NCBI GenBank assembly: GCA_022827625.1
Contig: JAJEIE010000027.1
Span: 300,827 to 364,826, forward strand
From: Candidatus Poribacteria bacterium
GTDB taxonomy: Bacteria > Poribacteria > WGA-4E > WGA-3G
Length of the DNA stretch: 64,000 bases
Direction of reading: 5' to 3'
Notes under the pieces: model-generated
Told to the model about the DNA's origin: nothing
The model's input: only the letters and a program-made list of their open reading frames with translations
The model's database searches: none
Part shown: positions 1 through 64,000 of the stretch, one piece after another
How positions within the stretch are numbered: the first letter of the stretch is position 1
Layout of the letters: each line of letters starts with the position of its first letter
Position numbers and translations under genes: made by a program

Positions 1-2
1 GT

Positions 3-101
3 TATCAAAGGTTTCTTAATGATTTAGAATCTGCAAGGACAACGGACGCAGCAGCTCAGAAGCAATCGTTAAAAAAGAAAAAATTTGACATCGCGGTCTG
101 A
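3..101 (+). CDS. possible 3' end of an upstream gene (partial)
   Basis: One forward frame stays open from the window edge to a TGA at 99-101. It would encode about 32 residues ending in a lysine-rich tail (SLKKKKFDIAV). A basic C-terminus fits a nucleic-acid-binding or ribosomal protein, but the piece is too short to name. The -35 box of the tRNA-Leu promoter lies inside its last codons. It may be chance. Confidence 0.3.
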   Translation, partial: YQRFLNDLESARTTDAAAQKQSLKKKKFDIAV

Positions 102-113
102 ATAAGATATAAT
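85..113 (+). promoter_or_regulatory. sigma-70 promoter of tRNA-Leu
   Basis: TTGACA at 85-90 and TATAAT at 108-113 are both perfect consensus boxes, 17 bp apart, and the tRNA starts 12 bp after the -10 box. Confidence 0.85.
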
Positions 114-125
114 TAACCACAGAAT

Positions 126-208
126 GCCCCTGTGGTGGAATTGGTATACACGGCAGGTTGAGGGCCTGTGCCTTAATTGGCATGCTGGTTCGAGTCCAGT
201 CGGGGGCA
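126..208 (+). tRNA. tRNA-Leu (GAG)
   Basis: Type II tRNA of 83 nt. The acceptor stem GCCCCTG pairs with CGGGGGC and the discriminator is A. The anticodon loop TTGAGGG gives anticodon GAG (160-162), reading Leu CUC/CUU. A long variable arm (GCCTTAATTGGC) is typical of tRNA-Leu, and the T arm GGTTCGAGTCC is intact. No CCA is encoded. Confidence 0.95.
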
Positions 209-242
209 TTACCCGTCTGTTTCTCGCGTTTCGCGATACCAC

Positions 243-1394
243 CTACGAAACGTCCTCGATTAATTCCTTATACACCTGATACGTCCGTTCTGCAATCGTC
301 TCCCATGTGAAATTTTCGATGCGGGTCAGTCCACGCCCAATCAGATCCTTCCGAAGATTTGCGTCGTGTGCGATGCGACGTATCCTTTCTGCCAAGGCAT
401 CGGCATCTGCCTCAGAGAAAATAAGACCGGCATCGTCAATCACATGCGGAATTTCGCCAGAATCCGAACCGATGACCGGGACTTCGCACGCCATGCCTTC
501 TATAAGGACTCGCCCAAAAAATTCAACCCATCCTGGGGTTGTCCGAGAGGGTAGGACTAATGTGTCCATACAATTAATATAGGCGGGTACCTCTTCAGGG
601 GGTACCGCATCTATCCAGACAACCTGTTCAGAGATACCGAGGGTTCCAGCAATTCTCTGGAATTCGGATTTGTCCTCGCCTTGCCCGACAATCAGAAGTT
701 TGTAGGTGTACGTGGCATCTTGACTTGCGAGGTGTGCCAGTGCCTTGAGGAGTGTATCTATCCCCTTCATCTGTAGCAGCCTACCGACATAACCGATAAC
801 AAAACAGCCATTGAGTTGCAATGCGTTCCGGAGTTCGCTAACGTCCATTTTATAGAAATGGCGTACATCAACCCCATTTGGAAATGGTGTCTGTTCTCCA
901 GTATATCCGCGTGCGGTTAGGATCTTACCAGCGTTTGCACTGAGCGGAAAGGCTCTATCGGTTTCTCGAAAGACGCGGTGTTCAATCCATACCGGCAATA
1001 TGCCAAACCGCTGTTTGATCGGTACGCTGAGTGAGGTGCGAAAGATAAAACGGCTCTGCGGACAATACTTCCGTTTCAAACGAACTGTCTGTAGTGCATT
1101 GAGACTCCATGCCTCTTCTTCCAAGTGGATAATGTCGGGTTGGAAATCTCGGAAGTGAGGCTTCACACCGCGCCGATAATAAAAACGACTGCCGTAGCCG
1201 GAGAAGCGGATTGGATACGGAAATTCTTCGCACGGTGTGTCCGGTTCTGGTTCAAAGACGATATCTTGGAAACTTTCATACCAACGTGTGGGCGTAATGA
1301 CCCGTAGCGTAACATCCGGACGTTCGGCGATGAGTGCGAATTTTCGCCGATACGGTTTCATAATATAGGAATGAGAGAGAACTAAGACACGCAC
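243..1394 (-). CDS. GT4-family glycosyltransferase
   Basis: A 383-aa GT-B fold glycosyltransferase of family 4, which moves a sugar from a nucleotide-sugar donor to an acceptor, usually in polysaccharide or glycolipid synthesis at the inner face of the membrane. The N-terminal acceptor half starts MRVLVLSHSY. The C-terminal donor half has the glycine loop VIGYVGRLLQMKG (199-211), the LLIVGQGED strand (233-241), and the EX7E donor motif E291/E299 followed by EVPVIGSDSGEIPHVI. Full length for the family. It lies alone, opposite to tRNA-Leu, so sugar and acceptor cannot be inferred. Confidence 0.9.
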   Translation of the reverse strand: MRVLVLSHSYIMKPYRRKFALIAERPDVTLRVITPTRWYESFQDIVFEPEPDTPCEEFPYPIRFSGYGSRFYYRRGVKPHFRDFQPDIIHLEEEAWSLNALQTVRLKRKYCPQSRFIFRTSLSVPIKQRFGILPVWIEHRVFRETDRAFPLSANAGKILTARGYTGEQTPFPNGVDVRHFYKMDVSELRNALQLNGCFVIGYVGRLLQMKGIDTLLKALAHLASQDATYTYKLLIVGQGEDKSEFQRIAGTLGISEQVVWIDAVPPEEVPAYINCMDTLVLPSRTTPGWVEFFGRVLIEGMACEVPVIGSDSGEIPHVIDDAGLIFSEADADALAERIRRIAHDANLRKDLIGRGLTRIENFTWETIAERTYQVYKELIEDVS

Positions 1395-1457
1395 AACAGT
1401 TTGTTATCTCGGCTTTACGAAGGGCATTCTGAGCCTGCGGTATTCTTCGTCAAGGTT

Positions 1458-1841
1458 CTATATTTCGTCTTCATCATTCCGGGCGGTGGTAAAATCGATT
1501 TCAGGATGTGTATCTGCTTCCATCTCTAATGGTGTTCTTACCTCCGTTACCGCTTCATTTGATGAGGCAAGGACATTCATTAAGCCCTCAAGACGTTCTC
1601 GAATGTCGGCGCGTTCTTGAGAAATAGCTAACCGTTCTAAATTGAGCTCGTCTTCAAGACGGCTATTCCGCTGTTCAAGTTCTTGAATGTGGGCATCGCG
1701 TTGTACCACGTCGCTGTTAAGTCTGGCAATCTCAGCTTCAAGTTCGAGTTTGTTTGCTCTCAATTCTTGAACTGTCGAGACCGCAAGTTCAACATGCTCT
1801 TCCAGTAGTGATACAATACTTTGTTCTAATGATTCAGCCAT
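1458..1841 (-). CDS. small coiled-coil protein
   Basis: A 127-aa, highly charged protein with no signal peptide. About residues 5-90 form a continuous heptad-rich helix (LEQSIVSLLEEHVELAV, then LELEAEIARLNSDV, then LEQRNSRLEDEL), predicted as a coiled coil, followed by an acidic tail ending NDEDEI. The ATG at 1841 is chosen over an upstream start because AGGAGAT lies about 6 nt before it. It sits just downstream of the DNA glycosylase gene on the same strand and may share its transcript. Function unknown; a scaffold or division-associated role is possible but unsupported. Confidence 0.65.
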   Translation of the reverse strand: MAESLEQSIVSLLEEHVELAVSTVQELRANKLELEAEIARLNSDVVQRDAHIQELEQRNSRLEDELNLERLAISQERADIRERLEGLMNVLASSNEAVTEVRTPLEMEADTHPEIDFTTARNDEDEI

Positions 1842-1873
1842 ATTTCGATCTCCTTTCAGATCATCTTTATTGT

Positions 1874-2794
1874 TCAATTTACCACAGGTTTGCAATTTGC
1901 TGTTAAAAATTCGGTTTCTGCTTCAATCAGCGATAGGTGTTCAGCGTCTGCCCAGTCTGGACATTCGTGAACGTAGTGAAAAAGATACTGCTGGGCGTAT
2001 CCGACACCCTCCCCGAAATAGTTGTAAGCGAATTCACGTATTTCGCGATGTGTGGCGCGCCGCCGCAAATAAAGCGTCTCGAAAATGCGTTTTATCCAAA
2101 CATCAATCGGTAGTGCTGCGAGATGTCCAAGCGAAAATAGACAGATACAATCAGCAACCTTTTCGCCAATGCCTTTGCGATCCATTAGCTTCTGTTTCGC
2201 TTCAAGATATGGTAGTTGCTTCAGTGCGGCAAGTGAGAGGTCTCCGCTAATGACCGCACGCGCGGTATCCTGAAGGTAACTTGCCCGGTAGCCCGTACCA
2301 CATGCGAGAAGTGCTTCTTCAGTTGTCGTCGCAAGGGCATAAGGACTTGGGAAACTGTAGTCCACGTACTCCCCAATCCTGAGTTTCTTACCATAACGTT
2401 CCGAAAGCCTACGAATGATGCCACGGATCCGTGGGACATTGTTGTTTTGTGATAAAATAAAGGACGCTATTGTTTCCCAGAGTTCCTGGTTCAGAATGTG
2501 CATTCCCCAGAGTTTCTGAATGGTTCGATGGATGTAGGCATCTTTGGTGACTGCTGTGAGGAGTTTGGGGACATCGCGTTCCAAATCGAGATAATGTCGG
2601 AGGTATGGCACGAAGGTCGCCTCATCTTCGCTAATTGAGCTTTCAACAGATAAGGTAGACCCTTGTTGAGAAATTTTGAGTATCCGCCCTTCTACGACCC
2701 CGTAGTATGCCTCACCAATCTTGTTCCATCTAAACGATTGCCCAGATTCTAAGGTGTATTTCAGACTAAAATCTTTTACGTTCTGAATTTGCAT
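1874..2794 (-). CDS. ogg: 8-oxoguanine DNA glycosylase/AP lyase, OGG1 type
   Basis: A 306-aa HhH-GPD DNA glycosylase that excises 8-oxoguanine opposite C and nicks the abasic site. The N-terminal OGG domain contains LESGQSFRWN (15-24). The helix-hairpin-helix is RKGIGEKVADCICLF, with Lys212 as the Schiff-base nucleophile (equivalent to human K249) and Asp231 in LPIDVW as the catalytic acid (equivalent to D268). The ATG at 2794 matches where the OGG_N domain normally begins. An in-frame TTG at 2827 preceded by AAGGG would add 11 residues and cannot be excluded. The coiled-coil gene follows 32 bp downstream. Confidence 0.9.
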   Translation of the reverse strand: MQIQNVKDFSLKYTLESGQSFRWNKIGEAYYGVVEGRILKISQQGSTLSVESSISEDEATFVPYLRHYLDLERDVPKLLTAVTKDAYIHRTIQKLWGMHILNQELWETIASFILSQNNNVPRIRGIIRRLSERYGKKLRIGEYVDYSFPSPYALATTTEEALLACGTGYRASYLQDTARAVISGDLSLAALKQLPYLEAKQKLMDRKGIGEKVADCICLFSLGHLAALPIDVWIKRIFETLYLRRRATHREIREFAYNYFGEGVGYAQQYLFHYVHECPDWADAEHLSLIEAETEFLTANCKPVVN

Positions 2795-3025
2795 TATGTG
2801 TTTGGTCAATTTTCGCAGAAATTCCAATCAAACCCTTGCTATTTCCTAATTAGTATATAGCAAATTTCAAAAATTGGCAAATTTTTATCAAATTTCCCAA
2901 AATCGTTTAGAGAACCGCGGAGCTGAAGGATTGGAAGGAGGGAAGGCTGGGAGTTAGGGGGCTGTAATGAATTTTTTGTAACTTTTTTCTTTATTTTTCC
3001 CACTTAAGTTAATAGAGACTAAAGT

Positions 3026-3241
3026 TTGGACAATTTATGTTTTATTCCCAATTGGGTTTTCAAAACCTTATTAAGGCATCAGAGCCGTATGACCTTTAGA
3101 GAGATTGCCAACGCACTGGGTATCAAAGAAGGAACGGCTAAGGTTCGACATTATCGGTTGTTGGAGAAGTTTAGAACGTGGTTGGAGAAGCGTCATCCTG
3201 AATACTTACCTCTTTTTAAGTGGGGAGACGGAGGCGAGTAA
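3026..3241 (+). pseudogene. remnant of a sigma-70-family factor (region 4 only)
   Basis: The last 50 residues look like the C-terminal end of an ECF/sigma-70-type factor: MTFREIANALGIKEGTAKVR is a region-4 helix-turn-helix, followed by HYRLLEKFRTWLEKRHP. Region 2 is absent. The DNA upstream is AT-rich and has no in-frame domain; the only start is a TTG at 3026 without a good ribosome site. The simplest reading is a decayed gene fragment. A short independent DNA-binding protein is less likely. Confidence 0.55.
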
Positions 3242-3257
3242 TTGGATAGATAGTTAT

Positions 3258-3397
3258 GGGTGTGTAAAGTTTTTGAAACTGGGCGTAGGGGCGGGGTCTC
3301 CCCGCCCGATTGGAAGTTATAATACGGGCGAGGTAACCTCGCCCCTACGGGGTGCTGTGGTTTTCGTAAATGATTTTGACAAAATATTTACACACCC
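3258..3397 (+). repeat. L/R-ended repeat element, copy 1
   Basis: A 140-bp unit with imperfect inverted ends: left GGGTGTGTAAAGTTTTTG (3258-3275), right CAAAATATTTACACACCC (3380-3397). The same two ends, in the same order, occur at 47923-48145 and 61389-61693. The interior here is a separate GC-rich palindrome (3285-3348). No target duplication is obvious. It looks like a MITE or other non-autonomous element. Confidence 0.65.
3285..3348. repeat. GC-rich intergenic palindrome
   Basis: GTAGGGGCG at 3285 is mirrored by CGCCCCTAC ending at 3348, with internal hairpins GGCGGGGTCTCCCCGCC and GGCGAGGTAACCTCGCC. The same style recurs at 6552-6573 and 38307-38373, so it is a dispersed repeat family of this genome. 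Confidence 0.7.
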
Positions 3398-3469
3398 AGG
3401 GCCATTTAGTTTTAAGAGATAAGTTTACTTATGTAAAGGGTTCCTGTCTCCGGAAGCCCGAATTTAAAT

Positions 3470-3584
3470 GTAATACAAGGAATGGATTTGGTCTATTCCC
3501 AGACCAAATCCGGGATAGCACACTTTTCCCGAACAAGAATGTAATACAAGGAATGGATTTAGTCTATTCCCAGACTAAATCCGG
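3470..3584. repeat. two direct copies of a stem-loop repeat
   Basis: The unit GTAATACAAGGAATGG plus hairpin occurs at 3470 and again at 3541. Copy 1 pairs GGATTTGGTCT with AGACCAAATCC (3484-3511). Copy 2 pairs GGATTTAGTCT with AGACTAAATCC (3555-3582). The single base difference in the stem is compensated on both arms. Confidence 0.75.
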
Positions 3585-3633
3585 GCATCCGGATGTAAAT
3601 TATTGGAAAACTATAGTAAAACCTAAAAATAAA

Positions 3634-3695
3634 GAGACACTTCCGTCCTCCCGCGGTAGGCACGGTTTCCTAACTGTGCTGGTGCAAAGTGTCTC
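3634..3695. repeat. long imperfect hairpin
   Basis: Outer arms GAGACACTT (3634-3642) and AAGTGTCTC (3687-3695) are perfect. An inner stem GCACGGTT/AACTGTGC closes a TCCT loop. A following stretch ending ATCCACTATAAATG (about 3708-3721) recurs at 38399-38412. No coding potential is seen from 3242 to 3830. Confidence 0.6.
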
Positions 3696-3745
3696 ATTAA
3701 TTCTGGGATCCACTATAAATGCCCCTATTACACACCCGATAGTTA

Positions 3746-3774
3746 TTGACTATTTTCGTCTTTATGGGTATAAT
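3746..3774 (+). promoter_or_regulatory. sigma-70 promoter of the lipoprotein gene
   Basis: TTGACT at 3746-3751 and TATAAT at 3769-3774 are 17 bp apart and lie 57 bp before the lipoprotein start. Confidence 0.75.
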
Positions 3775-3830
3775 GTAACAAAATAGTTTTTGTGATGGCA
3801 GGCTCCGATATTTTTTTAGAGGTGAACACA

Positions 3831-4316
3831 ATGAAAACTTTGAAGACGTTACTCATTTTTTTTCTCTTTGTCATCGTGCTCTCGGGTTGTGGTGTAAGGC
3901 AGGTCAATGAATCGCTTCCAAACACAGCAGATGTCCATGAGAAACAGGCTACTCCGAAAGAAGATTTTATTCCTGGTTTCCATCCGTTTAAGGATGACCC
4001 AGACAATCCGAGTCCACACAACCCGCTCGTCCGGAAATATGGGGATATTCCAGAAGTCCGCACCTATATCCGACTCAAGCAAAAACTCGCATACGGACAC
4101 GGACTGAACATTGATGAGGCAATAGAACTCTATACCGCAGAATACCACCTCTATCCCTCAGATACCACAAAAGCGAACTTAAAAAAGTGGAAAAAGGACA
4201 GAGAGCGATACATAAGACTGGCGGTTGATATGGGTGGACCTGTACTCACCGATAGCAGGAATCCCATCGTCGATCCGAGTGCTGAAGAACAGGCAGACAC
4301 GAAATCGGCGGATTGA
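3831..4316 (+). CDS. small lipoprotein, unknown function
   Basis: A 161-aa protein with a classical type II signal peptide: MKTLKTLL, a hydrophobic stretch, then lipobox LSGC with the lipidated cysteine at residue 20. The mature part is hydrophilic. It has a DPDNPSPHNPLVRKYGDIPEV segment (given here only as a landmark around residues 50-70) and a charged helical region (about 80-125). No catalytic motif is seen. The ATG at 3831 is preceded by AGAGGTG, so upstream in-frame starts are rejected. It has its own promoter and is probably monocistronic. Predicted to be anchored at the inner or outer membrane facing the periplasm. Confidence 0.75.
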   Translation: MKTLKTLLIFFLFVIVLSGCGVRQVNESLPNTADVHEKQATPKEDFIPGFHPFKDDPDNPSPHNPLVRKYGDIPEVRTYIRLKQKLAYGHGLNIDEAIELYTAEYHLYPSDTTKANLKKWKKDRERYIRLAVDMGGPVLTDSRNPIVDPSAEEQADTKSAD

Positions 4317-4452
4317 TTCCTCATTTAGCTTGTGCGGAGATCAAGCACAGGCTAACGGTTTCCTATGCTACAATTTTGGCATACGGGAAAACTTATAGGG
4401 ATTGCCTGAATCTTTTCATGTCAAAATATTTCCGTACTCGCCCTAATACGAT

Positions 4453-4481
4453 TTGACTTTTGTTTTCTTTGTATGTATAAT
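4453..4481 (+). promoter_or_regulatory. sigma-70 promoter of the PPIase gene
   Basis: TTGACT at 4453-4458 and TATAAT at 4476-4481, 17 bp apart, about 70 bp before the start codon. The rest of 4317-4552 shows nothing else. Confidence 0.8.
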
Positions 4482-4552
4482 ATTAACATCTTTGCATGCA
4501 TGAGAATGAGAGTCTGTTAGACAGAAATTGAACAGGAGATATTTTAGAAGAC

Positions 4553-6511
4553 ATGATTATCTTTCTACGCGAGAAATTTATTGCACAACTCTTTATGTGG
4601 GTCATCGCCATTGTGTTTCTGATAGGAACGGTGTTCCTCTATAGCAACACGCGCGGTGGCGGTGACGGACCAGAGGAAGAAGTCGTTCTCAGGATTGACG
4701 GTGCGGAAGTTAAACGGGGTGAGTTTGAAAATGCTGTTGCGAATGCTATAGAGTCGCAGAGACAGCAAAGTCGGAGTGTCGGTACACCTGACCGGGAACA
4801 GACACAACAGTCGGTCATTGATCGTTGGGTCCAACAAACGATTCTGGGGAGTGTCGATATTGCCGACGCCGATATAACACGTTACATCCGAAGCGATGCA
4901 GACCGGGTCCAGCAGTATAATCTTTATGAGCAGTTCGGTGCAGCAGACCTCTATACAGAGAATATTCGGCTGCAACTCAGTTCCACTACGCTCCGAGACA
5001 GCATCCAAGCCTTAGAATTGATAACCGACACTGAAGCGGAACAGGCATATCGGCTTGAATCAGATAAGGCGAAAGTCAAATTTATCGAATTTAAGCATAG
5101 TGATTACACCACAATGGCTGAGGTGGATGACGCGGCGGCAGAAGCCTATTATGAAGAGAACAAGGATGACTATAAGTCCCAGGAGCAGGTGAACGTCAAG
5201 TTTATCAGAGTGGAACCCATCCTTTTTGTTTCAGATTCAGAGGTTAAAGATTATTACGAGGCGAATAAGTCGGCGTTTACCACACCAGAAGCCGTCAAAG
5301 CGCGCCATATCTTGAAAAAGTTTCCTGACGGGGCAACTGATGAACAGAAAGCGGAGACCCAAGTCGCTGCAGCGGAATTGCTGGAAACCATTAACGCCGA
5401 ACTTGCAGAAGGTGCCGATTTTGCTGAGCTCGCCAAAACACATTCGGAGGGTCCTTCCTCAGTCCAAGGCGGTGCATTAAGAGGTTCTAATCCAAACCTC
5501 CCTGCTGGCGACTATTTTGCACGTGGGGATATGGTGAAACCCTTTGAAGAGGCGGCGTTTGATACACTGGAAATTGGAGAAGTCAGTGGTTTAGTTGAGA
5601 CACAATTCGGGTATCATATCATCAAATTGGAGGAGAAGAAGACACCAGAGATCCAACCTTTTGCGCAGGTCCAATATGAAATCCAACAGAAGTTGGTTCA
5701 GGTCAGCGGTGTTGATGAGGCGAGACGGGTCGCGAATGACCTGTTGTACGAAGTCGAAATTCAGGACTATGACGCTGCGCTTGCACAGGAGAACTTCAAG
5801 AACCTACCGCTCGCTGTTTTAGAAACCGGACTTTTCAGTCGTGATGCGACAACGATTCCGCGAATTGGCGCGAGGTGGGGATACGAGGAATTACTCCAAG
5901 AAATCTTTGATATGGAAGTGAATGTAATAAAGGTGCTTGAGGCAAAGAAACGGACCGGTGAAGTAGAAGCCTATTTTGTCGCTACCATCTTGGAGAAAAA
6001 GCCTGCTGCTATCCCGCCGTTTGCTGAGGTAAAAACAGAAGTGGTTGAGGCACTAAAAGAGGAAAAAGCAAAAGCAAGTGCCTTGACGGATGCCCAAAGC
6101 CTGTTTGATCAACGCGACACCGCCGAATCGCTTGAAGAATTGCTTGGAAAGTATAGTGCCCCCGAAGGTTTGACAGCGGATCGGCTTTCAGTGCAAGAAA
6201 GCAACCTATTTTCGCTGAGCGCCAGTAGCAATTATATTTCGGGGATGGGGAATTCTGCTGAGGTCATGTTTGCGGCGTTTCAGATGAAGATGGATGAAAT
6301 TGGGGGTCCCTTCACGGGGAACACTTCCGTGTACATCGTTCAGCTTGTTGAGCGACAGGAACCGGATGTTGAGGCGTTCCAAATGGATCCGGCTGAAAAG
6401 ACGCGGCACCTTCAGACAATCATCCAGGCGAAAAAACGGGAAACATATTTGAACTGGTTCGCTGCACGGAAAAAGAATAGTGAACTCTGGATTCATCCAG
6501 ATTACCGTTAG
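4553..6511 (+). CDS. membrane-anchored parvulin-type peptidyl-prolyl isomerase (PpiD/SurA-like)
   Basis: A 652-aa periplasmic folding chaperone. One N-terminal membrane anchor (about residues 11-30, LFMWVIAIVFLIG) leads to a SurA_N-like helical region (45-200). A parvulin rotamase domain follows at about 245-357: VKARHILKKF, GADFAELAKTHSEGPS, GGALRG, and GLVETQFGYHIIKLEE. A second, degenerate rotamase-like segment near 540-610 (VYIVQLVERQEP) lacks the His motif. The one-TM layout is that of PpiD, which helps secreted proteins fold as they leave SecYEG. The start has a GGAGAT site upstream. Likely monocistronic, ended by the hairpin at 6552. Confidence 0.88.
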   Translation: MIIFLREKFIAQLFMWVIAIVFLIGTVFLYSNTRGGGDGPEEEVVLRIDGAEVKRGEFENAVANAIESQRQQSRSVGTPDREQTQQSVIDRWVQQTILGSVDIADADITRYIRSDADRVQQYNLYEQFGAADLYTENIRLQLSSTTLRDSIQALELITDTEAEQAYRLESDKAKVKFIEFKHSDYTTMAEVDDAAAEAYYEENKDDYKSQEQVNVKFIRVEPILFVSDSEVKDYYEANKSAFTTPEAVKARHILKKFPDGATDEQKAETQVAAAELLETINAELAEGADFAELAKTHSEGPSSVQGGALRGSNPNLPAGDYFARGDMVKPFEEAAFDTLEIGEVSGLVETQFGYHIIKLEEKKTPEIQPFAQVQYEIQQKLVQVSGVDEARRVANDLLYEVEIQDYDAALAQENFKNLPLAVLETGLFSRDATTIPRIGARWGYEELLQEIFDMEVNVIKVLEAKKRTGEVEAYFVATILEKKPAAIPPFAEVKTEVVEALKEEKAKASALTDAQSLFDQRDTAESLEELLGKYSAPEGLTADRLSVQESNLFSLSASSNYISGMGNSAEVMFAAFQMKMDEIGGPFTGNTSVYIVQLVERQEPDVEAFQMDPAEKTRHLQTIIQAKKRETYLNWFAARKKNSELWIHPDYR

Positions 6512-6551
6512 TTGTTCCCGAATCACAGACCGAAAACGTTCCGACTTGGTA

Positions 6552-6584
6552 GGCGAGGTTTTCTAACCTCGCCATTTCTGTTTT
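6552..6584. terminator. hairpin terminator / GC repeat
   Basis: GGCGAGGTT-TTCT-AACCTCGCC (6552-6573) is a perfect 9-bp stem followed by a T-rich run. It lies between convergent genes and so may end both. It also belongs to the palindrome family seen at 3285-3348. Confidence 0.65.
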
Positions 6585-6599
6585 AATGGAATAATAACA

Positions 6600-8045
6600 C
6601 TATAAATAAGGATAGGTCGCGTCGGGTTGGTAGTTCGGCAGCAAGGCATCGTGTGTTTGCCCTGTTATAAGGCTTGTGCCATCGGTGAAGCGTTCGGGAC
6701 GGTGACGGAGAAATTCAATCAGGCGATTTCGCCAAGGGACTAAATGGGTTTCAGCCCCGTTCTGGTTTGCGAGATCGTGTGTTTCCTGCGGATCTTCCTT
6801 CAGATTGAAGAGGTGTTCACGACCGGTTTGGGAGTACCAGATGTACTTGTGGTGTCCGTCTGTCACATAGTGGTTGCCGTGATCGTAGTCGTAACACCCC
6901 GAATGTTCACCGTGGAGATAATCTCGGACCCGATCGGTGTCACCTCGCATGACCGGTAGCAGGCTTTTACCAGTGCAGGTACTCGGGATCTCAACACCAG
7001 CGGCATCCAGAATCGTCGGCATAATGTCTTGCAGACCGACCGGACTTTGACAAACAGATTCTTTCGGATACCCCCATTTCGCCGGTGCCCGCATTAAAAA
7101 TGGGACGCGCGCCGAGGCTTCGTAGGGCCAGGTTTTACGGTATAAATTATGATCACCGAGCATCTCACCGTGGTCGGAAGTGAAAATGACCAGACAGTCT
7201 TTCATTCCGCCGGTATACTGAATCAGACGCCCGATCTGATCGTCAATAAAATTAATCATCCCGTAATAGGCAGCGCGAGCAGCACGCATATCGTAGTCGT
7301 CGAGACGGATTTCCCAAGCATTTGGGTCGAGTCCCTTCTGGGTGTCCTCAAATTCGGGTGCCCAATCACCAACGACGGGTGACGGGAGATCCCGCTGGAT
7401 GTAGCGTTGATAATAATGCGCTGGTGGGGTCAGTGGTGGATGCGGGTCTATAAAGGAGATGTTGAGGAAAAACGGTACCGTCGGGTCACGTTTTTGCAGG
7501 AAATTGAGGGCGCGATCAATACACCAAAACGTGTGCATCTGTTCTTCAGGTAGATGATGCGGCCGACCGACCCATCCGTTCGCGGAGACACCGTGTGCCA
7601 TACCCGGATCGACATCGTTGCGGCGGTGGTATTGTCCCAACCAGTCGACATAGTCGTTGTGAGTTCCTCGGGTGGCATCAGCTAATTGGAGATGATCAAA
7701 ACCGTATCGCTTGCGCGGTGGCGTGAGATGCAGTTTGCCAATCATTTCGGTTTGATAACCGGCTCTGGACAATTCGCCTGCCAAGGTATGCGGTGGGTTC
7801 CACGGCGCGCCCCTAAATCCGACTGCTCCGTTTGCCGCCGGTGCGGTTCCCGTCATAAGACCGCGCCGTGCTGGGATACAGCTCGGGCATTCAGCGTATC
7901 CACGGCGAAAATGTGTGCCCGTGCGACCGATCCAGTCGAGGTTTGGGGTCTGCAGGCAACCAGGACCGTCGGGATCCAGTCCCAGACAGTCGCCGCGTTG
8001 CTGATCAGTGGTGATTAAAAGGACATTAGGGCGGGTGTTTGGCAT
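6600..8045 (-). CDS. sulfatase, formylglycine type
   Basis: A 481-aa arylsulfatase-superfamily hydrolase that cleaves sulfate esters, probably from sulfated glycans. The metal-binding start RPNVLLITTDQQRGD supplies the N-terminal aspartates. The signature C56-I-P-A-R60 carries the cysteine matured to formylglycine, followed by GLMTG. FTSDHGEMLGDH and KTWPYEASARVPF are the conserved middle motifs. No signal peptide is seen with the chosen ATG at 8045, which has GGAG 6 nt upstream; ATG 8057 or TTG 8072 would add only a few residues. No maturase is encoded in the window. Confidence 0.92.
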   Translation of the reverse strand: MPNTRPNVLLITTDQQRGDCLGLDPDGPGCLQTPNLDWIGRTGTHFRRGYAECPSCIPARRGLMTGTAPAANGAVGFRGAPWNPPHTLAGELSRAGYQTEMIGKLHLTPPRKRYGFDHLQLADATRGTHNDYVDWLGQYHRRNDVDPGMAHGVSANGWVGRPHHLPEEQMHTFWCIDRALNFLQKRDPTVPFFLNISFIDPHPPLTPPAHYYQRYIQRDLPSPVVGDWAPEFEDTQKGLDPNAWEIRLDDYDMRAARAAYYGMINFIDDQIGRLIQYTGGMKDCLVIFTSDHGEMLGDHNLYRKTWPYEASARVPFLMRAPAKWGYPKESVCQSPVGLQDIMPTILDAAGVEIPSTCTGKSLLPVMRGDTDRVRDYLHGEHSGCYDYDHGNHYVTDGHHKYIWYSQTGREHLFNLKEDPQETHDLANQNGAETHLVPWRNRLIEFLRHRPERFTDGTSLITGQTHDALLPNYQPDATYPYL

Positions 8046-8106
8046 CTCAAACTCCATGTGCCGGAATGTCAAACAAGCGGTTCAACGCGTTGAGAGATTG
8101 GAAGAA

Positions 8107-9174
8107 TTAATTGAGAAGTTTATAAAAGAAGTTACGGCGTTTGGGAATATACCCCAACTCAGTAATCGTCCTTTCGATCTCCTCAATCGGCATGCAGTAG
8201 ACGGTTCCGGCTTGGCTAACGACGTTTTCCTCTATCATTGTGCCACCCATGTCATTTGCGCCGAACTTCAGGGAAAGCTGCCCGATCTTAGGACCTTGGG
8301 TAACCCATGAAGACTGGAAGTTATCGAAATTGTCCAGAAACAATCGAGAGATGGCAAGCGTCTTAAGGTACTCAAAACTTCCCGCTGGCGGTATATGCTC
8401 CATACGTGTGTTAGCGGGTTGTAGGGACCAGCAGATAAAAGCCGTAAATCCGCCTGTCTCATCTTGCAAGTCACGCAGACGCACGAGGTGCTCAACACGC
8501 TCAGCGTAGCTTTCTACGTGTCCATACATCATTGTCGCACTCGACTTAAGCCCGACGAGATGCCCTTGACGCATGACTTCCAACCATTCGTCGGCAGTGC
8601 ATTTCTTGGGACTAATCTCGTCGCGTGCGTGTTCGGTGAGGATCTCTGCACCACCGCCAGGGATCGAATCGAGTCCTGCGTCTCGTAAGCGGCGCAGCGT
8701 CTCCCGAAGCGGCATACGGTTTATCTTGGCGAACCAGTCCAACTCGGGGGGTGAGAACCCGTGAATATGGATAGGGTAGTTCGCTTTGATCCACCGGAGG
8801 AGGTCTTCGTACCAGTCGAGTTTGAGTTTCGGGTGTAAGCCCCCCTGCATGAGAATCATCTCACCGCCGAGGTCGATCGTTTCCTGAATTTTTTTCCCGA
8901 GTTCGTCACGCTCCATGACGTAGGCATCCGGGTCCTTGCGATGCCGGTAAAACGCACAGAAATCACAGTCAACATAACACCAATTGGTGTAATTGATATT
9001 CCTGTCGATAATATAAGTGACGTAACCTTCGGGGTGTTTGCGTTGCCGAATGACATCTGCGGCGTGTCCTAAAGCGAGTAGATCATGGCTCTTGAAAAGC
9101 GTCAGGCAGTCGTCAAAGTCCAATCGTTCCCCAGCAAGCGATTTTTCGAGAATAGGCTGGATATTCGTATCCAT
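8107..9174 (-). CDS. mqnC: cyclic dehypoxanthinyl futalosine synthase (radical SAM)
   Basis: A 355-aa radical SAM enzyme of the futalosine route to menaquinone. It cyclises dehypoxanthine futalosine. The [4Fe-4S] motif is C66-x3-C70-x2-C73 within NYTNWCYVDCDFCAFYR. Other family marks are LMQGGLHPKLKLDW, IHGFSPPE, DSIPGGGAEIL, TMMYGHVE, and LKFGANDMGGTMIEENV. MqnC is preferred over the sister MqnE because of the IIDRNINYTN context and the lack of an MqnE-type N-terminus. Its presence implies menaquinone made by MqnA-D rather than by Men enzymes. The gene stands alone, 61 bp upstream of the sulfatase start. Confidence 0.9.
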   Translation of the reverse strand: MDTNIQPILEKSLAGERLDFDDCLTLFKSHDLLALGHAADVIRQRKHPEGYVTYIIDRNINYTNWCYVDCDFCAFYRHRKDPDAYVMERDELGKKIQETIDLGGEMILMQGGLHPKLKLDWYEDLLRWIKANYPIHIHGFSPPELDWFAKINRMPLRETLRRLRDAGLDSIPGGGAEILTEHARDEISPKKCTADEWLEVMRQGHLVGLKSSATMMYGHVESYAERVEHLVRLRDLQDETGGFTAFICWSLQPANTRMEHIPPAGSFEYLKTLAISRLFLDNFDNFQSSWVTQGPKIGQLSLKFGANDMGGTMIEENVVSQAGTVYCMPIEEIERTITELGYIPKRRNFFYKLLN

Positions 9175-9273
9175 TTAGAGGTTTCCTTTGGTTTCGTAAC
9201 ATACAGCGGCATAGTTTGATATTTCAATTTTACCACTTTAAAGTTAAATTGTCAACTTTTCTGCTATTTTAAC

Positions 9274-9301
9274 TTGACTTTTTTGGAAAATCGGGTATAA
9301 T
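9274..9301 (+). promoter_or_regulatory. sigma-70 promoter of rpoZ
   Basis: TTGACT at 9274-9279 and TATAAT at 9296-9301, spacing 16 bp, about 50 bp before rpoZ. Confidence 0.75.
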
Positions 9302-9353
9302 TAATAATTGCGCTTAACAATCTGGATCCATCTTTTAATGAGGAGAGCTGTCA

Positions 9354-9701
9354 ATGAACGAAGTCGTTTACAACGAGGATTTGGTGAAAACAGTGGAAAA
9401 CAAATATCTTGCGGTGAATGTTGTTGCGAAACGTGCGCGCCAAATAAATTCCGACGGTTTACCGATCGTCCGTCCAAGTGCAGCGAGTAAAAAACAGAAA
9501 CCGGTCGCGATTGCGACACAAGAATTGGTTGACGGAAAGCTTCATTATAAACAGGGCGAAGCAGAAGTGCTGGATTCCAGTGCGGCCTCAATTTTTACAG
9601 ATCCTCAGGATTCAAATGATGAGAGCGATATCTTCAGTGAAGAAATCGTTTCTGACGCAGCGCCGCAGCCTGAAGAAGAGGAACGTGAAGAAGGGCTCTA
9701 A
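9354..9701 (+). CDS. rpoZ: DNA-directed RNA polymerase omega subunit
   Basis: A 115-aa omega subunit, which assists folding and assembly of beta-prime. The conserved core is ENKYLAVNVVAKRARQI (residues 13-29) plus KPVAIATQELVDGKL, followed by a long acidic tail (PQPEEEEREEGL) that is extended relative to typical 70-90-aa omegas. The ATG at 9354 has GAGGAGA about 8 nt upstream and its own promoter. It precedes the tRNA cluster and the ribosomal block. Confidence 0.85.
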   Translation: MNEVVYNEDLVKTVENKYLAVNVVAKRARQINSDGLPIVRPSAASKKQKPVAIATQELVDGKLHYKQGEAEVLDSSAASIFTDPQDSNDESDIFSEEIVSDAAPQPEEEEREEGL

Positions 9702-9762
9702 TCTGTATGAATGGGACGTTGTTTTCTGCTGGCAACGCGTCTGGGTAAGAGCGTAAAATCAC

Positions 9763-9791
9763 TTGACAATCTACAAGAGAGCGGGTATAAT
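9763..9791 (+). promoter_or_regulatory. strong promoter of the tRNA/rpmG/secE block
   Basis: TTGACA at 9763-9768 and TATAAT at 9786-9791 are both perfect, 17 bp apart. A GGG precedes the -10 box. The first tRNA starts 16 bp downstream. It probably drives the whole tRNA-rpmG-tRNA-secE-nusG run. Confidence 0.85.
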
Positions 9792-9807
9792 TATAGAGTG
9801 TCTGTTT

Positions 9808-9879
9808 GCTGACGTGGCTCAATGGTAGAGCAAGTGATTTGTAATCACTAGGTTGGAGGTTCGATTCCTCTCGTCAGCT
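9808..9879 (+). tRNA. tRNA-Thr (TGT)
   Basis: 72 nt. Acceptor GCTGACG pairs with CGTCAGC, discriminator T. The anticodon stem AGTGA/TCACT holds loop TTTGTAA, anticodon TGT (Thr ACA). First of four clustered tRNAs, as in many bacteria upstream of tuf/secE. Confidence 0.95.
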
Positions 9880-9886
9880 TTCATTT

Positions 9887-9968
9887 GGGGGTATGCTTGA
9901 GTGGTCAAAAAGGGCAGACTGTAAATCTGTTGGCAATGCCTACGGTGGTTCGAATCCATCTGCCCCCA
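9887..9968 (+). tRNA. tRNA-Tyr (GTA)
   Basis: 82-nt type II tRNA with a long variable arm. Acceptor GGGGGTA pairs with TGCCCCC, discriminator A. Loop CTGTAAA gives anticodon GTA. Confidence 0.95.
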
Positions 9969-10008
9969 TCGCCTCTGCTACCGAAAGTAGGGGAGCGGTT
10001 GATAGTCT

Positions 10009-10081
10009 GCGGGAGTAGCTCAGCTGGTAGAGCATTGGCCTTCCAAGCCATGTGTCGCGGGTTCAAATCCCGTCTCCCGCT
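10009..10081 (+). tRNA. tRNA-Gly (TCC)
   Basis: 73 nt. Acceptor GCGGGAG pairs with CTCCCGC, discriminator T. Loop CTTCCAA gives anticodon TCC (Gly GGA). The outermost anticodon-stem pair is a T-T mismatch. Confidence 0.94.
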
Positions 10082-10099
10082 TGTTGATGTTTTATCTAT

Positions 10100-10172
<73 letters not shown>

Positions 10173-10199
10173 CCACGTATTACAGTGTAGAGGGTTATT

Positions 10200-10352
10200 A
10201 TGCCAAGAGACATTGCACAATTAGCATGTGATGCATGCAATCGAAAGAATTATGTGACGACTCGTAACCGTCGGACGAATCAAAATCGGTATGAACGGAA
10301 GAAATACTGTCGATTCTGTCGAAAGCATACAGTCCATAAAGAAACACGATAA
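10200..10352 (+). CDS. rpmG: 50S ribosomal protein L33 (bL33)
   Basis: A 50-aa basic protein, the usual bL33 length. Two CxxC pairs (C10/C13 and C37/C40) form the zinc-ribbon version of the protein. The KNYVTTRNRRTN and RKHTVHKETR segments are diagnostic. AGAGGG lies about 5 nt before the ATG at 10200. Its place between tRNA-Thr and tRNA-Trp, ahead of secE, is the conserved bacterial arrangement. A stem-loop (about 10360-10408, arms GTAGG/CCTAC) lies between it and tRNA-Trp. Confidence 0.93.
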   Translation: MPRDIAQLACDACNRKNYVTTRNRRTNQNRYERKKYCRFCRKHTVHKETR

Positions 10353-10418
10353 CTTTTACGTAGGGACCGCCTTAAGCGTGCGTTTTTCACGTTTAAGATT
10401 GTCCTACGAGACCCTTGC

Positions 10419-10492
10419 AGGCCAGTAGCTCCAACGGCTAGAGCGTCGGTCTCCAAAACCGAATGTTGGGGGTTCGAATCCCTCCTGGCCTG
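10419..10492 (+). tRNA. tRNA-Trp (CCA)
   Basis: 74 nt. Acceptor AGGCCAG pairs with CTGGCCT, discriminator G. The stem TCGGT/ACCGA holds loop CTCCAAA, anticodon CCA. It sits 11 bp before secE, the common rpmG-tRNA-Trp-secE order. Confidence 0.95.
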
Positions 10493-10503
10493 CCTTTTAA
10501 CTT

Positions 10504-10941
10504 ATGATAACTCGTTTGAAAAATTACATTCAGGGCATTAGATTGGAGTGGCAGAAGGTCACCAAACCTGACATGAAAGAGGTTCAGGGTAGCACTATTA
10601 CTGTCATCGTCGCGTCGGCGCTGTTAGGATTATTTATCGGCTTGGTGGATGGTAACTCTGCTTTCCCTGAATGGCGTAGCCCGTTAAGTTGGGTTGTTTT
10701 GATAGCACTCCCGATCGTCGTCTTCTTTTTTGTGAGAAGCTGGGAAAACCAACCTCAGAGCAGCAGAGACGCGAAAGCCGCCTCCGAGGACTCGCTCTTC
10801 GGAAATGAACAAAACCGGAAGTTGGTGGCAACAGCGATAGCGTGTGTTCCGTTAATCGCCGTTGTTGTCAGTCGCTACCTCTTGAACACTTCGCTCGAAG
10901 GTTTCGGTATGGCTTTTCTTAGGACACTCTTTATTCGCTAA
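10504..10941 (+). CDS. secE: preprotein translocase subunit SecE, extended
   Basis: A 145-aa SecE, the essential small clamp subunit of SecYEG. The amphipathic helix and hinge read LEWQKVTKPDMKEV (14-27), where the usual Trp-Pro is Lys-Pro. The core membrane helix is about 31-49. Single-TM SecE proteins normally end here, but this one continues with two further predicted membrane helices (about 61-78 and 107-125) separated by a charged loop. No clear Shine-Dalgarno is seen. Identity rests on the hinge region and the tRNA-Trp/nusG context. Confidence 0.82.
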   Translation: MITRLKNYIQGIRLEWQKVTKPDMKEVQGSTITVIVASALLGLFIGLVDGNSAFPEWRSPLSWVVLIALPIVVFFFVRSWENQPQSSRDAKAASEDSLFGNEQNRKLVATAIACVPLIAVVVSRYLLNTSLEGFGMAFLRTLFIR

Positions 10942-10994
10942 TGGCTTCGGGTTTTTTAACAGCACTATTGACTTAATCGTGAATTAGAAAGAAT

Positions 10995-11561
10995 ATGGAT
11001 GGATACTGGTACGTTGTTCAGATATATACCGGACATGAAAAGAAGGTCAAACTCAGTCTTGATAATATGATTACAAGAGAAGAGTTGCAGGATGAGATTT
11101 TGCAGGTGAATGTCCCTGAAACCGAAGTGGTAGAGGTCAAAGACAGTCAGCGCAAAGTCAGTATCCGTCCTTCTTATCCAGGGTACGTTCTCATTAATAC
11201 CACCCATGAGTTGGGTCCACATGTCGATAGTCAGATTGGGCAGCGAAGTTGGGCACTCATCCAAGAGACCCCGGGTGTCATGAATTTCTTGGGTCCACCT
11301 GCGCATCCATCGCCCCTAAGCCCTGAAGATGTTGAAGCGATGTTACAGATGTCGACTGAGGAAGAGGAGGTGCCGCCGACACCACTGATCGAATACGAGG
11401 TTGGTGATAAGGTGAAAGTAATAAATGGTCCCTTCAGTGGATTTCCGGGTGAGATTGAAGAGGTTGACATGGTGCACCACCGTTTGCGTCTCAGTATTTC
11501 GCTTTTTGGACGCTCAACATCTGTTGATCTGGGAATGCTTGAAGTTGAGCAATTGAACTAA
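10995..11561 (+). CDS. nusG: transcription termination/antitermination protein NusG
   Basis: A 188-aa NusG. The NGN domain begins WYVVQIYTGHEKKVK and includes SIRPSYPGYVLINTTHE and the ETPGVMNFLG strand (to about residue 110). The linker is acidic (STEEEEVPP). The KOW domain (about 133-185) has YEVGDKVKVINGPFSGFPGE. NusG binds the beta-prime clamp to suppress pausing and couples to Rho or ribosomal S10. It sits 53 bp after secE and directly before rplK. Confidence 0.95.
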   Translation: MDGYWYVVQIYTGHEKKVKLSLDNMITREELQDEILQVNVPETEVVEVKDSQRKVSIRPSYPGYVLINTTHELGPHVDSQIGQRSWALIQETPGVMNFLGPPAHPSPLSPEDVEAMLQMSTEEEEVPPTPLIEYEVGDKVKVINGPFSGFPGEIEEVDMVHHRLRLSISLFGRSTSVDLGMLEVEQLN

Positions 11562-11624
11562 AACGCAACAGTGTAGTTTTGTAAACGCGCTGTAGAATTC
11601 ACAAAATTCAGGACAGGAAGAACA

Positions 11625-12047
11625 ATGGCAAAAAAAGTGGCAGGTGAAGTTAAGCTCCAATTGGTATCCGGCCAGGCAACACCGCAACCGCCGGTTGGTC
11701 CGAGTCTCGCCCCTTATATGATTAATCTGCAGGAGTTTATCAAATCCTTTAACGCCCAGACGCAGCATCAAACCGGTATGGTGGTCACGACAGTCATCAC
11801 GTGTTATAGCGATAGATCGTTTGCGTTCGTCGTGAAATCCCCACCCGCTGCGGTCTTGTTGAAATCTGCAGCGAAAATCGCTAAAGGTTCAGGGGAGCCG
11901 AACCGAAATAAAGTCGCTTCCATCAAAATGGAGCAGATTCGCGAGATTGCACAGACGAAATTGCCTGATTTGAATACCACAGACTTAGAAGCTGCAATGC
12001 GGATGGTGGAAGGCACTGCCCGCAGTATGGGGCTTACAATTGAATAA
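11625..12047 (+). CDS. rplK: 50S ribosomal protein L11 (uL11)
   Basis: 140 aa, full length. It starts [13 protein letters not shown]. The flexible N-domain ([20 protein letters not shown]) is followed by the rRNA-binding C-domain ([20 protein letters not shown], and [20 protein letters not shown] at the end). It binds 23S rRNA in the GTPase-associated centre. A GGAAGAAC precedes the ATG. Confidence 0.96.
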
Positions 12048-12146
12048 TGTTTTTCGGTGTGGGCGAGCCAGTGTATCGTCTGCATACGAGGAAATTCGCT
12101 TTGAAGCGGGGCAGATAGAGATGCCCTGTGCGTATCGGAGAACAAC

Positions 12147-12845
12147 ATGGCGAAAAAAGGAAAGCGATACCGCGAAATTAAAGAACAGGTGGACAGGTTC
12201 AAACTTCACACGGTTGATGAGGCTGTCTCACTCCTAAAAAAGACCAGCAAGGCAAAGTTTGATGAGACGGTGGATTTGGCATCACGTCTGGGTGTGGACG
12301 CTCGACAAGCCGATCAGAATATCCGTGGCACTGTCTCACTCCCACACGGGACGGGTAAATCTGTCCGTGTTGTTGTTTTTGCCCAAGGTGACCCGGCACG
12401 ACAAGCCGAAGACGCTGGGGCAGATTTTGTCGGAACGGACGAACTGGTGGATAAAATTGCTGATGGATGGCTTGAGTTTGATACAGCCATCGCTACACCG
12501 GACTTGATGCGGAGTATTATGCCAAAACTCGGACGTATCCTTGGACCCCGAGGGCTGATGCCTAATGCCAAGGCTGGCACTGTCACAATGGATGTTGCCG
12601 AGGCTATTGAAAGTGTCAAAGCCGGACAGATTGAATATAGAATAGAACGATCGTCTGGTGTCGTTCATGTCCCGATTGGAAAAGTCTCTTTTGAAGAAGA
12701 GAGCATTAAAGGGAATCTTAACGCAGTGATGGGGGCACTGGTTGCCGCTCGACCGTCAGCTGTCAAAGGCAGATATATTCGGAGCGTGGCGATCTCATCA
12801 ACGATGGGAGCGGGCATCCGAATAGATCCGCAACAGTTTGTGTAA
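12147..12845 (+). CDS. rplA: 50S ribosomal protein L1 (uL1)
   Basis: 232 aa, full length. Typical segments are [69 protein letters not shown] and the closing [11 protein letters not shown]. It forms the mobile L1 stalk, and in many bacteria represses its own L11-L1 message. It follows rplK after a 99-bp gap in which no separate promoter is evident. Confidence 0.96.
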
Positions 12846-12892
12846 GTTCCGTGGGATGCTAAGATTGTATGGAATAGCCTTTACAACAGAAT

Positions 12893-13039
12893 AAAGTCGT
12901 AGACCGTAGGTGCCGTTGGCTTAATTGCCTACCGAGGCTTAGCGCAACAGAAGACTTATCGGATAGAACGTAAGCGTTCTGTATTCGTCTCTTTCTTGCC
13001 TTTTGATATGAGCCTCCAGCAGCCGATGGGGGCTTTTTG
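12893..13039 (+). ncRNA. ribosomal protein L10 leader with attenuator hairpin
   Basis: The leader before rplJ has the L10-binding signature AGACCGTAGGTGCC (from 12901) and TTGCCTACCGAGG (12925-12937), which pair across a T-shaped structure. The 3' part ends in a hairpin, AGCCTCC (13011-13017) with GGGGGCT (13028-13034) followed by five T, a Rho-independent terminator. The family is known to bind L10(L12)4 and repress rplJL. The attenuator suggests control by premature termination here. Confidence 0.82.
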
Positions 13040-13130
13040 CATGTGATCTTGTGTTGAGCTAAACAGTTTGTTGGGTGTCGGGGTGCCGTACCTCGACTAC
13101 ATATAACGCGAGTAGAAAGGAGCTGACATA

Positions 13131-13697
13131 ATGCCGAATCAGGCAAACGTTCAGCAGGTAGAACAAATTCGTGAACTTTTTGAAGGTGCTGATGTTGTGC
13201 TTTTGGCAGATTTTCAGGGGCTTACTGTTGCGGAGGTGAATGAACTGCGGAATCAACTTCGCGCAGCGGAAGTCCAGTATAAAGTCTGTAAGAACACATT
13301 AGTGAACGTCGTTGCCCAAGAGAGGGGCATTGAAGGGCTGGAGCCTTATCTCAAGGGCAATACGGCTCTCGCTACCAGCACAGATCCAGCGGCGTCGTCA
13401 AAAATTTTATTTCAATTTGGTAAAGAACACGAAAATTTTAAGGTTAAAGGCGGGATTCTTGGAACGCAGGTGGTTGACGCTGCAGGCGTTGAAGCCCTCC
13501 AAGATATGCCGTCACGAGAGGTTATGCTCGCCCGCACTGTGGGGACCATTGGTGCTCCGCTCACCGGGCTCGTCAATACCTTACATCAAGGTTCACCCAT
13601 CACAGGTATGGTGAACGTACTCAGTGGAACAATACGTCAGGTAACCTCTGTACTCACGCAGGTTTCTGATCAAAAGAAAGAGGCGGAAAACGCCTAA
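13131..13697 (+). CDS. rplJ: 50S ribosomal protein L10 (uL10)
   Basis: 188 aa. Core segments are VEQIRELFEGADVVLLADFQ, LTVAEVNELRNQLR, YKVCKNTLVNVVAQ, and LPS-type MPSREVMLARTVGTIGAPLTG, and the C-terminal helix that carries L7/L12 dimers. It starts at 13131 with GAAAGGAGCTG upstream. Expression is presumably set by the L10 leader just before it. rplL follows after 21 bp. Confidence 0.95.
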   Translation: MPNQANVQQVEQIRELFEGADVVLLADFQGLTVAEVNELRNQLRAAEVQYKVCKNTLVNVVAQERGIEGLEPYLKGNTALATSTDPAASSKILFQFGKEHENFKVKGGILGTQVVDAAGVEALQDMPSREVMLARTVGTIGAPLTGLVNTLHQGSPITGMVNVLSGTIRQVTSVLTQVSDQKKEAENA

Positions 13698-13718
13698 TAC
13701 GATAGAAAGGATAGAAAA

Positions 13719-14120
13719 ATGGCTGCAGATCTGGATAAAATGATTGACGAAATTAGTAATATGACCGTTTTGGAACTCTCTGAATTGGTCAAAGCGTTGG
13801 AAGATAAGTTTGGTGTCAGTGCATCAGCTGCCCCAGCAATGGCTATGCCAGGGATGATGCCCGCTGCCGCTGCACCTGGCGCGGAGGAAGCCGCCGAACC
13901 AGAAGAGAAAACGGAATTTGACGTTCAGCTCAAAAGTTTTGGTGGAAAGAAAATTCCTGTTATTAAAGAGGTCCGCGCTATTACTGGACTCGGCTTAAAA
14001 GAAGCGAAAGAGAAAGTCGAATCCGCACCCGTTGTCATTCAGGAAGCTGTCTCCAAAGAGGATGCTGAGAAAACAAAAGAGCAACTCGAAGCACTTGGTG
14101 CTGAAGTTGAGATCCTCTAA
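13719..14120 (+). CDS. rplL: 50S ribosomal protein L7/L12 (bL12)
   Basis: 133 aa. The N-terminal dimerisation domain ([20 protein letters not shown]) is joined by an Ala/Met/Pro-rich hinge (about 35-65) to the factor-binding C-domain: [39 protein letters not shown], and a terminal [13 protein letters not shown]. It recruits EF-Tu and EF-G to the ribosome. It has an AGAAAGGA site. No rpoB/rpoC follows, which is unusual. Confidence 0.96.
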
Positions 14121-14178
14121 AGAGAGACACATCGTTTTTTATACGAAACCACGCGTTTTTAAACAGCGCACAATTTGT

Positions 14179-14248
14179 AAACCCATTATGGTTTTTAAGC
14201 ATAGCGATGTACGAACCCATCGCTCTACAGCGAACTGTAATGGGTTTT
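14179..14248 (+). terminator. terminator-like nested hairpin after rplL
   Basis: AAACCCATTA (14179-14188) pairs perfectly with TAATGGGTTT (14238-14247), followed by T. Inside is a second stem AGCGAT/ATCGCT (14203-14224). It separates the ribosomal operon from the next membrane-protein gene. Confidence 0.6.
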
Positions 14249-14267
14249 CGTTTGCCCACCGATTCAG

Positions 14268-15110
14268 ATGTTCAGTATAATCGACGTTTTTTACCTTGTT
14301 TTCAGCCAACTTACAGTTGGTGGGTTTGTTCTCCTTTTCTTGGTTCCGCAAGGATTGGTAGGGGCAAATTTCTATCGCTTGATGGGGGCGATTTATCTAC
14401 TTGTAGGCGGTTTGTCGCGGTGTGCGAACCTCGCGCTTCATCAGCAACCCGTTACATTTCTTAACTTTTTTGGGTCTTGGCAGCATCCAGAGTCCATTTC
14501 CGTCATCACCTTCTTCCTTATTGTACTTGTTTGGACATTGACGTGGTGGTTCAAAACACCACTGCTCACACGAACCCTTTTCTGGGGCGGTGTAATTTCT
14601 AGCGTGGCGTGGATCGTTTTAAGTGCCCAGCGTTACCTTCAAATTATCCAAATCCCCGGCGAAATGTTTCTATTACCCGTTCAATTCTTGGCTGCTGCTG
14701 TGTTACTGGGTGCTGTCCACACCGGTATGTGGTTTGGTCACTGGTACCTCGTCGTCCCCGATTTACCGGTGCGCTATTTGAAACGGTTTAACAGTGGGTT
14801 ACTCTATACGCTTTTGGTGATGGTACTATTGCTCTGCCTGAATTTCTTTTTCCGACAACAATCGACAAATGTTGTCTCTTTTAACCTCTTTTATCATATT
14901 ATTTTCGGGATGCGGGTGCTTATAGGTATTGCTGGCACGCTGTTACTCTACTTCATTACATGGGACTGCTTACGTCCCAAATCGGTTGCCCGTGACGAAC
15001 TTGGCGCGACCCGCGCTGCAACGGGTTTCCTTTTTATTGCGATCATCACGGTCTTCATCGGCGAGTTCTGCAGCCGATTGCTGCTTTTGGAGATGCAATT
15101 TATTTTTTAA
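14268..15110 (+). CDS. multi-pass membrane protein, unknown function
   Basis: 280 aa, almost entirely hydrophobic, with about eight predicted membrane helices. It has conserved-looking polar positions inside the membrane part: FLNFFGSWQHPES after helix 2, HTGMWFGHWYLVVPDLPVRY around helix 5, and a last helix GFLFIAIITVFIGEFCSRLL. The GE-x2-SR ending loosely recalls NrfD/DmsC quinone-interacting anchors, but no Fe-S or molybdenum partner is nearby, so this is only a suggestion. The start at 14268 is the first ATG and has no strong ribosome site. Confidence 0.6.
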   Translation: MFSIIDVFYLVFSQLTVGGFVLLFLVPQGLVGANFYRLMGAIYLLVGGLSRCANLALHQQPVTFLNFFGSWQHPESISVITFFLIVLVWTLTWWFKTPLLTRTLFWGGVISSVAWIVLSAQRYLQIIQIPGEMFLLPVQFLAAAVLLGAVHTGMWFGHWYLVVPDLPVRYLKRFNSGLLYTLLVMVLLLCLNFFFRQQSTNVVSFNLFYHIIFGMRVLIGIAGTLLLYFITWDCLRPKSVARDELGATRAATGFLFIAIITVFIGEFCSRLLLLEMQFIF

Positions 15111-15140
15111 CTACATACGGTTTGATACGATTTAATTCGG

Positions 15141-15169
15141 TTGTAATTTAAATTCAGATATGCTAAAAT
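15141..15169 (+). promoter_or_regulatory. probable promoter of the MDR dehydrogenase gene
   Basis: TTGTAA at 15141-15146 and TAAAAT at 15164-15169, spacing 17 bp, followed by AAGGAGG before the ATG at 15206. Confidence 0.55.
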
Positions 15170-15205
15170 GAAAATATGCATTAGAACTTAAGGAGGCACA
15201 TCTTA

Positions 15206-16276
15206 ATGAAATCCCAAATTTTCTATGAACCCGAATCAATGAGCCTTGAAGATAGACCGGAACCGGCACCGGGGGAAACCGACGTGTTGGTTGAAGTGCG
15301 TTCGGTAGGCATCTGTGGTTCGGATGTTGCGTACTATTTCGGTAATAGTTCACTTGAGACCGACGATGGCAAAGGACCGCTGATCCTCGGGCATGAATTC
15401 ACGGGTGAAGTCGTTAAAGTTGGCAGTGAAGCCGGGACAACAGGTGGATTTAAAGTCGGTGACCGGGTTGTTGTTAACCCTGTTCAGTCGAACCCGAATT
15501 CTTTCTGGAGTCAGAAAGGGTTGTCCAATTTGTGTCCAGAGAAACGCGTGCTCGGTGTGGGTGTTGATGGTGGTTTTGCAGAATACGCAGTTTCTGATTA
15601 TCGTTGGACGGTCAAACTCCCCGACAACGTCACGTATGACCAAGGTGCGTTAACAGAACCTTTGGCGTGTGGACTCTATGCGGTTAACAATCTCAACGCT
15701 GAAGCCGGACAAACCGCCGTCGTTTTTGGACCCGGACCTATCGGTTTGATGATGGTGCAAGTGCTAAAGAGCCGCGGTTTGAAGAACGTCCTACTCGTTG
15801 GCACTCGCGATTATCGCTTGGATTGCGGTAAGGAGCTTGGCGCAGATGTAGTCGTTAACGTCAGCGACACGAACTCTCCGCATTACGTTGAAGACTTAGG
15901 TGCCGCAATTCAGGAGCTCAATGATGGCGAATTAGCAGACCGCGCAATTACAGCAACCAGTTCCCTTGACGCGATTCACACCGCCTTAGAGGTCACCGGT
16001 CGGCATGCAACCGTCGTTATCTTCGGGCTTCCCGGCGACACGGATGTGATGCAAGTCCCGATCCTTGATACCATCCTTATGGATAAAACTATCAGATTTT
16101 CTTGGCTTGCACCTGATACCTGGGAAGAAGCGGTGCAGCTCATTTCGAGTGGCGATGTCGATATGGACAAAATTATCAGCCACGAATTCCCACTTGAATC
16201 ACTTGTTGACGGAATAACGAAGGTACGCAACCGCGAAGACAGTTGTACAAAAGGCATCATAAAAGTCTCTGCGTAA
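15206..16276 (+). CDS. zinc-dependent MDR dehydrogenase (sorbitol/threonine dehydrogenase-like)
   Basis: 356-aa medium-chain dehydrogenase. The GroES-like domain has the catalytic-zinc ligands in VGICGSD and LGHEFTGEVV, and EPLACGLYAV as the third-ligand region. The Rossmann domain has VVFGPGPIGLMMVQVLK. It likely oxidises a sugar alcohol or similar polyol with NAD(P). The lobe that normally carries four structural-zinc cysteines reads NPVQSNPNSFWSQKGLSNLC and keeps only one cysteine. AAGGAGG precedes the ATG. The next two genes follow closely (12 bp gap, then a 4-bp overlap) and may be co-transcribed. Confidence 0.85.
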   Translation: MKSQIFYEPESMSLEDRPEPAPGETDVLVEVRSVGICGSDVAYYFGNSSLETDDGKGPLILGHEFTGEVVKVGSEAGTTGGFKVGDRVVVNPVQSNPNSFWSQKGLSNLCPEKRVLGVGVDGGFAEYAVSDYRWTVKLPDNVTYDQGALTEPLACGLYAVNNLNAEAGQTAVVFGPGPIGLMMVQVLKSRGLKNVLLVGTRDYRLDCGKELGADVVVNVSDTNSPHYVEDLGAAIQELNDGELADRAITATSSLDAIHTALEVTGRHATVVIFGLPGDTDVMQVPILDTILMDKTIRFSWLAPDTWEEAVQLISSGDVDMDKIISHEFPLESLVDGITKVRNREDSCTKGIIKVSA

Positions 16277-16288
16277 GCGGTATAGAAT

Positions 16289-16630
16289 ATGGGGATCCCA
16301 TTTTTCATTGTCTTTGTCCTTTCAATCGCTTTTCTGTCACTTGGGATAACTGGATGGGGTGATTTTGTTACGGTGGAGTGGGATAAGCAAGGTTTATCCG
16401 ATGGAACCAGCGATATAGCGGCTGTCACCCCTTACCTTAGTTTTCAATCGGATTATTGGGCAATCGCTCGATGCTTTACAGGGTTTCTGCTGTTTTTGGT
16501 GAGCCTTTATCTTATGGGGTTCTTCCTCTATCTCGAAGAACGGGAAAGTGGCAGGATTATGAAGAACGTTAAGAGTTTTGCCAAACTACGGCAGTTTCTT
16601 GAACGACACCAAAAAGGAGACCTCTCATGA
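16289..16630 (+). CDS. small two-TM protein, unknown
   Basis: 113 aa with one N-terminal hydrophobic helix (about 4-22) and a second at about 64-84, then a basic C-terminal tail (MKNVKSFAKLRQFLERHQKG). It begins 12 bp after the dehydrogenase stop and its stop overlaps the LamG gene start by 4 bp (ATGA), implying translational coupling. No family recognised. Confidence 0.6.
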   Translation: MGIPFFIVFVLSIAFLSLGITGWGDFVTVEWDKQGLSDGTSDIAAVTPYLSFQSDYWAIARCFTGFLLFLVSLYLMGFFLYLEERESGRIMKNVKSFAKLRQFLERHQKGDLS

Positions 16631-17475
16631 ATTCGCTCATACGATTTCTTGCTAATAAGCCAAAACGATGCCGGATACTGATAGGCTTTGGATTCGTACT
16701 CCTCGCTGTATGTTATACGACAACGAGTCATGCCAAAATTGATCCGAAGACAGTCGTTGGTATCTGGCTTTTCGATGAAGGTACTGGGAAAATCGCTGAA
16801 GATTTATCTGGAAACGGCAATGATGGTGAACTCAAAGAAGGCACGAAATGGGAAGATGGACAATTCAGGCAAGCCGTTGTATTTGACGGAAAAGATGACT
16901 ACGTCGAAATCCTTCCGTCCCCGTTGTTTAATCCCGAAGTGTTCACAGTTACTTTCTGGATGTATCCGACGGAGGTTGGTGGTAACAACCCCGCAGGGAA
17001 AGGTGCGGCGACCCTTATCATCGCAAATGGTAACCCCGGGGACGGTGGCGGCGCGAATTGGTGGTTTGAATTCTGGAACGGTGGTAACTTTGAGTTTAAA
17101 AGCTGCCAAGCCGGTTGTGCTGCCGCGAGCACGCCAGTGGATACACCGGACAAATGGTATTTTGTAGCCGGTATCTATAACGGCACGGAATACGAACTCT
17201 ACATTGATGCCGAGTTTAAGTCAAAAGGACCGAATAAGGTCGGTGCCCCTGAGAAAGGTTTGCTCATCGGAAGTGGACTCTGTCCAGCGGGTCACGGCTG
17301 CGATGGCGGCTATTTCAAAGGCATCGTCGACGATGTTGCTATGTTTAGCGATGCTTTGAGCGAGGCAGACCTGAAAACACTCATGGAAGATGGTGTTGGC
17401 AAAGTCCTTGGCGTTGCGCCTGTAGAACCTACAGCCAAATTAGCGACGACATGGGGCAATTTAAAAACGCGTTGA
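16627..17475 (+). CDS. secreted LamG/concanavalin-like domain protein
   Basis: 282 aa. It has a long signal peptide (basic n-region, LIGFGFVLLAVCYTTTSHA cleavage region near residue 36). A single LamG/ConA-like jelly-roll follows, about 42-255: VVGIWLFDEGTGKIAEDLSG, NGNDGEL, AVVFDGKDDYVEI, FTVTFWMYP, WYFVAGIYNGTEYELYID, and FKGIVDDVAMFSDALSEADL. Such domains bind carbohydrate or protein ligands outside the cell. The protein ends in a short tail, KLATTWGNLKTR, that looks like a separate motif. It is coupled to the two-TM gene by an ATGA overlap. Confidence 0.82.
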   Translation: MNSLIRFLANKPKRCRILIGFGFVLLAVCYTTTSHAKIDPKTVVGIWLFDEGTGKIAEDLSGNGNDGELKEGTKWEDGQFRQAVVFDGKDDYVEILPSPLFNPEVFTVTFWMYPTEVGGNNPAGKGAATLIIANGNPGDGGGANWWFEFWNGGNFEFKSCQAGCAAASTPVDTPDKWYFVAGIYNGTEYELYIDAEFKSKGPNKVGAPEKGLLIGSGLCPAGHGCDGGYFKGIVDDVAMFSDALSEADLKTLMEDGVGKVLGVAPVEPTAKLATTWGNLKTR

Positions 17476-17493
17476 AGGGTAGAACCTGTTAGT

Positions 17494-18582
17494 ATGGAAC
17501 AACAAGTAAAGAACGACTTACTTCTTCGCGCAGCAAGATGCCTGCCGGTCGAACGCGTCCCTGTGTGGATGATGCGGCAGGCTGGAAGATCAGATCCCCT
17601 TTACCGGCAGATTCGGCAAGAGATTAACCTCCCTTTGGAACGTCTTTTCCGAACCTGCCCGACACCCATATCAGAAACCGATGTAGAATGGGCAGTTAAG
17701 ATTTCACTCCTGCCTAAACGGATCGGTGTCGATGCTATTATCGTCTACAAAGATATTCTCACACCGCTCGCACCAATGGGGGCACACTTCCGATTTGCCC
17801 CCGGTCCCATCTTAGACTCGCCGATTCGGACGCAAGCACAAATCGATGCGCTTCAGCCACTCCATGAACCCTCAACGCAGTTAGCGTTTACTGGACGGGT
17901 CATTCGTGATCTACGCCAGACCTTGAATGAAGCACTACCGCTCATCGGTTTTGCCGGTGCGCCTTTGACGCTCGCGTTCTTCCTCATCGCGGGCGAAAGT
18001 CCCATCAAACGTGGTACGGGTGTATCCGAGAAGGCGACCCCGGTTTTCCAAATGATGGAAGAGGCACCTAAACGCCTGCATTGTCTCCTCGACAAGTTGA
18101 CAGATATGACAATTCATTATTTGAACTACCAGATTAGCCAAGGCGTTCAAGTGGTACAACTCTTCGAGTCGATTGCGGATGTCTTGCCGCGTCAGACCTA
18201 CGAGAACTTCGCTTTCCCTTATCACCAACGAATTTTTGCTGAGGTGAACTCAGAAATACCCCGAATACTCTTCGCAAAAGAGTGTTCGTATCTCGATTTA
18301 ATGCACCAGAGTGGCGCCGATGTACTCAGTGTCGGAAAATGCGTTGATCTCGGTAAAGCCAAAGAACTGACAAACAGTGCTGTCGCTTTTCAGGGAAATG
18401 TTGACAACGATATTCTCCGAGACGGGACACCCGCCGACATCACGGCAGCTGTCAAGATCTGTTTAGAACAAGGGGCGAAAACCGGACATATCCTGAATCT
18501 GAGCCATGGACTTCATAGAGATACGCCTTTCGAAAACGTTAAACATTTTGTAAATATTGCGAAAACACTACAGGAAAGTTAA
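17494..18582 (+). CDS. hemE: uroporphyrinogen decarboxylase
   Basis: 362 aa, the normal HemE length. It decarboxylates the four acetate side chains of uroporphyrinogen III to coproporphyrinogen III. The N-terminal signature VPVWMMRQAGRSDPLYR carries the catalytic arginines. Other marks are DAIIVYKDILTPLAPMG, FAGAPLTLAFFLI, and a closing ILNLSHGLHRDTPFENVK. The stop overlaps the next ATG by one base (18582). First gene of a haem cluster with hemH and the protoporphyrinogen oxidase. Confidence 0.95.
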   Translation: MEQQVKNDLLLRAARCLPVERVPVWMMRQAGRSDPLYRQIRQEINLPLERLFRTCPTPISETDVEWAVKISLLPKRIGVDAIIVYKDILTPLAPMGAHFRFAPGPILDSPIRTQAQIDALQPLHEPSTQLAFTGRVIRDLRQTLNEALPLIGFAGAPLTLAFFLIAGESPIKRGTGVSEKATPVFQMMEEAPKRLHCLLDKLTDMTIHYLNYQISQGVQVVQLFESIADVLPRQTYENFAFPYHQRIFAEVNSEIPRILFAKECSYLDLMHQSGADVLSVGKCVDLGKAKELTNSAVAFQGNVDNDILRDGTPADITAAVKICLEQGAKTGHILNLSHGLHRDTPFENVKHFVNIAKTLQES

Positions 18583-20039
18583 TGAGAAACATTTTGGAAA
18601 ATCCTTTTGCCCCACGGCAATATGGAGAGCTTGTTAAAGTAACAGAACGCGTGTATCTGTTTCGTAATATCGTTAATTCCTCTATCATCATTGGGGATAA
18701 AGGGATTGCGGTAATTGATACACAGGTAAATCAAACGATGGGGCAGCGACTCCTTAAAGCGATTCGCACTATCACAGATAAACCCATTCTGTACGCAATT
18801 AACACACACTATCACTGGGATCATACGAATGGAAATACTGTTTTTCACAGCGCAGGCGCGACTGTCGTTGCACGCGAAATGACAAAAGACTTTATGGTGA
18901 ATAGGTCACCTCGGCAAGAGGCGTTCCTCCGTTCTCGCGGTTTTACGCTGGGTGATGCGCCCTTTCTTCCACAGAAGACCTTTGAACACGAAATCGAACT
19001 CGATTTAGGCAATCAGCCCCTGCATCTCATCCACTTGGGGAAGGCGGAAACAGATGATGCGACGGCTATCAGAATCCCGGCAGAGAGGTGCATCGTCTCT
19101 GGCGATACCGTTATGACGGGGAGCTTTCCTATCTTTGGGCAACCTGTTATGAACGAAGGACTCATGGCGAATCACGATTGGATTGACACAATTCGTGAAC
19201 TTCGCACTTATGGACCAGAGCATGTATTGCCCGGACATGGACCTTTAGCACACGACGCAGAAATTGATTTGTTACTCGAAATTGAAACCTATTTCCTAAC
19301 GGAAGTCCGAAAACGTTTTGAACAGGGCATGTCTTTGCCGACATTGTTGGCGGATATGGAAGTTAAGTTTCCCAGCTGGATTCGGGAGATTGCTGAGGTT
19401 TGGGGAACCCCGCGCTATGCAATTTTAAGGGTATATCGTGGATTAATCGATGACCCGGAGCCGGGTTGGCAACATCTCAAACCCTCGGCTATTCCAACTG
19501 CTGATGCTGAAAAATTGCACCAACGGACGCGCGAACTTCAAGACTTTGAGGCCTATTGTGAAACTGCTGAGGAGGTGGCAGAGGGCAACGACTTCGGCTT
19601 GGCTATCGCTATTTTAAAAAGTGCTACCGAAAAATATCCGAACCTACCTGAGGCGTGGACTGCATACGCAGATATGCTTACACAGGCATCCCGAACGGTG
19701 TCAAGTGTGCTTGAAAAAGGCGATTTCTTTGCTGAGGTAGAAAGGGCTTTGGATGTTGCACTTGAACTAAACCCTGACTATGCGCCAGCACATCTCCAAC
19801 GGGGTTATAACCGTATTCTTTCTGCTTATCGCAACGGTGATGAAACGGAGACGGGGCTCAAGTCGATCTATAAAGCCTTGGTCTGTGGGCTTCATGGCAG
19901 GCGGGTCGCACAAGCCTATTTTTCTATTGGACTTTCACATCGGACGAATGGAAATGAGACGCTCGCACGTGAAGCGTTTGCGAACGCAATTGCCGCTGAC
20001 GCAACGTTTATGCCTGCACAACTCGCCAATATGGCATGA
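18582..20039 (+). CDS. MBL-fold metallo-hydrolase with C-terminal TPR-like domain
   Basis: 485 aa. The metallo-beta-lactamase domain (about 20-240) has the dinuclear zinc motif THYHWDHTNGN (H76, H78, D80, H81), IVSGDTVMTG and LPGHGPL. The C-terminal half (about 330-485) is helical with tetratricopeptide-like repeats (ALELNPDYAPAHLQRGYNRI). The layout resembles alkylsulfatase-like MBL proteins with a dimerisation/TPR domain, so a sulfate-ester or other ester hydrolase is plausible. Substrate unknown. It overlaps hemE by one base and is followed by hemH, suggesting co-expression with haem synthesis. Confidence 0.8.
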   Translation: MRNILENPFAPRQYGELVKVTERVYLFRNIVNSSIIIGDKGIAVIDTQVNQTMGQRLLKAIRTITDKPILYAINTHYHWDHTNGNTVFHSAGATVVAREMTKDFMVNRSPRQEAFLRSRGFTLGDAPFLPQKTFEHEIELDLGNQPLHLIHLGKAETDDATAIRIPAERCIVSGDTVMTGSFPIFGQPVMNEGLMANHDWIDTIRELRTYGPEHVLPGHGPLAHDAEIDLLLEIETYFLTEVRKRFEQGMSLPTLLADMEVKFPSWIREIAEVWGTPRYAILRVYRGLIDDPEPGWQHLKPSAIPTADAEKLHQRTRELQDFEAYCETAEEVAEGNDFGLAIAILKSATEKYPNLPEAWTAYADMLTQASRTVSSVLEKGDFFAEVERALDVALELNPDYAPAHLQRGYNRILSAYRNGDETETGLKSIYKALVCGLHGRRVAQAYFSIGLSHRTNGNETLAREAFANAIAADATFMPAQLANMA

Positions 20040-20050
20040 AAGGAGGCGAA

Positions 20051-20995
20051 ATGAAATACGATAGTGTTCTGTTGGTCGCATTCGGCGGACCGACCCCCGG
20101 ATGCTGCCAACAATACGATAGCGACGCCTGTCCCGGCGAAGCCTACTGCTTTGTCAAAGGCATTGTGGGACCGGCTGAATCTCAAATAGAACGTATAAAA
20201 GACATCTCTGCACATTATATAAAATTAGGTGGGTTTTCGCCGTTTAACGAATTGACTTTCGGACAAGCCACCGCATTAGAAAACACACTGAGAAAACGAG
20301 ACGTACCACTCCCTGTTTATGCCGGATTCAGACATTGGAACCCGTATTTAAAAGAGGTTATCGCGGAAATGGCGCGAAAAGGACACCGCAAAATACTCGG
20401 CATTATCATGGCACCCCACCAGTCCAAAGTCAGTTGGGAATGGTATCAACAAACGGTAAAAAAAGGGATTGATGCAATTGATGGTGAGAAACCGTCTATC
20501 GATTATCTTGATCCGTGGTACACACATAGCGGTTATGTCGGTGCGATCGCTGAAATTATCAAAACGGCGTCTGGCGACAAATTAGAACGTGCCAAACTTG
20601 TTTTTACGGCGCACGCGATTCCGCAAGCCGCAGCGAATACCTCGCCTTACACGCAACAATTTAGAAAAACTGGCGAAGCGGTTGCTCAAGAGATAGGGAA
20701 ATCCCGGTTTGGTTTGGCGTACCAGAGTGCTGTAGAAAACAGCCCGATACCGTGGACACAACCGGATATCAACGATTGGATTAAAGCCGAAAAAACGAAA
20801 GGCGTTGATACTATTGTCGCTTCTCCAATCGGTTTCCTCTGTGACCACGTGGAGGTCCTCTATGACTTGGATATAGAGGCAGCAGAGACAGCGGCCGCGT
20901 GCGGGGTTGATTTTATTCGGGTAGGCACTGTTGGTTCCCATCCTAAATTTATCGGTATGTTGGCAGACTTCGTCTGTGAGAAATTCCGTTCGTAG
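20051..20995 (+). CDS. hemH: ferrochelatase with cysteine-rich N-terminal insert
   Basis: 314 aa. Inserts Fe(II) into a porphyrin in the last steps of haem synthesis. The catalytic His is H188 in FTAHAIP, the acidic residue is E268 in DHVEVLYDLDIEA, and YQSAVENSPIPWTQPDI lies between. After the FGGP start the protein has C18, C19, C27 and C33 in place of the usual loop, possibly a metal or Fe-S site. The ATG at 20051 has a perfect AGGAGG 4 nt upstream; an earlier in-frame ATG at 20036 overlaps the previous gene. Its stop codon lies inside an inverted repeat. Confidence 0.9.
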   Translation: MKYDSVLLVAFGGPTPGCCQQYDSDACPGEAYCFVKGIVGPAESQIERIKDISAHYIKLGGFSPFNELTFGQATALENTLRKRDVPLPVYAGFRHWNPYLKEVIAEMARKGHRKILGIIMAPHQSKVSWEWYQQTVKKGIDAIDGEKPSIDYLDPWYTHSGYVGAIAEIIKTASGDKLERAKLVFTAHAIPQAAANTSPYTQQFRKTGEAVAQEIGKSRFGLAYQSAVENSPIPWTQPDINDWIKAEKTKGVDTIVASPIGFLCDHVEVLYDLDIEAAETAAACGVDFIRVGTVGSHPKFIGMLADFVCEKFRS

Positions 20996-21097
20996 TAGGG
21001 AAACCGTTCATTACCCGTTTTGAATTGATAGTGAAAGTAAAAAATAACTGAAGCACTGCTTAACACAACGTGCGATGAATCGCACTACTACGAACGG
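20986..21097. repeat. inverted-repeat element overlapping the hemH stop
   Basis: CCGTTCGTAGTAG (20986-20998) and CTACTACGAACGG (21085-21097) are perfect 13-bp arms. Inside the right arm is TGCGATGAATCGCA. The hemH TAG is within the left arm. The same family occurs at 59443-59498. Confidence 0.75.
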
Positions 21098-21162
21098 ATG
21101 TTTGTTAAGAGATGGGTGTCTACTTAATTGTAGGCTTTACTATAGATAGATTGAGGGTTCTT

Positions 21163-22578
21163 ATGTCGGAAAAGGCGGAGAGGAAGCGGGCCATTGTTAT
21201 TGGCGGCGGCATCACAGGATTAGCGGCGTGCTACCGCTTGCAGCGTGAAGCCGCAGCGCGCGATATTCCACTTGATGTTACCCTCCTTGAAGCGACCACG
21301 CGCGTCGGGGGCGTGATTCGTACCGAACACCGCGACGGCTTCCTCCTTGAGCACGGTCCTGATGCTTTTCTCTCAACAAAACCGGCGGCAAAAACACTCT
21401 GTGAAGAGCTCGGGATTGCGGATCAATTCATCGGAACTAATCCGAAACTCCGTCAGAGTTTTGTCCTCCGAAATGGGGAATTGCATCCCGTTCCTGAAAG
21501 CTTTTACTTGATGGCACCAGGGGCGTTCAAGCCGTTTTTAAAAAGCCCGCTCTTCAGTTGGCACGGTAAGCTGCGGATGGCAATGGAACTCTTTATTCCA
21601 CGCCGCGGAAGGGATACGGATGAAGCCGTAGCACACTTCGTCAGACGGCGGCTTGGGACCGAGGCTTTCACACGGATAGCGCAGCCTATGATCGGTGGTA
21701 TCTATACCTCAGATGCCGAAAACCTCAGTTTAAAGGCGACCTTTCCAAGATTCTTGGAGATGGAAAATACACACGGTAGTATTATCAAAGCACTCCGCGC
21801 ACAAAGGAAGCAGGCAGCCGAAACAAGTCAAGGGACAAGTGGGCCGCGTTATAGTCTGTTTCTTTCATTCAAGTCCGGCATGCAGACCTTGGTCGATACG
21901 CTTACTGAAGTTGTATCTGACTGTATTAGGTTAGATGCGAGCGTGGAAGGTATCGAGCATACCCACGATACTGGATGGCGTGTTTCACTGGCTAACGGAG
22001 AGGTGTTTAATTCGGAACTCCTCTGCCTTGCGCTACCAGCACGACAAGCAGGCGCGCTTGTCGAAAATGTGTCTGTACCGCTTGCCACACAAGTCAAGGC
22101 TATTCCGTATGCTTCCTCCGCGACTGTTAACTTAGCGTTCCGTCGTGCGGATGTCACGCACCCGCTGGACGGGATGGGATTTGTCGTTCCGGCTCCTGAA
22201 AATCTTTCTATCATCGGTTGTTCGTTCAGTAGTGTTAAATTTGAAGGTCGCGCCCCAACCGAACACGTCTTGTTACGTGCTTTCATCGGCGAACCGAAGT
22301 CTAAACAGTCTGAAAGTGAACTGCTTGAATTGTGTCAAGCAGATCTAACGCCGATTCTCGGCATCAAAGGTCCCCCACAATTTACTGTCGTTAGCAAGCA
22401 TCCGCAGGCAATGGCACAGTATCAAGTGGGACACCAAGACGTTGTTAGCACTGTGGAACGACTCGCCAACGAATTGCCAGGATTTGCCGTTGCTGGAAAC
22501 GGTTACTACGGCGTAGGAATCCCAGATTGTATTCGCAGTGGAGAGGCAGCAGCGCTCGCGCTCTTAGATAGGCTGTAA
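21163..22578 (+). CDS. hemG: protoporphyrinogen/coproporphyrinogen oxidase, FAD type
   Basis: 471-aa FAD-dependent oxidase (also called HemY/CgoX) that oxidises a porphyrinogen to the porphyrin. The Rossmann FAD motif is AIVIGGGITGLAACYRLQ at the N-terminus, with TRVGGVIRTEHRDGFLLEHG next. The C-terminal FAD loop is GFAVAGNGYYGVGIPDCIRS. The ATG at 21163 is chosen because GAGGG lies about 5 nt upstream. Whether it works on protoporphyrinogen or coproporphyrinogen is not decided by sequence; no HemQ is in the window. The cytochrome gene follows after 9 bp. Confidence 0.92.
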   Translation: MSEKAERKRAIVIGGGITGLAACYRLQREAAARDIPLDVTLLEATTRVGGVIRTEHRDGFLLEHGPDAFLSTKPAAKTLCEELGIADQFIGTNPKLRQSFVLRNGELHPVPESFYLMAPGAFKPFLKSPLFSWHGKLRMAMELFIPRRGRDTDEAVAHFVRRRLGTEAFTRIAQPMIGGIYTSDAENLSLKATFPRFLEMENTHGSIIKALRAQRKQAAETSQGTSGPRYSLFLSFKSGMQTLVDTLTEVVSDCIRLDASVEGIEHTHDTGWRVSLANGEVFNSELLCLALPARQAGALVENVSVPLATQVKAIPYASSATVNLAFRRADVTHPLDGMGFVVPAPENLSIIGCSFSSVKFEGRAPTEHVLLRAFIGEPKSKQSESELLELCQADLTPILGIKGPPQFTVVSKHPQAMAQYQVGHQDVVSTVERLANELPGFAVAGNGYYGVGIPDCIRSGEAAALALLDRL

Positions 22579-22587
22579 GAGAGGATG

Positions 22588-23607
22588 ATGAGTTTCACGC
22601 GAACGCACCGACATATAGTCGGTATCAGCTTTGGACTTTTGGGATGTATTTTCATCACACTCATGGGTGTCTTTACGCTACGTGCTGACAACCAGACGGA
22701 CGGTGTAGCGGCGGTGTATCAGGGGTTTCGGGACGGAAAGTGCCAAAGCTGCCATCCTGCAATCTGGAGAGAGTGGGAAAATTCCATGCACGCCAAGGCG
22801 TGGGTTGATGAAATCTATCAAGCGGCTGCGAGCCAGGTCCCAGACAGAGAAACGAAATGCGATCAGTGCCATGCGCCGCAACCGATTCTTGTCACAGGTG
22901 TCGGGAAAATGCCGAAGCTGAGAGACAGGGACCGAGAAGCTGGTGTTTCATGTCTGGTTTGTCATCTGGATGCACACGGTGCGATGCACGGGCCCCCAGC
23001 AAGCGCGGAAACCTATTTTCATGCGAATGTAACCAATCCTGTTCATACCGACCCAACAGCACTCTGTAGCACATGTCACGGTCAACCCAGTGTCCCAGAA
23101 CACGACCAAGTTTCCAGTTTTCTGAGTAGCAAGTTCGCTGAGAAAAACCAAGGTTGTGCCACGTGTCACATGCCGGTTGTGACCCGATTACAAAGTACGG
23201 CGAGTTACGAGAGTATTAAAGGTAGAAAGCACACTTGGCGTGGCAGCCGGAGTGTCGCACAGCTCAGGCGTGCTGCAGGTCTTCAACTTGAATACGAAAC
23301 TGGAAAGGTAAGTGTGAAACTTCAAAGTAAGACGGGGCACGTCTTACCGGGTGGGACCTTGCGGACTCTTATACTTGAAGTGGTACTTCTTACATCGGAG
23401 GGTATCGAACGTTGGAAACAGGCAGTTTCAATTTCTGACGACAATGAGAACCGTCTGCTTCCAGCGGAGCGTAGGACTTATACTTTTGATAATGTATCTG
23501 CTACAACCGGCGATACGATTAAAGCTGCGTTGATGTATCAATTGACGCCCGCAACTCCTGAAGCAGCATGGGTGTTAATGGCAGAGGCGAGTTATGTTGT
23601 GCCGTGA
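22588..23607 (+). CDS. membrane-anchored pentahaem cytochrome c
   Basis: 339 aa. An N-terminal hydrophobic helix (about 11-31) serves as signal or anchor. Five CxxCH sites follow: CQSCH, CDQCH, CLVCH, CSTCH and CATCH, so five c-type haems. The arrangement recalls cytochrome c554-like electron-transfer proteins. The last third lacks haem sites and looks like a beta-rich domain (SVKLQSKTGHVLPGG). GAGG precedes the ATG at 22588; ATG 22585 is equally in frame. Its place right after the porphyrinogen oxidase links it to local haem supply. Redox partner unknown. Confidence 0.85.
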   Translation: MSFTRTHRHIVGISFGLLGCIFITLMGVFTLRADNQTDGVAAVYQGFRDGKCQSCHPAIWREWENSMHAKAWVDEIYQAAASQVPDRETKCDQCHAPQPILVTGVGKMPKLRDRDREAGVSCLVCHLDAHGAMHGPPASAETYFHANVTNPVHTDPTALCSTCHGQPSVPEHDQVSSFLSSKFAEKNQGCATCHMPVVTRLQSTASYESIKGRKHTWRGSRSVAQLRRAAGLQLEYETGKVSVKLQSKTGHVLPGGTLRTLILEVVLLTSEGIERWKQAVSISDDNENRLLPAERRTYTFDNVSATTGDTIKAALMYQLTPATPEAAWVLMAEASYVVP

Positions 23608-23646
23608 TACAGTGGGATTTTTGTAGGAGGGATTTCCCAATCCCGA

Positions 23647-24387
23647 CTAAGCGTTCATATTGGGTAAAGAATCAAGACCGAGCAGACGCTTTAGGGTCGG
23701 TGTTGCCCGCGAGATAACGTCATCCGATACCAATTTCAGGTGTGCTTGTTGTGGTTTCAGAATCGAGCGGCAGAAGAAACCGAGTAACCCAACACGGGGT
23801 GCATTCGTTTTATTTTCTGAAGAACCGTGCCATATTGCGCCATTGACAATCAAGACGGATCCTCGCGGTCCGCAAATTTGTAACTCGTCGGCATATTCGA
23901 CCCCCGATTCAGGCAATGTCTCAAGTCGGCGATGGCTCCGCGGCACACAGCTGGTTGCCCCGTTTTCAAGTGTCCAGTCATCCAAAAACCATACGCTGTT
24001 GGCAACCATAGGAAAACTGGGACGCGGTGTGGGCAGGGCAGATAAGGGATAGTCGATATGGAGACCTGCGTCAGGCGCGCCCGGATAAAGCACGTTTACT
24101 GTAAATGAACTCAAGGTGCAATCGGAGCCGAGTAGATACGCCATTGCTGCGAGCATCTTTGGTTGTTGGATGGCTTCTTCAAAGATTTTGCCTTTATTGA
24201 TGAGGTTCCAGACGCGTTGGGCACTGCCGTTAGCAAGATATATATGGCTTTTATCGGTTTGCTGCTCGGCTGCAGCTAATGATAAAGCACGTTCTCGGAG
24301 TTCCGCGGTTGTGTCAGGCGGGATTAAGCTTTCCAGCAGCAGAAAACCTTCCGTGTCGAGTTGATTTTTTTCGGATTGCGTCAACAT
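23647..24387 (-). CDS. phytanoyl-CoA dioxygenase (PhyH) family protein
   Basis: 246-aa Fe(II)/2-oxoglutarate-dependent oxygenase. The iron ligands are H110-x-D112 (GLHIDYPL) and H187 (GAIWHGSSEN); R198 would bind 2-oxoglutarate. The Glu/Asp-rich strand SVWFLDDWTLENGATSCVP is typical of the family. Substrate unknown: PhyH proteins hydroxylate lipids and many small secondary metabolites. The ATG at 24387 has GAGGG upstream. A second member lies at 37463-38203. Confidence 0.88.
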   Translation of the reverse strand: MLTQSEKNQLDTEGFLLLESLIPPDTTAELRERALSLAAAEQQTDKSHIYLANGSAQRVWNLINKGKIFEEAIQQPKMLAAMAYLLGSDCTLSSFTVNVLYPGAPDAGLHIDYPLSALPTPRPSFPMVANSVWFLDDWTLENGATSCVPRSHRRLETLPESGVEYADELQICGPRGSVLIVNGAIWHGSSENKTNAPRVGLLGFFCRSILKPQQAHLKLVSDDVISRATPTLKRLLGLDSLPNMNA

Positions 24388-24412
24388 AAGATTGCCCTCG
24401 ATACATTTTTTC

Positions 24413-24441
24413 TTGACAGTTTAGGCGTTTTTTGATAATAT
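24413..24441 (+). promoter_or_regulatory. sigma-70 promoter P1 upstream of the giant gene
   Basis: TTGACA (24413-24418) and TAATAT (24436-24441), spacing 17 bp, pointing toward the giant surface-protein gene 520 bp away. Confidence 0.55.
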
Positions 24442-24509
24442 GTCAATTAGATTGTGATTTTCTACTCTTAAACAGTTGGAAATCTTCAGAACAAGATTGA
24501 AATTTTGAT

Positions 24510-24538
24510 TTGACATATTTTAAAGGTTGTGGTATCAT
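24510..24538 (+). promoter_or_regulatory. sigma-70 promoter P2 of the giant gene
   Basis: TTGACA (24510-24515) and TATCAT (24533-24538), spacing 17 bp. The transcript would have a 5' leader of about 420 nt with no coding region. That leader contains the hairpin at 24854-24907 and is otherwise AT-rich. Confidence 0.6.
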
Positions 24539-24853
24539 ATATAAGCAGACTGCAATTTAATCGATGATATACCGATGCGGCGGGAACAAATATTCACCGA
24601 TTGCATAAAAACATCACGTAACTGTAGAGTGTTTTGTCCGAATGACGAAATGTCTCTGCCGCTTAACGATTAAATGTTTGCTTAATTTCGCCACTTTATG
24701 GTAAAATAATAGAAAAATTCCCGCAAGGTCAAGCATAGAAGTTGGGTGTCGCTTTCCACTTACACTTGACTTTTGCCTTATGTTATACGAGAACCATCTC
24801 CTAAGGCTACATCGGTATCGGGAAGTTTTAAGCTCGTTGGTAAGATGTTATTT

Positions 24854-24907
24854 AGATGGGCAAACATCTACCCCCGTCGTTTTTGTTGTATTCTCGCTTG
24901 CCCATCT
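24854..24907 (+). other. leader hairpin before the giant gene
   Basis: AGATGGGCAA (24854-24863) pairs perfectly with TTGCCCATCT (24898-24907) around a 34-nt loop. No T run follows, so it is not an obvious terminator. It may be a leader structure or repeat. Confidence 0.45.
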
Positions 24908-24963
24908 GAGAAACTCAGTACTTAGTCTTGCTTGCGCGCAGGCTTAACGAGGAGGATGAGTTA

Positions 24964-27900
24964 ATGAAAAAACGAACACTCGTTTGTTTTTTGATTTTTA
25001 CATTGTGTGTTTTTTACAGTTCAATTCCGAACACGGTTTTAGGGCAGGAAGCTTCTCTCGCTCAGCAGGTACATGAAAAATACAGTGGGTTGCTGCAGCG
25101 TGAAGATATCCAAGCGGTTTTGCCAGACGTTCTGGAAGGCTTGAAATCGGACCAAATTCAAGGTATTTTGAGCGCAAATCCGGCACTTATCGGTGCTGTC
25201 GTTGCTGCTCCGGATCTTCTGTTGAATTTTGCTCCTGACACAGATCCGAAGTTCATCGCACTTCTGAAAGAAGATGCCGAACTTCAAGCAATGCTCAATG
25301 ACCCGCTGGTGCAGTCTCTACTTGCAAATGTAGAGGCGATTGACGAACTTGCAGGACTATTGAATGTTGGTGCCCCACCCGTGGATACGATTCCGCCAGT
25401 GGATACGACTCCGCCAGTAGATACAACCCCACCCGTGGATACGACTCCACCTGTGGATACGACTCCGCCAGTGGATACAACCCCACCCGTGGAAGTACCA
25501 ACGGTAGAGCCATTTGATCCAATAATGCCAGCGAATGATTCCCTGTTGGGTCAATCGAGGCTTGGTGGACTTTCACTAAATGCGGATTCTGGGATTGGTT
25601 TCGTAAGGGAAATTGCCCGAGCAACAGGGCTACCTGCAGAAACCTTAGTGGACACAATCGTTGACATGGTTCCACAAGGCTTTTTCACGAAAAAGCAGAT
25701 CCGCCAGATTTTAGAGGCGAAACGTCTTGCTATTTTTGAAAATGAAGCCAAGCATTTAGATTATGAGAACTTCGGAAATGCGATAACACCAGACTTTACG
25801 GATTTTGCCTATTTAGAAAGAAGCACCAAACATGTAACGCGGGATAGTTTACAAGTTTATATGCGCGTGCCAGCGAAGGTTGGTGGTGTCACGTTTAATC
25901 TCTCGGACGGCAAAACCGTTGAAGGTACGGAAGTTACACCCGATGAATTTCAGTCCGAGACTATCCCCTATACGTTCCGGTTAGAGGAAACGCTCGCTGC
26001 TACCAACTTACCCGCATGGCCCAGTTTGGATACCCAATTATTCGACAGTGTTACACTTCGGTATACGAACACAGGACCGAGGGCGGATGATTATATCGCT
26101 GTTGATATGCAGCCGACGACTGGAGCGGATGGTGTTGTTTGGGAAACAGAGCTAGGTATTCCACCTGGTAGTACTTATTACTATTTTGAGGTTGTGCTCG
26201 CCGAACCGGTAGGATTCACAACGCTGGATCGCGAAGCAATTGCCGCTATGGATCCAACCACTGTGAGCCTTGCAGATGTCCTCAGTGACGATGTCATACA
26301 CAGTATTGAAATTAGCGGTTGGGCGATGCCAGATCCGAAAAACCTTCAGATAGTGGATCGTGGTATTATTGATGCACTCTTTACACCTAATTTAAATCGG
26401 GTCCTTACGGATATATTGACTTCACCGAGAGCCGCCAGCATAATCCAAAAAGCCATAACAGGTCAGTCAATCAGTGTAAATGAGTTTCTGAGTGTTGCTA
26501 CGCAGCAGCAGCGGAACAGAATTCTGAGCATACTCCAACGTAATGCGAATAGTATTGTGACAAAGTTCGAGAATGAGTTTGATCCAATGCTGGCTTCTGT
26601 CTTCACGGTGCGTCGCCCCGCGCCAGGTGCCTCACTCTGGGTTGCAAACATTGATGATCTTGATGATCGAGACTACTACTTAGGTGCTGTTGTCCACGAT
26701 GCTGATGGAAACCCGCTGGATCAGGTTCAAGAGATGTTTACTGTTGATACCAGGGCACCGGAAGCTGACATCCAAATTATGGATGGTGGAAACACTACAG
26801 GATATACAAATGCGGAAGGCATCTATGTTGCTACTGCCCCTAACGCTGGTGCTGCAGCTCTTAAGATCATGGGTATGCCGAAAGGTGGGGGTGTCGGTGC
26901 AGGCGAAGGGTACCTATTTTATCAAGAAATAGCATTAGATGCCCATGGCAATCCCCTAAGTACTTGGATGCCGTTGTCAATTGAATCCAGGATGTTAGCA
27001 TCCAGGATTTGGTCAGCAGTCCTTGCACAGATTCCTGAGAATCAACTTGCTTCGTTCGCGAGGCAGATGTTTCCGCAGCTCGTTGGTGGACTTGATGATG
27101 CGCGGATAGTGGCACTCTTAAATGCTACCATCCCTACCCCTGAGGCAGCCTTGGCATTGCTAACACCAAATCGAATCCTAAATAACCCGTTCCTTAAGAG
27201 TTTGGAACCTTTTATAGGTCGCTTGAATGAATCCCAAGCGCAACTAATAATTGATGCCCTGGGGGGGACGGTGAAGCTTGTTAATGATCTTGTCCCAGTG
27301 ACCTTTGATCCGTCTGATTATCTGATAACGCCGATTCAGGGTGATCACATGCCTCTCCTGATAGGTGACTATGGCATCCGTGCAATGGGGATTGATACAC
27401 TCTTCAATATCGGATCCCATGCTGAACCTACCCGACTCAGAATTATCGCCCCAGAAACTGATGCAGCAAGTGTTACAGCTGTCAGTATTGGTGATCGAAA
27501 CGGCGACGGTGATGCGGATGAGCCTTACGAAAGTGGAACCATTTTCGTGAATACTACCGACGGTGTCATGCTAACGGTCACTGTAGACAATCGCACAGTG
27601 CACCCGGCCTCCATCAGGGTCGAATACATGGACGCAAATGGGGCATGGCAAACAATTGAGACGCTTACGTTGGCTGAAAACGAAGAATTGGCAATGGATA
27701 CAGTCAGTTGGGATGTTACGGATTTTGAGGAACTTGTCGCCGCAGGCAATACTGTTATGGTGCGTGCTGTGGCAACAAATGAGTTTGGACTCATAGGTCC
27801 GTCAGAACCGTTCGCCATTAACTTAGATGCTGGTGTTCACCCGGTTGACTTTGACGTAATCGCACTTGCCCTTGATTCTGAGTCCATTACGCAAACAAAC

Positions 27901-30900
27901 CCAGATAGTGGTGGACCCCAAGGCACGGTCACAATTAGCGGATATACCCCGGAACGGACATATCCAGAAGTCGCCTCTTTCCAATTGAAGATTGCGGGTG
28001 AGGTGGTTGGCGTGACCGGTGAAGGTGTTGTTATTACTGCTGAAGAATTTAAAGCACTTGAGGATAACGCTGACGTTATTGACGATCTTCTTGGTCTCGC
28101 AGCTGGAACTGTTGCATTAGGTGCAGCCTCAGAAGCTTCGATCTATCGAGACGACTATCCGCCGAACCTGATGAAATGGACGGTTACGGTAGATACGACA
28201 GCACTTGAAGACACGATCACTGCTGAGAGCACAGCGGTCCGCGATGCTACCAAAGATGAAAATCAGTATATCGTAACCGCCTCTGCTCTGACCGATGCTG
28301 GTGAACTTCCAGCACCTGCGAATGTCAAGAGCCACTTGTCGGTTGATAATGTTGACGATGTCGGACCGATAGGTCCCACAAATATTGTCGCTGTTACAAA
28401 CGTTGCCGATGGTGTTGCTCCGCAACCCGTTGAAGCAAATGAGGATGGAAGTTATACGGTCGGTGGAATTGTTGACGAAGCGGTTCCCTCGCCGATGGAT
28501 ATGCTTACCATTGAACCGACAGCCGATCCGAAAACCTACGCATCTGTGAAATTAATTCAAACCGATGCTGAGGGTAACGAGACTGTTACCGATGGTGAAG
28601 CTGGCGTTTTGGACATTACCGTTGATGTTAGTATGCTGGAAAATGGGACTTACATGTTCCATGCGCTTGCAGTTGACGAATTTGGTAATGTGCAGACCGA
28701 TGCATCGCCTCAAACTGCTGTCCATGTCGTAAATTTCCGACTTTCGGATGTTACGGATTTAGCGGTCACAGCAGTCGACGGTGTGGACGTAGCGGAACCT
28801 CCTGCTGAACCGATCCCACTTCGGGATTCACTCACAGTCGGTTTCATGGTTGCCAACGGCTCCTTAGCCGCTGACCAACTGAGTGCCAGTATTAACGGTG
28901 ATCCAAGAGCCAGTGAAAGTGCCGAAGATCCAGAAATGACTTTCTCACTTTCGGTTATGGAAATTTCAGCACTGCCTGATGGTGCTTATACACCAGAAGG
29001 TGTGGTTACCCAGTGGAACGGTTCGGTATCCTTCGCATTGGCGATGATTAACCTTGATAACACCGGTCCGATGGTTACAATTCAGACTCCCTCCGAAGAC
29101 CATACGGTGGATAGTTTACCAACTCTTCATGCAACATACGAAGATGGGGCAGGCAGTGGTGCTGACGCTGATGGTACAGGGGTCTTGGCTTGGGCAACAA
29201 CGGAACTTGCCAATGGGCCAACCGTTATGTTGACACGGATGCTTCCCGAGCAAGGCGACCAAGATATTATGGTTGACCAAGGTGCCGTTGAAACCAATGA
29301 ATCGACATTGGTTTACACCCGTACTGAGCAACTCCCCGGTGGTGCGTACAGCGCGACCGTTCAAGTTGCTGATGTGCTTGGTAACATCGGTGAGGCTTCT
29401 GTTGAATTTGCTATCAGCGGTACACTCCCCGCTGTTGCGATCCATTCACCGAGTTCAGGGCAGACTTTCGAGCACGGTGCACCGCTTATCAGTGGTGAAT
29501 TTTCCGGCGCAGGCACTGTTGAGGTAACTACATTTACCGTCAACGATGTTGATGCCACGCCAGCGGTAGACGGGAACCGATTCTCCTATACCCCTGAAGA
29601 TGCATTGGCTGATGGTAATCACACGGTTGTTGTAGCAGTCACTGACGGTGATGGTAATACGGCGGAGACATCTGTGTCCTTCACGGTAAAAGTACCGAGG
29701 GATACAACGCCACCTGTCATCTCTGCAGCCGCTCCGTCTGGGGTCGTCAAAGGTGATAGCTGGGTAACGCTCTCAGCGGTTGTTACCGATGATCAATCGA
29801 GTATTGTGAGTGCGAAGTTCGGTATTAATGATAAACCGTTCCGCTCCATTCCACTTGCGCAGATTGCTCAAGGGCGCATTGAGACGGCTGATAGCTTCAC
29901 AGCAGGTACGCACACCATAACGGTCGTCGCCATCAGTGAAGGTGGTACAACGCAACATTCGTGGACGTTCACGCTCGAGGTTGATAATGTCGCACCGACG
30001 ATTACCTCAATCACGCCGACAGGTACGCTCCGCGGCGGACTCCCGACAATCTCGGCAAGTGCCAACGATGAATCCGGCGTTGATGAAATAAATATCGTCG
30101 TCTTGGATAGCGATGGTGAAGAGGTTGAAGGCGGTATCGAAGATGATGGTGAAGACGATGTCGAAGGTATCACACGTGTGGATTTCATTCCTGAAGCACC
30201 GCTTGATGAAGGGACTTACACGATTCAGGTGCGAGCGACTGATACAATCGGCAATTCTGCCACGGCGCAAGGCGCCTTCTCGATTGACTTCGATACTGCA
30301 GCCCCGATTATCACGATGTCGTCGCCCCAAAATGAGGCACGCCTGACTGAACGTCGTCCGCAGATTTCGATAAGTTTCGCTGATGCTGAATCCGGTGTGG
30401 ATGTTGATTCTATCCGCTTCGTGCTGGATGACAACCTGATTAACCTCAAACCGGACCAGAAATCGGCATCACAGGTGATATACACCCCCGATCTCGATCT
30501 TGCTTTCGGGCAACATTCGGTTAAACTTGAAGTGTCTGACATGGCGCATAAAGAGGGCAACGTCTCTGAAGATAGCAGCGGTGCCCGTGAAGCGAACATG
30601 GCGGTCCACGAGTTTACCTTCTTTGTTGAGAGTGAGGCAGGTCCAGTATTGGCATCGCGTCCGATTAACGCACCTAACCCATTCAAGGATAACACTCGTA
30701 TTTCCTTTACATTGACTCGACAATCCACAGTGAGCATTGTCATTTACGACATGACGCTCCGACCCGTCCGAGTCTTGGTTGATAATGAGGTATGGGACGC
30801 AGGCGAGTACGTGGGTAAAGGCGCAATAGGTTGGGATGGCACGAGTTCTTCTGGCGAAGATTTGGCTCGAGGTGTCTACTTCTGTCAAATTATGGTAGCA

Positions 30901-30951
30901 GATGGTTTTGAACCCGAGTATGCCATTCTCAAACTTGCACTGACGCGCTAA
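24964..30951 (+). CDS. giant secreted multi-Ig-like protein with FlgD-like C-terminus
   Basis: 1995 aa. A signal peptide (MKKRTLVCFLIFTLCVFY, cleavage near VLGQ) precedes a helical region, then a Thr-Pro-Pro-Val-Asp linker of about six copies near residues 140-176. Most of the rest is a string of Ig-like/cadherin-like beta domains with repeated phrases such as VTDGDGNTAETSVSF and LDEGTYTIQVRATDTIGNSA. The last about 90 residues match the FlgD Ig-like / type IX cargo style: NAPNPFKDNTRISFTL, VSIVIYDMTLRPVR, GWDGTSSSGEDLARGVYF. Very acidic, poor in Cys. AGGAGG precedes the ATG at 24964. Probably exported to the surface as a stalk or adhesin. First gene of a three-gene set with a PorV-like and a LysM protein. 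Confidence 0.85.
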   Translation: MKKRTLVCFLIFTLCVFYSSIPNTVLGQEASLAQQVHEKYSGLLQREDIQAVLPDVLEGLKSDQIQGILSANPALIGAVVAAPDLLLNFAPDTDPKFIALLKEDAELQAMLNDPLVQSLLANVEAIDELAGLLNVGAPPVDTIPPVDTTPPVDTTPPVDTTPPVDTTPPVDTTPPVEVPTVEPFDPIMPANDSLLGQSRLGGLSLNADSGIGFVREIARATGLPAETLVDTIVDMVPQGFFTKKQIRQILEAKRLAIFENEAKHLDYENFGNAITPDFTDFAYLERSTKHVTRDSLQVYMRVPAKVGGVTFNLSDGKTVEGTEVTPDEFQSETIPYTFRLEETLAATNLPAWPSLDTQLFDSVTLRYTNTGPRADDYIAVDMQPTTGADGVVWETELGIPPGSTYYYFEVVLAEPVGFTTLDREAIAAMDPTTVSLADVLSDDVIHSIEISGWAMPDPKNLQIVDRGIIDALFTPNLNRVLTDILTSPRAASIIQKAITGQSISVNEFLSVATQQQRNRILSILQRNANSIVTKFENEFDPMLASVFTVRRPAPGASLWVANIDDLDDRDYYLGAVVHDADGNPLDQVQEMFTVDTRAPEADIQIMDGGNTTGYTNAEGIYVATAPNAGAAALKIMGMPKGGGVGAGEGYLFYQEIALDAHGNPLSTWMPLSIESRMLASRIWSAVLAQIPENQLASFARQMFPQLVGGLDDARIVALLNATIPTPEAALALLTPNRILNNPFLKSLEPFIGRLNESQAQLIIDALGGTVKLVNDLVPVTFDPSDYLITPIQGDHMPLLIGDYGIRAMGIDTLFNIGSHAEPTRLRIIAPETDAASVTAVSIGDRNGDGDADEPYESGTIFVNTTDGVMLTVTVDNRTVHPASIRVEYMDANGAWQTIETLTLAENEELAMDTVSWDVTDFEELVAAGNTVMVRAVATNEFGLIGPSEPFAINLDAGVHPVDFDVIALALDSESITQTNPDSGGPQGTVTISGYTPERTYPEVASFQLKIAGEVVGVTGEGVVITAEEFKALEDNADVIDDLLGLAAGTVALGAASEASIYRDDYPPNLMKWTVTVDTTALEDTITAESTAVRDATKDENQYIVTASALTDAGELPAPANVKSHLSVDNVDDVGPIGPTNIVAVTNVADGVAPQPVEANEDGSYTVGGIVDEAVPSPMDMLTIEPTADPKTYASVKLIQTDAEGNETVTDGEAGVLDITVDVSMLENGTYMFHALAVDEFGNVQTDASPQTAVHVVNFRLSDVTDLAVTAVDGVDVAEPPAEPIPLRDSLTVGFMVANGSLAADQLSASINGDPRASESAEDPEMTFSLSVMEISALPDGAYTPEGVVTQWNGSVSFALAMINLDNTGPMVTIQTPSEDHTVDSLPTLHATYEDGAGSGADADGTGVLAWATTELANGPTVMLTRMLPEQGDQDIMVDQGAVETNESTLVYTRTEQLPGGAYSATVQVADVLGNIGEASVEFAISGTLPAVAIHSPSSGQTFEHGAPLISGEFSGAGTVEVTTFTVNDVDATPAVDGNRFSYTPEDALADGNHTVVVAVTDGDGNTAETSVSFTVKVPRDTTPPVISAAAPSGVVKGDSWVTLSAVVTDDQSSIVSAKFGINDKPFRSIPLAQIAQGRIETADSFTAGTHTITVVAISEGGTTQHSWTFTLEVDNVAPTITSITPTGTLRGGLPTISASANDESGVDEINIVVLDSDGEEVEGGIEDDGEDDVEGITRVDFIPEAPLDEGTYTIQVRATDTIGNSATAQGAFSIDFDTAAPIITMSSPQNEARLTERRPQISISFADAESGVDVDSIRFVLDDNLINLKPDQKSASQVIYTPDLDLAFGQHSVKLEVSDMAHKEGNVSEDSSGAREANMAVHEFTFFVESEAGPVLASRPINAPNPFKDNTRISFTLTRQSTVSIVIYDMTLRPVRVLVDNEVWDAGEYVGKGAIGWDGTSSSGEDLARGVYFCQIMVADGFEPEYAILKLALTR
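25381..25488 (+). repeat. six 18-bp tandem repeats coding a TPPVD linker
   Basis: Six consecutive 18-bp units, consensus GTGGATACGACTCCGCCA, encode V-D-T-(T/I)-P-P. Units differ mostly at synonymous third positions, so copy number can change without shifting frame. It makes a rigid Pro-rich spacer near the N-terminus of the giant protein. Confidence 0.9.
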
Positions 30952-30970
30952 GTAAATGGCAGTCTGCATA

Positions 30971-31000
30971 TCGGGAATTGGACGTCTGTCCAGTTCCCGA
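30971..31000 (+). other. intergenic hairpin between giant and PorV-like genes
   Basis: TCGGGAATTGGAC-GTCT-GTCCAGTTCCCGA forms a 13-bp stem with one G-T pair. It has no T run, so it more likely protects the upstream mRNA 3' end or attenuates than terminates fully. The next gene has its Shine-Dalgarno 13 nt later. Confidence 0.6.
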
Positions 31001-31023
31001 TGTGGACACTGAAGGAGGATATA

Positions 31024-32022
31024 ATGTTAATGACAGAACAAATCGCTAAATGGGTTTCCAAACGGGGCCCGAAATTGTTATGCGGTTTAATACCCCTTTT
31101 CTTTCTTATCCTAGCGGTGTCGCCGGCCAGCTTTGCCGGAGTGGATGCCATGCCACATCTGCGGCTTGGTGCCGGTGCACGCTCAATCGGCTTAGGTGGT
31201 GCCTTCACAGCGATCGCTGATGATGCCACCGCGACCGTTTGGAACCCAGCAGGACTCGGCTCCGCAGCGGATTTAAGCCTCAACTTTTCGACACAGCAGC
31301 TGGATCTCGATAGAAGCCATAACTTCATTGCCTTGACCAAAGCTCTCGGTTCAGCGGGATCTATTGGACTTGCTGTCACGAACGCAGGGGTCAGCGGCAT
31401 CCAGCAATATGATGCCAATGAACGCTATGGTGGCGAGTTTGACTATAGTGCCAACGCCTATTCCCTCTCTTACGGCATCGGTCTCGGGAATTTCAGTATC
31501 GGTCTAACGGGCCGTATGCTGGCAGATAACTTCGGGGCAGAAGGCGTTGAAAGCCAGAGCGGTTTTGGTGGCGTAGATGTCGGACTGATGGGACATGCCC
31601 TGCACATAGATGTCGGTGAGGAAAAGGTGCCAACTTTCCACTACGGCATCGCTGCGAAGTATCTCGGTGCGTCCCTCGGTGAAGACACCGTCCCGATGGT
31701 TATTAATCTCGGCTTAGCCTATAATCTTTATATGGGTAATGTCGTCACATTCGCCGCAGATATTGAGCAAGAGCTCGTGAATCTTGACCAAAGTGCCACG
31801 AGTTTGAAACTCGGTGCTGAATATACGATTCTCACTTACAAATCAACTGCGTTTGCTATCCGCGGTGGTGTTAGAGCCTCCCGTGATGTCCAAAACCTCT
31901 TCGGTGGGTTTGGGGTGAACATCGGTGGGCTGCAGATTGATTATGCCATTCAAGACGGTATGGCTGGTGAAATCAACGGAGTCGGATCAACTCACTTTGC
32001 TTCCCTCTCTTATAGCTACTAA
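31024..32022 (+). CDS. PorV/PorQ-like outer-membrane beta-barrel protein
   Basis: 332 aa. A signal peptide ends near SPASFAG. The mature start AMPHLRLGAGARSIGLGGAF (around residues 42-61) with TAIADDATATVWNPAGLG is the PorV/PorQ (UPF0164-like) signature of FadL-type barrels. The rest is alternating beta strands and the protein ends in an aromatic (SLSYSY), as outer-membrane proteins do. PorV proteins shuttle type IX secretion cargo. Pairing with a giant protein that has a FlgD/sorting-like end suggests the two act together. AGGAGG lies 5 nt before the ATG at 31024. Confidence 0.8.
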   Translation: MLMTEQIAKWVSKRGPKLLCGLIPLFFLILAVSPASFAGVDAMPHLRLGAGARSIGLGGAFTAIADDATATVWNPAGLGSAADLSLNFSTQQLDLDRSHNFIALTKALGSAGSIGLAVTNAGVSGIQQYDANERYGGEFDYSANAYSLSYGIGLGNFSIGLTGRMLADNFGAEGVESQSGFGGVDVGLMGHALHIDVGEEKVPTFHYGIAAKYLGASLGEDTVPMVINLGLAYNLYMGNVVTFAADIEQELVNLDQSATSLKLGAEYTILTYKSTAFAIRGGVRASRDVQNLFGGFGVNIGGLQIDYAIQDGMAGEINGVGSTHFASLSYSY

Positions 32023-32034
32023 AGGAGAAAATTG

Positions 32035-32898
32035 ATGAAAATGATAAGAGGCACGCTAAAGTTAGCACTGATTCTGTACATCTGCGCAGCACTCAGTGGC
32101 GTTTATGTGTTATCCGCCTCAGCGCGGATCACACCGCATGATGGCGATGACGATACAATGCTCATTACTATTGAAAAAGGCGATACGCTCTGGTCCCTCT
32201 GCCAACAGCATCTTGAAGATCCACTCCGCTGGCGCGAACTGAGCGCATACAACGACTTCACTAACCCGCACCTCATCTATCCTGGCGAAAAGTTGCGGAT
32301 TCCAGTTGCTATGGCAAAAGAGGCTATTGATATTGCTGAGGAAGAACTCGCGGGGTACCAGGAGGAACTGGAACGGCTGAAAGTGGAATTAGCCGAATCC
32401 GAAGCGACGCGGGATAAATTGGAAGCGGAAATTAGCGGACTCAACGACAGTATGGCGGAACTCAAAGCGCAACTTAAAGCCCTTGAGGACAGCCTGAAAT
32501 CGCAAGAGGCGTTGATGGATGCTGTGGGTCAATCCGGTGAAGTCATCGCTGCAAGCCTCAAAGAAGCCCTTGCAGCCAACAAAGATGCTATCCTAGACGC
32601 AATCGCTCACCTTGATGAACACCTTTCAGGGGTGGCAAAGATGCACGAAGAGCGGAAAATGGAAGCGAAAGCAACACACGAGCAGATTGAATCTCTTCAA
32701 GGTGACGTGAAGATGTTTTTGACTGCCATTGAAACCAACCAAAAGGCAATCGGCGAAGTCAAGATGATACTTGAAAATGCCAAGGGTGTCCACGAGGAAA
32801 TTTCCTCGTCCAAACGTGCCTTGGTGTTCCTGACAACGGTCGCAGCCGGTGTTGGATTGTTTATTATCGGTAGCATCGGTGGACGTAGCGGCGAATAA
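32035..32898 (+). CDS. LysM-domain coiled-coil membrane protein
   Basis: 287 aa. N-terminal signal or anchor (about 8-28). One LysM peptidoglycan-binding domain (about 43-93: ITIEKGDTLWSLCQQHLEDP, HLIYPGEKLRIP). A long coiled coil follows (about 97-160, LAGYQEELERLKVELAESEA). A C-terminal hydrophobic helix near 262-283 ends in a Gly-rich, charged tail (IGGRSGE). The design would tie a membrane or envelope structure to the cell wall. GGAG lies 7 nt before the ATG at 32035. It follows the PorV-like gene by 12 bp and closes the set at a strong terminator. Confidence 0.82.
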   Translation: MKMIRGTLKLALILYICAALSGVYVLSASARITPHDGDDDTMLITIEKGDTLWSLCQQHLEDPLRWRELSAYNDFTNPHLIYPGEKLRIPVAMAKEAIDIAEEELAGYQEELERLKVELAESEATRDKLEAEISGLNDSMAELKAQLKALEDSLKSQEALMDAVGQSGEVIAASLKEALAANKDAILDAIAHLDEHLSGVAKMHEERKMEAKATHEQIESLQGDVKMFLTAIETNQKAIGEVKMILENAKGVHEEISSSKRALVFLTTVAAGVGLFIIGSIGGRSGE

Positions 32899-32923
32899 AT
32901 CAAATTAACGCATCACCTTTTAG

Positions 32924-32960
32924 GCAGGGAAGGTGTCTAAACCACCTCCCTGCTTTTTTT
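32924..32960 (+). terminator. Rho-independent terminator
   Basis: GCAGGGAAGGTG pairs with CACCTCCCTGC around a short loop, followed by seven T. It ends the giant protein/PorV/LysM operon. Confidence 0.88.
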
Positions 32961-32995
32961 ATAGGGTTTGCTATCGTGTATAAGGTACTGCGTAT

Positions 32996-33640
32996 ATGTC
33001 AGTAAATACCTCTGAATATCTTAGGGGAAACACCCAAGCAAAAACACCTCCCTTCACTCAGGCGATTGCACTCTCTGGTGATAGAGCCGGGAGTAAAGGG
33101 GCTTTCCAATTTGCCGGGCTCGCTTGGATATATGACACGAAAGTTACTTGCGTCCAAGGCGACACGCAGAGCCTAAAAACACCGCAAGGCTGGCGGCAGT
33201 TCTTACGCCTCATCAGCCTCGCTCGTCGCCTTAAAAAGCCCATCATTTTGTGGAACCTTCCTATCATCCACATTGCTACAAAGCAGCGTAAAATGTCCTT
33301 AGCCAATACGCAGGCGATTCAGAACGTTGAATTGGCACTCCTGAAGCTACCCCATCCTATTATTACGGTTTTTGACGAAGCTTACGACGCTGCTTATCCA
33401 CCTTGGGAGCTCATCTGGAGTGATGGTGTTGTCTGTATCGGATCTCCAGATATCCAATCTTCTGAATCTGAGAAAGTTAAAATAGCGGAGCGTCCAACGG
33501 AAATTGCATCTGCAATTTTGGAACTTCTCTCTCAAGCGGAGGCTGTTCCGACCACAGAATTAATTGAGAATCGGAGTGCCGCTTTGCAGATGTTTGCTAA
33601 GGACAGCGCTGAGATTTCGGCAAAATTACCGTCTCAATGA
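32996..33640 (+). CDS. AccA-like protein with altered active-site loops
   Basis: 214 aa. It lines up by eye with the alpha carboxyltransferase subunit of acetyl-CoA carboxylase. ALSGDRAGSKGAFQFAGLAW matches the AGDRA...IVGGIAR region, and TPQGWRQFLRLISLARRLKK matches APEGYRKALRLMQMAERFK. The next strand PIILWNLPI replaces PIITFIDTPGAYPG, and TVFDEAYDAAYP replaces TVIGEGGSGGALAIG. The glycine-rich oxyanion-hole loops are thus gone, so carboxyltransferase activity is doubtful. It is shorter than AccA (about 320 aa). The stop overlaps the next gene by 4 bp. Could be a regulatory or repurposed crotonase-fold protein. Confidence 0.55.
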   Translation: MSVNTSEYLRGNTQAKTPPFTQAIALSGDRAGSKGAFQFAGLAWIYDTKVTCVQGDTQSLKTPQGWRQFLRLISLARRLKKPIILWNLPIIHIATKQRKMSLANTQAIQNVELALLKLPHPIITVFDEAYDAAYPPWELIWSDGVVCIGSPDIQSSESEKVKIAERPTEIASAILELLSQAEAVPTTELIENRSAALQMFAKDSAEISAKLPSQ

Positions 33641-34275
33641 GAGGTATGCCAATGTTTGAAGCAAAATTAAAACCCCGTCTTGAGGTTATTCTATCTGCTG
33701 TGGCAAATAAAATGGTCGCACTCGGTATTACAGCGGATATGGTGACGCTCTTTGGATTCCTCGTTAACCTCGTTGCGACCTTTTATGTGGCGACGGGCCG
33801 GCTCGTTGTAGGTGGGATTCTAATTTTGTTTGGTGGGAGTTTTGATATGATAGATGGAGCCGTTGCCCGCGCTCAGACGAATTTGCGGGCATCAGGGGCA
33901 CTCTTGGACTCCGTGATTGATCGCTATTCCGAAGGTTTTCTCTTTCTTGGTGCCCTTATCTATTTTTATACTTTAGAGAGTTTGATTGGGATCATTCTCG
34001 CCTTTGGCGCTTGGTTCGGTTCAATCTTAGTGAGTTATGTAAGGGCGAGGGCTGAGGGACTACGGGTTACATGTAAGGTTGGACTCATGCAACGTCCGGA
34101 GCGCATCGTCTTGCTCGGTGCTGGGACCCTGCTACAAGGGGTACTATGGCATAGATTTCCGATCGTTCAGACCAATGCTGTGATTCTACTCTGTGTGCTT
34201 GGGGTCCTCACACTCACGACCCATATTACTGCGCTCCATCGGCTCATTTTCTCGTATCAAGAATTAAACCGCTAA
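33637..34275 (+). CDS. CDP-alcohol phosphatidyltransferase
   Basis: 212-aa integral membrane enzyme that swaps CMP of a CDP-alcohol (for example CDP-diacylglycerol) for an alcohol such as inositol phosphate or glycerol phosphate. The full CDP-OH motif D-x2-D-G-x2-A-R-x8-G-x3-D-x3-D is present in DMIDGAVARAQT...GALLDSVIDR. About six membrane helices. The ATG at 33637 overlaps the preceding stop (ATGA); ATG 33652, with GAGAGG 7 nt upstream, is an alternative start. The final bases overlap the convergent TauE-like gene by 4 bp. The alcohol cannot be assigned. Confidence 0.85.
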   Translation: MRGMPMFEAKLKPRLEVILSAVANKMVALGITADMVTLFGFLVNLVATFYVATGRLVVGGILILFGGSFDMIDGAVARAQTNLRASGALLDSVIDRYSEGFLFLGALIYFYTLESLIGIILAFGAWFGSILVSYVRARAEGLRVTCKVGLMQRPERIVLLGAGTLLQGVLWHRFPIVQTNAVILLCVLGVLTLTTHITALHRLIFSYQELNR

Positions 34276-35066
34276 CCGAGCCCGAGCAGCGATTTAATAT
34301 CTAAATCAAACGGTTCTAACACAAGATTCGTTGCAAAAACAAGTACGGTTACAACGAGGACTACTTTAATCCACTTGTCTCCTTTTTCGACTGCCCAATG
34401 GCTGCCGATCCAGGCGCCTGTAGCATTCCCTATCGCTAATGTCACACCTAAAGTCCAATCGACCTGCTTGCTCACGATAAAAGTGGCAAGTGCAACCACA
34501 GTATAACAGAAGATAACAAAAACTTTAATCGCATTCGTCCGCACTAAATCCATACCCGTGAGAAGCCGCAAAGCCGTTATAACGAGCAAACCTACACCGG
34601 CTTGAATGAACCCACCATAGATGCCGATAAAGAAAAACACAGCCATTGCGACGATTCTGGAACCTGTGGTGTCGCTTTCAATCCTATCCTTTAAGCGTGC
34701 TGTTGGATTCAGCAGTGTCAGCGCGAGCATAACAAGCATCACGAACGCGAGGATGAATTGAAATAGAGCAGCATCCGTACCGATCGCAATTTTAGCACCT
34801 ATCCATGCCCCGAAAGCTGCAGGGACAGCCAGTAAGATACCATACCGAAAATTGGAAACGCCTTTACGGCGGAATCCCATGATAGCACTAATGTTTTGGA
34901 AGAAAATAGCGACTCTGTTGGTCCCGTTTGCTAATGTAGGATCGGCGGTAAGAAAAATGAGCATCGGGAGTGCCAATAACGATCCACCAGCGGCGACTGT
35001 GTTTACGAAACCCGCAGCGATACCTGTCCCAAAAAGCAAGATGAGGTGAAGGAGATTGAAGTCCAC
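34272..35066 (-). CDS. TauE/SafE-family sulfite/anion exporter
   Basis: 264 aa, about eight membrane helices. The family motif GFVNTVAAGGSLLALPMLIF (residues 19-38) is present, with its repeat partner GIYGGFIQAGVGLLVITALR in the second half. The family moves sulfite, sulfonates or related organosulfur anions out of the cell. The presence of sulfatases elsewhere makes sulfur anion export plausible, but this is inference. Tail-to-tail overlap of 4 bp with the preceding gene on the other strand. Starts with ATG at 35066. Confidence 0.87.
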   Translation of the reverse strand: MDFNLLHLILLFGTGIAAGFVNTVAAGGSLLALPMLIFLTADPTLANGTNRVAIFFQNISAIMGFRRKGVSNFRYGILLAVPAAFGAWIGAKIAIGTDAALFQFILAFVMLVMLALTLLNPTARLKDRIESDTTGSRIVAMAVFFFIGIYGGFIQAGVGLLVITALRLLTGMDLVRTNAIKVFVIFCYTVVALATFIVSKQVDWTLGVTLAIGNATGAWIGSHWAVEKGDKWIKVVLVVTVLVFATNLVLEPFDLDIKSLLGLG

Positions 35067-35078
35067 TTTAAGTTTTTG

Positions 35079-35342
35079 TTACCTCCGTTTATCTTTTAAC
35101 CGCCGTTTCGCAATTCCAATCAAGAGAAGAGCAACGAGGTTTCCAACAACAATTCCGCTTCCCAGTCCTACAATACCTAAGAAACCACAAATCTGAATCA
35201 GTCCGTTTCCAAATGGACATTGCCAGTTATTCATGAAGATGGCACGGGCGGGAATTAGCACGCCGATAATAAAACCGATGCCGGCAGCCACAGCGGAAAT
35301 CGTCTGGAATTTTCTAAAACCAGGAAGCTGCATTTCAAACAT
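35079..35342 (-). CDS. small two-TM protein, unknown
   Basis: 87 aa with helices at about 13-33 and 50-75 and a very basic tail (KRRLKDKRR). Cysteines C42 and C52 lie in the loop between helices. The ATG at 35342 has AAGGAAC upstream. It sits between the MetE-like gene and the TauE gene on the same strand with short gaps, so it may be co-transcribed. No family recognised. Confidence 0.6.
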   Translation of the reverse strand: MFEMQLPGFRKFQTISAVAAGIGFIIGVLIPARAIFMNNWQCPFGNGLIQICGFLGIVGLGSGIVVGNLVALLLIGIAKRRLKDKRR

Positions 35343-35360
35343 AGGAGTTCCTTTATCCGC

Positions 35361-36380
35361 CTATGCGGTACCGAGGTACCGATCCCGTCCTTGCACTAAA
35401 GCCTCTATCTTCCGGTCGACCACGGAGCGTTGAAGCATCCAAAAGCCGCAATCCGGATGCACCCAACCGATCCGTCCGGCACCTAATATTTTTTCTGCTT
35501 GTTCGATGCTCGCTGCCACGTCATCAGCGGTCTCAATCGGGTTAACTTTTACGTCAATCACACCGATACCGAGAACAATATCTGATGAAACCGCCTTGAG
35601 TGCTTCTAAGTCTGCTTCAGGACGGTGTTTGAGTTCTAAAACGAGATGGTCACATCGGAGCATGTTTAAGAAATCAATGAGAGCGGCCCAGTTCCCTTTC
35701 TGGATAACCTGACCGCCATAATTGCCAAAACAGAAATGAACTGCCTTCTCTCCGCCGAACGCATCGAGTACAATATTAATCGCCTCGGCAGCGCGAGGTC
35801 CATCTTCTGGATTGCCCGGTATATTCGCTTCGTCAATTTGCAGACAGGCACAATCGAGTTCGCGTACCTGCGCCGCTAACACCTCTGCCAAAGCAGTGAG
35901 CAAGGCATCAAAGTCTCCGTAATGTTTATCCAATAGCGTCCGTGCGAGCATATAAGGACTTGTCACTGTAAATTTGAGATTTTTACCAGCAACACTCACG
36001 GCACGTTCACAGTCAGAAACGAGATTTAGCGTGCCTTCGCCTAATGCATTCTCTACAACGCCAGCGGGTTTTGCCCGAAACGACATCGTTTGCATCTGGC
36101 GGAACTCGTGCCATTCCTGCCGTCCTACCTCTGCCCTTATACCTGAAAGTGGACGGATGAAATAGTCAATCATCCCGTTGGTGTCTGGGTGGTTGGGATC
36201 AAAACGATAGAGTTCACCATCTGTTGGGAGTTCGATACCGCGTTGCCGTTGGATATCAACAACAACTCGTGTGGCATCGAGAAGACTCTGCTCGGTTGGG
36301 GTTGAGTGCAGCCACGTCGGCACGGGATAGGAGCCGACAGTCGTGGTCAAAATTTCTGGTTTTTTAAATATATTTTTCAC
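35361..36380 (-). CDS. core-MetE-like cobalamin-independent methionine synthase family protein
   Basis: 339 aa, corresponding to the C-terminal catalytic barrel of MetE. Zinc ligands are all present: H215 and C217 (VHFCFGN), E249 (LVLEL), and C311 (HPDCGFW). N-terminal TTTVGSYPVPTWL and GIGVIDVKVNPIETADDV are further family marks. The short form lacks the N-terminal folate-binding half of MetE. Such core-MetE enzymes transfer methyl groups from cobalamin protein or other donors to homocysteine. It could also act in methyl recycling of another thiol. Head of a small minus-strand run with the two-TM and TauE genes. Confidence 0.8.
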   Translation of the reverse strand: MKNIFKKPEILTTTVGSYPVPTWLHSTPTEQSLLDATRVVVDIQRQRGIELPTDGELYRFDPNHPDTNGMIDYFIRPLSGIRAEVGRQEWHEFRQMQTMSFRAKPAGVVENALGEGTLNLVSDCERAVSVAGKNLKFTVTSPYMLARTLLDKHYGDFDALLTALAEVLAAQVRELDCACLQIDEANIPGNPEDGPRAAEAINIVLDAFGGEKAVHFCFGNYGGQVIQKGNWAALIDFLNMLRCDHLVLELKHRPEADLEALKAVSSDIVLGIGVIDVKVNPIETADDVAASIEQAEKILGAGRIGWVHPDCGFWMLQRSVVDRKIEALVQGRDRYLGTA

Positions 36381-36389
36381 GGATTTAAC

Positions 36390-37403
36390 TCAATTTTGTA
36401 CCAATTCAAAGGATTCGAGTTCAAAAACGGTTTCGACTGTCACATCACCGCGGGTTTGTGCCTGTGTAAATTTGATAATCCCCACATCGGGTGCGACCCA
36501 TTTTTTCACGACAGTAATATCGAGTGGGAAATTCTGGTTTTCTATGTCAAATCCCCACCGAAATGATTCTTGAACCTGAAAGACATGTTTAAAAGTTCCA
36601 GCAGGTACGGTCACAGTCTCTTCTGAAAGCACTTCAAATTCATCAAGCCCCTCACCAATGGGAAAAAGTTCAGGAACTAATTGTGCTTGAAATTTAGTTT
36701 CCCATTTATTACCGGGAATGAGTGGGAATTGATAGAGGGGTAGGTATGGGACGAACAGAATTGTATCACTCGTACCGGAGGTTGTATTCTGGGCATGTTG
36801 TAGAATGGCTGAAACTTCGCCTTCTTCGTCAACACTTGTGCCGAGGTAGGAGTAGTTTACCACGTTTTTCAAGTCCTCAGCCTTACTGGATTTCTGAAGG
36901 ACGAAGCTCTCAAGGGTTTCTCCACCTGCTCGCTGAATCTGGATGGTATCCACAATTTCAAATGTAATTTCGTCACCACCGGGGGCTCGGTAATGCCAGG
37001 TGTTTCCGACTGCCAGTGGATAATAATCTCCCGGTCGGGTCCGCCATACTTGGATGTCAAGTGTGCTCGTTGTGATTCGGACACCGTCGCTGACTGCGAC
37101 CTCAATCTGGTATTTCCGTTCAGTTTCCGGTGCCTTCCAGACTGCCCCAGCGTCGGTTTCTGTGAGTTCGCCGTCTGTGGCAGACCAGGTGTATGATAAA
37201 GCATCGTTCTCAAGGTCGGTCGCTTTCAAACGGATTTGTACTGCTGCCCCTGGCGCGACTATGTCTGATTCGGCTTCAAAGACAAGAATGCTCGGTGCGA
37301 GGTTTGTGCTATCCGAATCACCCTCGCTGCAGCCGATTACAACGCCCATAAGCAAAACCGAGAGAATCTTCCAAACGTTGGTTATGTTTTTCGCTTTTAT
37401 CAT
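36390..37403 (-). CDS. lipoprotein with PKD/Ig-like domain
   Basis: 337 aa. Type II signal peptide with lipobox VIGC, lipidated C25. Residues about 35-125 form a PKD/cadherin-type Ig fold (LKATDLENDALSYTWSATDG, YQIEVAVSDGVRITTSTLDI). The remainder (from YYPLAVGNTWHYRAPGGDE) looks like a beta-rich domain of the kind found in secreted proteins. The ATG at 37403 has GGGAGA upstream; an in-frame start at 37460 is rejected because it has no ribosome site and would place the signal internally. Function unknown; outer envelope. Confidence 0.72.
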   Translation of the reverse strand: MIKAKNITNVWKILSVLLMGVVIGCSEGDSDSTNLAPSILVFEAESDIVAPGAAVQIRLKATDLENDALSYTWSATDGELTETDAGAVWKAPETERKYQIEVAVSDGVRITTSTLDIQVWRTRPGDYYPLAVGNTWHYRAPGGDEITFEIVDTIQIQRAGGETLESFVLQKSSKAEDLKNVVNYSYLGTSVDEEGEVSAILQHAQNTTSGTSDTILFVPYLPLYQFPLIPGNKWETKFQAQLVPELFPIGEGLDEFEVLSEETVTVPAGTFKHVFQVQESFRWGFDIENQNFPLDITVVKKWVAPDVGIIKFTQAQTRGDVTVETVFELESFELVQN

Positions 37404-37462
37404 ATTTTCTCCCACGGACGACCTTTTTCCACACAATACCCATGAAGCAATTCGCTTCATTC

Positions 37463-38203
37463 TTACGCCTCAAGTGGTATACCGCGTAAGACTTCTCGGC
37501 ATTGGGTCTCGCCATTCCCTGTTACATTATAGGCAAAGGTGTTCATCAGTCGATCGTTTTCCGAGTTGTTCGGAGCAGAACCGTGGATAATGAGGGCATT
37601 AAAGAATACGCCATCTCCGGGTTCCATTTCTACCGCAACGGCGTCTTCACGTTCTTGGTAGTGACCGGGGAGAAACACCCCAAATGTTTGTTGTTTCCGT
37701 TCATGTTCCTGTAAGCCCCAATTGTGGCTTCCAGGCACGAACTGAATACACCCGTTCTCAAGGTTTGCTTCGTTTATCGCTAATTGGCAATTAATCATCA
37801 CGGGTTTGTTATTATCATTTTTCCAATACGCGTAATCCTGATGCCACGGAATCGCTGTTCCGTCGCCCCCGGCTTTTGGAAGCAGTTTGCTGTGATACAG
37901 TGAAATGTTTTCACCCATCATTGCCTCTAAGATGTCCAGCACATCATCAGAACGAAGCAGGCGATTGAGCGTCGTACTCACCAACTCACTGTGCATCAAC
38001 TGCTTAATACGGGGCGGATGATCCTCTGAATCGTAGACTTCCCAAGAGATGCCGATACCCTCCGTGGGTTGCGCCGCCATACGGTTATGTATATCTTCGA
38101 TCTCTTCAGAAATCCGCGCAATATCTTCTGAAGAAACAAGTCCTTTTTTCAGAAAATAGCCGTTTGTTTTATAGAATTCCAGTTCTTTATTCGTAATTCC
38201 CAT
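37463..38203 (-). CDS. phytanoyl-CoA dioxygenase (PhyH) family protein
   Basis: 246-aa Fe(II)/2-oxoglutarate oxygenase. Iron ligands are H121-x-D123 (PWHQDYAYW) and H207 (LIIHGSAPNNSE). R218 is the 2-oxoglutarate arginine. CIQFVPGSHNWG and MEPGDGVFFNALIIHGS are classic PhyH strands. It differs strongly from the member at 23647-24387, so the two probably use different substrates. The ATG at 38203 is preceded by AAGGAAA. The longer frame from 38275 runs into a decayed region and is rejected. Confidence 0.9.
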   Translation of the reverse strand: MGITNKELEFYKTNGYFLKKGLVSSEDIARISEEIEDIHNRMAAQPTEGIGISWEVYDSEDHPPRIKQLMHSELVSTTLNRLLRSDDVLDILEAMMGENISLYHSKLLPKAGGDGTAIPWHQDYAYWKNDNNKPVMINCQLAINEANLENGCIQFVPGSHNWGLQEHERKQQTFGVFLPGHYQEREDAVAVEMEPGDGVFFNALIIHGSAPNNSENDRLMNTFAYNVTGNGETQCREVLRGIPLEA

Positions 38204-38306
38204 CTGATTTTTCCTTAGCCTATTTAGCCTAATATCAGCCTCGTTTCTGTTCGTGAACTTTATGTCCAAAACCATAGTAAATTATGTAAATAAGTTTACA
38301 TATATT

Positions 38307-38373
38307 CTGTAGGAGCGATCTCCGAATCGCGACCCAACCACTGTGAGTCGGGAATCGGAGTTCCCTCCTACAG
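38307..38373. repeat. intergenic palindrome (GTAGGAG family)
   Basis: CTGTAGGAG (38307-38315) is mirrored by CTCCTACAG (38365-38373), with internal GCGATCTCCGAATCGC. Downstream, ATCCACTATAAATG at 38399-38412 repeats a motif found at 3708-3721. The rest of 38204-38642 holds no gene. Confidence 0.7.
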
Positions 38374-38642
38374 TTTAGATGTAAAGTTAATTGTAGAATC
38401 CACTATAAATGGCACGGGTTACCCCTCCTAAAGTAATAATACAATTAAGTATATATCAAACCTTCGGAAAAATCAAAAGATTTTCGTGGAACTGTGCTCT
38501 TAAACGCATCACCTTAGAAAAATGTTTACTTTCCCGCTGAACCTTGCTAAAATATGAGTGAGTTGAGATTTGTTTATCACAACGTTGGCAAAACATAATG
38601 CTGATTTGCAGTACTTTGTGGGTCCTACGGGAACACTACGGA

Positions 38643-38999
38643 ATGGAGTTAAAAATTAACATGGACTATACGCTCGAAAATTGCCAAAAACTCGTAGATG
38701 ATTGGATACGCACCTATGGAGTCCGCTATTTTTCTGAGTTAACCAATACCGCGATCCTTATGGAAGAGGTTGGCGAATTGGCGCGGATTATGGCACGCCA
38801 ATACGGCGATCAGAGTTTCAAAAAGAACGAACAGGACCTTGATCTCGGTGAGGAGATGGCGGATATTCTCTTTGTACTTATCTGTCTTGCGAATCAGACG
38901 GGTGTTGAACTTGAGGACGCATTCAAAAAGTCGATGGAGAAGAAGACGCACCGAGATAAAGAACGGCACATCAAAAACCCGAAGCTTCAAAGAAAATAG
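38643..38999 (+). CDS. MazG-like nucleotide pyrophosphohydrolase
   Basis: 118 aa, all-alpha NTP pyrophosphatase. The metal-binding helices are LMEEVGELARIMARQYGDQ (EExxE-type) and LGEEMADILFVLICLANQTG (ExxD). Such enzymes hydrolyse non-canonical or modified NTPs to NMP and PPi. The C-terminus is basic (KKTHRDKERHIKNPK). ATG 38643 is used; ATG 38661 (six codons later, GGAG 11 nt upstream) is possible. The lipoprotein gene begins 31 bp downstream. Confidence 0.85.
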   Translation: MELKINMDYTLENCQKLVDDWIRTYGVRYFSELTNTAILMEEVGELARIMARQYGDQSFKKNEQDLDLGEEMADILFVLICLANQTGVELEDAFKKSMEKKTHRDKERHIKNPKLQRK

Positions 39000-39030
39000 G
39001 GTCCATCCATCCGTCTTAAAGGGTACTGAC

Positions 39031-41811
39031 ATGACACGCCTTAGAAACTATACATTTTTGGTGTTAAGCCTGCTTTTTTTTCTGGGTGGGTGTACGATCT
39101 TTCCAAAAAGAACGTCTACGCCGTCCGTGGTGGATCCACTCATTGAACGGAACCGCCAGTGGCGTGAGCATGTCGAAGTTGGCAATTATGAACTAAAACG
39201 CGGAAACCTCCGAGCTGCCCTGACTGCTTACGAAGCTGCTGTGACGATCCGTTCGGATTCCAATGACGTACAGTACAAAATCGCGGAGATATATCTTCAA
39301 CTTGAGGAATACGAAAACGCAAGGGATGCCTTCCTCATATTTCTCACATTAGATCCGAATAATATCACCGCGCTGAATTATGTCGGATACATTTCTGAAA
39401 AACTGAGCAACTATGCTGCTGCTGCCGAGTACTACGAACGGGTTTTGGACATTTCAGCGGATAATCTGTATGCGTTAAATCATCTCGGTTTGGCTTACAA
39501 GCAGTTACAACGCTACGATGATGGTATAAGAGTCCTTCACAAAGCGTTATTGATTGATCCGAGGTGTGAGCGTCCCGAATGCGAGAATTTGCACAACTAC
39601 TTGGGGCTTATTTATCTGGAGCAAGGTAAAGTCGGTGAGGCGATCGCGGAGTTCCGGGCATCCATTCGATTGTTTCCAAACGATATCTGGGCAAGGCAGC
39701 AGCTCGCAGCACTTTATGAAAATCAACAACGTTATTTTGAGGCACAACTGCAATACCAGCAACTTTTAGAGGTCGCACCAGACAACCTGCTCGCTATTAC
39801 ACGCCTACAAGCACTTTCCCAACTCAATCTGAACCCCGTACAGGTCGTTGACGTACTGCCAGTCACCCTTCTCGATCCAGATGTTGAGTCCATCATTGCA
39901 AACGCCCCGGATGCCAGTGATTATCCGGATGCTGATACACTCATTTTGTTCAATCACTTCAGTCATGATGTTTTACCGACGGGACAGTCCCGCTATACGA
40001 CGCACCAAGTCGTTAAGATTCTCACCGAAAGGGGCATCCAAAGATATGGGGATATCGCCATCCCTTACCAACCCGCATCGCAAAATATCGGGGTTAATAT
40101 AGCGAGAACAATTACAGCGGATGGCACGGTGCTTCAACCTCCCGATGAAGCGTACAACGATGTAACGCCGCCCGGTTTATTGGCCTACAATCTCTACTCA
40201 GACGCGCTGTGGAAAGTTATCTCTATGGTCGGTCTTGCGCCGGGGGTTTGTATTGAATACAAGGTAACGCTTGAAGATAAAGTTGCTGGCGGCGAGACGT
40301 GGATTACGGGGGGCTATAATTTTCAGTCAACAGAGGCGACCCTTGAAACGAGTTACGCACTTCAGATGCCGAAGGCATGGCGTCTTCAGTGGGAGATCGC
40401 TAACCCAGCATCACAAATGCCTCCGTTAGTGCCACAGGTCTCTTATACAGCGGATGATACGGTTATCTACATTTGGAAATATGGGGCGACTCCGGCAGTG
40501 GCATCGGAGGATGGCATGCCGCATATTAACGACATCGTGCCACGCCTGCACTATTCCTCAATTGCAGACTGGGGGGATGTCTACACTTGGTATAAGGAAC
40601 TCGCAAAAGGGAGATATACGCCGGATGCTGCAATTGAGGCGAAAGTTCGGCACCTCACCAGAGATTTGAGAACGGATGCGGCAAAGATCCGCGCTATCTA
40701 CAATTTCGTCGCCTCAAAAATTCGGTATGTTGGTATTGAGCTGGGACAGAGTGCTTACCAACCCTCGTATGCCACTGAGGTTTTCCAGATGCAATACGGG
40801 GACTGCAAGGACAAAACGACGCTCCTAATCTCAATGCTGGATCTCGCCGGTATTAAAGCCTATCCTTGCCTGATTAGTATGGCACCCCATGAACGCATCG
40901 ATACTACGCTTCCGTTTCTCAGCCAGTTCAACCACATGATTGCTGCAGTCCCTACCGGCACGGATACCTATATCTGGTTAGATACAACGGCGGCAACTTG
41001 TAGTTACGGAGACTTACCGTATAGCACGCAGGGACGCACTGGGTTTCTCATCTCCGATACACACGGTCTGTTCGTAGAGACACCTATTTTTCCACCGGCA
41101 TCTAATCGACTTGTGAGTACAACAGAATTGGCGTTAAACGGTGAGGGGACGGCGGCGGGAACGATTCGCATTCAGACGCGTGGGCAATACAGTCTAAATA
41201 CGCGGTGGACCTATCAACAGATCCATCCGAATGCTATGAAAACCACTTTAGCCACTGAGCTCAGTCAGCAATTTCCGGGGATCCAAATAGAGTGGTGCGA
41301 TGTGTCTGACCTTAGCGATCTCAATGTGCCGGTGGAAATTAATCTCGGTTTTCATGTTGAGAATTACGCTGAATCTTTGGGAAGCAGCATCCTACTCCGC
41401 TTACCGATTGATGAATTTGCGGCTTATGCTGAAACTTTTGCCGATGCGCAACGCACTCATTCTTTAGATTTTGGCTATCCGATGCAAATTGAGAAAACCG
41501 TTCACATCCGAATGCCGGAAGGATGGACGGCTGTTTTGCCGGAGGACCTCCATCACACTATAGAGATAGCGGAACTGAGTCGGCAGTACAGACAGGTTGA
41601 AAATGTTATTACCTATCGGCTTGTATTTACCCTTAAAAACCGGATACTTCCAGCAGATGCGTATCCGGCGGCGAAATCGCTTTTTGTGTCGCTCGCAAGC
41701 GAGGATGGGAGTTACCTATTGCTAAATAGCAGTCAGCAGGAGCAGGGATTGGAGGATCGGAAGGCTGGAAGGGCGAGCACGCAATCTGCCGCTGTTCCAT
41801 CCAAATTCTAA
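39031..41811 (+). CDS. TPR lipoprotein with DUF3857 and transglutaminase-like domain
   Basis: 926 aa. Signal II with lipobox LGGC (C21). Residues about 45-275 contain about six TPR repeats (LRAALTAYEAAVTIRSDSN, YAAAAEYYERVLDISADN, GEAIAEFRASIRLFPND). A DUF3857 beta domain follows (about 340-520), then a transglutaminase/protease-like core with the full triad C592 (QYGDCKDKTTLL), H635 (FNHMIAAV) and D651 (WLDTTAATC). A C-terminal beta region ends the protein. The catalytic triad is intact, so peptidase or amide-linking activity in the periplasm is plausible. The ATG at 39031 has AAAGGG 7 nt upstream; the longer frame from 38770 overlaps the MazG gene and is rejected. Confidence 0.85.
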   Translation: MTRLRNYTFLVLSLLFFLGGCTIFPKRTSTPSVVDPLIERNRQWREHVEVGNYELKRGNLRAALTAYEAAVTIRSDSNDVQYKIAEIYLQLEEYENARDAFLIFLTLDPNNITALNYVGYISEKLSNYAAAAEYYERVLDISADNLYALNHLGLAYKQLQRYDDGIRVLHKALLIDPRCERPECENLHNYLGLIYLEQGKVGEAIAEFRASIRLFPNDIWARQQLAALYENQQRYFEAQLQYQQLLEVAPDNLLAITRLQALSQLNLNPVQVVDVLPVTLLDPDVESIIANAPDASDYPDADTLILFNHFSHDVLPTGQSRYTTHQVVKILTERGIQRYGDIAIPYQPASQNIGVNIARTITADGTVLQPPDEAYNDVTPPGLLAYNLYSDALWKVISMVGLAPGVCIEYKVTLEDKVAGGETWITGGYNFQSTEATLETSYALQMPKAWRLQWEIANPASQMPPLVPQVSYTADDTVIYIWKYGATPAVASEDGMPHINDIVPRLHYSSIADWGDVYTWYKELAKGRYTPDAAIEAKVRHLTRDLRTDAAKIRAIYNFVASKIRYVGIELGQSAYQPSYATEVFQMQYGDCKDKTTLLISMLDLAGIKAYPCLISMAPHERIDTTLPFLSQFNHMIAAVPTGTDTYIWLDTTAATCSYGDLPYSTQGRTGFLISDTHGLFVETPIFPPASNRLVSTTELALNGEGTAAGTIRIQTRGQYSLNTRWTYQQIHPNAMKTTLATELSQQFPGIQIEWCDVSDLSDLNVPVEINLGFHVENYAESLGSSILLRLPIDEFAAYAETFADAQRTHSLDFGYPMQIEKTVHIRMPEGWTAVLPEDLHHTIEIAELSRQYRQVENVITYRLVFTLKNRILPADAYPAAKSLFVSLASEDGSYLLLNSSQQEQGLEDRKAGRASTQSAAVPSKF

Positions 41812-41834
41812 AGGTTTCCGATAGGTGCTGGCGG

Positions 41835-42437
41835 TTAGTTTTTCACGTATTTCCAGCCATCAATCAAAACAGGGAGACCGCGAATTAAGCACATCGCAAC
41901 GGTTATGGTTGATAAAATGACACCTGTCAATTCCAAACCGACAGTCAATTCTGGGTAAAAGCCCGAATTTTTGAAGGCTATGAGGCCACCGAGATAAAGG
42001 AAGGCAATCGTTTTCGCAATGCCATAAATGCTACGACTCATTCGTGAACTCGTGAGCGCACGCGTCCACCTTGAGGTCATCATTGTATTTTCACCGAACG
42101 CCGTTTTCCCTTGTGCGAAGGCAGCGCTCCGCAGACCGTCTGTAAAGAAACCACGAGCAATAACGATAACTGGAATCCAGACGGGAATCAGTCCAACAAC
42201 AGCGAAGTAAACCCAAAAGATACATTCAACAATGCGGTCGCCGACGATATCCAAGAGTGCCCCGAAGTCTGAAGTCTGGTTGAGTTTTCGCGCAACGTAA
42301 CCGTCGACTGCGTCAAGAAATAGGATCAATCCGATCAGTGCGACAAGCAAAATGTCTAAATAGAGGTGCTGCCCGAAGAGTGAGATCACAACAAATACCA
42401 GGATTAATCGGAAAAGCGTAATCAAATTCGCAATCAT
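41835..42437 (-). CDS. CDP-alcohol phosphatidyltransferase (PgsA-like)
   Basis: 200 aa, about five membrane helices. It starts MIANLITLFRLIL, the typical N-terminus of phosphatidylglycerophosphate synthases. The complete CDP-OH motif D-x2-D-G-x2-A-R-x8-G-x3-D-x3-D is in DAVDGYVARKLN...GALLDIVGDR. It is the second member of this family in the window and closer to PgsA in look, so phosphatidylglycerol synthesis is the first guess, though not proven. Confidence 0.85.
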   Translation of the reverse strand: MIANLITLFRLILVFVVISLFGQHLYLDILLVALIGLILFLDAVDGYVARKLNQTSDFGALLDIVGDRIVECIFWVYFAVVGLIPVWIPVIVIARGFFTDGLRSAAFAQGKTAFGENTMMTSRWTRALTSSRMSRSIYGIAKTIAFLYLGGLIAFKNSGFYPELTVGLELTGVILSTITVAMCLIRGLPVLIDGWKYVKN

Positions 42438-42566
42438 GTTTTGCTCCTTTGTTGAGGGAAGTCCTGATGTCTTATTTCTACTTAAGTTTTGCGTCTCTTC
42501 TTTAATCGTAACGTAACCGTGTCACTAAAAGCAATACTAATTTCACGAATGAAAGGAATCTCTTCT

Positions 42567-44171
42567 ATGAGCGAAAATAACAAACCGAACATTGTCCTCA
42601 TTCTGAACGATGATATGGGTTTTTCCGACTTGGGCTGCTACGGCGGCGAAGTCCATACACCCAACCTTGACAGGCTTGCTACGGGTGGACTGCGCTTTAC
42701 ACAATTTTACAACACCGCGCGGTGCTGCCCATCTCGTGCTTCTATGCTGACTGGCTTACATCCGCACCAAACGGGTGTAGGGCACATGATGGGCGACGAC
42801 GGACTTGAAGGGTATCGCGGTGATCTGAATGACCGGTGTATCACTATCGCCGACGCGGTCCGCTCGGAAGGTTACGGCACATATATGAGCGGCAAATGGC
42901 ATATCTCGCGGCATGCCGGTGCAGATGGTCCCAAACATAGCTGGCCCTGTCAGCGCGGGTTTGACGAGTACTATGGGATTATCACCGGTGCCGCTAATTT
43001 CTGGAAGCCGAATACCCTGACGCGGAATAACACCCGGATTGAACACGATGAACTCCCTGAAGGCTACTTTCTCACAGATGCCATCAGTGATGAAGCCGTG
43101 ACGTTTATCCAGAACCACACTGAAAAGACACCGGAACGTCCATTCTTCACCTACGTTGCTTACACTGCACCGCACTGGCCCCTGCACGCGCACGAAGAGG
43201 ACATCGCTCGCTACAATGGACGCTTCGCTGCAGGGTGGGATGAACTGCGAGAAGAACGCCTCTCACGGATGCGGGAAATGAAGATTTTAGATGAAGCGTG
43301 GCAGCTTACCGGAAGAGACCCCTCACAGCGACCTTGGCGCGAAGCGGCGTATAAGGAGTGGAACCAGCGGCGCATGGAGGTCTACGCAGCACAAATCACC
43401 CGTATGGATGCAGGTATCGGGCGAATTATCAACACATTGGAGGAGACAGGGCAACTTGATAACACGCTCATCCTCTTTTTAGCCGATAATGGCGGTTGTG
43501 CCGAAGAACTCGGAGGGCCCCCGGCGAGACGCGACAGCGGTTCACTGATTAGCACCCAGACAACTTCTGATGGGAGACCTGTTCAGCGGGGCAATGACCC
43601 AAACATTATGCCGGGTCCCGAAACCACCTATCAGAGTTACGGCGTTCCGTGGGCAAACCTGTCTAATACCCCTTTCCGTGAATACAAGCACTGGGTACAT
43701 GAAGGCGGTATCGCTACGCCACTGATTGCACATTGGCCAGATGCGATAGAGACCGCTGGAGAATTGCGCCATCAACCCGGACAACTCCCAGACATCATGG
43801 CGACATGCCTCGAAGTTTCAGGTGCTACCTACCCTGAAGCGCACAATGGGAACCCTATTTTGCCGTTAGAGGGCACGAGTTTAGTACCGATTTTCGATGG
43901 GAAGGACAACGGTAAAGGGGTGCTTTATTGGGAACACGAAGGCAATTGTGCTGTTCGTCAAGAAAATTGGAAGCTGGTCTGCAAGTTTCCCGGTGATTGG
44001 GAACTCTACGATCTCGCAGCAGAGCGGACGGAGATTAACGATCTCGCCACTAAGCATCCGCAAAAGTTCGAAGAACTGACTGGACTTTACCGAGATTGGG
44101 CGGATCGGTGTTTGATCTACCCATGGGATAAACTCCAAGAACGCCGTAGGCAGGAGCGTCATCAACGTTAA
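42567..44171 (+). CDS. sulfatase, formylglycine type
   Basis: 534 aa. The N-terminal metal site is NIVLILNDDMGFSDLGCYGG. The signature C53-C-P-S-R57 has the formylglycine cysteine at 53, then ASMLTG. YGTYMSGKWHIS and LFLADNGGCAEELGG are conserved catalytic segments. The layout resembles arylsulfatase A-type enzymes acting on sulfated sugars. No signal peptide. The ATG at 42567 has AAGGA 10 nt upstream; earlier in-frame ATGs lack good sites. It is convergent with the lactonase gene across a shared terminator. Confidence 0.92.
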   Translation: MSENNKPNIVLILNDDMGFSDLGCYGGEVHTPNLDRLATGGLRFTQFYNTARCCPSRASMLTGLHPHQTGVGHMMGDDGLEGYRGDLNDRCITIADAVRSEGYGTYMSGKWHISRHAGADGPKHSWPCQRGFDEYYGIITGAANFWKPNTLTRNNTRIEHDELPEGYFLTDAISDEAVTFIQNHTEKTPERPFFTYVAYTAPHWPLHAHEEDIARYNGRFAAGWDELREERLSRMREMKILDEAWQLTGRDPSQRPWREAAYKEWNQRRMEVYAAQITRMDAGIGRIINTLEETGQLDNTLILFLADNGGCAEELGGPPARRDSGSLISTQTTSDGRPVQRGNDPNIMPGPETTYQSYGVPWANLSNTPFREYKHWVHEGGIATPLIAHWPDAIETAGELRHQPGQLPDIMATCLEVSGATYPEAHNGNPILPLEGTSLVPIFDGKDNGKGVLYWEHEGNCAVRQENWKLVCKFPGDWELYDLAAERTEINDLATKHPQKFEELTGLYRDWADRCLIYPWDKLQERRRQERHQR

Positions 44172-44185
44172 TTGATGTATTTGAT

Positions 44186-44213
44186 TGGGCGGACATTATG
44201 CCCGCCCATTTTT
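44186..44213. terminator. bidirectional terminator
   Basis: TGGGCGG (44186-44192) pairs with CCGCCCA (44202-44208), followed by TTTTTA on the plus strand; on the minus strand A-rich DNA precedes the stem. It separates the convergent sulfatase and lactonase genes. Confidence 0.8.
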
Positions 44214-44215
44214 AT

Positions 44216-45310
44216 TTAAGCACAGGGCAGCATTTTTAGACAGACAGGGGTTGGCACTTCTGTTACGTGTCCCGTCGCAGTTAATTCCCCAGTCTCTTGA
44301 TCAATCGCAAACGTCACGACGGTATCCGTCTGTTGATTCGCTGCAAAAAGGAATGTACCTTCTGGATTCAACCCGAAATTCCTCGGGGTTTGCCCTTGTG
44401 TGGATTCATAACCGATAGGACTCAGGGTGCCTGTTTCTGCGTCAATCGCGCAAATGGCGATGCTGTCGTGTCCGCGGTTTGAGCCGTACAAGAATTTCCC
44501 GGAAGGATGGACGTGAACGTCAGCGCAGTGACTTCTACCATCGAAATCATCGGGAAGTGTGGAAATCGTCTGGAATTCTGTCAGTGTTCCGGTACTGGCG
44601 TCATATCGGAATGCCGTGAACGTTGAATCGAGTTCGTTAATTACATAAGCGTACTGTCCATTCGGATGGAAATCGAAGTGTCGGGGTCCCGCCCCAGGAT
44701 GCACGCGTGCCCACGGTTGTGTATTCGGTGTGAGTTTGCCGTTTTCTGCGTCCAATTGGTAAATCAGGACTTTATCAATGCCGAGGTCGGGTGAGAAGGC
44801 GTAACGGTTACTGGCATCAATCATAATTGAGTGGGCATGCGGTTCCATCTGCCGCTGTGGATTGATACTGGCGCCTTCATGCTGCACAAAATCAGAGGCT
44901 TCGCTCAGCCGTCCATCCGATTCTATTTGAAAGGCAGCCACGCTGCCACCGCCGTAATTTGCTACAAGCAGGCACTGACCCGTCGCATCTACACTCAAAT
45001 GACAAGGCGCGCCACCACCGGTTGCGCGTTGGTTGAGATAACTAATCTCGCCAGTCTCTCGATGGATGTAGAATGCTGTAACGGCTCCGCTATCCTTACC
45101 CTCAAACTCACCGACTTCATTGACAGCAAAGAGGTACTGACCGCTTGGATGTATCTCCAAAAATGATGGATTTTCAACGCCTGTGAGTTTGCTGCTGTAT
45201 TCCAAGGCACCCGTCGCACCGTCTAAGCGATAGACGTAAATCCCTTCGCTATCTCCATGTGTGTAAGTGCCGACATAAACGAAATAGTCTTGGCTGTTCT
45301 GTTGCGCCAT
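44216..45310 (-). CDS. lactonase family protein (6-phosphogluconolactonase-like, seven-bladed propeller)
   Basis: 364 aa of beta-propeller repeats: YVGTYTHGDSEGIYVYRLD, NPSFLEIHPSGQYLFAVNE, GGAPCHLSVDATGQCLLVAN, YGGGSVAAFQIE, GAGPRHFDFHPNGQYAYVIN, CADVHVHPSGKFLYGSNRG and TPRNFGLNPEGTFLFAANQQ. These are diagnostic of the PF10282-type lactonase family, which hydrolyses 6-phosphogluconolactone or related sugar lactones. The enzyme is probably cytoplasmic (no signal). Full length. Confidence 0.9.
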   Translation of the reverse strand: MAQQNSQDYFVYVGTYTHGDSEGIYVYRLDGATGALEYSSKLTGVENPSFLEIHPSGQYLFAVNEVGEFEGKDSGAVTAFYIHRETGEISYLNQRATGGGAPCHLSVDATGQCLLVANYGGGSVAAFQIESDGRLSEASDFVQHEGASINPQRQMEPHAHSIMIDASNRYAFSPDLGIDKVLIYQLDAENGKLTPNTQPWARVHPGAGPRHFDFHPNGQYAYVINELDSTFTAFRYDASTGTLTEFQTISTLPDDFDGRSHCADVHVHPSGKFLYGSNRGHDSIAICAIDAETGTLSPIGYESTQGQTPRNFGLNPEGTFLFAANQQTDTVVTFAIDQETGELTATGHVTEVPTPVCLKMLPCA

Positions 45311-45379
45311 TATGAATTTTCTCCTGATTATAATATAAGATAATTCCTGTAAAGCCCTTCGTCTTCTTTTTAGAAGTGA

Positions 45380-45742
45380 CTAATCTCCCCATATAATTGC
45401 TTGAACTATGTTAGAGACTGTAACCAGTGTTTCCACAGACATCGCACACCAAAAGACAGCTCTTCTGGCTCGCCAATCCAGGCTCTTAACTTGATCTGCC
45501 TGAATAAAACCGTGTACCTCCAGTCCGCTCGGAATCTCAATCTCAAAGCGGCCCCCTCTCTTAGTCCGAGTAATTGGACAGACAATCGCTACATTCTTCA
45601 CGCGGTTGAAATTCCATGAGGAGAGGACAAGAGCAGGTCGCCAATCCCAAATCTCTCTTCCTGCTTGTGGGTCGAAGTTAATATCTATTACATCCCCTCG
45701 TATTGGGATATAGGTTGAACCGTCTTGGGCTGATGTTACCAT
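45380..45742 (-). CDS. MazF/PemK-type endoribonuclease toxin
   Basis: 120 aa. RGDVIDINFDPQAGREIWDW starts the SH3-like barrel with the family arginine. RPALVLSSWNFN and VAIVCPITRTKRGG follow, and GFIQADQVKSLDWRAR holds the last conserved strand. MazF toxins cut mRNA at short motifs. The ATG at 45742 overlaps the upstream gene by 7 bp (stop 45736-45738), the usual antitoxin-toxin coupling. Confidence 0.88.
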   Translation of the reverse strand: MVTSAQDGSTYIPIRGDVIDINFDPQAGREIWDWRPALVLSSWNFNRVKNVAIVCPITRTKRGGRFEIEIPSGLEVHGFIQADQVKSLDWRARRAVFWCAMSVETLVTVSNIVQAIIWGD

Positions 45743-46059
45743 ATTTCTTTGCCTACTGCGGGTCCTGTGTCTATTTCCCCGGAATCTGCGTTCTCGGTTT
45801 CTTCAGCTAATAGGTCTGCGAGTTTTACGAGTGGGAGTCCGGCAGGTCGTCCCACAGGTTCTGGTCGATCTGGTTTGGGTGAAGTAGAATTACCAGCCTC
45901 TTGTTCTGCGTTCTCGGTTTCTTCAGCTAATAGGTCTGCGAGTTTTACGAGTGGGAGTCCGGCAGGTCGTCCCACAGGTTCTGGTCGATCTGGTTTAAGA
46001 GATTCACCTACCCTTACGCCGCGTATGTCTGGGGTTAACGGTTTCTTCCAGACTTTCAT
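45736..46059 (-). CDS. putative antitoxin with an exact internal duplication
   Basis: 107 aa, 7-bp overlap with the MazF toxin. AAGGAGGA precedes the ATG at 46059. No AbrB/MazE or RHH fold is recognisable. Residues 22-51 and 62-91 are identical 30-residue segments (KPDRPEPVGRPAGLPL, then VKLADLLAEETENA), 40 residues apart, each rich in Pro then helical and acidic. The acidic helix looks like a toxin-masking segment. Naming it an antitoxin rests on position only. Confidence 0.65.
   Translation of the reverse strand: MKVWKKPLTPDIRGVRVGESLKPDRPEPVGRPAGLPLVKLADLLAEETENAEQEAGNSTSPKPDRPEPVGRPAGLPLVKLADLLAEETENADSGEIDTGPAVGKEIW
45785..45996 (-). repeat. 92-bp perfect direct repeat within the antitoxin gene
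   Basis: 45785-45876 and 45905-45996 are identical over 92 bp, offset 120 bp. Since the DNA itself is identical, not only the protein, the duplication is recent or kept homogeneous by conversion. The 120-bp period keeps the frame. Confidence 0.95.
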
Positions 46060-46245
46060 ATCTGATTCCTCCTTACATTTTTCCATGAGATCCCTACAGT
46101 TTGGATTAGGTATTGTAACTGGCACTGAGAGACAATGCTTAGTATACCATACCAAAACATCTGAAGCAAGGAAATGCTCGTAAAAAAATGTGGGGGTCTT
46201 GTTGTCGGTGCGGTTAGAAACGCCACTGACAAGAAGGTATATTTG

Positions 46246-47856
46246 CTATAGAACCCTAACGCGAATTACCTTCTCATCACTCTCTTGATAGCCGATGCGG
46301 ATCGCTTTCGCTCGCACAGTGGTTTCGCCTACTGGGATGTGCAACGGTTCGGTATACAATCGCCAATGTGCGTCCGCCCCTTGCTCAGTCGTGTAGGCGA
46401 TTGACGCGCCGTGTGTAGAGCAATGAAGCTGCAAAAGAAGAGGTCCCGACCATTCACTGGTATCGTCCACTACCGTTGTGCCGGGTTGTTCGGCATTAAT
46501 CGGGATGAAAATAGGAGCCGCTGTTTGCGGTTGTTTACCGTCAGGATACCACTGTGCCACCATTTGTTCTTCGGATATATCGCCCATATCGCCGAAGTCA
46601 GACTGCCACTGCGACAGCGCGCCGCGCATCCGCTCCAGCACATTGTGGTGTTCAGCGTCTGCCGCTAAATTGTTGAGTTCATACCGATCGTTTTCAACGT
46701 CGTAAAGTTCCTCAGCAGGACGCGGATAACGGAACATAACTGCCTGATCGCCTTCCAGTTCCCCTGCAGCGTGCAACCGCCACATCTCCTGCATAATCGG
46801 ATGCCGATTACGATAGGGAATCCAGAGTAGATACGGTTTTTCAGGATAATAATTCCTAATGTATTTATACCGTTTATCACGCACAGCGCGGACCATATCG
46901 TAAGATTCATCGTAGCGGTCGCGCGTCGCGAAGATATATTCGCGTTCAACCTTCTCTGCTCCGAGGAAGGGTTGTCCCTGTAAATGTTCCGGTGCCTCTA
47001 CACCAGAGAGCGAAAGCACTGTTGGACCGAGATCAATCAGACTTACCAACTGTGTGCTGACACTACCGGCAGCAAGCGTGTCGGGCCACCGCACGATTAA
47101 GGGTATGCGGATACCAGCGTCATAGGGCCAGCGTTTCCCGCGTGGAAGTCCTTCGCCGTGGTCGCTCCAGAGAAAGACGATTGTGTTTTCTGCGAGTCCG
47201 TCTTCTTCCAATTGATCTAAGAGTTCACCGACGCGAGCATCGGCGGTCGTAAGGTTGTCGTATTGACGCGCCAGTGCCTGCCGCGCTTTTGGTGTATCCG
47301 GTAGATACGGCGGTAACACCACGTCATCCGGATTTGTGGTGGTCGTTAGGGGGCGGTCCTCCCGTTCCCACATCCCACTTTCGTGTGTGACAGTCGGATT
47401 GAAAACTGAAAAGAAGGGTTGTCCGTCTTCGCGATTTCGCCAATGACCTGTGTCGTCACACACATCCCATGCAGTAATGGGCGGTGTAAACTGATAGTCG
47501 GTTTTGCTATTGTTCGTGCAGTAGTATCCAGCACCTCTGAGGTATTCGGTAAAGGTTTTGACGTAAGGCGGTGGGACTGCGGAATATGGGGTCGGCATCT
47601 CTGGTGTGTTTTCGTTTGTATGCCTTGTTCGCATGTGGTGTGTACCGATCGAAGTCTGGTACATGCCGGTAATGATTGCGGAACGGCTCGGGGCACAGAC
47701 GCCGGCAGTCGAAAACGCATTTGGGAACCGACACCCACCGGCAGCAAGCCGGTCGATGTTCGGTGTACGCGCAAGTGTGTCCCCGTAACAACCGAAACGT
47801 GGGGTTGTGTCCTCTACAGAGATCCAGAGGATATTTGGACGATCTGATGTGCTCAT
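46246..47856 (-). CDS. sulfatase with C-terminal chitobiase-like domain
   Basis: 536 aa. RPNILWISVEDTTPRFGCYG starts the metal site. The signature is C54-A-P-S-R58 with formylglycine at 54, followed by SAIITGMYQTS. VFLWSDHGEGLPRGKRW and YDAGIRIPLIVRWP are core motifs. The last about 75 residues (HCSTHGASIAYTTEQGAD, LYTEPLHIPVGETTVRAKAI) match the chitobiase/beta-hexosaminidase C-terminal Ig-like domain, often found in glycan-acting enzymes. Probably heparan- or polysaccharide-sulfatase type; substrate unknown. Confidence 0.9.
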   Translation of the reverse strand: MSTSDRPNILWISVEDTTPRFGCYGDTLARTPNIDRLAAGGCRFPNAFSTAGVCAPSRSAIITGMYQTSIGTHHMRTRHTNENTPEMPTPYSAVPPPYVKTFTEYLRGAGYYCTNNSKTDYQFTPPITAWDVCDDTGHWRNREDGQPFFSVFNPTVTHESGMWEREDRPLTTTTNPDDVVLPPYLPDTPKARQALARQYDNLTTADARVGELLDQLEEDGLAENTIVFLWSDHGEGLPRGKRWPYDAGIRIPLIVRWPDTLAAGSVSTQLVSLIDLGPTVLSLSGVEAPEHLQGQPFLGAEKVEREYIFATRDRYDESYDMVRAVRDKRYKYIRNYYPEKPYLLWIPYRNRHPIMQEMWRLHAAGELEGDQAVMFRYPRPAEELYDVENDRYELNNLAADAEHHNVLERMRGALSQWQSDFGDMGDISEEQMVAQWYPDGKQPQTAAPIFIPINAEQPGTTVVDDTSEWSGPLLLQLHCSTHGASIAYTTEQGADAHWRLYTEPLHIPVGETTVRAKAIRIGYQESDEKVIRVRVL

Positions 47857-47922
47857 TATGACTCCTTTTTTGGTAATGATTGTATGCCAGATAACGATTT
47901 AAGTCAATGTAACTTTGGGCGT

Positions 47923-48145
47923 GGGTGTGTAAAGTTTTTGTCACGAAGCGATCTAAGTCGTCTGCCCTGCAAACTCAACTTTTCCTATAAAGTACTGTTC
48001 GCGTGGGTCCCCGTGCCCACTCGCGAATCCGGGGGACTCTCAAGAGAGGCGAGGCACAAAGCCGAAGCCCTCCTCGCTGAACCGGTGTTTGTCATCTCAC
48101 TTGAGGCACTTCAGCACTAATTTTGACAAAATATTTACACATCCC
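47923..48145 (+). repeat. L/R-ended repeat element, copy 2 (left edge of the defence island)
   Basis: Left end GGGTGTGTAAAGTTTTTG at 47923-47940, right end CAAAATATTTACACATCCC finishing at 48145. The 180-bp interior is a coding-like piece (FAWVPVPTRESGG, then EALLAEPVFVISLEALQH and a stop) that looks like the tail of some unrecognised gene. It lies 134 bp before the first island gene. The interior is unrelated to copies 1 and 3. Confidence 0.65.
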
Positions 48146-48159
48146 TATTTCAAAAAGCA

Positions 48160-48189
48160 TTGGCATCCATTGCTAATATGGTGTATAAT
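48160..48189 (+). promoter_or_regulatory. probable promoter of the 789-aa defence-candidate gene
   Basis: TTGGCA (48160-48165) and TATAAT (48184-48189), 18 bp apart, about 90 bp before the start codon at 48279. Confidence 0.6.
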
Positions 48190-48278
48190 AACTTATCAGA
48201 TATTTCACTGATTTGTAGAAGCAGTTTCAACCACAATTATGCCAACTTTATAACATATTTCACGCTTCGGATCTTTTT

Positions 48279-50648
48279 ATGACACGCGGAACCGTCAAGG
48301 TCACACTGAGACCTATCAAATTAGCATTTCTTGTTAATCCTAACGATAGGGAATCTCTCCTGAAAGCCATAGAAATTAATACATTTTTATGGGGTGGTAC
48401 ATATAATCCAATTATTCCCACCTACGAGCGGATACCTTCAGCATGGAAAGTTCCTCCGTACGATAACCCAACTGCTAAGAGCGTTGTTTCAGGATATTTA
48501 GATAATTTTGACCCAGACTATGTAGTTCCAATGGGCAAATGTGCTGGTTATTCTCTTGATGTTGGTTATCGCGAGAGAATTGATGACGTTTCAGAAATTC
48601 TTGCACAAGTTGAAAAGAGGAAAGCCCCCAACTACGGAATTGGTCTTTTTGAGATATTAAATCATTTCTTTCAAGAGGAACTTAAATTCCAACGTCGGTA
48701 TCCAGAGGAAGAGGATATATGTGTCCCCCGCTTTAATACCGACTTTACTCTTTTTTTTGCGAGTGTTTTTGGGGTGCTGCCTAAAAATATTGACAAGGTT
48801 TTTTGGGAGAGCTTTGCAGAGGCTTTAGATGCAAAAAAAATAGACTGTTCAGCTTCAAACTACACAGAGTTTTTTAATCGTAACAAACTATTTTTAAGAC
48901 GTATGACGGAGCTCTATCTTGGATCCAGCGGTCGTCAAGGAAAACTGCGTATCTTTTTTTTGGATGCGACTAAACCTCTTGATATTATGGATTATTGGAA
49001 TCTGCGGGCCGTTGGTTGGGAAGTGTTTCCTGTTCCCAAGCAATTTACGAAATCCGACAAAACACAAACATCTATACTGAATTTTATTCAGGAAAAATGT
49101 TTATCTCACGTCCCAAATCTTGAATTCTATCGCAAGACTACGATTCTTAAAAGCCGTTCTATATCCGAGTGTGAACACAGACACTTTCTGGATTCGCTCG
49201 AGGACTCGAAAGTAGTATCTCAAACTCAGTACCCACGAATATGGGATGAGTCAGCGAGAGCAGATGACTATGTTGAAAGTTGTACCTTGATAGCTGATAG
49301 AGCTGAACATGATGTATCAACAGATCAGGAACCAATTCGTTTTAAAACTCTAGATCCGAAGTTCATCGGACCTTTTTTCGGACTTTCTAAACCAATATTT
49401 GCAAATGAAATTGAGTGGCGACTGTCTGACGATAAAATTATTTTCGCGGAAGTGATTCCCGAAGGAGATAGCAAGCAAGCATTCTCTATTGTTGTAGAAT
49501 CTATTGGACTACGACTACATGATGGAATGCGTATCTTCAAGAATGGATTGGTTTATTTTTCTTGCAGCTCAGAACAAAGTCTATTTTTAAGAGATCCGCA
49601 CGCTGAGGGGGTATTTACGCAATGGCTGGAGTCAAAAGATTGGACAGTCAAACCTTCGCCTCCTGGTCGTATCGCCCAACAAATGTTGCAGCAGCTTCAA
49701 GGAATTAGGGGGACTTGGATTTTGGCAAGCGAAGGAATTATTCAACTGTTAGGTAAGATGAACCGCAGTGATGGGAAATTTCTTTCGGCAGAATTCGTTC
49801 GGGACAAAATATTTAGAGAAATTGCCAATGAAGAAAGAACGCTTAGGCGAAAGGGAGAAGATATACTTCATCATCTGATTGCGAAAAAGGTTTTTCAGTT
49901 AGGGATGAAAATCCAGTGTCCAGTATGTACAAAACATTCGTGGTATTCTGTGAAAGGAAACGATTACGAACTACAATGTCCACAGTGTTTAACGCCATTT
50001 TCTTTTCCTTCTGATTTCCAAAAGGTTAAATGGGCATACCGAACAATCGGTCCCTTTAGTTCATCGAACCAGTCTGATGGAGCATATACTGTGATTCTAA
50101 CGCTTCGTTTTTTTTCTAACTTTCCATGGTATAACGGAAAAAAAACTCCACTCATGAGTTTTACGGCAAAAAAAGGGAAATTGAAAATAGAAGCAGATCT
50201 TGCTTTGTTTTTTCAAGCGTCAAATTCTCGACATTCTAAAATAGAAATCATTTTCGCTGAGTGTAAGACGTTTAATGCCTTTGAGAAAAAAGATGCTAAT
50301 AGAATGAAAGATTTAGGTAAAGCATTTCCCGGGGCAATCCTTGTTTTTGCAAAACTGGGAAAGTCATTAGATAGGAAGGAAAAAAAGGTCCTGCGTTCTA
50401 TAGTAAATCACTCTCGGAAAAACAGAAAGAATAGTCGTCCGTTTAATCCCATTCTAATACTTACAGGAATAGAACTGATCTCAGAAGCACATTTCACAGA
50501 TACTTGGAGAAGGTCCGGGGGGATCCATACGAGATTTGCCAATAGCAGCACATTATCAAGCCTCCTTGAACTTTGTGATTGTACACAACAGATTTACTTA
50601 GACATGGATCCTTGGGATCAGAGCTTAGAAGATGATCCAGAAACCTAA
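48279..50648 (+). CDS. unrecognised protein with zinc ribbon and PD-(D/E)XK-like nuclease signature
   Basis: 789 aa, no signal or membrane segment. The N-terminal third (RPIKLAFLVNPNDRESLL, FLWGGTYNPIIP, about residues 10-50) looks like a conserved alpha/beta domain I cannot name. About 545-575 is a zinc ribbon, C547-x2-C550 and C567-x2-C570. From about 630 a restriction-nuclease-like core follows: D640 (EADLALFFQ) and E661-C-K663 (IIFAECKTF), then a predicted alpha helix. The order zinc ribbon then nuclease core suggests DNA recognition and cutting. AT-rich codon use compared with the neighbouring sulfatases fits transfer. First gene of the defence island, with its own promoter. Confidence 0.7.
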   Translation: MTRGTVKVTLRPIKLAFLVNPNDRESLLKAIEINTFLWGGTYNPIIPTYERIPSAWKVPPYDNPTAKSVVSGYLDNFDPDYVVPMGKCAGYSLDVGYRERIDDVSEILAQVEKRKAPNYGIGLFEILNHFFQEELKFQRRYPEEEDICVPRFNTDFTLFFASVFGVLPKNIDKVFWESFAEALDAKKIDCSASNYTEFFNRNKLFLRRMTELYLGSSGRQGKLRIFFLDATKPLDIMDYWNLRAVGWEVFPVPKQFTKSDKTQTSILNFIQEKCLSHVPNLEFYRKTTILKSRSISECEHRHFLDSLEDSKVVSQTQYPRIWDESARADDYVESCTLIADRAEHDVSTDQEPIRFKTLDPKFIGPFFGLSKPIFANEIEWRLSDDKIIFAEVIPEGDSKQAFSIVVESIGLRLHDGMRIFKNGLVYFSCSSEQSLFLRDPHAEGVFTQWLESKDWTVKPSPPGRIAQQMLQQLQGIRGTWILASEGIIQLLGKMNRSDGKFLSAEFVRDKIFREIANEERTLRRKGEDILHHLIAKKVFQLGMKIQCPVCTKHSWYSVKGNDYELQCPQCLTPFSFPSDFQKVKWAYRTIGPFSSSNQSDGAYTVILTLRFFSNFPWYNGKKTPLMSFTAKKGKLKIEADLALFFQASNSRHSKIEIIFAECKTFNAFEKKDANRMKDLGKAFPGAILVFAKLGKSLDRKEKKVLRSIVNHSRKNRKNSRPFNPILILTGIELISEAHFTDTWRRSGGIHTRFANSSTLSSLLELCDCTQQIYLDMDPWDQSLEDDPET

Positions 50649-50733
50649 CCCCCAGATATGTGTTTGTAGTAACGGTGGATCTGACGAATAGTCCAAACTC
50701 GTAGTCTTTAACACGTTGATTGAGCAGAAATTG

Positions 50734-51348
50734 TCAAAATTTAATCCTTTGAAATGTTTGCATGCGAGGTCGGCGAGTTTCCTTATCTAACATCCAGACT
50801 TTATAGATTTGATTTTGATCCAACGGTCTTATAAGATGGAAATTAAGGAGTGTTTTAATACGAGTCACCCAATTAATCATCATCGCTTCATAGCGGTCGT
50901 AGTCCGAGTAGTCTATACCTTTCCCATAAGGGTTTTTGGCATGTAGCATATCACCGCATTGACCATGTGCTTTAATCAGTTCATCACGTTTCATGAACCC
51001 TGATTTCAATGGGACAAATTCACCTATTCGAGAATCGTCTTTTGCTTGTATCTCAACTATAGGTTCAGGATAGAATTTAGGATTTAATTTTTCTATATCC
51101 CGTAGTATATCTTTAGGATGATAGAGTTTTTTGAATTTTTTTAGATTTTCCTCAAAGAGAGGTTTATTAGCAGCTAAAGATCCAAGCGCGATTAGTTCGG
51201 TAATCATACGCACCTGAAGTGCCATTGACTCAATTTGAATGCCCGTATACTTCATGTTAATCTTTTTGGATATTAGTTCCTCAATAACATCTGTTCTGAA
51301 TACGATTTCTTCCATAATAGTAAGATATGCTTGTTTGTCTGGACTCAT
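50734..51348 (-). CDS. unknown 204-aa protein of the defence island
   Basis: Mainly helical and hydrophilic: an N-terminal helix region with IQIESMALQVRMITELIALG and SLAANKPLFEENLKKFKKLY, then DILRDIEKLNPKFYPEP, and a C-terminal helical part (YEAMMINWVTRIKTLLNFHL). No catalytic motif is evident. The start is uncertain: ATG 51348 is used, but a TTG at 51369 with GGAG between them is possible. It lies downstream of the restriction-modification gene on the same strand, 97 bp away, and may belong to it. Function not known. Confidence 0.55.
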   Translation of the reverse strand: MSPDKQAYLTIMEEIVFRTDVIEELISKKINMKYTGIQIESMALQVRMITELIALGSLAANKPLFEENLKKFKKLYHPKDILRDIEKLNPKFYPEPIVEIQAKDDSRIGEFVPLKSGFMKRDELIKAHGQCGDMLHAKNPYGKGIDYSDYDRYEAMMINWVTRIKTLLNFHLIRPLDQNQIYKVWMLDKETRRPRMQTFQRIKF

Positions 51349-51445
51349 AATTTCAATATAGCTCCTCAAAGTATGAAATACCCTCTTTATTTTTTTCGTT
51401 TAATTTTTAATACATGCCAATCCTTGAAGACCGAAGAAGTCCGAT

Positions 51446-54400
51446 TCATACCCCATTCCACAAAACCGCATCAATCTCCCCCATAACCCCAAGCGTCTCC
51501 GCCACAGCTACCAGAATCGCACGATACCGCTGGACATCTTCACGCCGCAATTCCACCCCGCGCCGATCCCGCAACCATTTCTCACACACCCGATACGAAC
51601 CAATTTCATACTCCCACACCCCAACAGGTACATCCGTGAAATATTGAGACGTATTAATCCAAACCCGTCCGTCCAAATAATGCACCTGTCCGACAACCCT
51701 ATCTCCTTCACCCTCAAACCGATGGCGTGGTGGAACTGACCCATCTTTCAAAAGGTGCGCGTCAATCAACCGCTGCCCCAACGCTGCGAGCGTGCGGAAC
51801 TGCGCAATATCGCGTGGTAACGGAATACGCGGGAAATCGTATTTCAAAAAATCGTAGTACCGTTGGCGGTAGGTCGGACTGGACAGCACCGCATAGATAT
51901 AGGCGAGGATCTCCTCCGATGAAACACCTTCGGGTAGGTTAAACGGCTCAATTTGTGGAAGTGCCAACGCCTCCGAGAGCGCAGTAAGAAAGGCAGGCTT
52001 GAAATTGAGCGAACGCTCCGTCTCAAGTCCCAATTCCGCTGGATCTGGGTATAGGTAGAGCGGAAATACATGGGTAGGCCCATCTTTGTTTGAGATGCAA
52101 TTGCCATCGATAATTCGGTTGGTAACAAAGGCGTGCTGCCATGTGCTTGCACTTCTGAGGCTACGGTGTGTGCAAAGGGCAGGATTTTCTTCCTGCAGAT
52201 AAGGCATAATTAAAGGACGGGGAGCACAGTGAAAACCACGCGATTGTCCAGTATAATAAGTCCAGCGTGTATCATAAGGACGATAAGTTATAGGTTGGGT
52301 GTGCTGTTCAACATCTGGGTGAGTCCGAAGATCCGCCTGGGCAAGGTGAACCTTCCAGTCCTGGGTGTCTTTTCGCAATTTGTATTTCTGGCGGGCTTCA
52401 TCTTCAGAAAGCGAAACAAAATCTTTTACAGTTCTATGTAACTGCTCAGCAGTCCAATGGATCGTCAGTTTATCGCGGGCTGTGAGAATTCCAATTGAAC
52501 TGGTCTGAAAAATATCGGTAATTTTCTTCGATTCTTTTTCATATTCTGCTCGCGCTTCCACCTCCTGCGGTGTAAAATAATAGTACGGTGATTTTGGTTG
52601 AAATGCACACCAGTTATTGGTTTCGACATTGATCTCGGAAAGTGCGTTGTATTTCTCCTCACGAAATCCCCAAAGATCAGCATAAGAGATCTTTGCCGGT
52701 GCGGGATTGTTCGGTTCTTTTACACATAAGAGAATAGTGACTCCTTGCTTGATGTCAAAGACGTTTTCGTCAATTTCCGTCTCCGGAGCAATTTCCCCGA
52801 TTCTGCTACCACCATGTAAATTGAAACAATAAATAGCATTGAAACTTTTCATTAGGGATTGCCTCATTCTGCGAAAAGTTACTCCGCGAAGAAAATTATT
52901 ATTGACAATATATCCAATGATGCCTTCACCATTTTTATCAATTCGCCACTGTGCCCAACGGATAAATTTCACATAATCGGCTTGAAGAAATTTCGTCTGA
53001 TCTTTAATTCCCAATAATTTTCCATCTGTTGGTTTATAATCTTCAATAAGTTCTCCGATAAAAGTCAACCTGTTTCCTATACTGCTTGGATTCGCTGAAT
53101 CTTGTGGATATGGAGGATTGCCAAGAATAACCAGCAGCGGTTCGTCTCGCTTTACCGACAACGCCGCATTCGCCTCATCAGAGATAAACTCCGCAAAAGG
53201 TAACGGGGGCTGCATCTCCTCCGGTTGTTCCAAAGTGTTCGTGAGGTAGATACCGAGGCGTTCATCCGCACGCCATCCTTGCGATTGTAAAAACAAACCC
53301 AACTTCAAATGTGCGATCGTATAGGGTGCAACCAGCAGCTCAAACCCAAAAATCCGTCTGACCAGATCGGCGTTGACATACGGGGCCCACTCCGCAGTAC
53401 CGTACGTTTGCGTTACAGATTCTTGGATATGCTCCAACACCGTCAACAAAAAACCACCCGTCCCCGTCGCCGGGTCAAGGATGAGTGTATTGTCATCAGC
53501 GAGCCCGTCCCGTCTGTTCAATTCCGTTTTCAACAGACTGTCCACAGACCTGACGATATAGGAGACAACCTGTGGTGGTGTGTAGTAGACACCGCGATCA
53601 ACGCGACGCTGCGAGTCGTATTCAGTGAGGAACGTCTCGTAGAAGTAGATAATAGGATCTTGGAGGTGATTCCGCGCAGCAAACGCCGTGCGGAGCATCT
53701 CCGTCGGAACGTTTCGGAGGAGTGCCGCAATCTCGTCCAGAATATAGGTGACGTTCGTCTCCAATGTCGGTGAAGCGATATGATGAAAGAGTTGGACGAG
53801 GAACGGGTTTGATCGCGGAAGTGCCTCCGCAGCCGTATGTCGCGAGAAGTGCGTCGCATTCGGGAGTGTGCAGCGCGCCGCAAACAACCCATAAGCGAGC
53901 GTCTGTGCATACATATCCGCAAAATCGTCAGGGGTCAATGTAGACAGGAGGAGTTCCTTGAACGCCGAGTACATCCGATAAATATCGTTACTTTCATCAG
54001 CGAGTGTCGTGGCGACCTGTATTTGTAGTTCCCGCGTCCGTCTCGCAAGGTATCTCGCAAGTGCTTCTGGCGTGGCAATCTGAATAGGTCCAGCGTTTAG
54101 AAACCTTTCCAACAACGTCTCTAAATCTTCAGTTCCTGTATCAACCCGTGCCTCCGCACGCAGCCGCCCCTCTGTCCACAACTGGAAATCGACGAAATTC
54201 GTGAGGATAAAGTTATCAAGGTTTTCGGTAAAACGCGCGTTTTGTTCCGATGCGTGTCCGGTGAGATTGTTCAGGTCTCTACGATATGCCTCCGCCTCAA
54301 TATAACCGATGGGCAGTAATCCGTCCATGGCAACGAAATCCGGTCTACCAATCTGATCTAATCGCCTCGGTTCTTGGACGAACCTTATTGTGTTTCTGCG

Positions 54401-54535
54401 AAAATAGTCAACGGAGAGTTCCTCAAGGAAGGCTTGGAGGTGTGGGAATAGCGAAAGTTCTGGGGTTGCTGCTGCGCTCTCTTGTGTATGGCGTATCTTC
54501 TGTAGATAACGGTCCCAATGTGTTTGAAAGTTCAT
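51446..54535 (-). CDS. type ISP/IIG-like restriction-modification protein
   Basis: 1029 aa, single chain. N-terminal nuclease-like domain with RPDFV (D66) and GYIEAEAY (E80-A-E82). Helical linker to about 310. N6-adenine methyltransferase with SAM motif I DPATGTGGFLLTVLEHI (D354 area) and motif IV NPPY (about 472). C-terminal ISP-type target-recognition part ends the protein (AYIYAVLSSPTYRQRYYDFL, DGRVWINTSQYFTDVP). No helicase domain, so closer to type IIG enzymes than to classical ISP ones. The expected ExK lysine is a Glu, which could weaken cleavage. The ATG at 54535 replaces an upstream TTG lying in repeat DNA. Confidence 0.88.
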   Translation of the reverse strand: MNFQTHWDRYLQKIRHTQESAAATPELSLFPHLQAFLEELSVDYFRRNTIRFVQEPRRLDQIGRPDFVAMDGLLPIGYIEAEAYRRDLNNLTGHASEQNARFTENLDNFILTNFVDFQLWTEGRLRAEARVDTGTEDLETLLERFLNAGPIQIATPEALARYLARRTRELQIQVATTLADESNDIYRMYSAFKELLLSTLTPDDFADMYAQTLAYGLFAARCTLPNATHFSRHTAAEALPRSNPFLVQLFHHIASPTLETNVTYILDEIAALLRNVPTEMLRTAFAARNHLQDPIIYFYETFLTEYDSQRRVDRGVYYTPPQVVSYIVRSVDSLLKTELNRRDGLADDNTLILDPATGTGGFLLTVLEHIQESVTQTYGTAEWAPYVNADLVRRIFGFELLVAPYTIAHLKLGLFLQSQGWRADERLGIYLTNTLEQPEEMQPPLPFAEFISDEANAALSVKRDEPLLVILGNPPYPQDSANPSSIGNRLTFIGELIEDYKPTDGKLLGIKDQTKFLQADYVKFIRWAQWRIDKNGEGIIGYIVNNNFLRGVTFRRMRQSLMKSFNAIYCFNLHGGSRIGEIAPETEIDENVFDIKQGVTILLCVKEPNNPAPAKISYADLWGFREEKYNALSEINVETNNWCAFQPKSPYYYFTPQEVEARAEYEKESKKITDIFQTSSIGILTARDKLTIHWTAEQLHRTVKDFVSLSEDEARQKYKLRKDTQDWKVHLAQADLRTHPDVEQHTQPITYRPYDTRWTYYTGQSRGFHCAPRPLIMPYLQEENPALCTHRSLRSASTWQHAFVTNRIIDGNCISNKDGPTHVFPLYLYPDPAELGLETERSLNFKPAFLTALSEALALPQIEPFNLPEGVSSEEILAYIYAVLSSPTYRQRYYDFLKYDFPRIPLPRDIAQFRTLAALGQRLIDAHLLKDGSVPPRHRFEGEGDRVVGQVHYLDGRVWINTSQYFTDVPVGVWEYEIGSYRVCEKWLRDRRGVELRREDVQRYRAILVAVAETLGVMGEIDAVLWNGV

Positions 54536-54760
54536 ATTTTTCTTCGTAATCGGGCTTACAAAGCCCTCCCACAATTTATTGGACAAGCTGTGATGTCAGT
54601 GCGGAAAATATTGTATGTTTCAGTGAGATTCTCTAACCTCTGCATTATATCCTTTCTGGATCTTCTGTGCAAGGTCTTTTGTCATAGTTTTGGGCGTTAT
54701 GTTGGGTTACAAGTTATGGGTTGTGGGTTATGGGTAGCAAAGATGGATTTGTCAACATCC

Positions 54761-54790
54761 TTGATTTTTCAATAAGAGGGGTGGTATAAT
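54761..54790 (+). promoter_or_regulatory. promoter of the MNT-HEPN gene
   Basis: TTGATT (54761-54766) and TATAAT (54785-54790), 18 bp apart, 85 bp before the start at 54875. Confidence 0.65.
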
Positions 54791-54874
54791 ATGAATTTAC
54801 ATGAGTTCGATTAAAAGTAGTAGGCACAGGCTGTGAGTTCTCTGCAACAGGTAGGTTCCTTGTAAGGAGAGACA

Positions 54875-55654
54875 ATGGATAACAAATTCATTTCAATCAT
54901 GACAGAGCGCATCGTGCGCGACTTTGATCCTTTGCAGATTATCCTCTTCGGTTCGCAGGCGCGAGGCGACGCAGATCGGGATAGCGATATAGATCTGCTT
55001 GTGATTTTTTCGGAGCTCACGGATAAACGGAAAACTGCCATTGACATTGGGCGCGCGCTGGCTGATTTACCTGTGGCAAAAGACATTATTGTATCAACAC
55101 CGAAAGAGTTAGAACGCGGCCGCCCGCGGATCGGCTCCGTGTTGCGGTATGCTCAACAAGAGGGTAAGGTCCTTTGGAAGAGTCGGAGCGCGGCGGCACA
55201 ATATGATACACCCAACAAGGAGATAAAGTCCGCTATGGCAACAGCTGATCGCCTTGCAGACACCGCCCGCTGGCTCCGCTATGCGGAAGAAGACTTGATA
55301 ACTGCTGAAACCTATTTACAGGATCCGCGCGTTCCACCTCGCCAATCCTGTTGGCATGCCCAACAAGCCGCTGAAAAAGCTCTCAAGGCGGTATTAATCT
55401 TCTTGCAGATCGATTTTCGGAGAACGCACGACTTGAATGTTCTACGAGATCTGTTGCCTGAAAGTTGGCACCTTAAAACCGCGCTGCTAAACTTGGAGGA
55501 CCTAAACAGATGGGCAGTCGCAGCCCGCTACCCGGAAGATGGACAAGAAGCCACGGAAATAGACGCATCCGAGGCTGTTGAACAAGCCCGTGCTGTGTGG
55601 ACAGCTGCATCTACGGAGCTCACACAACACGGTTTTCTTATTGAGAAAGCCTGA
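54875..55654 (+). CDS. fused MNT nucleotidyltransferase-HEPN protein
   Basis: 259 aa joining two parts normally encoded as separate antitoxin and toxin genes. Residues about 1-105 are a minimal nucleotidyltransferase: LFGSQARGDADRDSDIDLLV with the G-S and D-x-D catalytic signature. Residues about 125-250 are a HEPN domain: RWLRYAEEDLITAETYL, RQSCWHAQQAAEKALKAVL (an R-x4-H is seen) and FRRTHDLNVLRDLL. In known two-gene pairs MNT adds AMP to HEPN RNase and silences it. An in-frame internal ATG at 55235 (residue 121), with AAGGAG at 55217-55222, could give HEPN alone. AAGGAG precedes the main start. Confidence 0.85.
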   Translation: MDNKFISIMTERIVRDFDPLQIILFGSQARGDADRDSDIDLLVIFSELTDKRKTAIDIGRALADLPVAKDIIVSTPKELERGRPRIGSVLRYAQQEGKVLWKSRSAAAQYDTPNKEIKSAMATADRLADTARWLRYAEEDLITAETYLQDPRVPPRQSCWHAQQAAEKALKAVLIFLQIDFRRTHDLNVLRDLLPESWHLKTALLNLEDLNRWAVAARYPEDGQEATEIDASEAVEQARAVWTAASTELTQHGFLIEKA

Positions 55655-55742
55655 TGATTCGTTGAAAAAGTAGTTGACAACTACGACCATTTCATGTTGC
55701 TGAATTACCATTTTAGTGATGAATTAGAGGATATGAAAAATT

Positions 55743-56726
55743 ATGGCGAACGTTCAGACATACTTCAATAAATTTCATGATACTATCAGAAGAAGTTACG
55801 ATGATAATAGCACCTTACGGCAAAAGAGAGATTTACTTTTAGATGACTTACGTGGGGGTTTACGAAGGTATGCCCAAAACCAAAATGTAAGAATCCCAAG
55901 ATTTGAACACTTTAATCAGGGAAGTTACGCGATGGGCACAGGTGTTGAACCTCTCCGAAGCGAAGACTATGATATTGATGTGGGGCTGAATTTTCATCTC
56001 TCAAAAAATGACCATTCTTCCGTTGAGGTTAAACAGTGGGTTTATGAGGCCTTGCGAACTGGGAATCGGACGGTAGAATATAAACGGCCTTGCGTGAGAG
56101 TGCAGTATCACCGGGCAGGTGAGGAACTCTATCATATTGACTTGGCAATCTATTCAGCAAATACCTATAATTGGGACAACCGAACTTATCTGGCGAAAGG
56201 CTTTTTAGGTTCAGCCCCAGAGAATCAGGTGTGGGAAATCGCTGAGCCCCAAAAACTGGTAGAAGTCTTCCAGCAAAAATTCCAGAATCAAGATGGGCAC
56301 CGAGAACAATTCAGGCGAGTTATACGGTTCCTGAAAAGATGGAAGGATGTTAACTTCTCAGCAAATGGAAATGGACGGCCAACAGGAATCGCAATGACAG
56401 CATGTGCTCACAATTGGTTTAAGATTGGGACACGTTATAATATTCCTGATGGGAAATATTACTATGACGATTTAACAGCACTCAAAAATTTGGCTCAAGC
56501 AATCATTAATCAGTTTGATTGGTGGACAAGTCGTATGAGTGTTCATCTGCCTGTTCATCCGTACAACGAACTATTTAAAAAGATGAGTGATAGACAGATG
56601 GGAAACTTCAAAAGTAAACTTGAAGAATTCAGAGACGCTTTGAGTCAAGTGGAGTTGACTGTTGACACATTAACGTCTTGTCAGACTTTACAACTCGTTT
56701 TCGGGGATGGTTTTCCGACCCCATGA
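55743..56726 (+). CDS. CBASS cyclic-oligonucleotide synthase (CD-NTase)
   Basis: 327 aa of the cGAS/DncV-like fold. The active site reads G60-S61 (NQGSYAMGTG), D77-x-D79 (EDYDIDVGLN) and third acid D133 (YHIDLAIY). These are the residues CD-NTases use to make cyclic di- or tri-nucleotides on phage infection. Downstream QFRRVIRFLKRWKDVNF is the conserved helix after the palm. The stop overlaps the effector ATG (56723, ATGA), so the two are translationally coupled. No ubiquitin-like, TRIP13 or HORMA gene is nearby, so this is a minimal (type I) CBASS. Which nucleotide it makes cannot be read from sequence. Confidence 0.87.
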   Translation: MANVQTYFNKFHDTIRRSYDDNSTLRQKRDLLLDDLRGGLRRYAQNQNVRIPRFEHFNQGSYAMGTGVEPLRSEDYDIDVGLNFHLSKNDHSSVEVKQWVYEALRTGNRTVEYKRPCVRVQYHRAGEELYHIDLAIYSANTYNWDNRTYLAKGFLGSAPENQVWEIAEPQKLVEVFQQKFQNQDGHREQFRRVIRFLKRWKDVNFSANGNGRPTGIAMTACAHNWFKIGTRYNIPDGKYYYDDLTALKNLAQAIINQFDWWTSRMSVHLPVHPYNELFKKMSDRQMGNFKSKLEEFRDALSQVELTVDTLTSCQTLQLVFGDGFPTP

Positions 56727-57904
56727 TTGGTTTTAAAACAATGAATAGTAAAGAGAAATCGAAACCTAAATTTAACTCCGGAAATGTGCCACAGCATACT
56801 CGCCTGAAATTATGGGTCAAAGCAGCTGGCCGGTGTGAGTTTCTCGGATGTAATGAACCCGTCTGGCGTAATAACCTGACGTTAAGTGACAAAAACTTCG
56901 GGGAAGTGGCACATATTGTTGGATCCAGCGAAGATGGTCCTCGTGGCAGCGAAGAATCAGTGGATTTACGAATTGATTATTCCAATCTCATGCTTTTATG
57001 TCAACGATGCCATAAGGAAATTGACGATGACCCTGACAGATATCCAACCGAGTTGTTACGTCGGTGGAAACAGGAGCATGAGAAAAGAATTGAGATTCAA
57101 ACAAACTATCCAGAGGAGATTCATAAGTCAACAGTCGTGCTGTTCACAGTAAAAATTAAAGACAGGATTCCTCGAATTAACCATGAGGCTTATCGCAATG
57201 CAATGTTCCCGAAATATCCAGTCGATGAAGGGATTAAGATTGAAATACCTGATTTTGACCGGTATGGCGATGAAGCTGAATGGAGCACTTATGCGAGAAC
57301 TATTGAAAGAAAAATCAATACACGTGTTGAGGAAGGAATAGACGAGAAAAAGATCAAACATTTCTCTGTATTCGCCATTGGACCTATGCCGCTGCTTATG
57401 TTTCTGGGTAAATGTATCGGGGATACCATACCATCAGATTTATACCAAAGTCATAGGAACATCAAGGATACAAGTCAAACATGGTCGTGGCAGGTAGAAG
57501 GGCAGGAGATGCAAACCTCCTACATTGTGAACCCCATTAAGTTCGTGGAAAACAGTGAAAAGGTCGCAATTATATTAGCACTAAGTGACACAATCGGTGA
57601 GGACAAATATGCTAATTTCGTTGACGATACTTTTAGCGTTTATGAGATCACTATCGAAAATCCTTCCCCGCACTTTTTGAAAAATCGCAAGCAGCTTGAA
57701 TATTGCAGTTATGAGTATCGGAAGTTACTGAATCGGGTGCAATCTGTACATGGACATCGCTGCAAAGTTTTTATTTTACCAGCAGTTCCTATATCAATTG
57801 CGATTGAATGTGGACGGGTTTTACTACCAACAAAAGACCCCGAAATTTTCGCCTGCGAATATTATGATAAAGAAGGGTTTCGTAAGGTTCTGAAAATAAA
57901 TTGA
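56723..57904 (+). CDS. cap5: HNH-SAVED CBASS effector (Cap5-like)
   Basis: 393 aa. N-terminal HNH nuclease (about 25-120) with C38 and C43, AHIVGSSEDGPRG (H64), N88, and CQRCH (C93, C96, H97). C-terminal SAVED domain (about 140-390) with FAIGPMPLLMFLGKCIGDTI and a last-strand region VPISIAIECGRVLLPT; this domain binds the cyclic nucleotide and switches on DNA cutting. The ATG at 56723 overlaps the CD-NTase stop; ATG 56741 is another candidate. Translational coupling and the domain pair match known CD-NTase/Cap5 operons. Confidence 0.88.
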   Translation: MIGFKTMNSKEKSKPKFNSGNVPQHTRLKLWVKAAGRCEFLGCNEPVWRNNLTLSDKNFGEVAHIVGSSEDGPRGSEESVDLRIDYSNLMLLCQRCHKEIDDDPDRYPTELLRRWKQEHEKRIEIQTNYPEEIHKSTVVLFTVKIKDRIPRINHEAYRNAMFPKYPVDEGIKIEIPDFDRYGDEAEWSTYARTIERKINTRVEEGIDEKKIKHFSVFAIGPMPLLMFLGKCIGDTIPSDLYQSHRNIKDTSQTWSWQVEGQEMQTSYIVNPIKFVENSEKVAIILALSDTIGEDKYANFVDDTFSVYEITIENPSPHFLKNRKQLEYCSYEYRKLLNRVQSVHGHRCKVFILPAVPISIAIECGRVLLPTKDPEIFACEYYDKEGFRKVLKIN

Positions 57905-58007
57905 TTTTAGTAAGCTGCTTGACCGTGTGGAGGCACTGAGATAGGTTTAATACTTCTTGGCAACATGGATATTTTAGTGAAAGGGTCCAACTAACGAAAG
58001 ATTACAA

Positions 58008-58892
58008 ATGGCAAACAAAATTATAGACGAACTGATTGAGGAGCGAATAGATATATTTCGTTCAGCATTTGCGGTGCGTGCAAAAACTCTCTTTCACGAC
58101 GATGAGAAACAAAACAAACTCAGGCATACCGGAGAATTTGGTACATATCGTGAAGCTATCGTTCACGATTTCCTTCATTCTTTCCTGCCACAGCGACTGG
58201 CTATTGACACAGGATTCATTGTGAACGCGTTAGGAGATGTAAGTGGGCAGATAGATCTCGTTATTTACGATCCATCGCTTACACCACCATTGGAGTCGCA
58301 GAATCGACAGAGATTCTTTCCTATAGAAACAGTGATAGCTGCTGGAGAGGTGAAGTCTAATATGAACCGTGAGCAATTTAAGAATGCTCTTATTCGACTT
58401 GCAAAAGTAAAAGAGATGCGTTCAGCTGTGTCTGATGAATCGTCAGCGGCTGTAAGGTGGCATAGATTAGCAGAGGCAAAGTATAATCCGGTCCGGATTT
58501 CTTTCGATCAAGTGTTCACTTTTCTAATATGTAATCGTATTGATTTCCCATTGTGTAATACCTTTCCATCAACTCTGAACGAAATATATAAGTCCGTAGC
58601 TTATGCACATAGGCATAGTGCAGTGTTAAGCCTTGAAGACGGTCTACTCTTTTATATTGATCCAGATAATGAGACTTGCTCTTTTCCTATATCCACGACG
58701 GGGATAGAAAACAACCGAAACTATTGGGTTCACAGTCTTGATAACAAGTATGCTCATTTCAAGCGTTTCTGTTCAGATTTATTTTTCCATGCAGTGCATT
58801 GCACAGTAGGGTATGTCAACCTATTAAAGTATGCAAATTTCGGTAAGGATAAGATGAACTATTGGGTCGAGAAACCAAAGTCAAGCGAATAA
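58008..58892 (+). CDS. DUF6602-like nuclease candidate next to CBASS
   Basis: 294 aa, no signal. GEFGTYREAIVHDFLHSFLP (43-62) precedes a PD-(D/E)XK-like core: D83 (GQIDLVIYDPS) and E114-V-K116 (AAGEVKSNMN). The pattern matches the DUF6602 family as I know it. The rest is alpha/beta with FDQVFTFLICNRIDFPL. It starts 103 bp after the Cap5-like gene, same strand, so it may share a transcript. Whether it is an extra effector or an independent system is open. Confidence 0.65.
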   Translation: MANKIIDELIEERIDIFRSAFAVRAKTLFHDDEKQNKLRHTGEFGTYREAIVHDFLHSFLPQRLAIDTGFIVNALGDVSGQIDLVIYDPSLTPPLESQNRQRFFPIETVIAAGEVKSNMNREQFKNALIRLAKVKEMRSAVSDESSAAVRWHRLAEAKYNPVRISFDQVFTFLICNRIDFPLCNTFPSTLNEIYKSVAYAHRHSAVLSLEDGLLFYIDPDNETCSFPISTTGIENNRNYWVHSLDNKYAHFKRFCSDLFFHAVHCTVGYVNLLKYANFGKDKMNYWVEKPKSSE

Positions 58893-59064
58893 TTTAACGT
58901 CGACTTAATAATAAAAATACGCGTATAATCGTAGGTGTTTTGCTTGGATGTTTTCCTTAGGTAGAATGGTAAAGAACCAAAACGTTGTAATGCCATCGGA
59001 AATTTGGGCCACTGTCTAAACCAAGATTGTGATGCAATGACAATCTCATTGAAAGGAGCCTCCC

Positions 59065-59278
59065 ATGGAGGGCCAAACGAAGAAGGTTCACCCCTGAATT
59101 TAAGGAAACCGAAGTTGTTGTTGAGGTACTCAGCGGTCAAAGCTCACAAGGGGCACTGTGTCAACGACATAACCTCAGCGCAGAAGACCTCTCAAAGTAG
59201 AAACGCCACCTCCTTAAAAACACGGCGACCCTCTTTAAATCCGCTGATAAACAGTCCAAACCATCAGTAAGTCGATAA
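59065..59278 (+). pseudogene. IS3-type transposase OrfA remnant
   Basis: From 59078 the frame reads RRRFTPEFKETEVVVEVLSG, QSSQGALCQRHNLSAEDLSK, a TAG where homologues have Trp, then KRHLLKNTATLFKSADKQ. The matching start ATG at 59065 is in another frame, so there is a frameshift plus a nonsense change. This is the HTH OrfA of an IS3-family element. No OrfB, no inverted repeats and no intact IS are seen. It marks past insertion within the island. Confidence 0.8.
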
Positions 59279-59442
59279 CGATACTACTATTTTTAGAGTT
59301 CCTAGGGGTGACATGTTTCTAAAATCGTGTGTAAACAATCTACCAAATATTCCACCAAAGATGAAAATTGAAATAGGAACAACTGTGAAAAAGTAGTCGA
59401 ACAGTGGGCTGTCCACTTTCAAATGAGGAGTAAACTCAGTTT

Positions 59443-59498
59443 GTAGTCGTGCGATTCATCGCAAGGGAAACCCAAGACGCAATGAATTGCGCCACTAC
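59443..59498. repeat. inverted repeat, same family as at the hemH stop
   Basis: GTAGTCGTGCGATTCATCGC and GCAATGAATTGCGCCACTAC form the arms, each holding its own short palindrome (TGCGATTCATCGCA; CGCAATGAATTGCG). Together with 20986-21097 this is a dispersed family. The remainder of 58893-59552 has no intact gene. Confidence 0.7.
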
Positions 59499-59552
59499 GA
59501 ACTCCTATCAGTTTGGACGTGACACAGCACTAAATTCAAAATGGAGGTGTAA

Positions 59553-60458
59553 GTGGCATACGACAGCAAAAATCACCATTACGTTCCCAGATTTTATTTG
59601 AAAAACTTCGCTTATGACGAGGGTAAATCTCGGGTTTTCTCTATGAATCTGAAAAACAATATCCATAAGAACAAAATAAGTCAAATTTGCTCACAAAATA
59701 ATTACAATTCTCCGGAACAAGAAATTCTGCAAAGCAGATTTGAAAAGGTATTTGCGGATATATTAAAGGAAGTGATAGAAAGCCCTATGTCCCCAGATAT
59801 TGATCTTTCCCTAAGATTCTTGAAGTTTGTTGGTTTTATGTTAGGAAATAACATCAAAAAAAGAAAAAATCTGGCTGAATCAATCAGTTCATTTGAATTG
59901 CAAATAGAAGGGTTACATAATAATCACAAGATATTAATTGATGAGGACCATAGAAGTAGGTTTGACTTGAGTCTTGCTTTTTCTAATGCGTTCTTTAATG
60001 AATTCCGGAATTGGAATTTTATTCGACGTGAAATAGGAAACAAGCAAAAAGTTTTCATTACCAGTGACGATCCAGTTAGTATATTTAATCCCGAAAATTT
60101 GTTGGCTCCTACGTATATTGGTATTGAATGGAAAGAGGCAAAAGTGGAGAATTTTGGTGATACCATTATTTTTCGCGGTGAAAGGGGCATAAAAGCAGAA
60201 GCATCATTTACCCTTGAACGTATATCTTTCCAGAAAGATGTTATGATGATTTTTCCAATGACTCCTACCTCATGTCTTATTGGTTTTTCAGATAATAATA
60301 GGTACGCGAGGTTCACGGAAAGTCCCATGAAAAGTGACAACATTAATGATTTGATAAATACCATAACCTTCCGTTACAGCAATAAAGCTGCTTATTCACC
60401 ATCTAAAGAACGTCTAAAAGGAACTGTAACTCAACTTCCTAGAGTACTACCAATGTAA
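59553..60458 (+). CDS. DUF4238 domain protein
   Basis: 301 aa. HHYVPRFYLKNFAYDEGK (residues 8-25) is the diagnostic N-terminal motif of DUF4238. Later FITSDDPVSIFNPENL and MMIFPMTPTSCLIGFSDNN fit the family's C-terminal part. Role unknown; DUF4238 genes often appear in mobile or defence regions. It starts with GTG at 59553, with GGAGG 8 nt upstream. AT-rich relative to the core genes. Confidence 0.75.
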   Translation: MAYDSKNHHYVPRFYLKNFAYDEGKSRVFSMNLKNNIHKNKISQICSQNNYNSPEQEILQSRFEKVFADILKEVIESPMSPDIDLSLRFLKFVGFMLGNNIKKRKNLAESISSFELQIEGLHNNHKILIDEDHRSRFDLSLAFSNAFFNEFRNWNFIRREIGNKQKVFITSDDPVSIFNPENLLAPTYIGIEWKEAKVENFGDTIIFRGERGIKAEASFTLERISFQKDVMMIFPMTPTSCLIGFSDNNRYARFTESPMKSDNINDLINTITFRYSNKAAYSPSKERLKGTVTQLPRVLPM

Positions 60459-60545
60459 TGGAGGAGTTCTATTATTGGTTTTGGTTAAGTAGAAAGGAAG
60501 TGTAATGCCGCTGACTGGATGCTTGACCACGCAGGAGCTATCGAA

Positions 60546-61358
60546 ATGAATCTGATGAAACCAGAAGAAGATGCACAGGAATCTCTTATACAGGATTTTA
60601 GTCTGCCGGTGTTAGGTATTTTGATGAGCTCCGCTATTGGCGATCCAACGGGAATATCCGCAGCTGTCATCCCAATAATTGTCAGAGAAGTCATACGCCG
60701 AGTGATTTCACCTCTTACCAGCAGAAGTGAATCCAAACGGTTATATCAATGGGCGAAACAAGCTGTAGAGGGTATTGCGCAAAGATCAAAAGACGGTGAA
60801 GAATTTCGGAAGGATGGGTTCTTTGAGGAAACCCCTACGAATCGGTCTAACTTTGAAGAAGTTGTGGAGTCAACTTTGAAAAAGGTGATAGATACAACAG
60901 AGGATCCGAAAATAAAATTTATGGCGAATTTAACAGAAAATGTTCATTTCGATCAAGATTTAGATATAGATACATATCGCCAGATTTTAAAAGATCTTGA
61001 TGTACTCACTTATCGGCAGCTCTGTATAATAAGACTTGTAGTTCTATGCGAAAATCAGGAAGTAAATGTTCTTCGGATAAGTGAGGCGGATATAAAGTGT
61101 ATGTCTGAAAACGAGCGGACAAGATTTTATTCTATTGGTAGAGAGTTTGAAAAATTGGTGGATGATCACTACATGCAGTCGGTAGCTATGTTTAGAGATG
61201 AAGAAACTAATGAACCGTTATTGCAGTACCCAAGCGCGGTATATATTCCATCTTATACATACCGATTACATTCCTTAGCGAACCTAGATGAGATCCCAAT
61301 TGAAGATATTGAAAATACATTTTCAATATGGAATGTAAAACTGGAAAAACAGGTCTGA
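60546..61358 (+). CDS. unknown 270-aa protein of the defence island
   Basis: A hydrophobic stretch near the N-terminus (about 20-50: LPVLGILMSSAIGDPTGISA, AVIPIIVREVIRRVISPL) is followed by a helical, acidic body (SNFEEVVESTLKKVIDTTED, YRQILKDLDVLTYRQLCIIR). One short membrane-touching segment plus a cytoplasmic helical domain is a layout seen in some abortive-infection proteins, but no family is recognised. The ATG at 60546 is chosen because AGGAG lies about 8 nt upstream. Last gene of the island, 30 bp before the right L/R element. Confidence 0.55.
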   Translation: MNLMKPEEDAQESLIQDFSLPVLGILMSSAIGDPTGISAAVIPIIVREVIRRVISPLTSRSESKRLYQWAKQAVEGIAQRSKDGEEFRKDGFFEETPTNRSNFEEVVESTLKKVIDTTEDPKIKFMANLTENVHFDQDLDIDTYRQILKDLDVLTYRQLCIIRLVVLCENQEVNVLRISEADIKCMSENERTRFYSIGREFEKLVDDHYMQSVAMFRDEETNEPLLQYPSAVYIPSYTYRLHSLANLDEIPIEDIENTFSIWNVKLEKQV

Positions 61359-61388
61359 TCCTCAATGCTAATGATCTGTGTTGGAAAA

Positions 61389-61693
61389 GGGTGTGTAAAG
61401 TTTTTGTCAAAGCATTGATTTTTTTCTGAGGCCAGGTGTGTTTACATAGCACTCCAAATCAACGGTATGAATGCCTTAATGGCATTCTCCGGGAATGCGA
61501 GAGAAAGGCCCCATCTTTTTCTATAGACATATTGCTCCCTTGGAGCAAAGAGATTTCTTGATGGAGAAGAGTTCCTCACGCCAGCGGCGTGATATGTCTA
61601 TAGAAATTCCAATGCGAAAAATGCTGCACTCCAGCGGAGTGCTATGTCTTAGACTGCTTACATAGGAAACGCTGCCGAAATATTTACACACCC
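61389..61693 (+). repeat. L/R-ended repeat element, copy 3 (right edge of the defence island)
   Basis: Left end GGGTGTGTAAAGTTTTTG (61389-61406) and right end AAATATTTACACACCC finishing at 61693, with an inverted left-type end AAAACTTTGCACACCC at 61694-61709. The interior contains three short hairpins (61532-61642). It sits 30 bp after the last island gene. Same orientation as copies 1 and 2. Confidence 0.65.
61532..61642. repeat. three short hairpins with shared tail
   Basis: TTGCTCCCTTGGAGCAA (61532-61548), TCACGCCAGCGGCGTGA (61576-61592) and GCACTCCAGCGGAGTGC (61626-61642) are 7-bp stems with 3-nt loops. The last two are followed by ATATGTCTATAG or TATGTCTTAGAC; the first is preceded by the mirror CTATAGACATA, so it is inverted. 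Confidence 0.75.
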
Positions 61694-61727
61694 AAAACTT
61701 TGCACACCCGTTGGAAAATGAATTGGC

Positions 61728-61757
61728 TTTGCACAATTCTCCCTTTTGTGTTATGAT
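61728..61757 (+). promoter_or_regulatory. possible promoter of the DUF1156 remnant
   Basis: TTTGCA (61728-61733) and TATGAT (61752-61757), 18 bp apart, before an AAAGGAG site at 61769. Confidence 0.4.
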
Positions 61758-61780
61758 ACAATCCACTAAAAGGAGAAATT

Positions 61781-62005
61781 GTGACCTACCGCAAAAAACT
61801 GATTGAAGTTGCTTTACCCTTAGATGACATCAACCGCGAAGCTGCACGCGAGAAATCTATCCGCCACGGGCACCCTTCCACACTAAACCTCTGGTGGGCG
61901 CGTCGCCCCTGAGCTGCTTGCCGAGCTGTGCTATTTGCCTCACTTGTTGATGCCTCTTCCAATCACGGCGATCTCACCGAATTCAGGAGTCCTGATCATG
62001 AATAA
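61781..62005 (+). pseudogene. truncated DUF1156 DNA-methylase-type gene
   Basis: A GTG at 61781 with AAAGGAG upstream starts [20 protein letters not shown], then [15 protein letters not shown] and an in-frame TGA at 61910-61912. Reading on in the same frame gives AACRAVLFASLVDASSNHG, which continues the DUF1156 family pattern (WWARRPLAACRAVLFASLV), so the TGA replaces a Leu codon. The frame ends at 62005. All the methylase body is missing. Start signals are intact, so a 43-residue peptide could still be made. Confidence 0.8.
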
Positions 62006-62372
62006 AACGATTTCATTAGACGACCTGCCACGTCAAGTTGAAGACTTACTGCGAACAACTTGGGAAGGGAATGAGAGCCTTGTGCTTGAACAAAACGGAA
62101 AGCCCGTTGCCGCGATCGTTCCAATGGATGAGTATCGCAAATGGCATCCAGATGAGGACGAAAACACCTTCGCTTATGAACTTCCAGGGCACCTCCTTGA
62201 AGCGTATCATGGTTTATTGGACAAGAAATTTTCTACTGGACTGACGAAGAAGGAAGAAATTACGTTGTCGAAATTAGATCAGCAGTTGGATGGTGCAGAA
62301 GCGACGCAGCCACTTATACAATTTATGCAAAGACGCACTAAGGCACGAGACGAAAATTTGAGGAAGAAGTAA
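61998..62372 (+). CDS. Phd/YefM-like antitoxin, apparently orphan
   Basis: 124 aa. The first about 50 residues (MNKTISLDDLPRQVEDLLRT, SLVLEQNGKPVAAIVPMDEY) have the Phd/YefM DNA-binding pattern. A longer helical C-terminus (60-124) could bind a toxin. AGGAG lies 8 nt before the ATG at 61998. Start overlaps the dead DUF1156 frame. The next gene is a SIS protein, not a toxin, so either the toxin was lost or this is a solo regulator. Confidence 0.7.
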   Translation: MNKTISLDDLPRQVEDLLRTTWEGNESLVLEQNGKPVAAIVPMDEYRKWHPDEDENTFAYELPGHLLEAYHGLLDKKFSTGLTKKEEITLSKLDQQLDGAEATQPLIQFMQRRTKARDENLRKK

Positions 62373-62381
62373 ACCTATATT

Positions 62382-63149
62382 ATGAGCACTTCTTATCTAC
62401 GGTATCTACATACTGCACAAGACGTTCTGAAACAGATTGAGGCGACACAGACCGATGCCATCGCACAAGTATCTGAGATATGCGCTGAGACAATAGCAGC
62501 AGATGGACTCGTCTATCTGTTTGGTTCCGGACACTCCCGTATGGCAGTCGAAGAAATGTTCCCACGCTACGGCAGCTTTCCAGGCTTCTTTCCTATCGTT
62601 GAATTAGCGGTTACATATCACAATCAAGTTGTCGGCTGCAATGGTCAACGGCAGGCGCTCTTTTTGGAAAACGTATCAGGCTATGCAGAAGTGATCTTAC
62701 GCAACTTCACCTTCGGTTCAGATGACTGTATGATCGTGTTTTCTAATTCTGGAACAAATATCCTTCCCATTGAGATGGCAATGGGTGCGAAGGCGCGAGG
62801 TCTTCCCGTGATTGCGGTCAGTTCTATTGCGCACAGTCGTTCATCGACCTCGAAACATCCTTCTGGCAACCGTCTGTTTGAGATTGCTGATCTGACGATT
62901 GACAACTGCAATCCACCGGGCGACGCTGTTGTAGAAATTCCGAATTTAGCCTATCCGGTGGGTCCCACCTCCAGCATCGGCACGTTATCAATTGTGAATG
63001 CCATTAAATGCCAAGTTGCCGAACTGCTGACGGGGCGCGGAAAACCGCCAGTCGTGCTGACGGGGGCACATTTTCTCGGACCTGAAGAATCAGCGAAGCA
63101 GATTGAACGCGCTTATGACGATTACAAGGCACGCACCCAGAGAAGTTGA
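62382..63149 (+). CDS. SIS-domain sugar-phosphate-binding protein (UPF0309-like)
   Basis: 255 aa, one SIS domain. Phosphosugar contacts are YLFGSGHSRMAVEEMFPRYG and CMIVFSNSGTNILPIEMAMG, with VIAVSSIAHSRSSTSKHPSG after. The family includes isomerases and regulators that bind phosphosugars; UPF0309-type members are sugar isomerase-domain proteins of unknown substrate. It starts 10 bp after the antitoxin-like gene. No signal peptide; cytoplasmic. Confidence 0.85.
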   Translation: MSTSYLRYLHTAQDVLKQIEATQTDAIAQVSEICAETIAADGLVYLFGSGHSRMAVEEMFPRYGSFPGFFPIVELAVTYHNQVVGCNGQRQALFLENVSGYAEVILRNFTFGSDDCMIVFSNSGTNILPIEMAMGAKARGLPVIAVSSIAHSRSSTSKHPSGNRLFEIADLTIDNCNPPGDAVVEIPNLAYPVGPTSSIGTLSIVNAIKCQVAELLTGRGKPPVVLTGAHFLGPEESAKQIERAYDDYKARTQRS

Positions 63150-63167
63150 CATTACACAATTTTTCCG

Positions 63168-63196
63168 TTGACTTCTCCCGTGCAAACTTGTATACT
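63168..63196 (+). promoter_or_regulatory. sigma-70 promoter of nadD
   Basis: TTGACT (63168-63173) and TATACT (63191-63196), 17 bp apart, about 60 bp before nadD. Confidence 0.7.
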
Positions 63197-63257
63197 TTAA
63201 GCATGGCAGTCAAATACTGGGGCTACTAAATTAAGGTGGGATCCGCAGGATATTCTG

Positions 63258-63857
63258 GTGCTGAACATGACCGAAAGGATTGCAGTGATGGGGGGGACGT
63301 TCAATCCAATCCATTACGCGCACTTGCTAAGTGCTGAACAGGTTCGGACAGGATTGGGGTACGATAAAATCCTGTTTATCCCGTCTGCGAGACCGCCTCA
63401 CAAAGTTTCTGATGCTGATATTATCGCACCCGAACACCGGTACCAGATGGTACTTCTGGCGATCGCAGGAAACCCGAATTTTGAAGTGTCACGCATTGAA
63501 TTGGATCGGGCAGGCCCGTCATATACGATTGAGACCTTGAAAGCCCTTGAGAGGCTTTACGGAGACACCCGTGAACTCGGCTGGATTATTGGTGCCGATT
63601 CGCTTATCGAGTATAAAATCTGGAAAGACTTTGATGAGGTGTTGGCGCGATGCGTGATGATTGCAACGACGCGTCCGAGTTACGATCTGAATCAGGTGCC
63701 GCCTGAGATACGCAATCGGGTTACAACCTTTCCAGTAACTGGCGTTGATATATCTGCTACAGTCATTCGTGAACGGATTAGGAAGGGGCTTTCAATTCGG
63801 TATCTTGTGCCCGAAACAGTTCGATCGTACATTTATCGCCACAAGTTGTATCATTAA
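63258..63857 (+). CDS. nadD: nicotinate-nucleotide adenylyltransferase
   Basis: 199 aa. Joins ATP to nicotinate mononucleotide in NAD synthesis. VMGGTFNPIHYAHL carries the nucleotidyltransferase HxGH-type motif in the variant form, FIPSARPPHK the substrate loop, SYTIETLKAL a family strand, and the second signature DISATVIRERIRKG (I-S-x-T-x-I-R). The GTG at 63258 with AGGA 7 nt upstream is used; ATG 63267 is an equally reasonable start. Followed closely by the YacG-like gene. Confidence 0.93.
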   Translation: MLNMTERIAVMGGTFNPIHYAHLLSAEQVRTGLGYDKILFIPSARPPHKVSDADIIAPEHRYQMVLLAIAGNPNFEVSRIELDRAGPSYTIETLKALERLYGDTRELGWIIGADSLIEYKIWKDFDEVLARCVMIATTRPSYDLNQVPPEIRNRVTTFPVTGVDISATVIRERIRKGLSIRYLVPETVRSYIYRHKLYH

Positions 63858-63900
63858 CCGAAGTCGTGGCTTTCGGGTTGGATGATAAGGATGTAAGGAT

Positions 63901-64000
63901 ATGCAACACACATGCAGTATATGCGGAACAGTTTACGATTTTTTGTGGAAAGAAGGGACGCCTCTACCGAAAAATTTCCCGTTCTGTAGTGCACGATGTA
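63901..64000 (+). CDS. yacG: YacG-like zinc protein (partial, 5' end)
   Basis: The frame from ATG 63901 runs off the window. It reads CSICGTVYDFLW, then FPFCSARC, giving the C-x2-C and C-x3-C zinc pairs of the YacG DNA-gyrase-inhibitor family. The spacing between pairs is slightly longer than usual. YacG normally has about 60 aa, so only about half is seen. Confidence 0.6.
   Translation, partial: MQHTCSICGTVYDFLWKEGTPLPKNFPFCSARC

Follow-up and report, generated by a model that had tools for sequence, protein, structure and literature searches.

A candidate solo anti-phage nuclease with a zinc ribbon and a putative N-terminal sensor heads an inserted defence block in a Poribacteria genome

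Can a single large protein that falls into no catalogued family act alone as an anti-phage nuclease? The question is raised by a gene in a 64,000-nt stretch of a Candidatus Poribacteria genome (the window), whose 789-aa product had been described in an initial annotation as a zinc ribbon followed by a restriction-fold core and as perhaps an undescribed defence system. The ORF at 48279-50648(+) is intact, with an ATG start and zero internal stops, and is present in one copy in its 5.0-Mb, 41-contig genome. Here we describe its setting, conservation, predicted structure and spread, and weigh the functions that these suggest.

Family searches

The protein had not been placeable in any family by inspection, and searches gave the same answer. 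No profile of Pfam, NCBIfam, PADLOC or PHROGs scored above threshold for the 789-aa protein, and searches of PDB sequences with the protein and with two family alignments, A1 (20 sequences) and A2 (78 sequences, namely the 789-aa protein and 77 homologues from a genome scan, with a mean column identity of 31%), returned no significant match. Zinc-ribbon matches to YnfU and Zn_ribbon_4 fell under the curated cut-offs, and matches among PDB sequences to DNA polymerase kappa and a de novo protein (E 0.06-0.12) were dismissed as chance. When the protein and 10 diverse family members were run against PADLOC, the only match was one weak BrxD fragment (E 0.0075); none of these 11 members matched the SduA (Shedu) or CARF profiles of PADLOC, and none had a Pfam match to SRA, EVE or another modified-base reader domain. 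No match to the family was found in phage records, and a DNA-level (blastn) search of 5,426 complete E. coli genomes with the Citrobacter member was likewise negative. Literature searches on the family returned nothing specific.

Genomic setting

The gene was thought to stand first in a defence island, and comparison with congeners bears this out. Since congener sequence to the left of the gene runs on to window 62373, the intervening ~14.4 kb are an insertion (Table 1), and the 789-aa gene is the first gene in it. The empty site is 143 bp in congeners G056 and G057, and the corresponding gaps are ~300-600 bp in G071, G078, G080 and G084. Located between a sulfatase gene and SIS-isomerase/nadD genes, the block has a GC content of 0.39-0.41 over much of its length, compared with 0.47-0.51 in most of the left flank. 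In addition to the 789-aa protein, it encodes a 211-aa protein without a match, a type IIG restriction-modification (RM) enzyme, a nucleotidyltransferase-HEPN fusion, a CBASS locus, a DUF4238 protein and others. The initial annotation had also given the gene its own promoter and no partner on the same strand. The latter holds, in that the nearest plausible same-strand gene begins only at 54875 and no partner is constant at homologous loci; for the former, a sigma-70-like match does lie ~90 bp upstream, but the promoter scan as a whole found 8 such matches against 6.5 expected and is thus not above chance.

Several other genes in and near the block deserve mention in their own right. The CBASS locus (55743-58892) comprises a CD-NTase, a SAVED-HNH (Cap4-like) effector and a DUF6602/NucC-like PD-(D/E)XK gene, an arrangement in which one cyclase possibly serves two nuclease effectors. 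At 54875-55654, a single ORF joins an MntA-like nucleotidyltransferase to a HEPN domain, which in type VII toxin-antitoxin pairs are normally encoded by two genes; separate or similar nucleotidyltransferase/HEPN genes adjoin the family gene at loci L024 and L025. Two proteins of the block, at 50734-51369(-) (211 aa) and 60519-61358(+) (279 aa), have no Pfam, NCBIfam or strong PADLOC match. At 45380-46155 there is a MazF-like toxin gene together with an upstream ORF in which ~30 residues are duplicated by a perfect direct repeat of 92 bp (45785-45876 = 45905-45996).

Table 1. Features of the 789-aa gene, its block and its distant relatives (window positions unless a locus is given).
Feature	Position	Strand	Basis
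Inserted defence block, ~14.4 kb	47915..62378		congener homology ends at 47914-47919 and returns at 62373-62379
Sigma-70-like promoter match, TTGGCA-N18-TATAAT	48160..48189	+	11/12 consensus positions; consensus match only
Candidate solo defence nuclease, whole gene, 789 aa	48279..50648	+	intact ORF; AlphaFold2 pLDDT 89.7
N-terminal two-lobed alpha/beta (Rossmann-type) domain, putative sensor, residues 1-335	48279..49283	+	folded alone, pLDDT 91.6, pTM 0.91; role putative
WGGxYNPIIP motif, residues 38-47	48390..48419	+	W38, G40 invariant in 78 sequences; P44, P47 in at least 90%
DxxDxWNLR motif, residues 235-243, where a second-lobe helix begins	48981..49007	+	D235, W240, N241, R243 invariant in 78 sequences; helix 233-244 in model
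Middle region: mixed beta part ~336-440, helical, possibly winged-helix part ~441-535	49284..49883	+	secondary structure of model
Zinc ribbon CPxC-x16-CPxC, residues 543-577	49905..50009	+	C547, C550, C567, C570 invariant; sub-threshold matches to several zinc-ribbon Pfam families
PD-(D/E)XK nuclease domain, residues ~583-775	50025..50603	+	core order in model; Foldseek matches Cdn1, Card1, MspJI, EcoO109I, PaqCI
Predicted catalytic ExD, E638 and D640	50190..50198	+	invariant in 78 sequences
Predicted catalytic ExK, E661 and K663	50259..50267	+	invariant in 78 sequences
Distant ~900-aa subfamily members	L139:2323-5037, L140:4188-6986, L141:3-2300	all -	same motifs

Conserved residues and predicted structure

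Homologues in A2 share as little as 23% identity with the 789-aa protein, and 18 of its 789 columns are invariant (P12, W38, G40, P79, G165, D235, W240, N241, R243, C547, C550, C567, C570, G601, E638, D640, E661 and K663). The seven residues singled out beforehand from one sequence (the four cysteines, D640, E661 and K663) were correctly positioned and all fall among these 18, for which the chance under random placement is ~(18/789)^7, or <1e-11. The catalytic and cysteine residues are likewise invariant in the 20 sequences of A1. E638, which had not been named, is also invariant in A2 and makes the ExD...ExK site complete. In the N-terminal part, the most conserved motif is WGGxYNPIIP.

The AlphaFold2 model of the full protein, built with A2 as input, is confident (mean pLDDT 89.7, pTM 0.90). 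Residues 599-692 have the alpha-beta-beta-beta-alpha-beta order of a PD-(D/E)XK core (helix 599-614, strands 621-632, 635-646 and 655-663, helix 670-682, strand 687-692), with E638 and D640 in the strand at 635-646 and E661 and K663 at the end of the strand at 655-663; the conserved acidic residues and the (D/E)xK lysine typical of this fold are therefore found at core strands. When the full-length model was compared with the PDB using Foldseek, the top matches were Cdn1 and Card1, which combine CARF and PD-(D/E)XK domains (E 2.3e-4 to 1.9e-3, probability 0.84-1.00), followed by MspJI and, further down, EcoO109I and PaqCI. Because the whole-length TM-scores of the nuclease matches are low (0.09-0.19 on the query), what the predicted structure supports is the nuclease core and, in broad terms, a sensor joined to a nuclease; it does not support placement in the CARF family. 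Together with the invariant cysteines, the modelled core and these matches uphold the proposed order of a zinc ribbon and then a restriction-fold core.

Residues 1-335, modelled alone, alternate between beta strands and alpha helices and form two lobes. Against the PDB, this domain gave weak matches only, of the two-lobed binding or racemase type, the best being MntC (E 4.9e-4, probability 0.80), with glutamate racemases at a probability of at most 0.2; CARF and SAVED structures were absent from the 50 best matches. For these reasons, the domain as modelled is a two-lobed alpha/beta domain without a convincing structural relative in the PDB. Given that the invariant residues are located in a loop and where a helix begins, and that a solo nuclease must stay silent, we infer that it acts as a sensor.

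Distribution and mobility of the family

One scan of GTDB genomes yielded 102 relatives, of which 80 loci were kept, 79 of them with an intact family ORF. The hosts belong to Poribacteria, Pseudomonadota (Legionella, Citrobacter, Shewanella, Psychrobacter, Rhizobium and Methylobacter), Bacteroidota, Planctomycetota, Chloroflexota, Acidobacteriota, Nitrospirota, Myxococcota, CPR groups and others, and 27 of 85 Poribacteria genomes have a match. A tree of 79 rows, built with a quick method, mixes phyla (10 changes for Pseudomonadota and 3 for Poribacteria). This is supportive of horizontal transfer, though not proof of it, as bins may contain foreign contigs. Isolated N-terminal fragments of 39-70 residues in other Poribacteria (G080:C1:3907143-3907259, G083:C1:1909207-1909320 and G036:C133:886-1095) are apparently decayed family copies and, on that reading of the sequences, a sign of rapid turnover.

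Copies are also present on mobile elements. One is carried by a Photobacterium plasmid. IMG/VR gave no match to the single sequence, and a search with A2 found one relative in its viral contigs, in a Mu-like prophage (L102) with MuA (Pfam DDE_2, E 9.5e-38), a MuB-like ATPase and tail-type genes, where the family gene occupies an early-region cargo slot. Next to it in this slot is a DUF2971-like gene (L102:7072-7545(+), PADLOC candidate PDC-S31). Among the Burkholderiales, four close copies are solitary, each at its own chromosomal position, and this speaks for a gene that is complete in itself and independent of a housekeeping context.

A distant subfamily of ~900 aa has the same layout, with WGGRFNPII, DIVYFWNR, the zinc ribbon and AEVD...GEVK. 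One of these relatives (L139) lies within a type I RM operon with SoFic-like and AlbA-like genes. On a Burkholderia glumae plasmid (L142:6960-13779), a distant relative immediately follows three tandem tyrosine recombinases and a small ORF, possibly as a mobile cassette.

Gene neighbourhoods

Neighbours within 10 kb were named by reading their sequences and from Pfam and PADLOC tallies. Across the 79 loci whose family ORF is intact, no partner occupies a fixed place. The commonest recurring neighbours are hsdR (11 loci), hsdM (8), hsdS (6) and serine recombinases (6), followed by type III-like methylase, type IIG-like and AlbA (Schlafen-AlbA) genes (5 each), and GmrSD and AbiEi are among the Pfam matches of neighbour proteins. 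For hsdS (Methylase_S), ~7 of 50 loci have the gene at most 10 kb from the family gene, against ~0.5 expected, a figure that is an estimate and not a simulation (about two Methylase_S per ~4-Mb genome, 50 genomes counted). Neither a cyclase cluster nor a CRISPR gene cluster recurs among the neighbour genes of the 79 loci. Several loci, such as those of the Burkholderiales copies, are without a recognisable defence neighbour within 10 kb.

Two genes of the block were considered as partners. The type IIG RM-like gene adjoins the family gene in five loci, four of them in Poribacteria, and most loci are without it, so that it looks like island company. DUF4238 genes (window 59553, the Photobacterium locus L021, L052 and L064) are too rare.

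The family is thus stand-alone, mobile and found in defence islands, as is expected of a single-gene defence gene, and its homologues do not lie in a conserved housekeeping context. The initial annotation had listed two outcomes that would speak against it, a structure without a restriction fold around residues 630-700 and homologues mainly in housekeeping contexts; both were looked at and neither came true.

Proposed function and alternatives

Our preferred reading, to which we assign a probability of roughly two in three, is that the 789-aa protein is a self-contained, trigger-dependent, single-gene anti-phage (or anti-plasmid) nuclease. Residue invariance, the predicted fold, the absence of a partner, horizontal mobility and the defence context form its basis; catalysis, DNA as the substrate, autoinhibition, the nature of the trigger and phage protection are what we infer from them. 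Within one polypeptide, the two-lobed sensor (1-335) would be followed by a middle region that serves as linker and DNA contact (336-535), by the zinc ribbon (543-577), which may help to stabilise the fold or to grip nucleic acid, and by a metal-dependent PD-(D/E)XK nuclease (583-775) with E638, D640, E661 and K663 as its active site. Presumably the nuclease would stay inactive as long as the N-terminal domain perceives no infection cue. That cue would be some feature of the invading DNA or a small ligand, for which the WGG and DxxDxWNLR motifs would form a binding site between the two lobes; once triggered, the nuclease would cut DNA, either that of the invader only or all DNA. A more specific proposal, that the WGG/DxxDxWNLR domain represents a new class of infection sensor in which a phage-induced nucleotide or metabolite switches on the fused zinc-ribbon PD-(D/E)XK nuclease, uniting sensing and killing in a single chain across many phyla, is offered tentatively, as we consider it rather less probable than its negation. 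Against the preferred reading count the loci that lack a recognisable defence neighbour and a published set of 24 transcription units with remote defence homology and low model scores, six of them with PD-(D/E)XK, of which only one protected (PMC13092281); PD-(D/E)XK homology alone therefore predicts protection poorly.

The main rival, which we regard as unlikely, is a modification-dependent (type IV-like) restriction enzyme in which the N-terminal and middle domains read modified bases of phage or other foreign DNA and the nuclease cuts it, with no need of a methylase partner or an infection signal. Such an enzyme would be encoded, as this one is, by a single gene with no constant neighbour and no cognate methylase partner; the modification-dependent MspJI is the next Foldseek match after the CARF nucleases, and RM genes are frequent in the neighbourhood. 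However, the MspJI match probably spans the nuclease core and not the recognition domain (148-183 aligned columns in most entries), and reader domains of the SRA, EVE or other kinds were not found by Pfam in the 11 members searched. This rival would equally make the protein a solo defence nuclease, minus the infection sensor.

We consider it improbable that the protein has a mobile-element or repair role apart from phage defence, as the nuclease of an integrative element or a toxin-like stabilisation factor. The plasmid and Mu-like prophage copies, the distant relative behind tyrosine recombinases and the solo copies away from recognised defence genes are consistent with such a role, but no mobility gene or antitoxin constantly adjoins the gene, and its enrichment near RM genes points the other way.

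Marginally less probable still is an effector of the Can2, Card1 and Cdn1 type, with an N-terminal domain that binds a cyclic oligonucleotide made by another protein, such as the CBASS cyclase encoded at 55743-56726: Cdn1 and Card1 do head the full-length Foldseek matches and the CBASS locus is 5 kb away, but the TM-scores of the CARF nucleases are low (0.15-0.19 on the query), the isolated N-terminal domain recovers neither CARF nor SAVED among its 50 best matches, cyclase clusters do not recur, and the CBASS proteins of the window match no neighbour proteins at other loci, for which reason dependence on the adjoining CBASS was set aside.

The family thus spans many phyla, keeps 18 residues without exception and has a confident model, yet is absent from the family and defence libraries searched. 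If the preferred reading of a solo anti-phage nuclease is correct, it would add a large, easily clonable, single-gene system, its N-terminal domain would be a new infection sensor whose trigger is open to direct search, and many "hypothetical proteins" of defence islands, plasmids and Mu-like prophages would gain an annotation.

Comparison with known systems

Shedu (SduA, DUF4263) is a single-gene PD-(D/E)XK defence protein and shares this design with the 789-aa protein, although the PADLOC SduA profile matches none of the 11 family members searched. MspJI-type enzymes are likewise encoded by a single gene and have a similar nuclease core according to Foldseek; the 789-aa protein is larger, has a zinc ribbon, and shows no match to their recognition domain. 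The type III CRISPR CARF nucleases Can2, Card1 and Cdn1, which include the best Foldseek matches, have an N-terminal alpha/beta sensor, a C-terminal PD-(D/E)XK domain and an ExD-type active site (E276/D278 in Can2; PMC7969007), as does the 789-aa protein by prediction. In contrast to them, it is twice as large, with a zinc ribbon and a middle region added, its N-terminal domain is two-lobed and gave no CARF match when searched alone, and its family has no recurrent CRISPR or cyclase neighbour.

Closest in kind, for the DS systems by description, are PD-T4, PD-lambda and the DS systems from functional and machine-learning screens, in which a single protein joins a PD-(D/E)XK core to unrelated, often unassignable domains (PMC9519451, PMC13092281). 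In one study, 11 systems had components that bind or cleave DNA, often resembling PD-(D/E)XK nucleases (PMC9519451), and 13 of 31 validated systems in another are of the solo PD-(D/E)XK defence kind with extra domains (PMC13092281). The suggestion of an undescribed system therefore stands for the family and its N-terminal domain, which are what is new here, but not for the kind, since a well-populated, validated group of solo defence proteins that join a PD-(D/E)XK core to unrelated accessory domains is already known.
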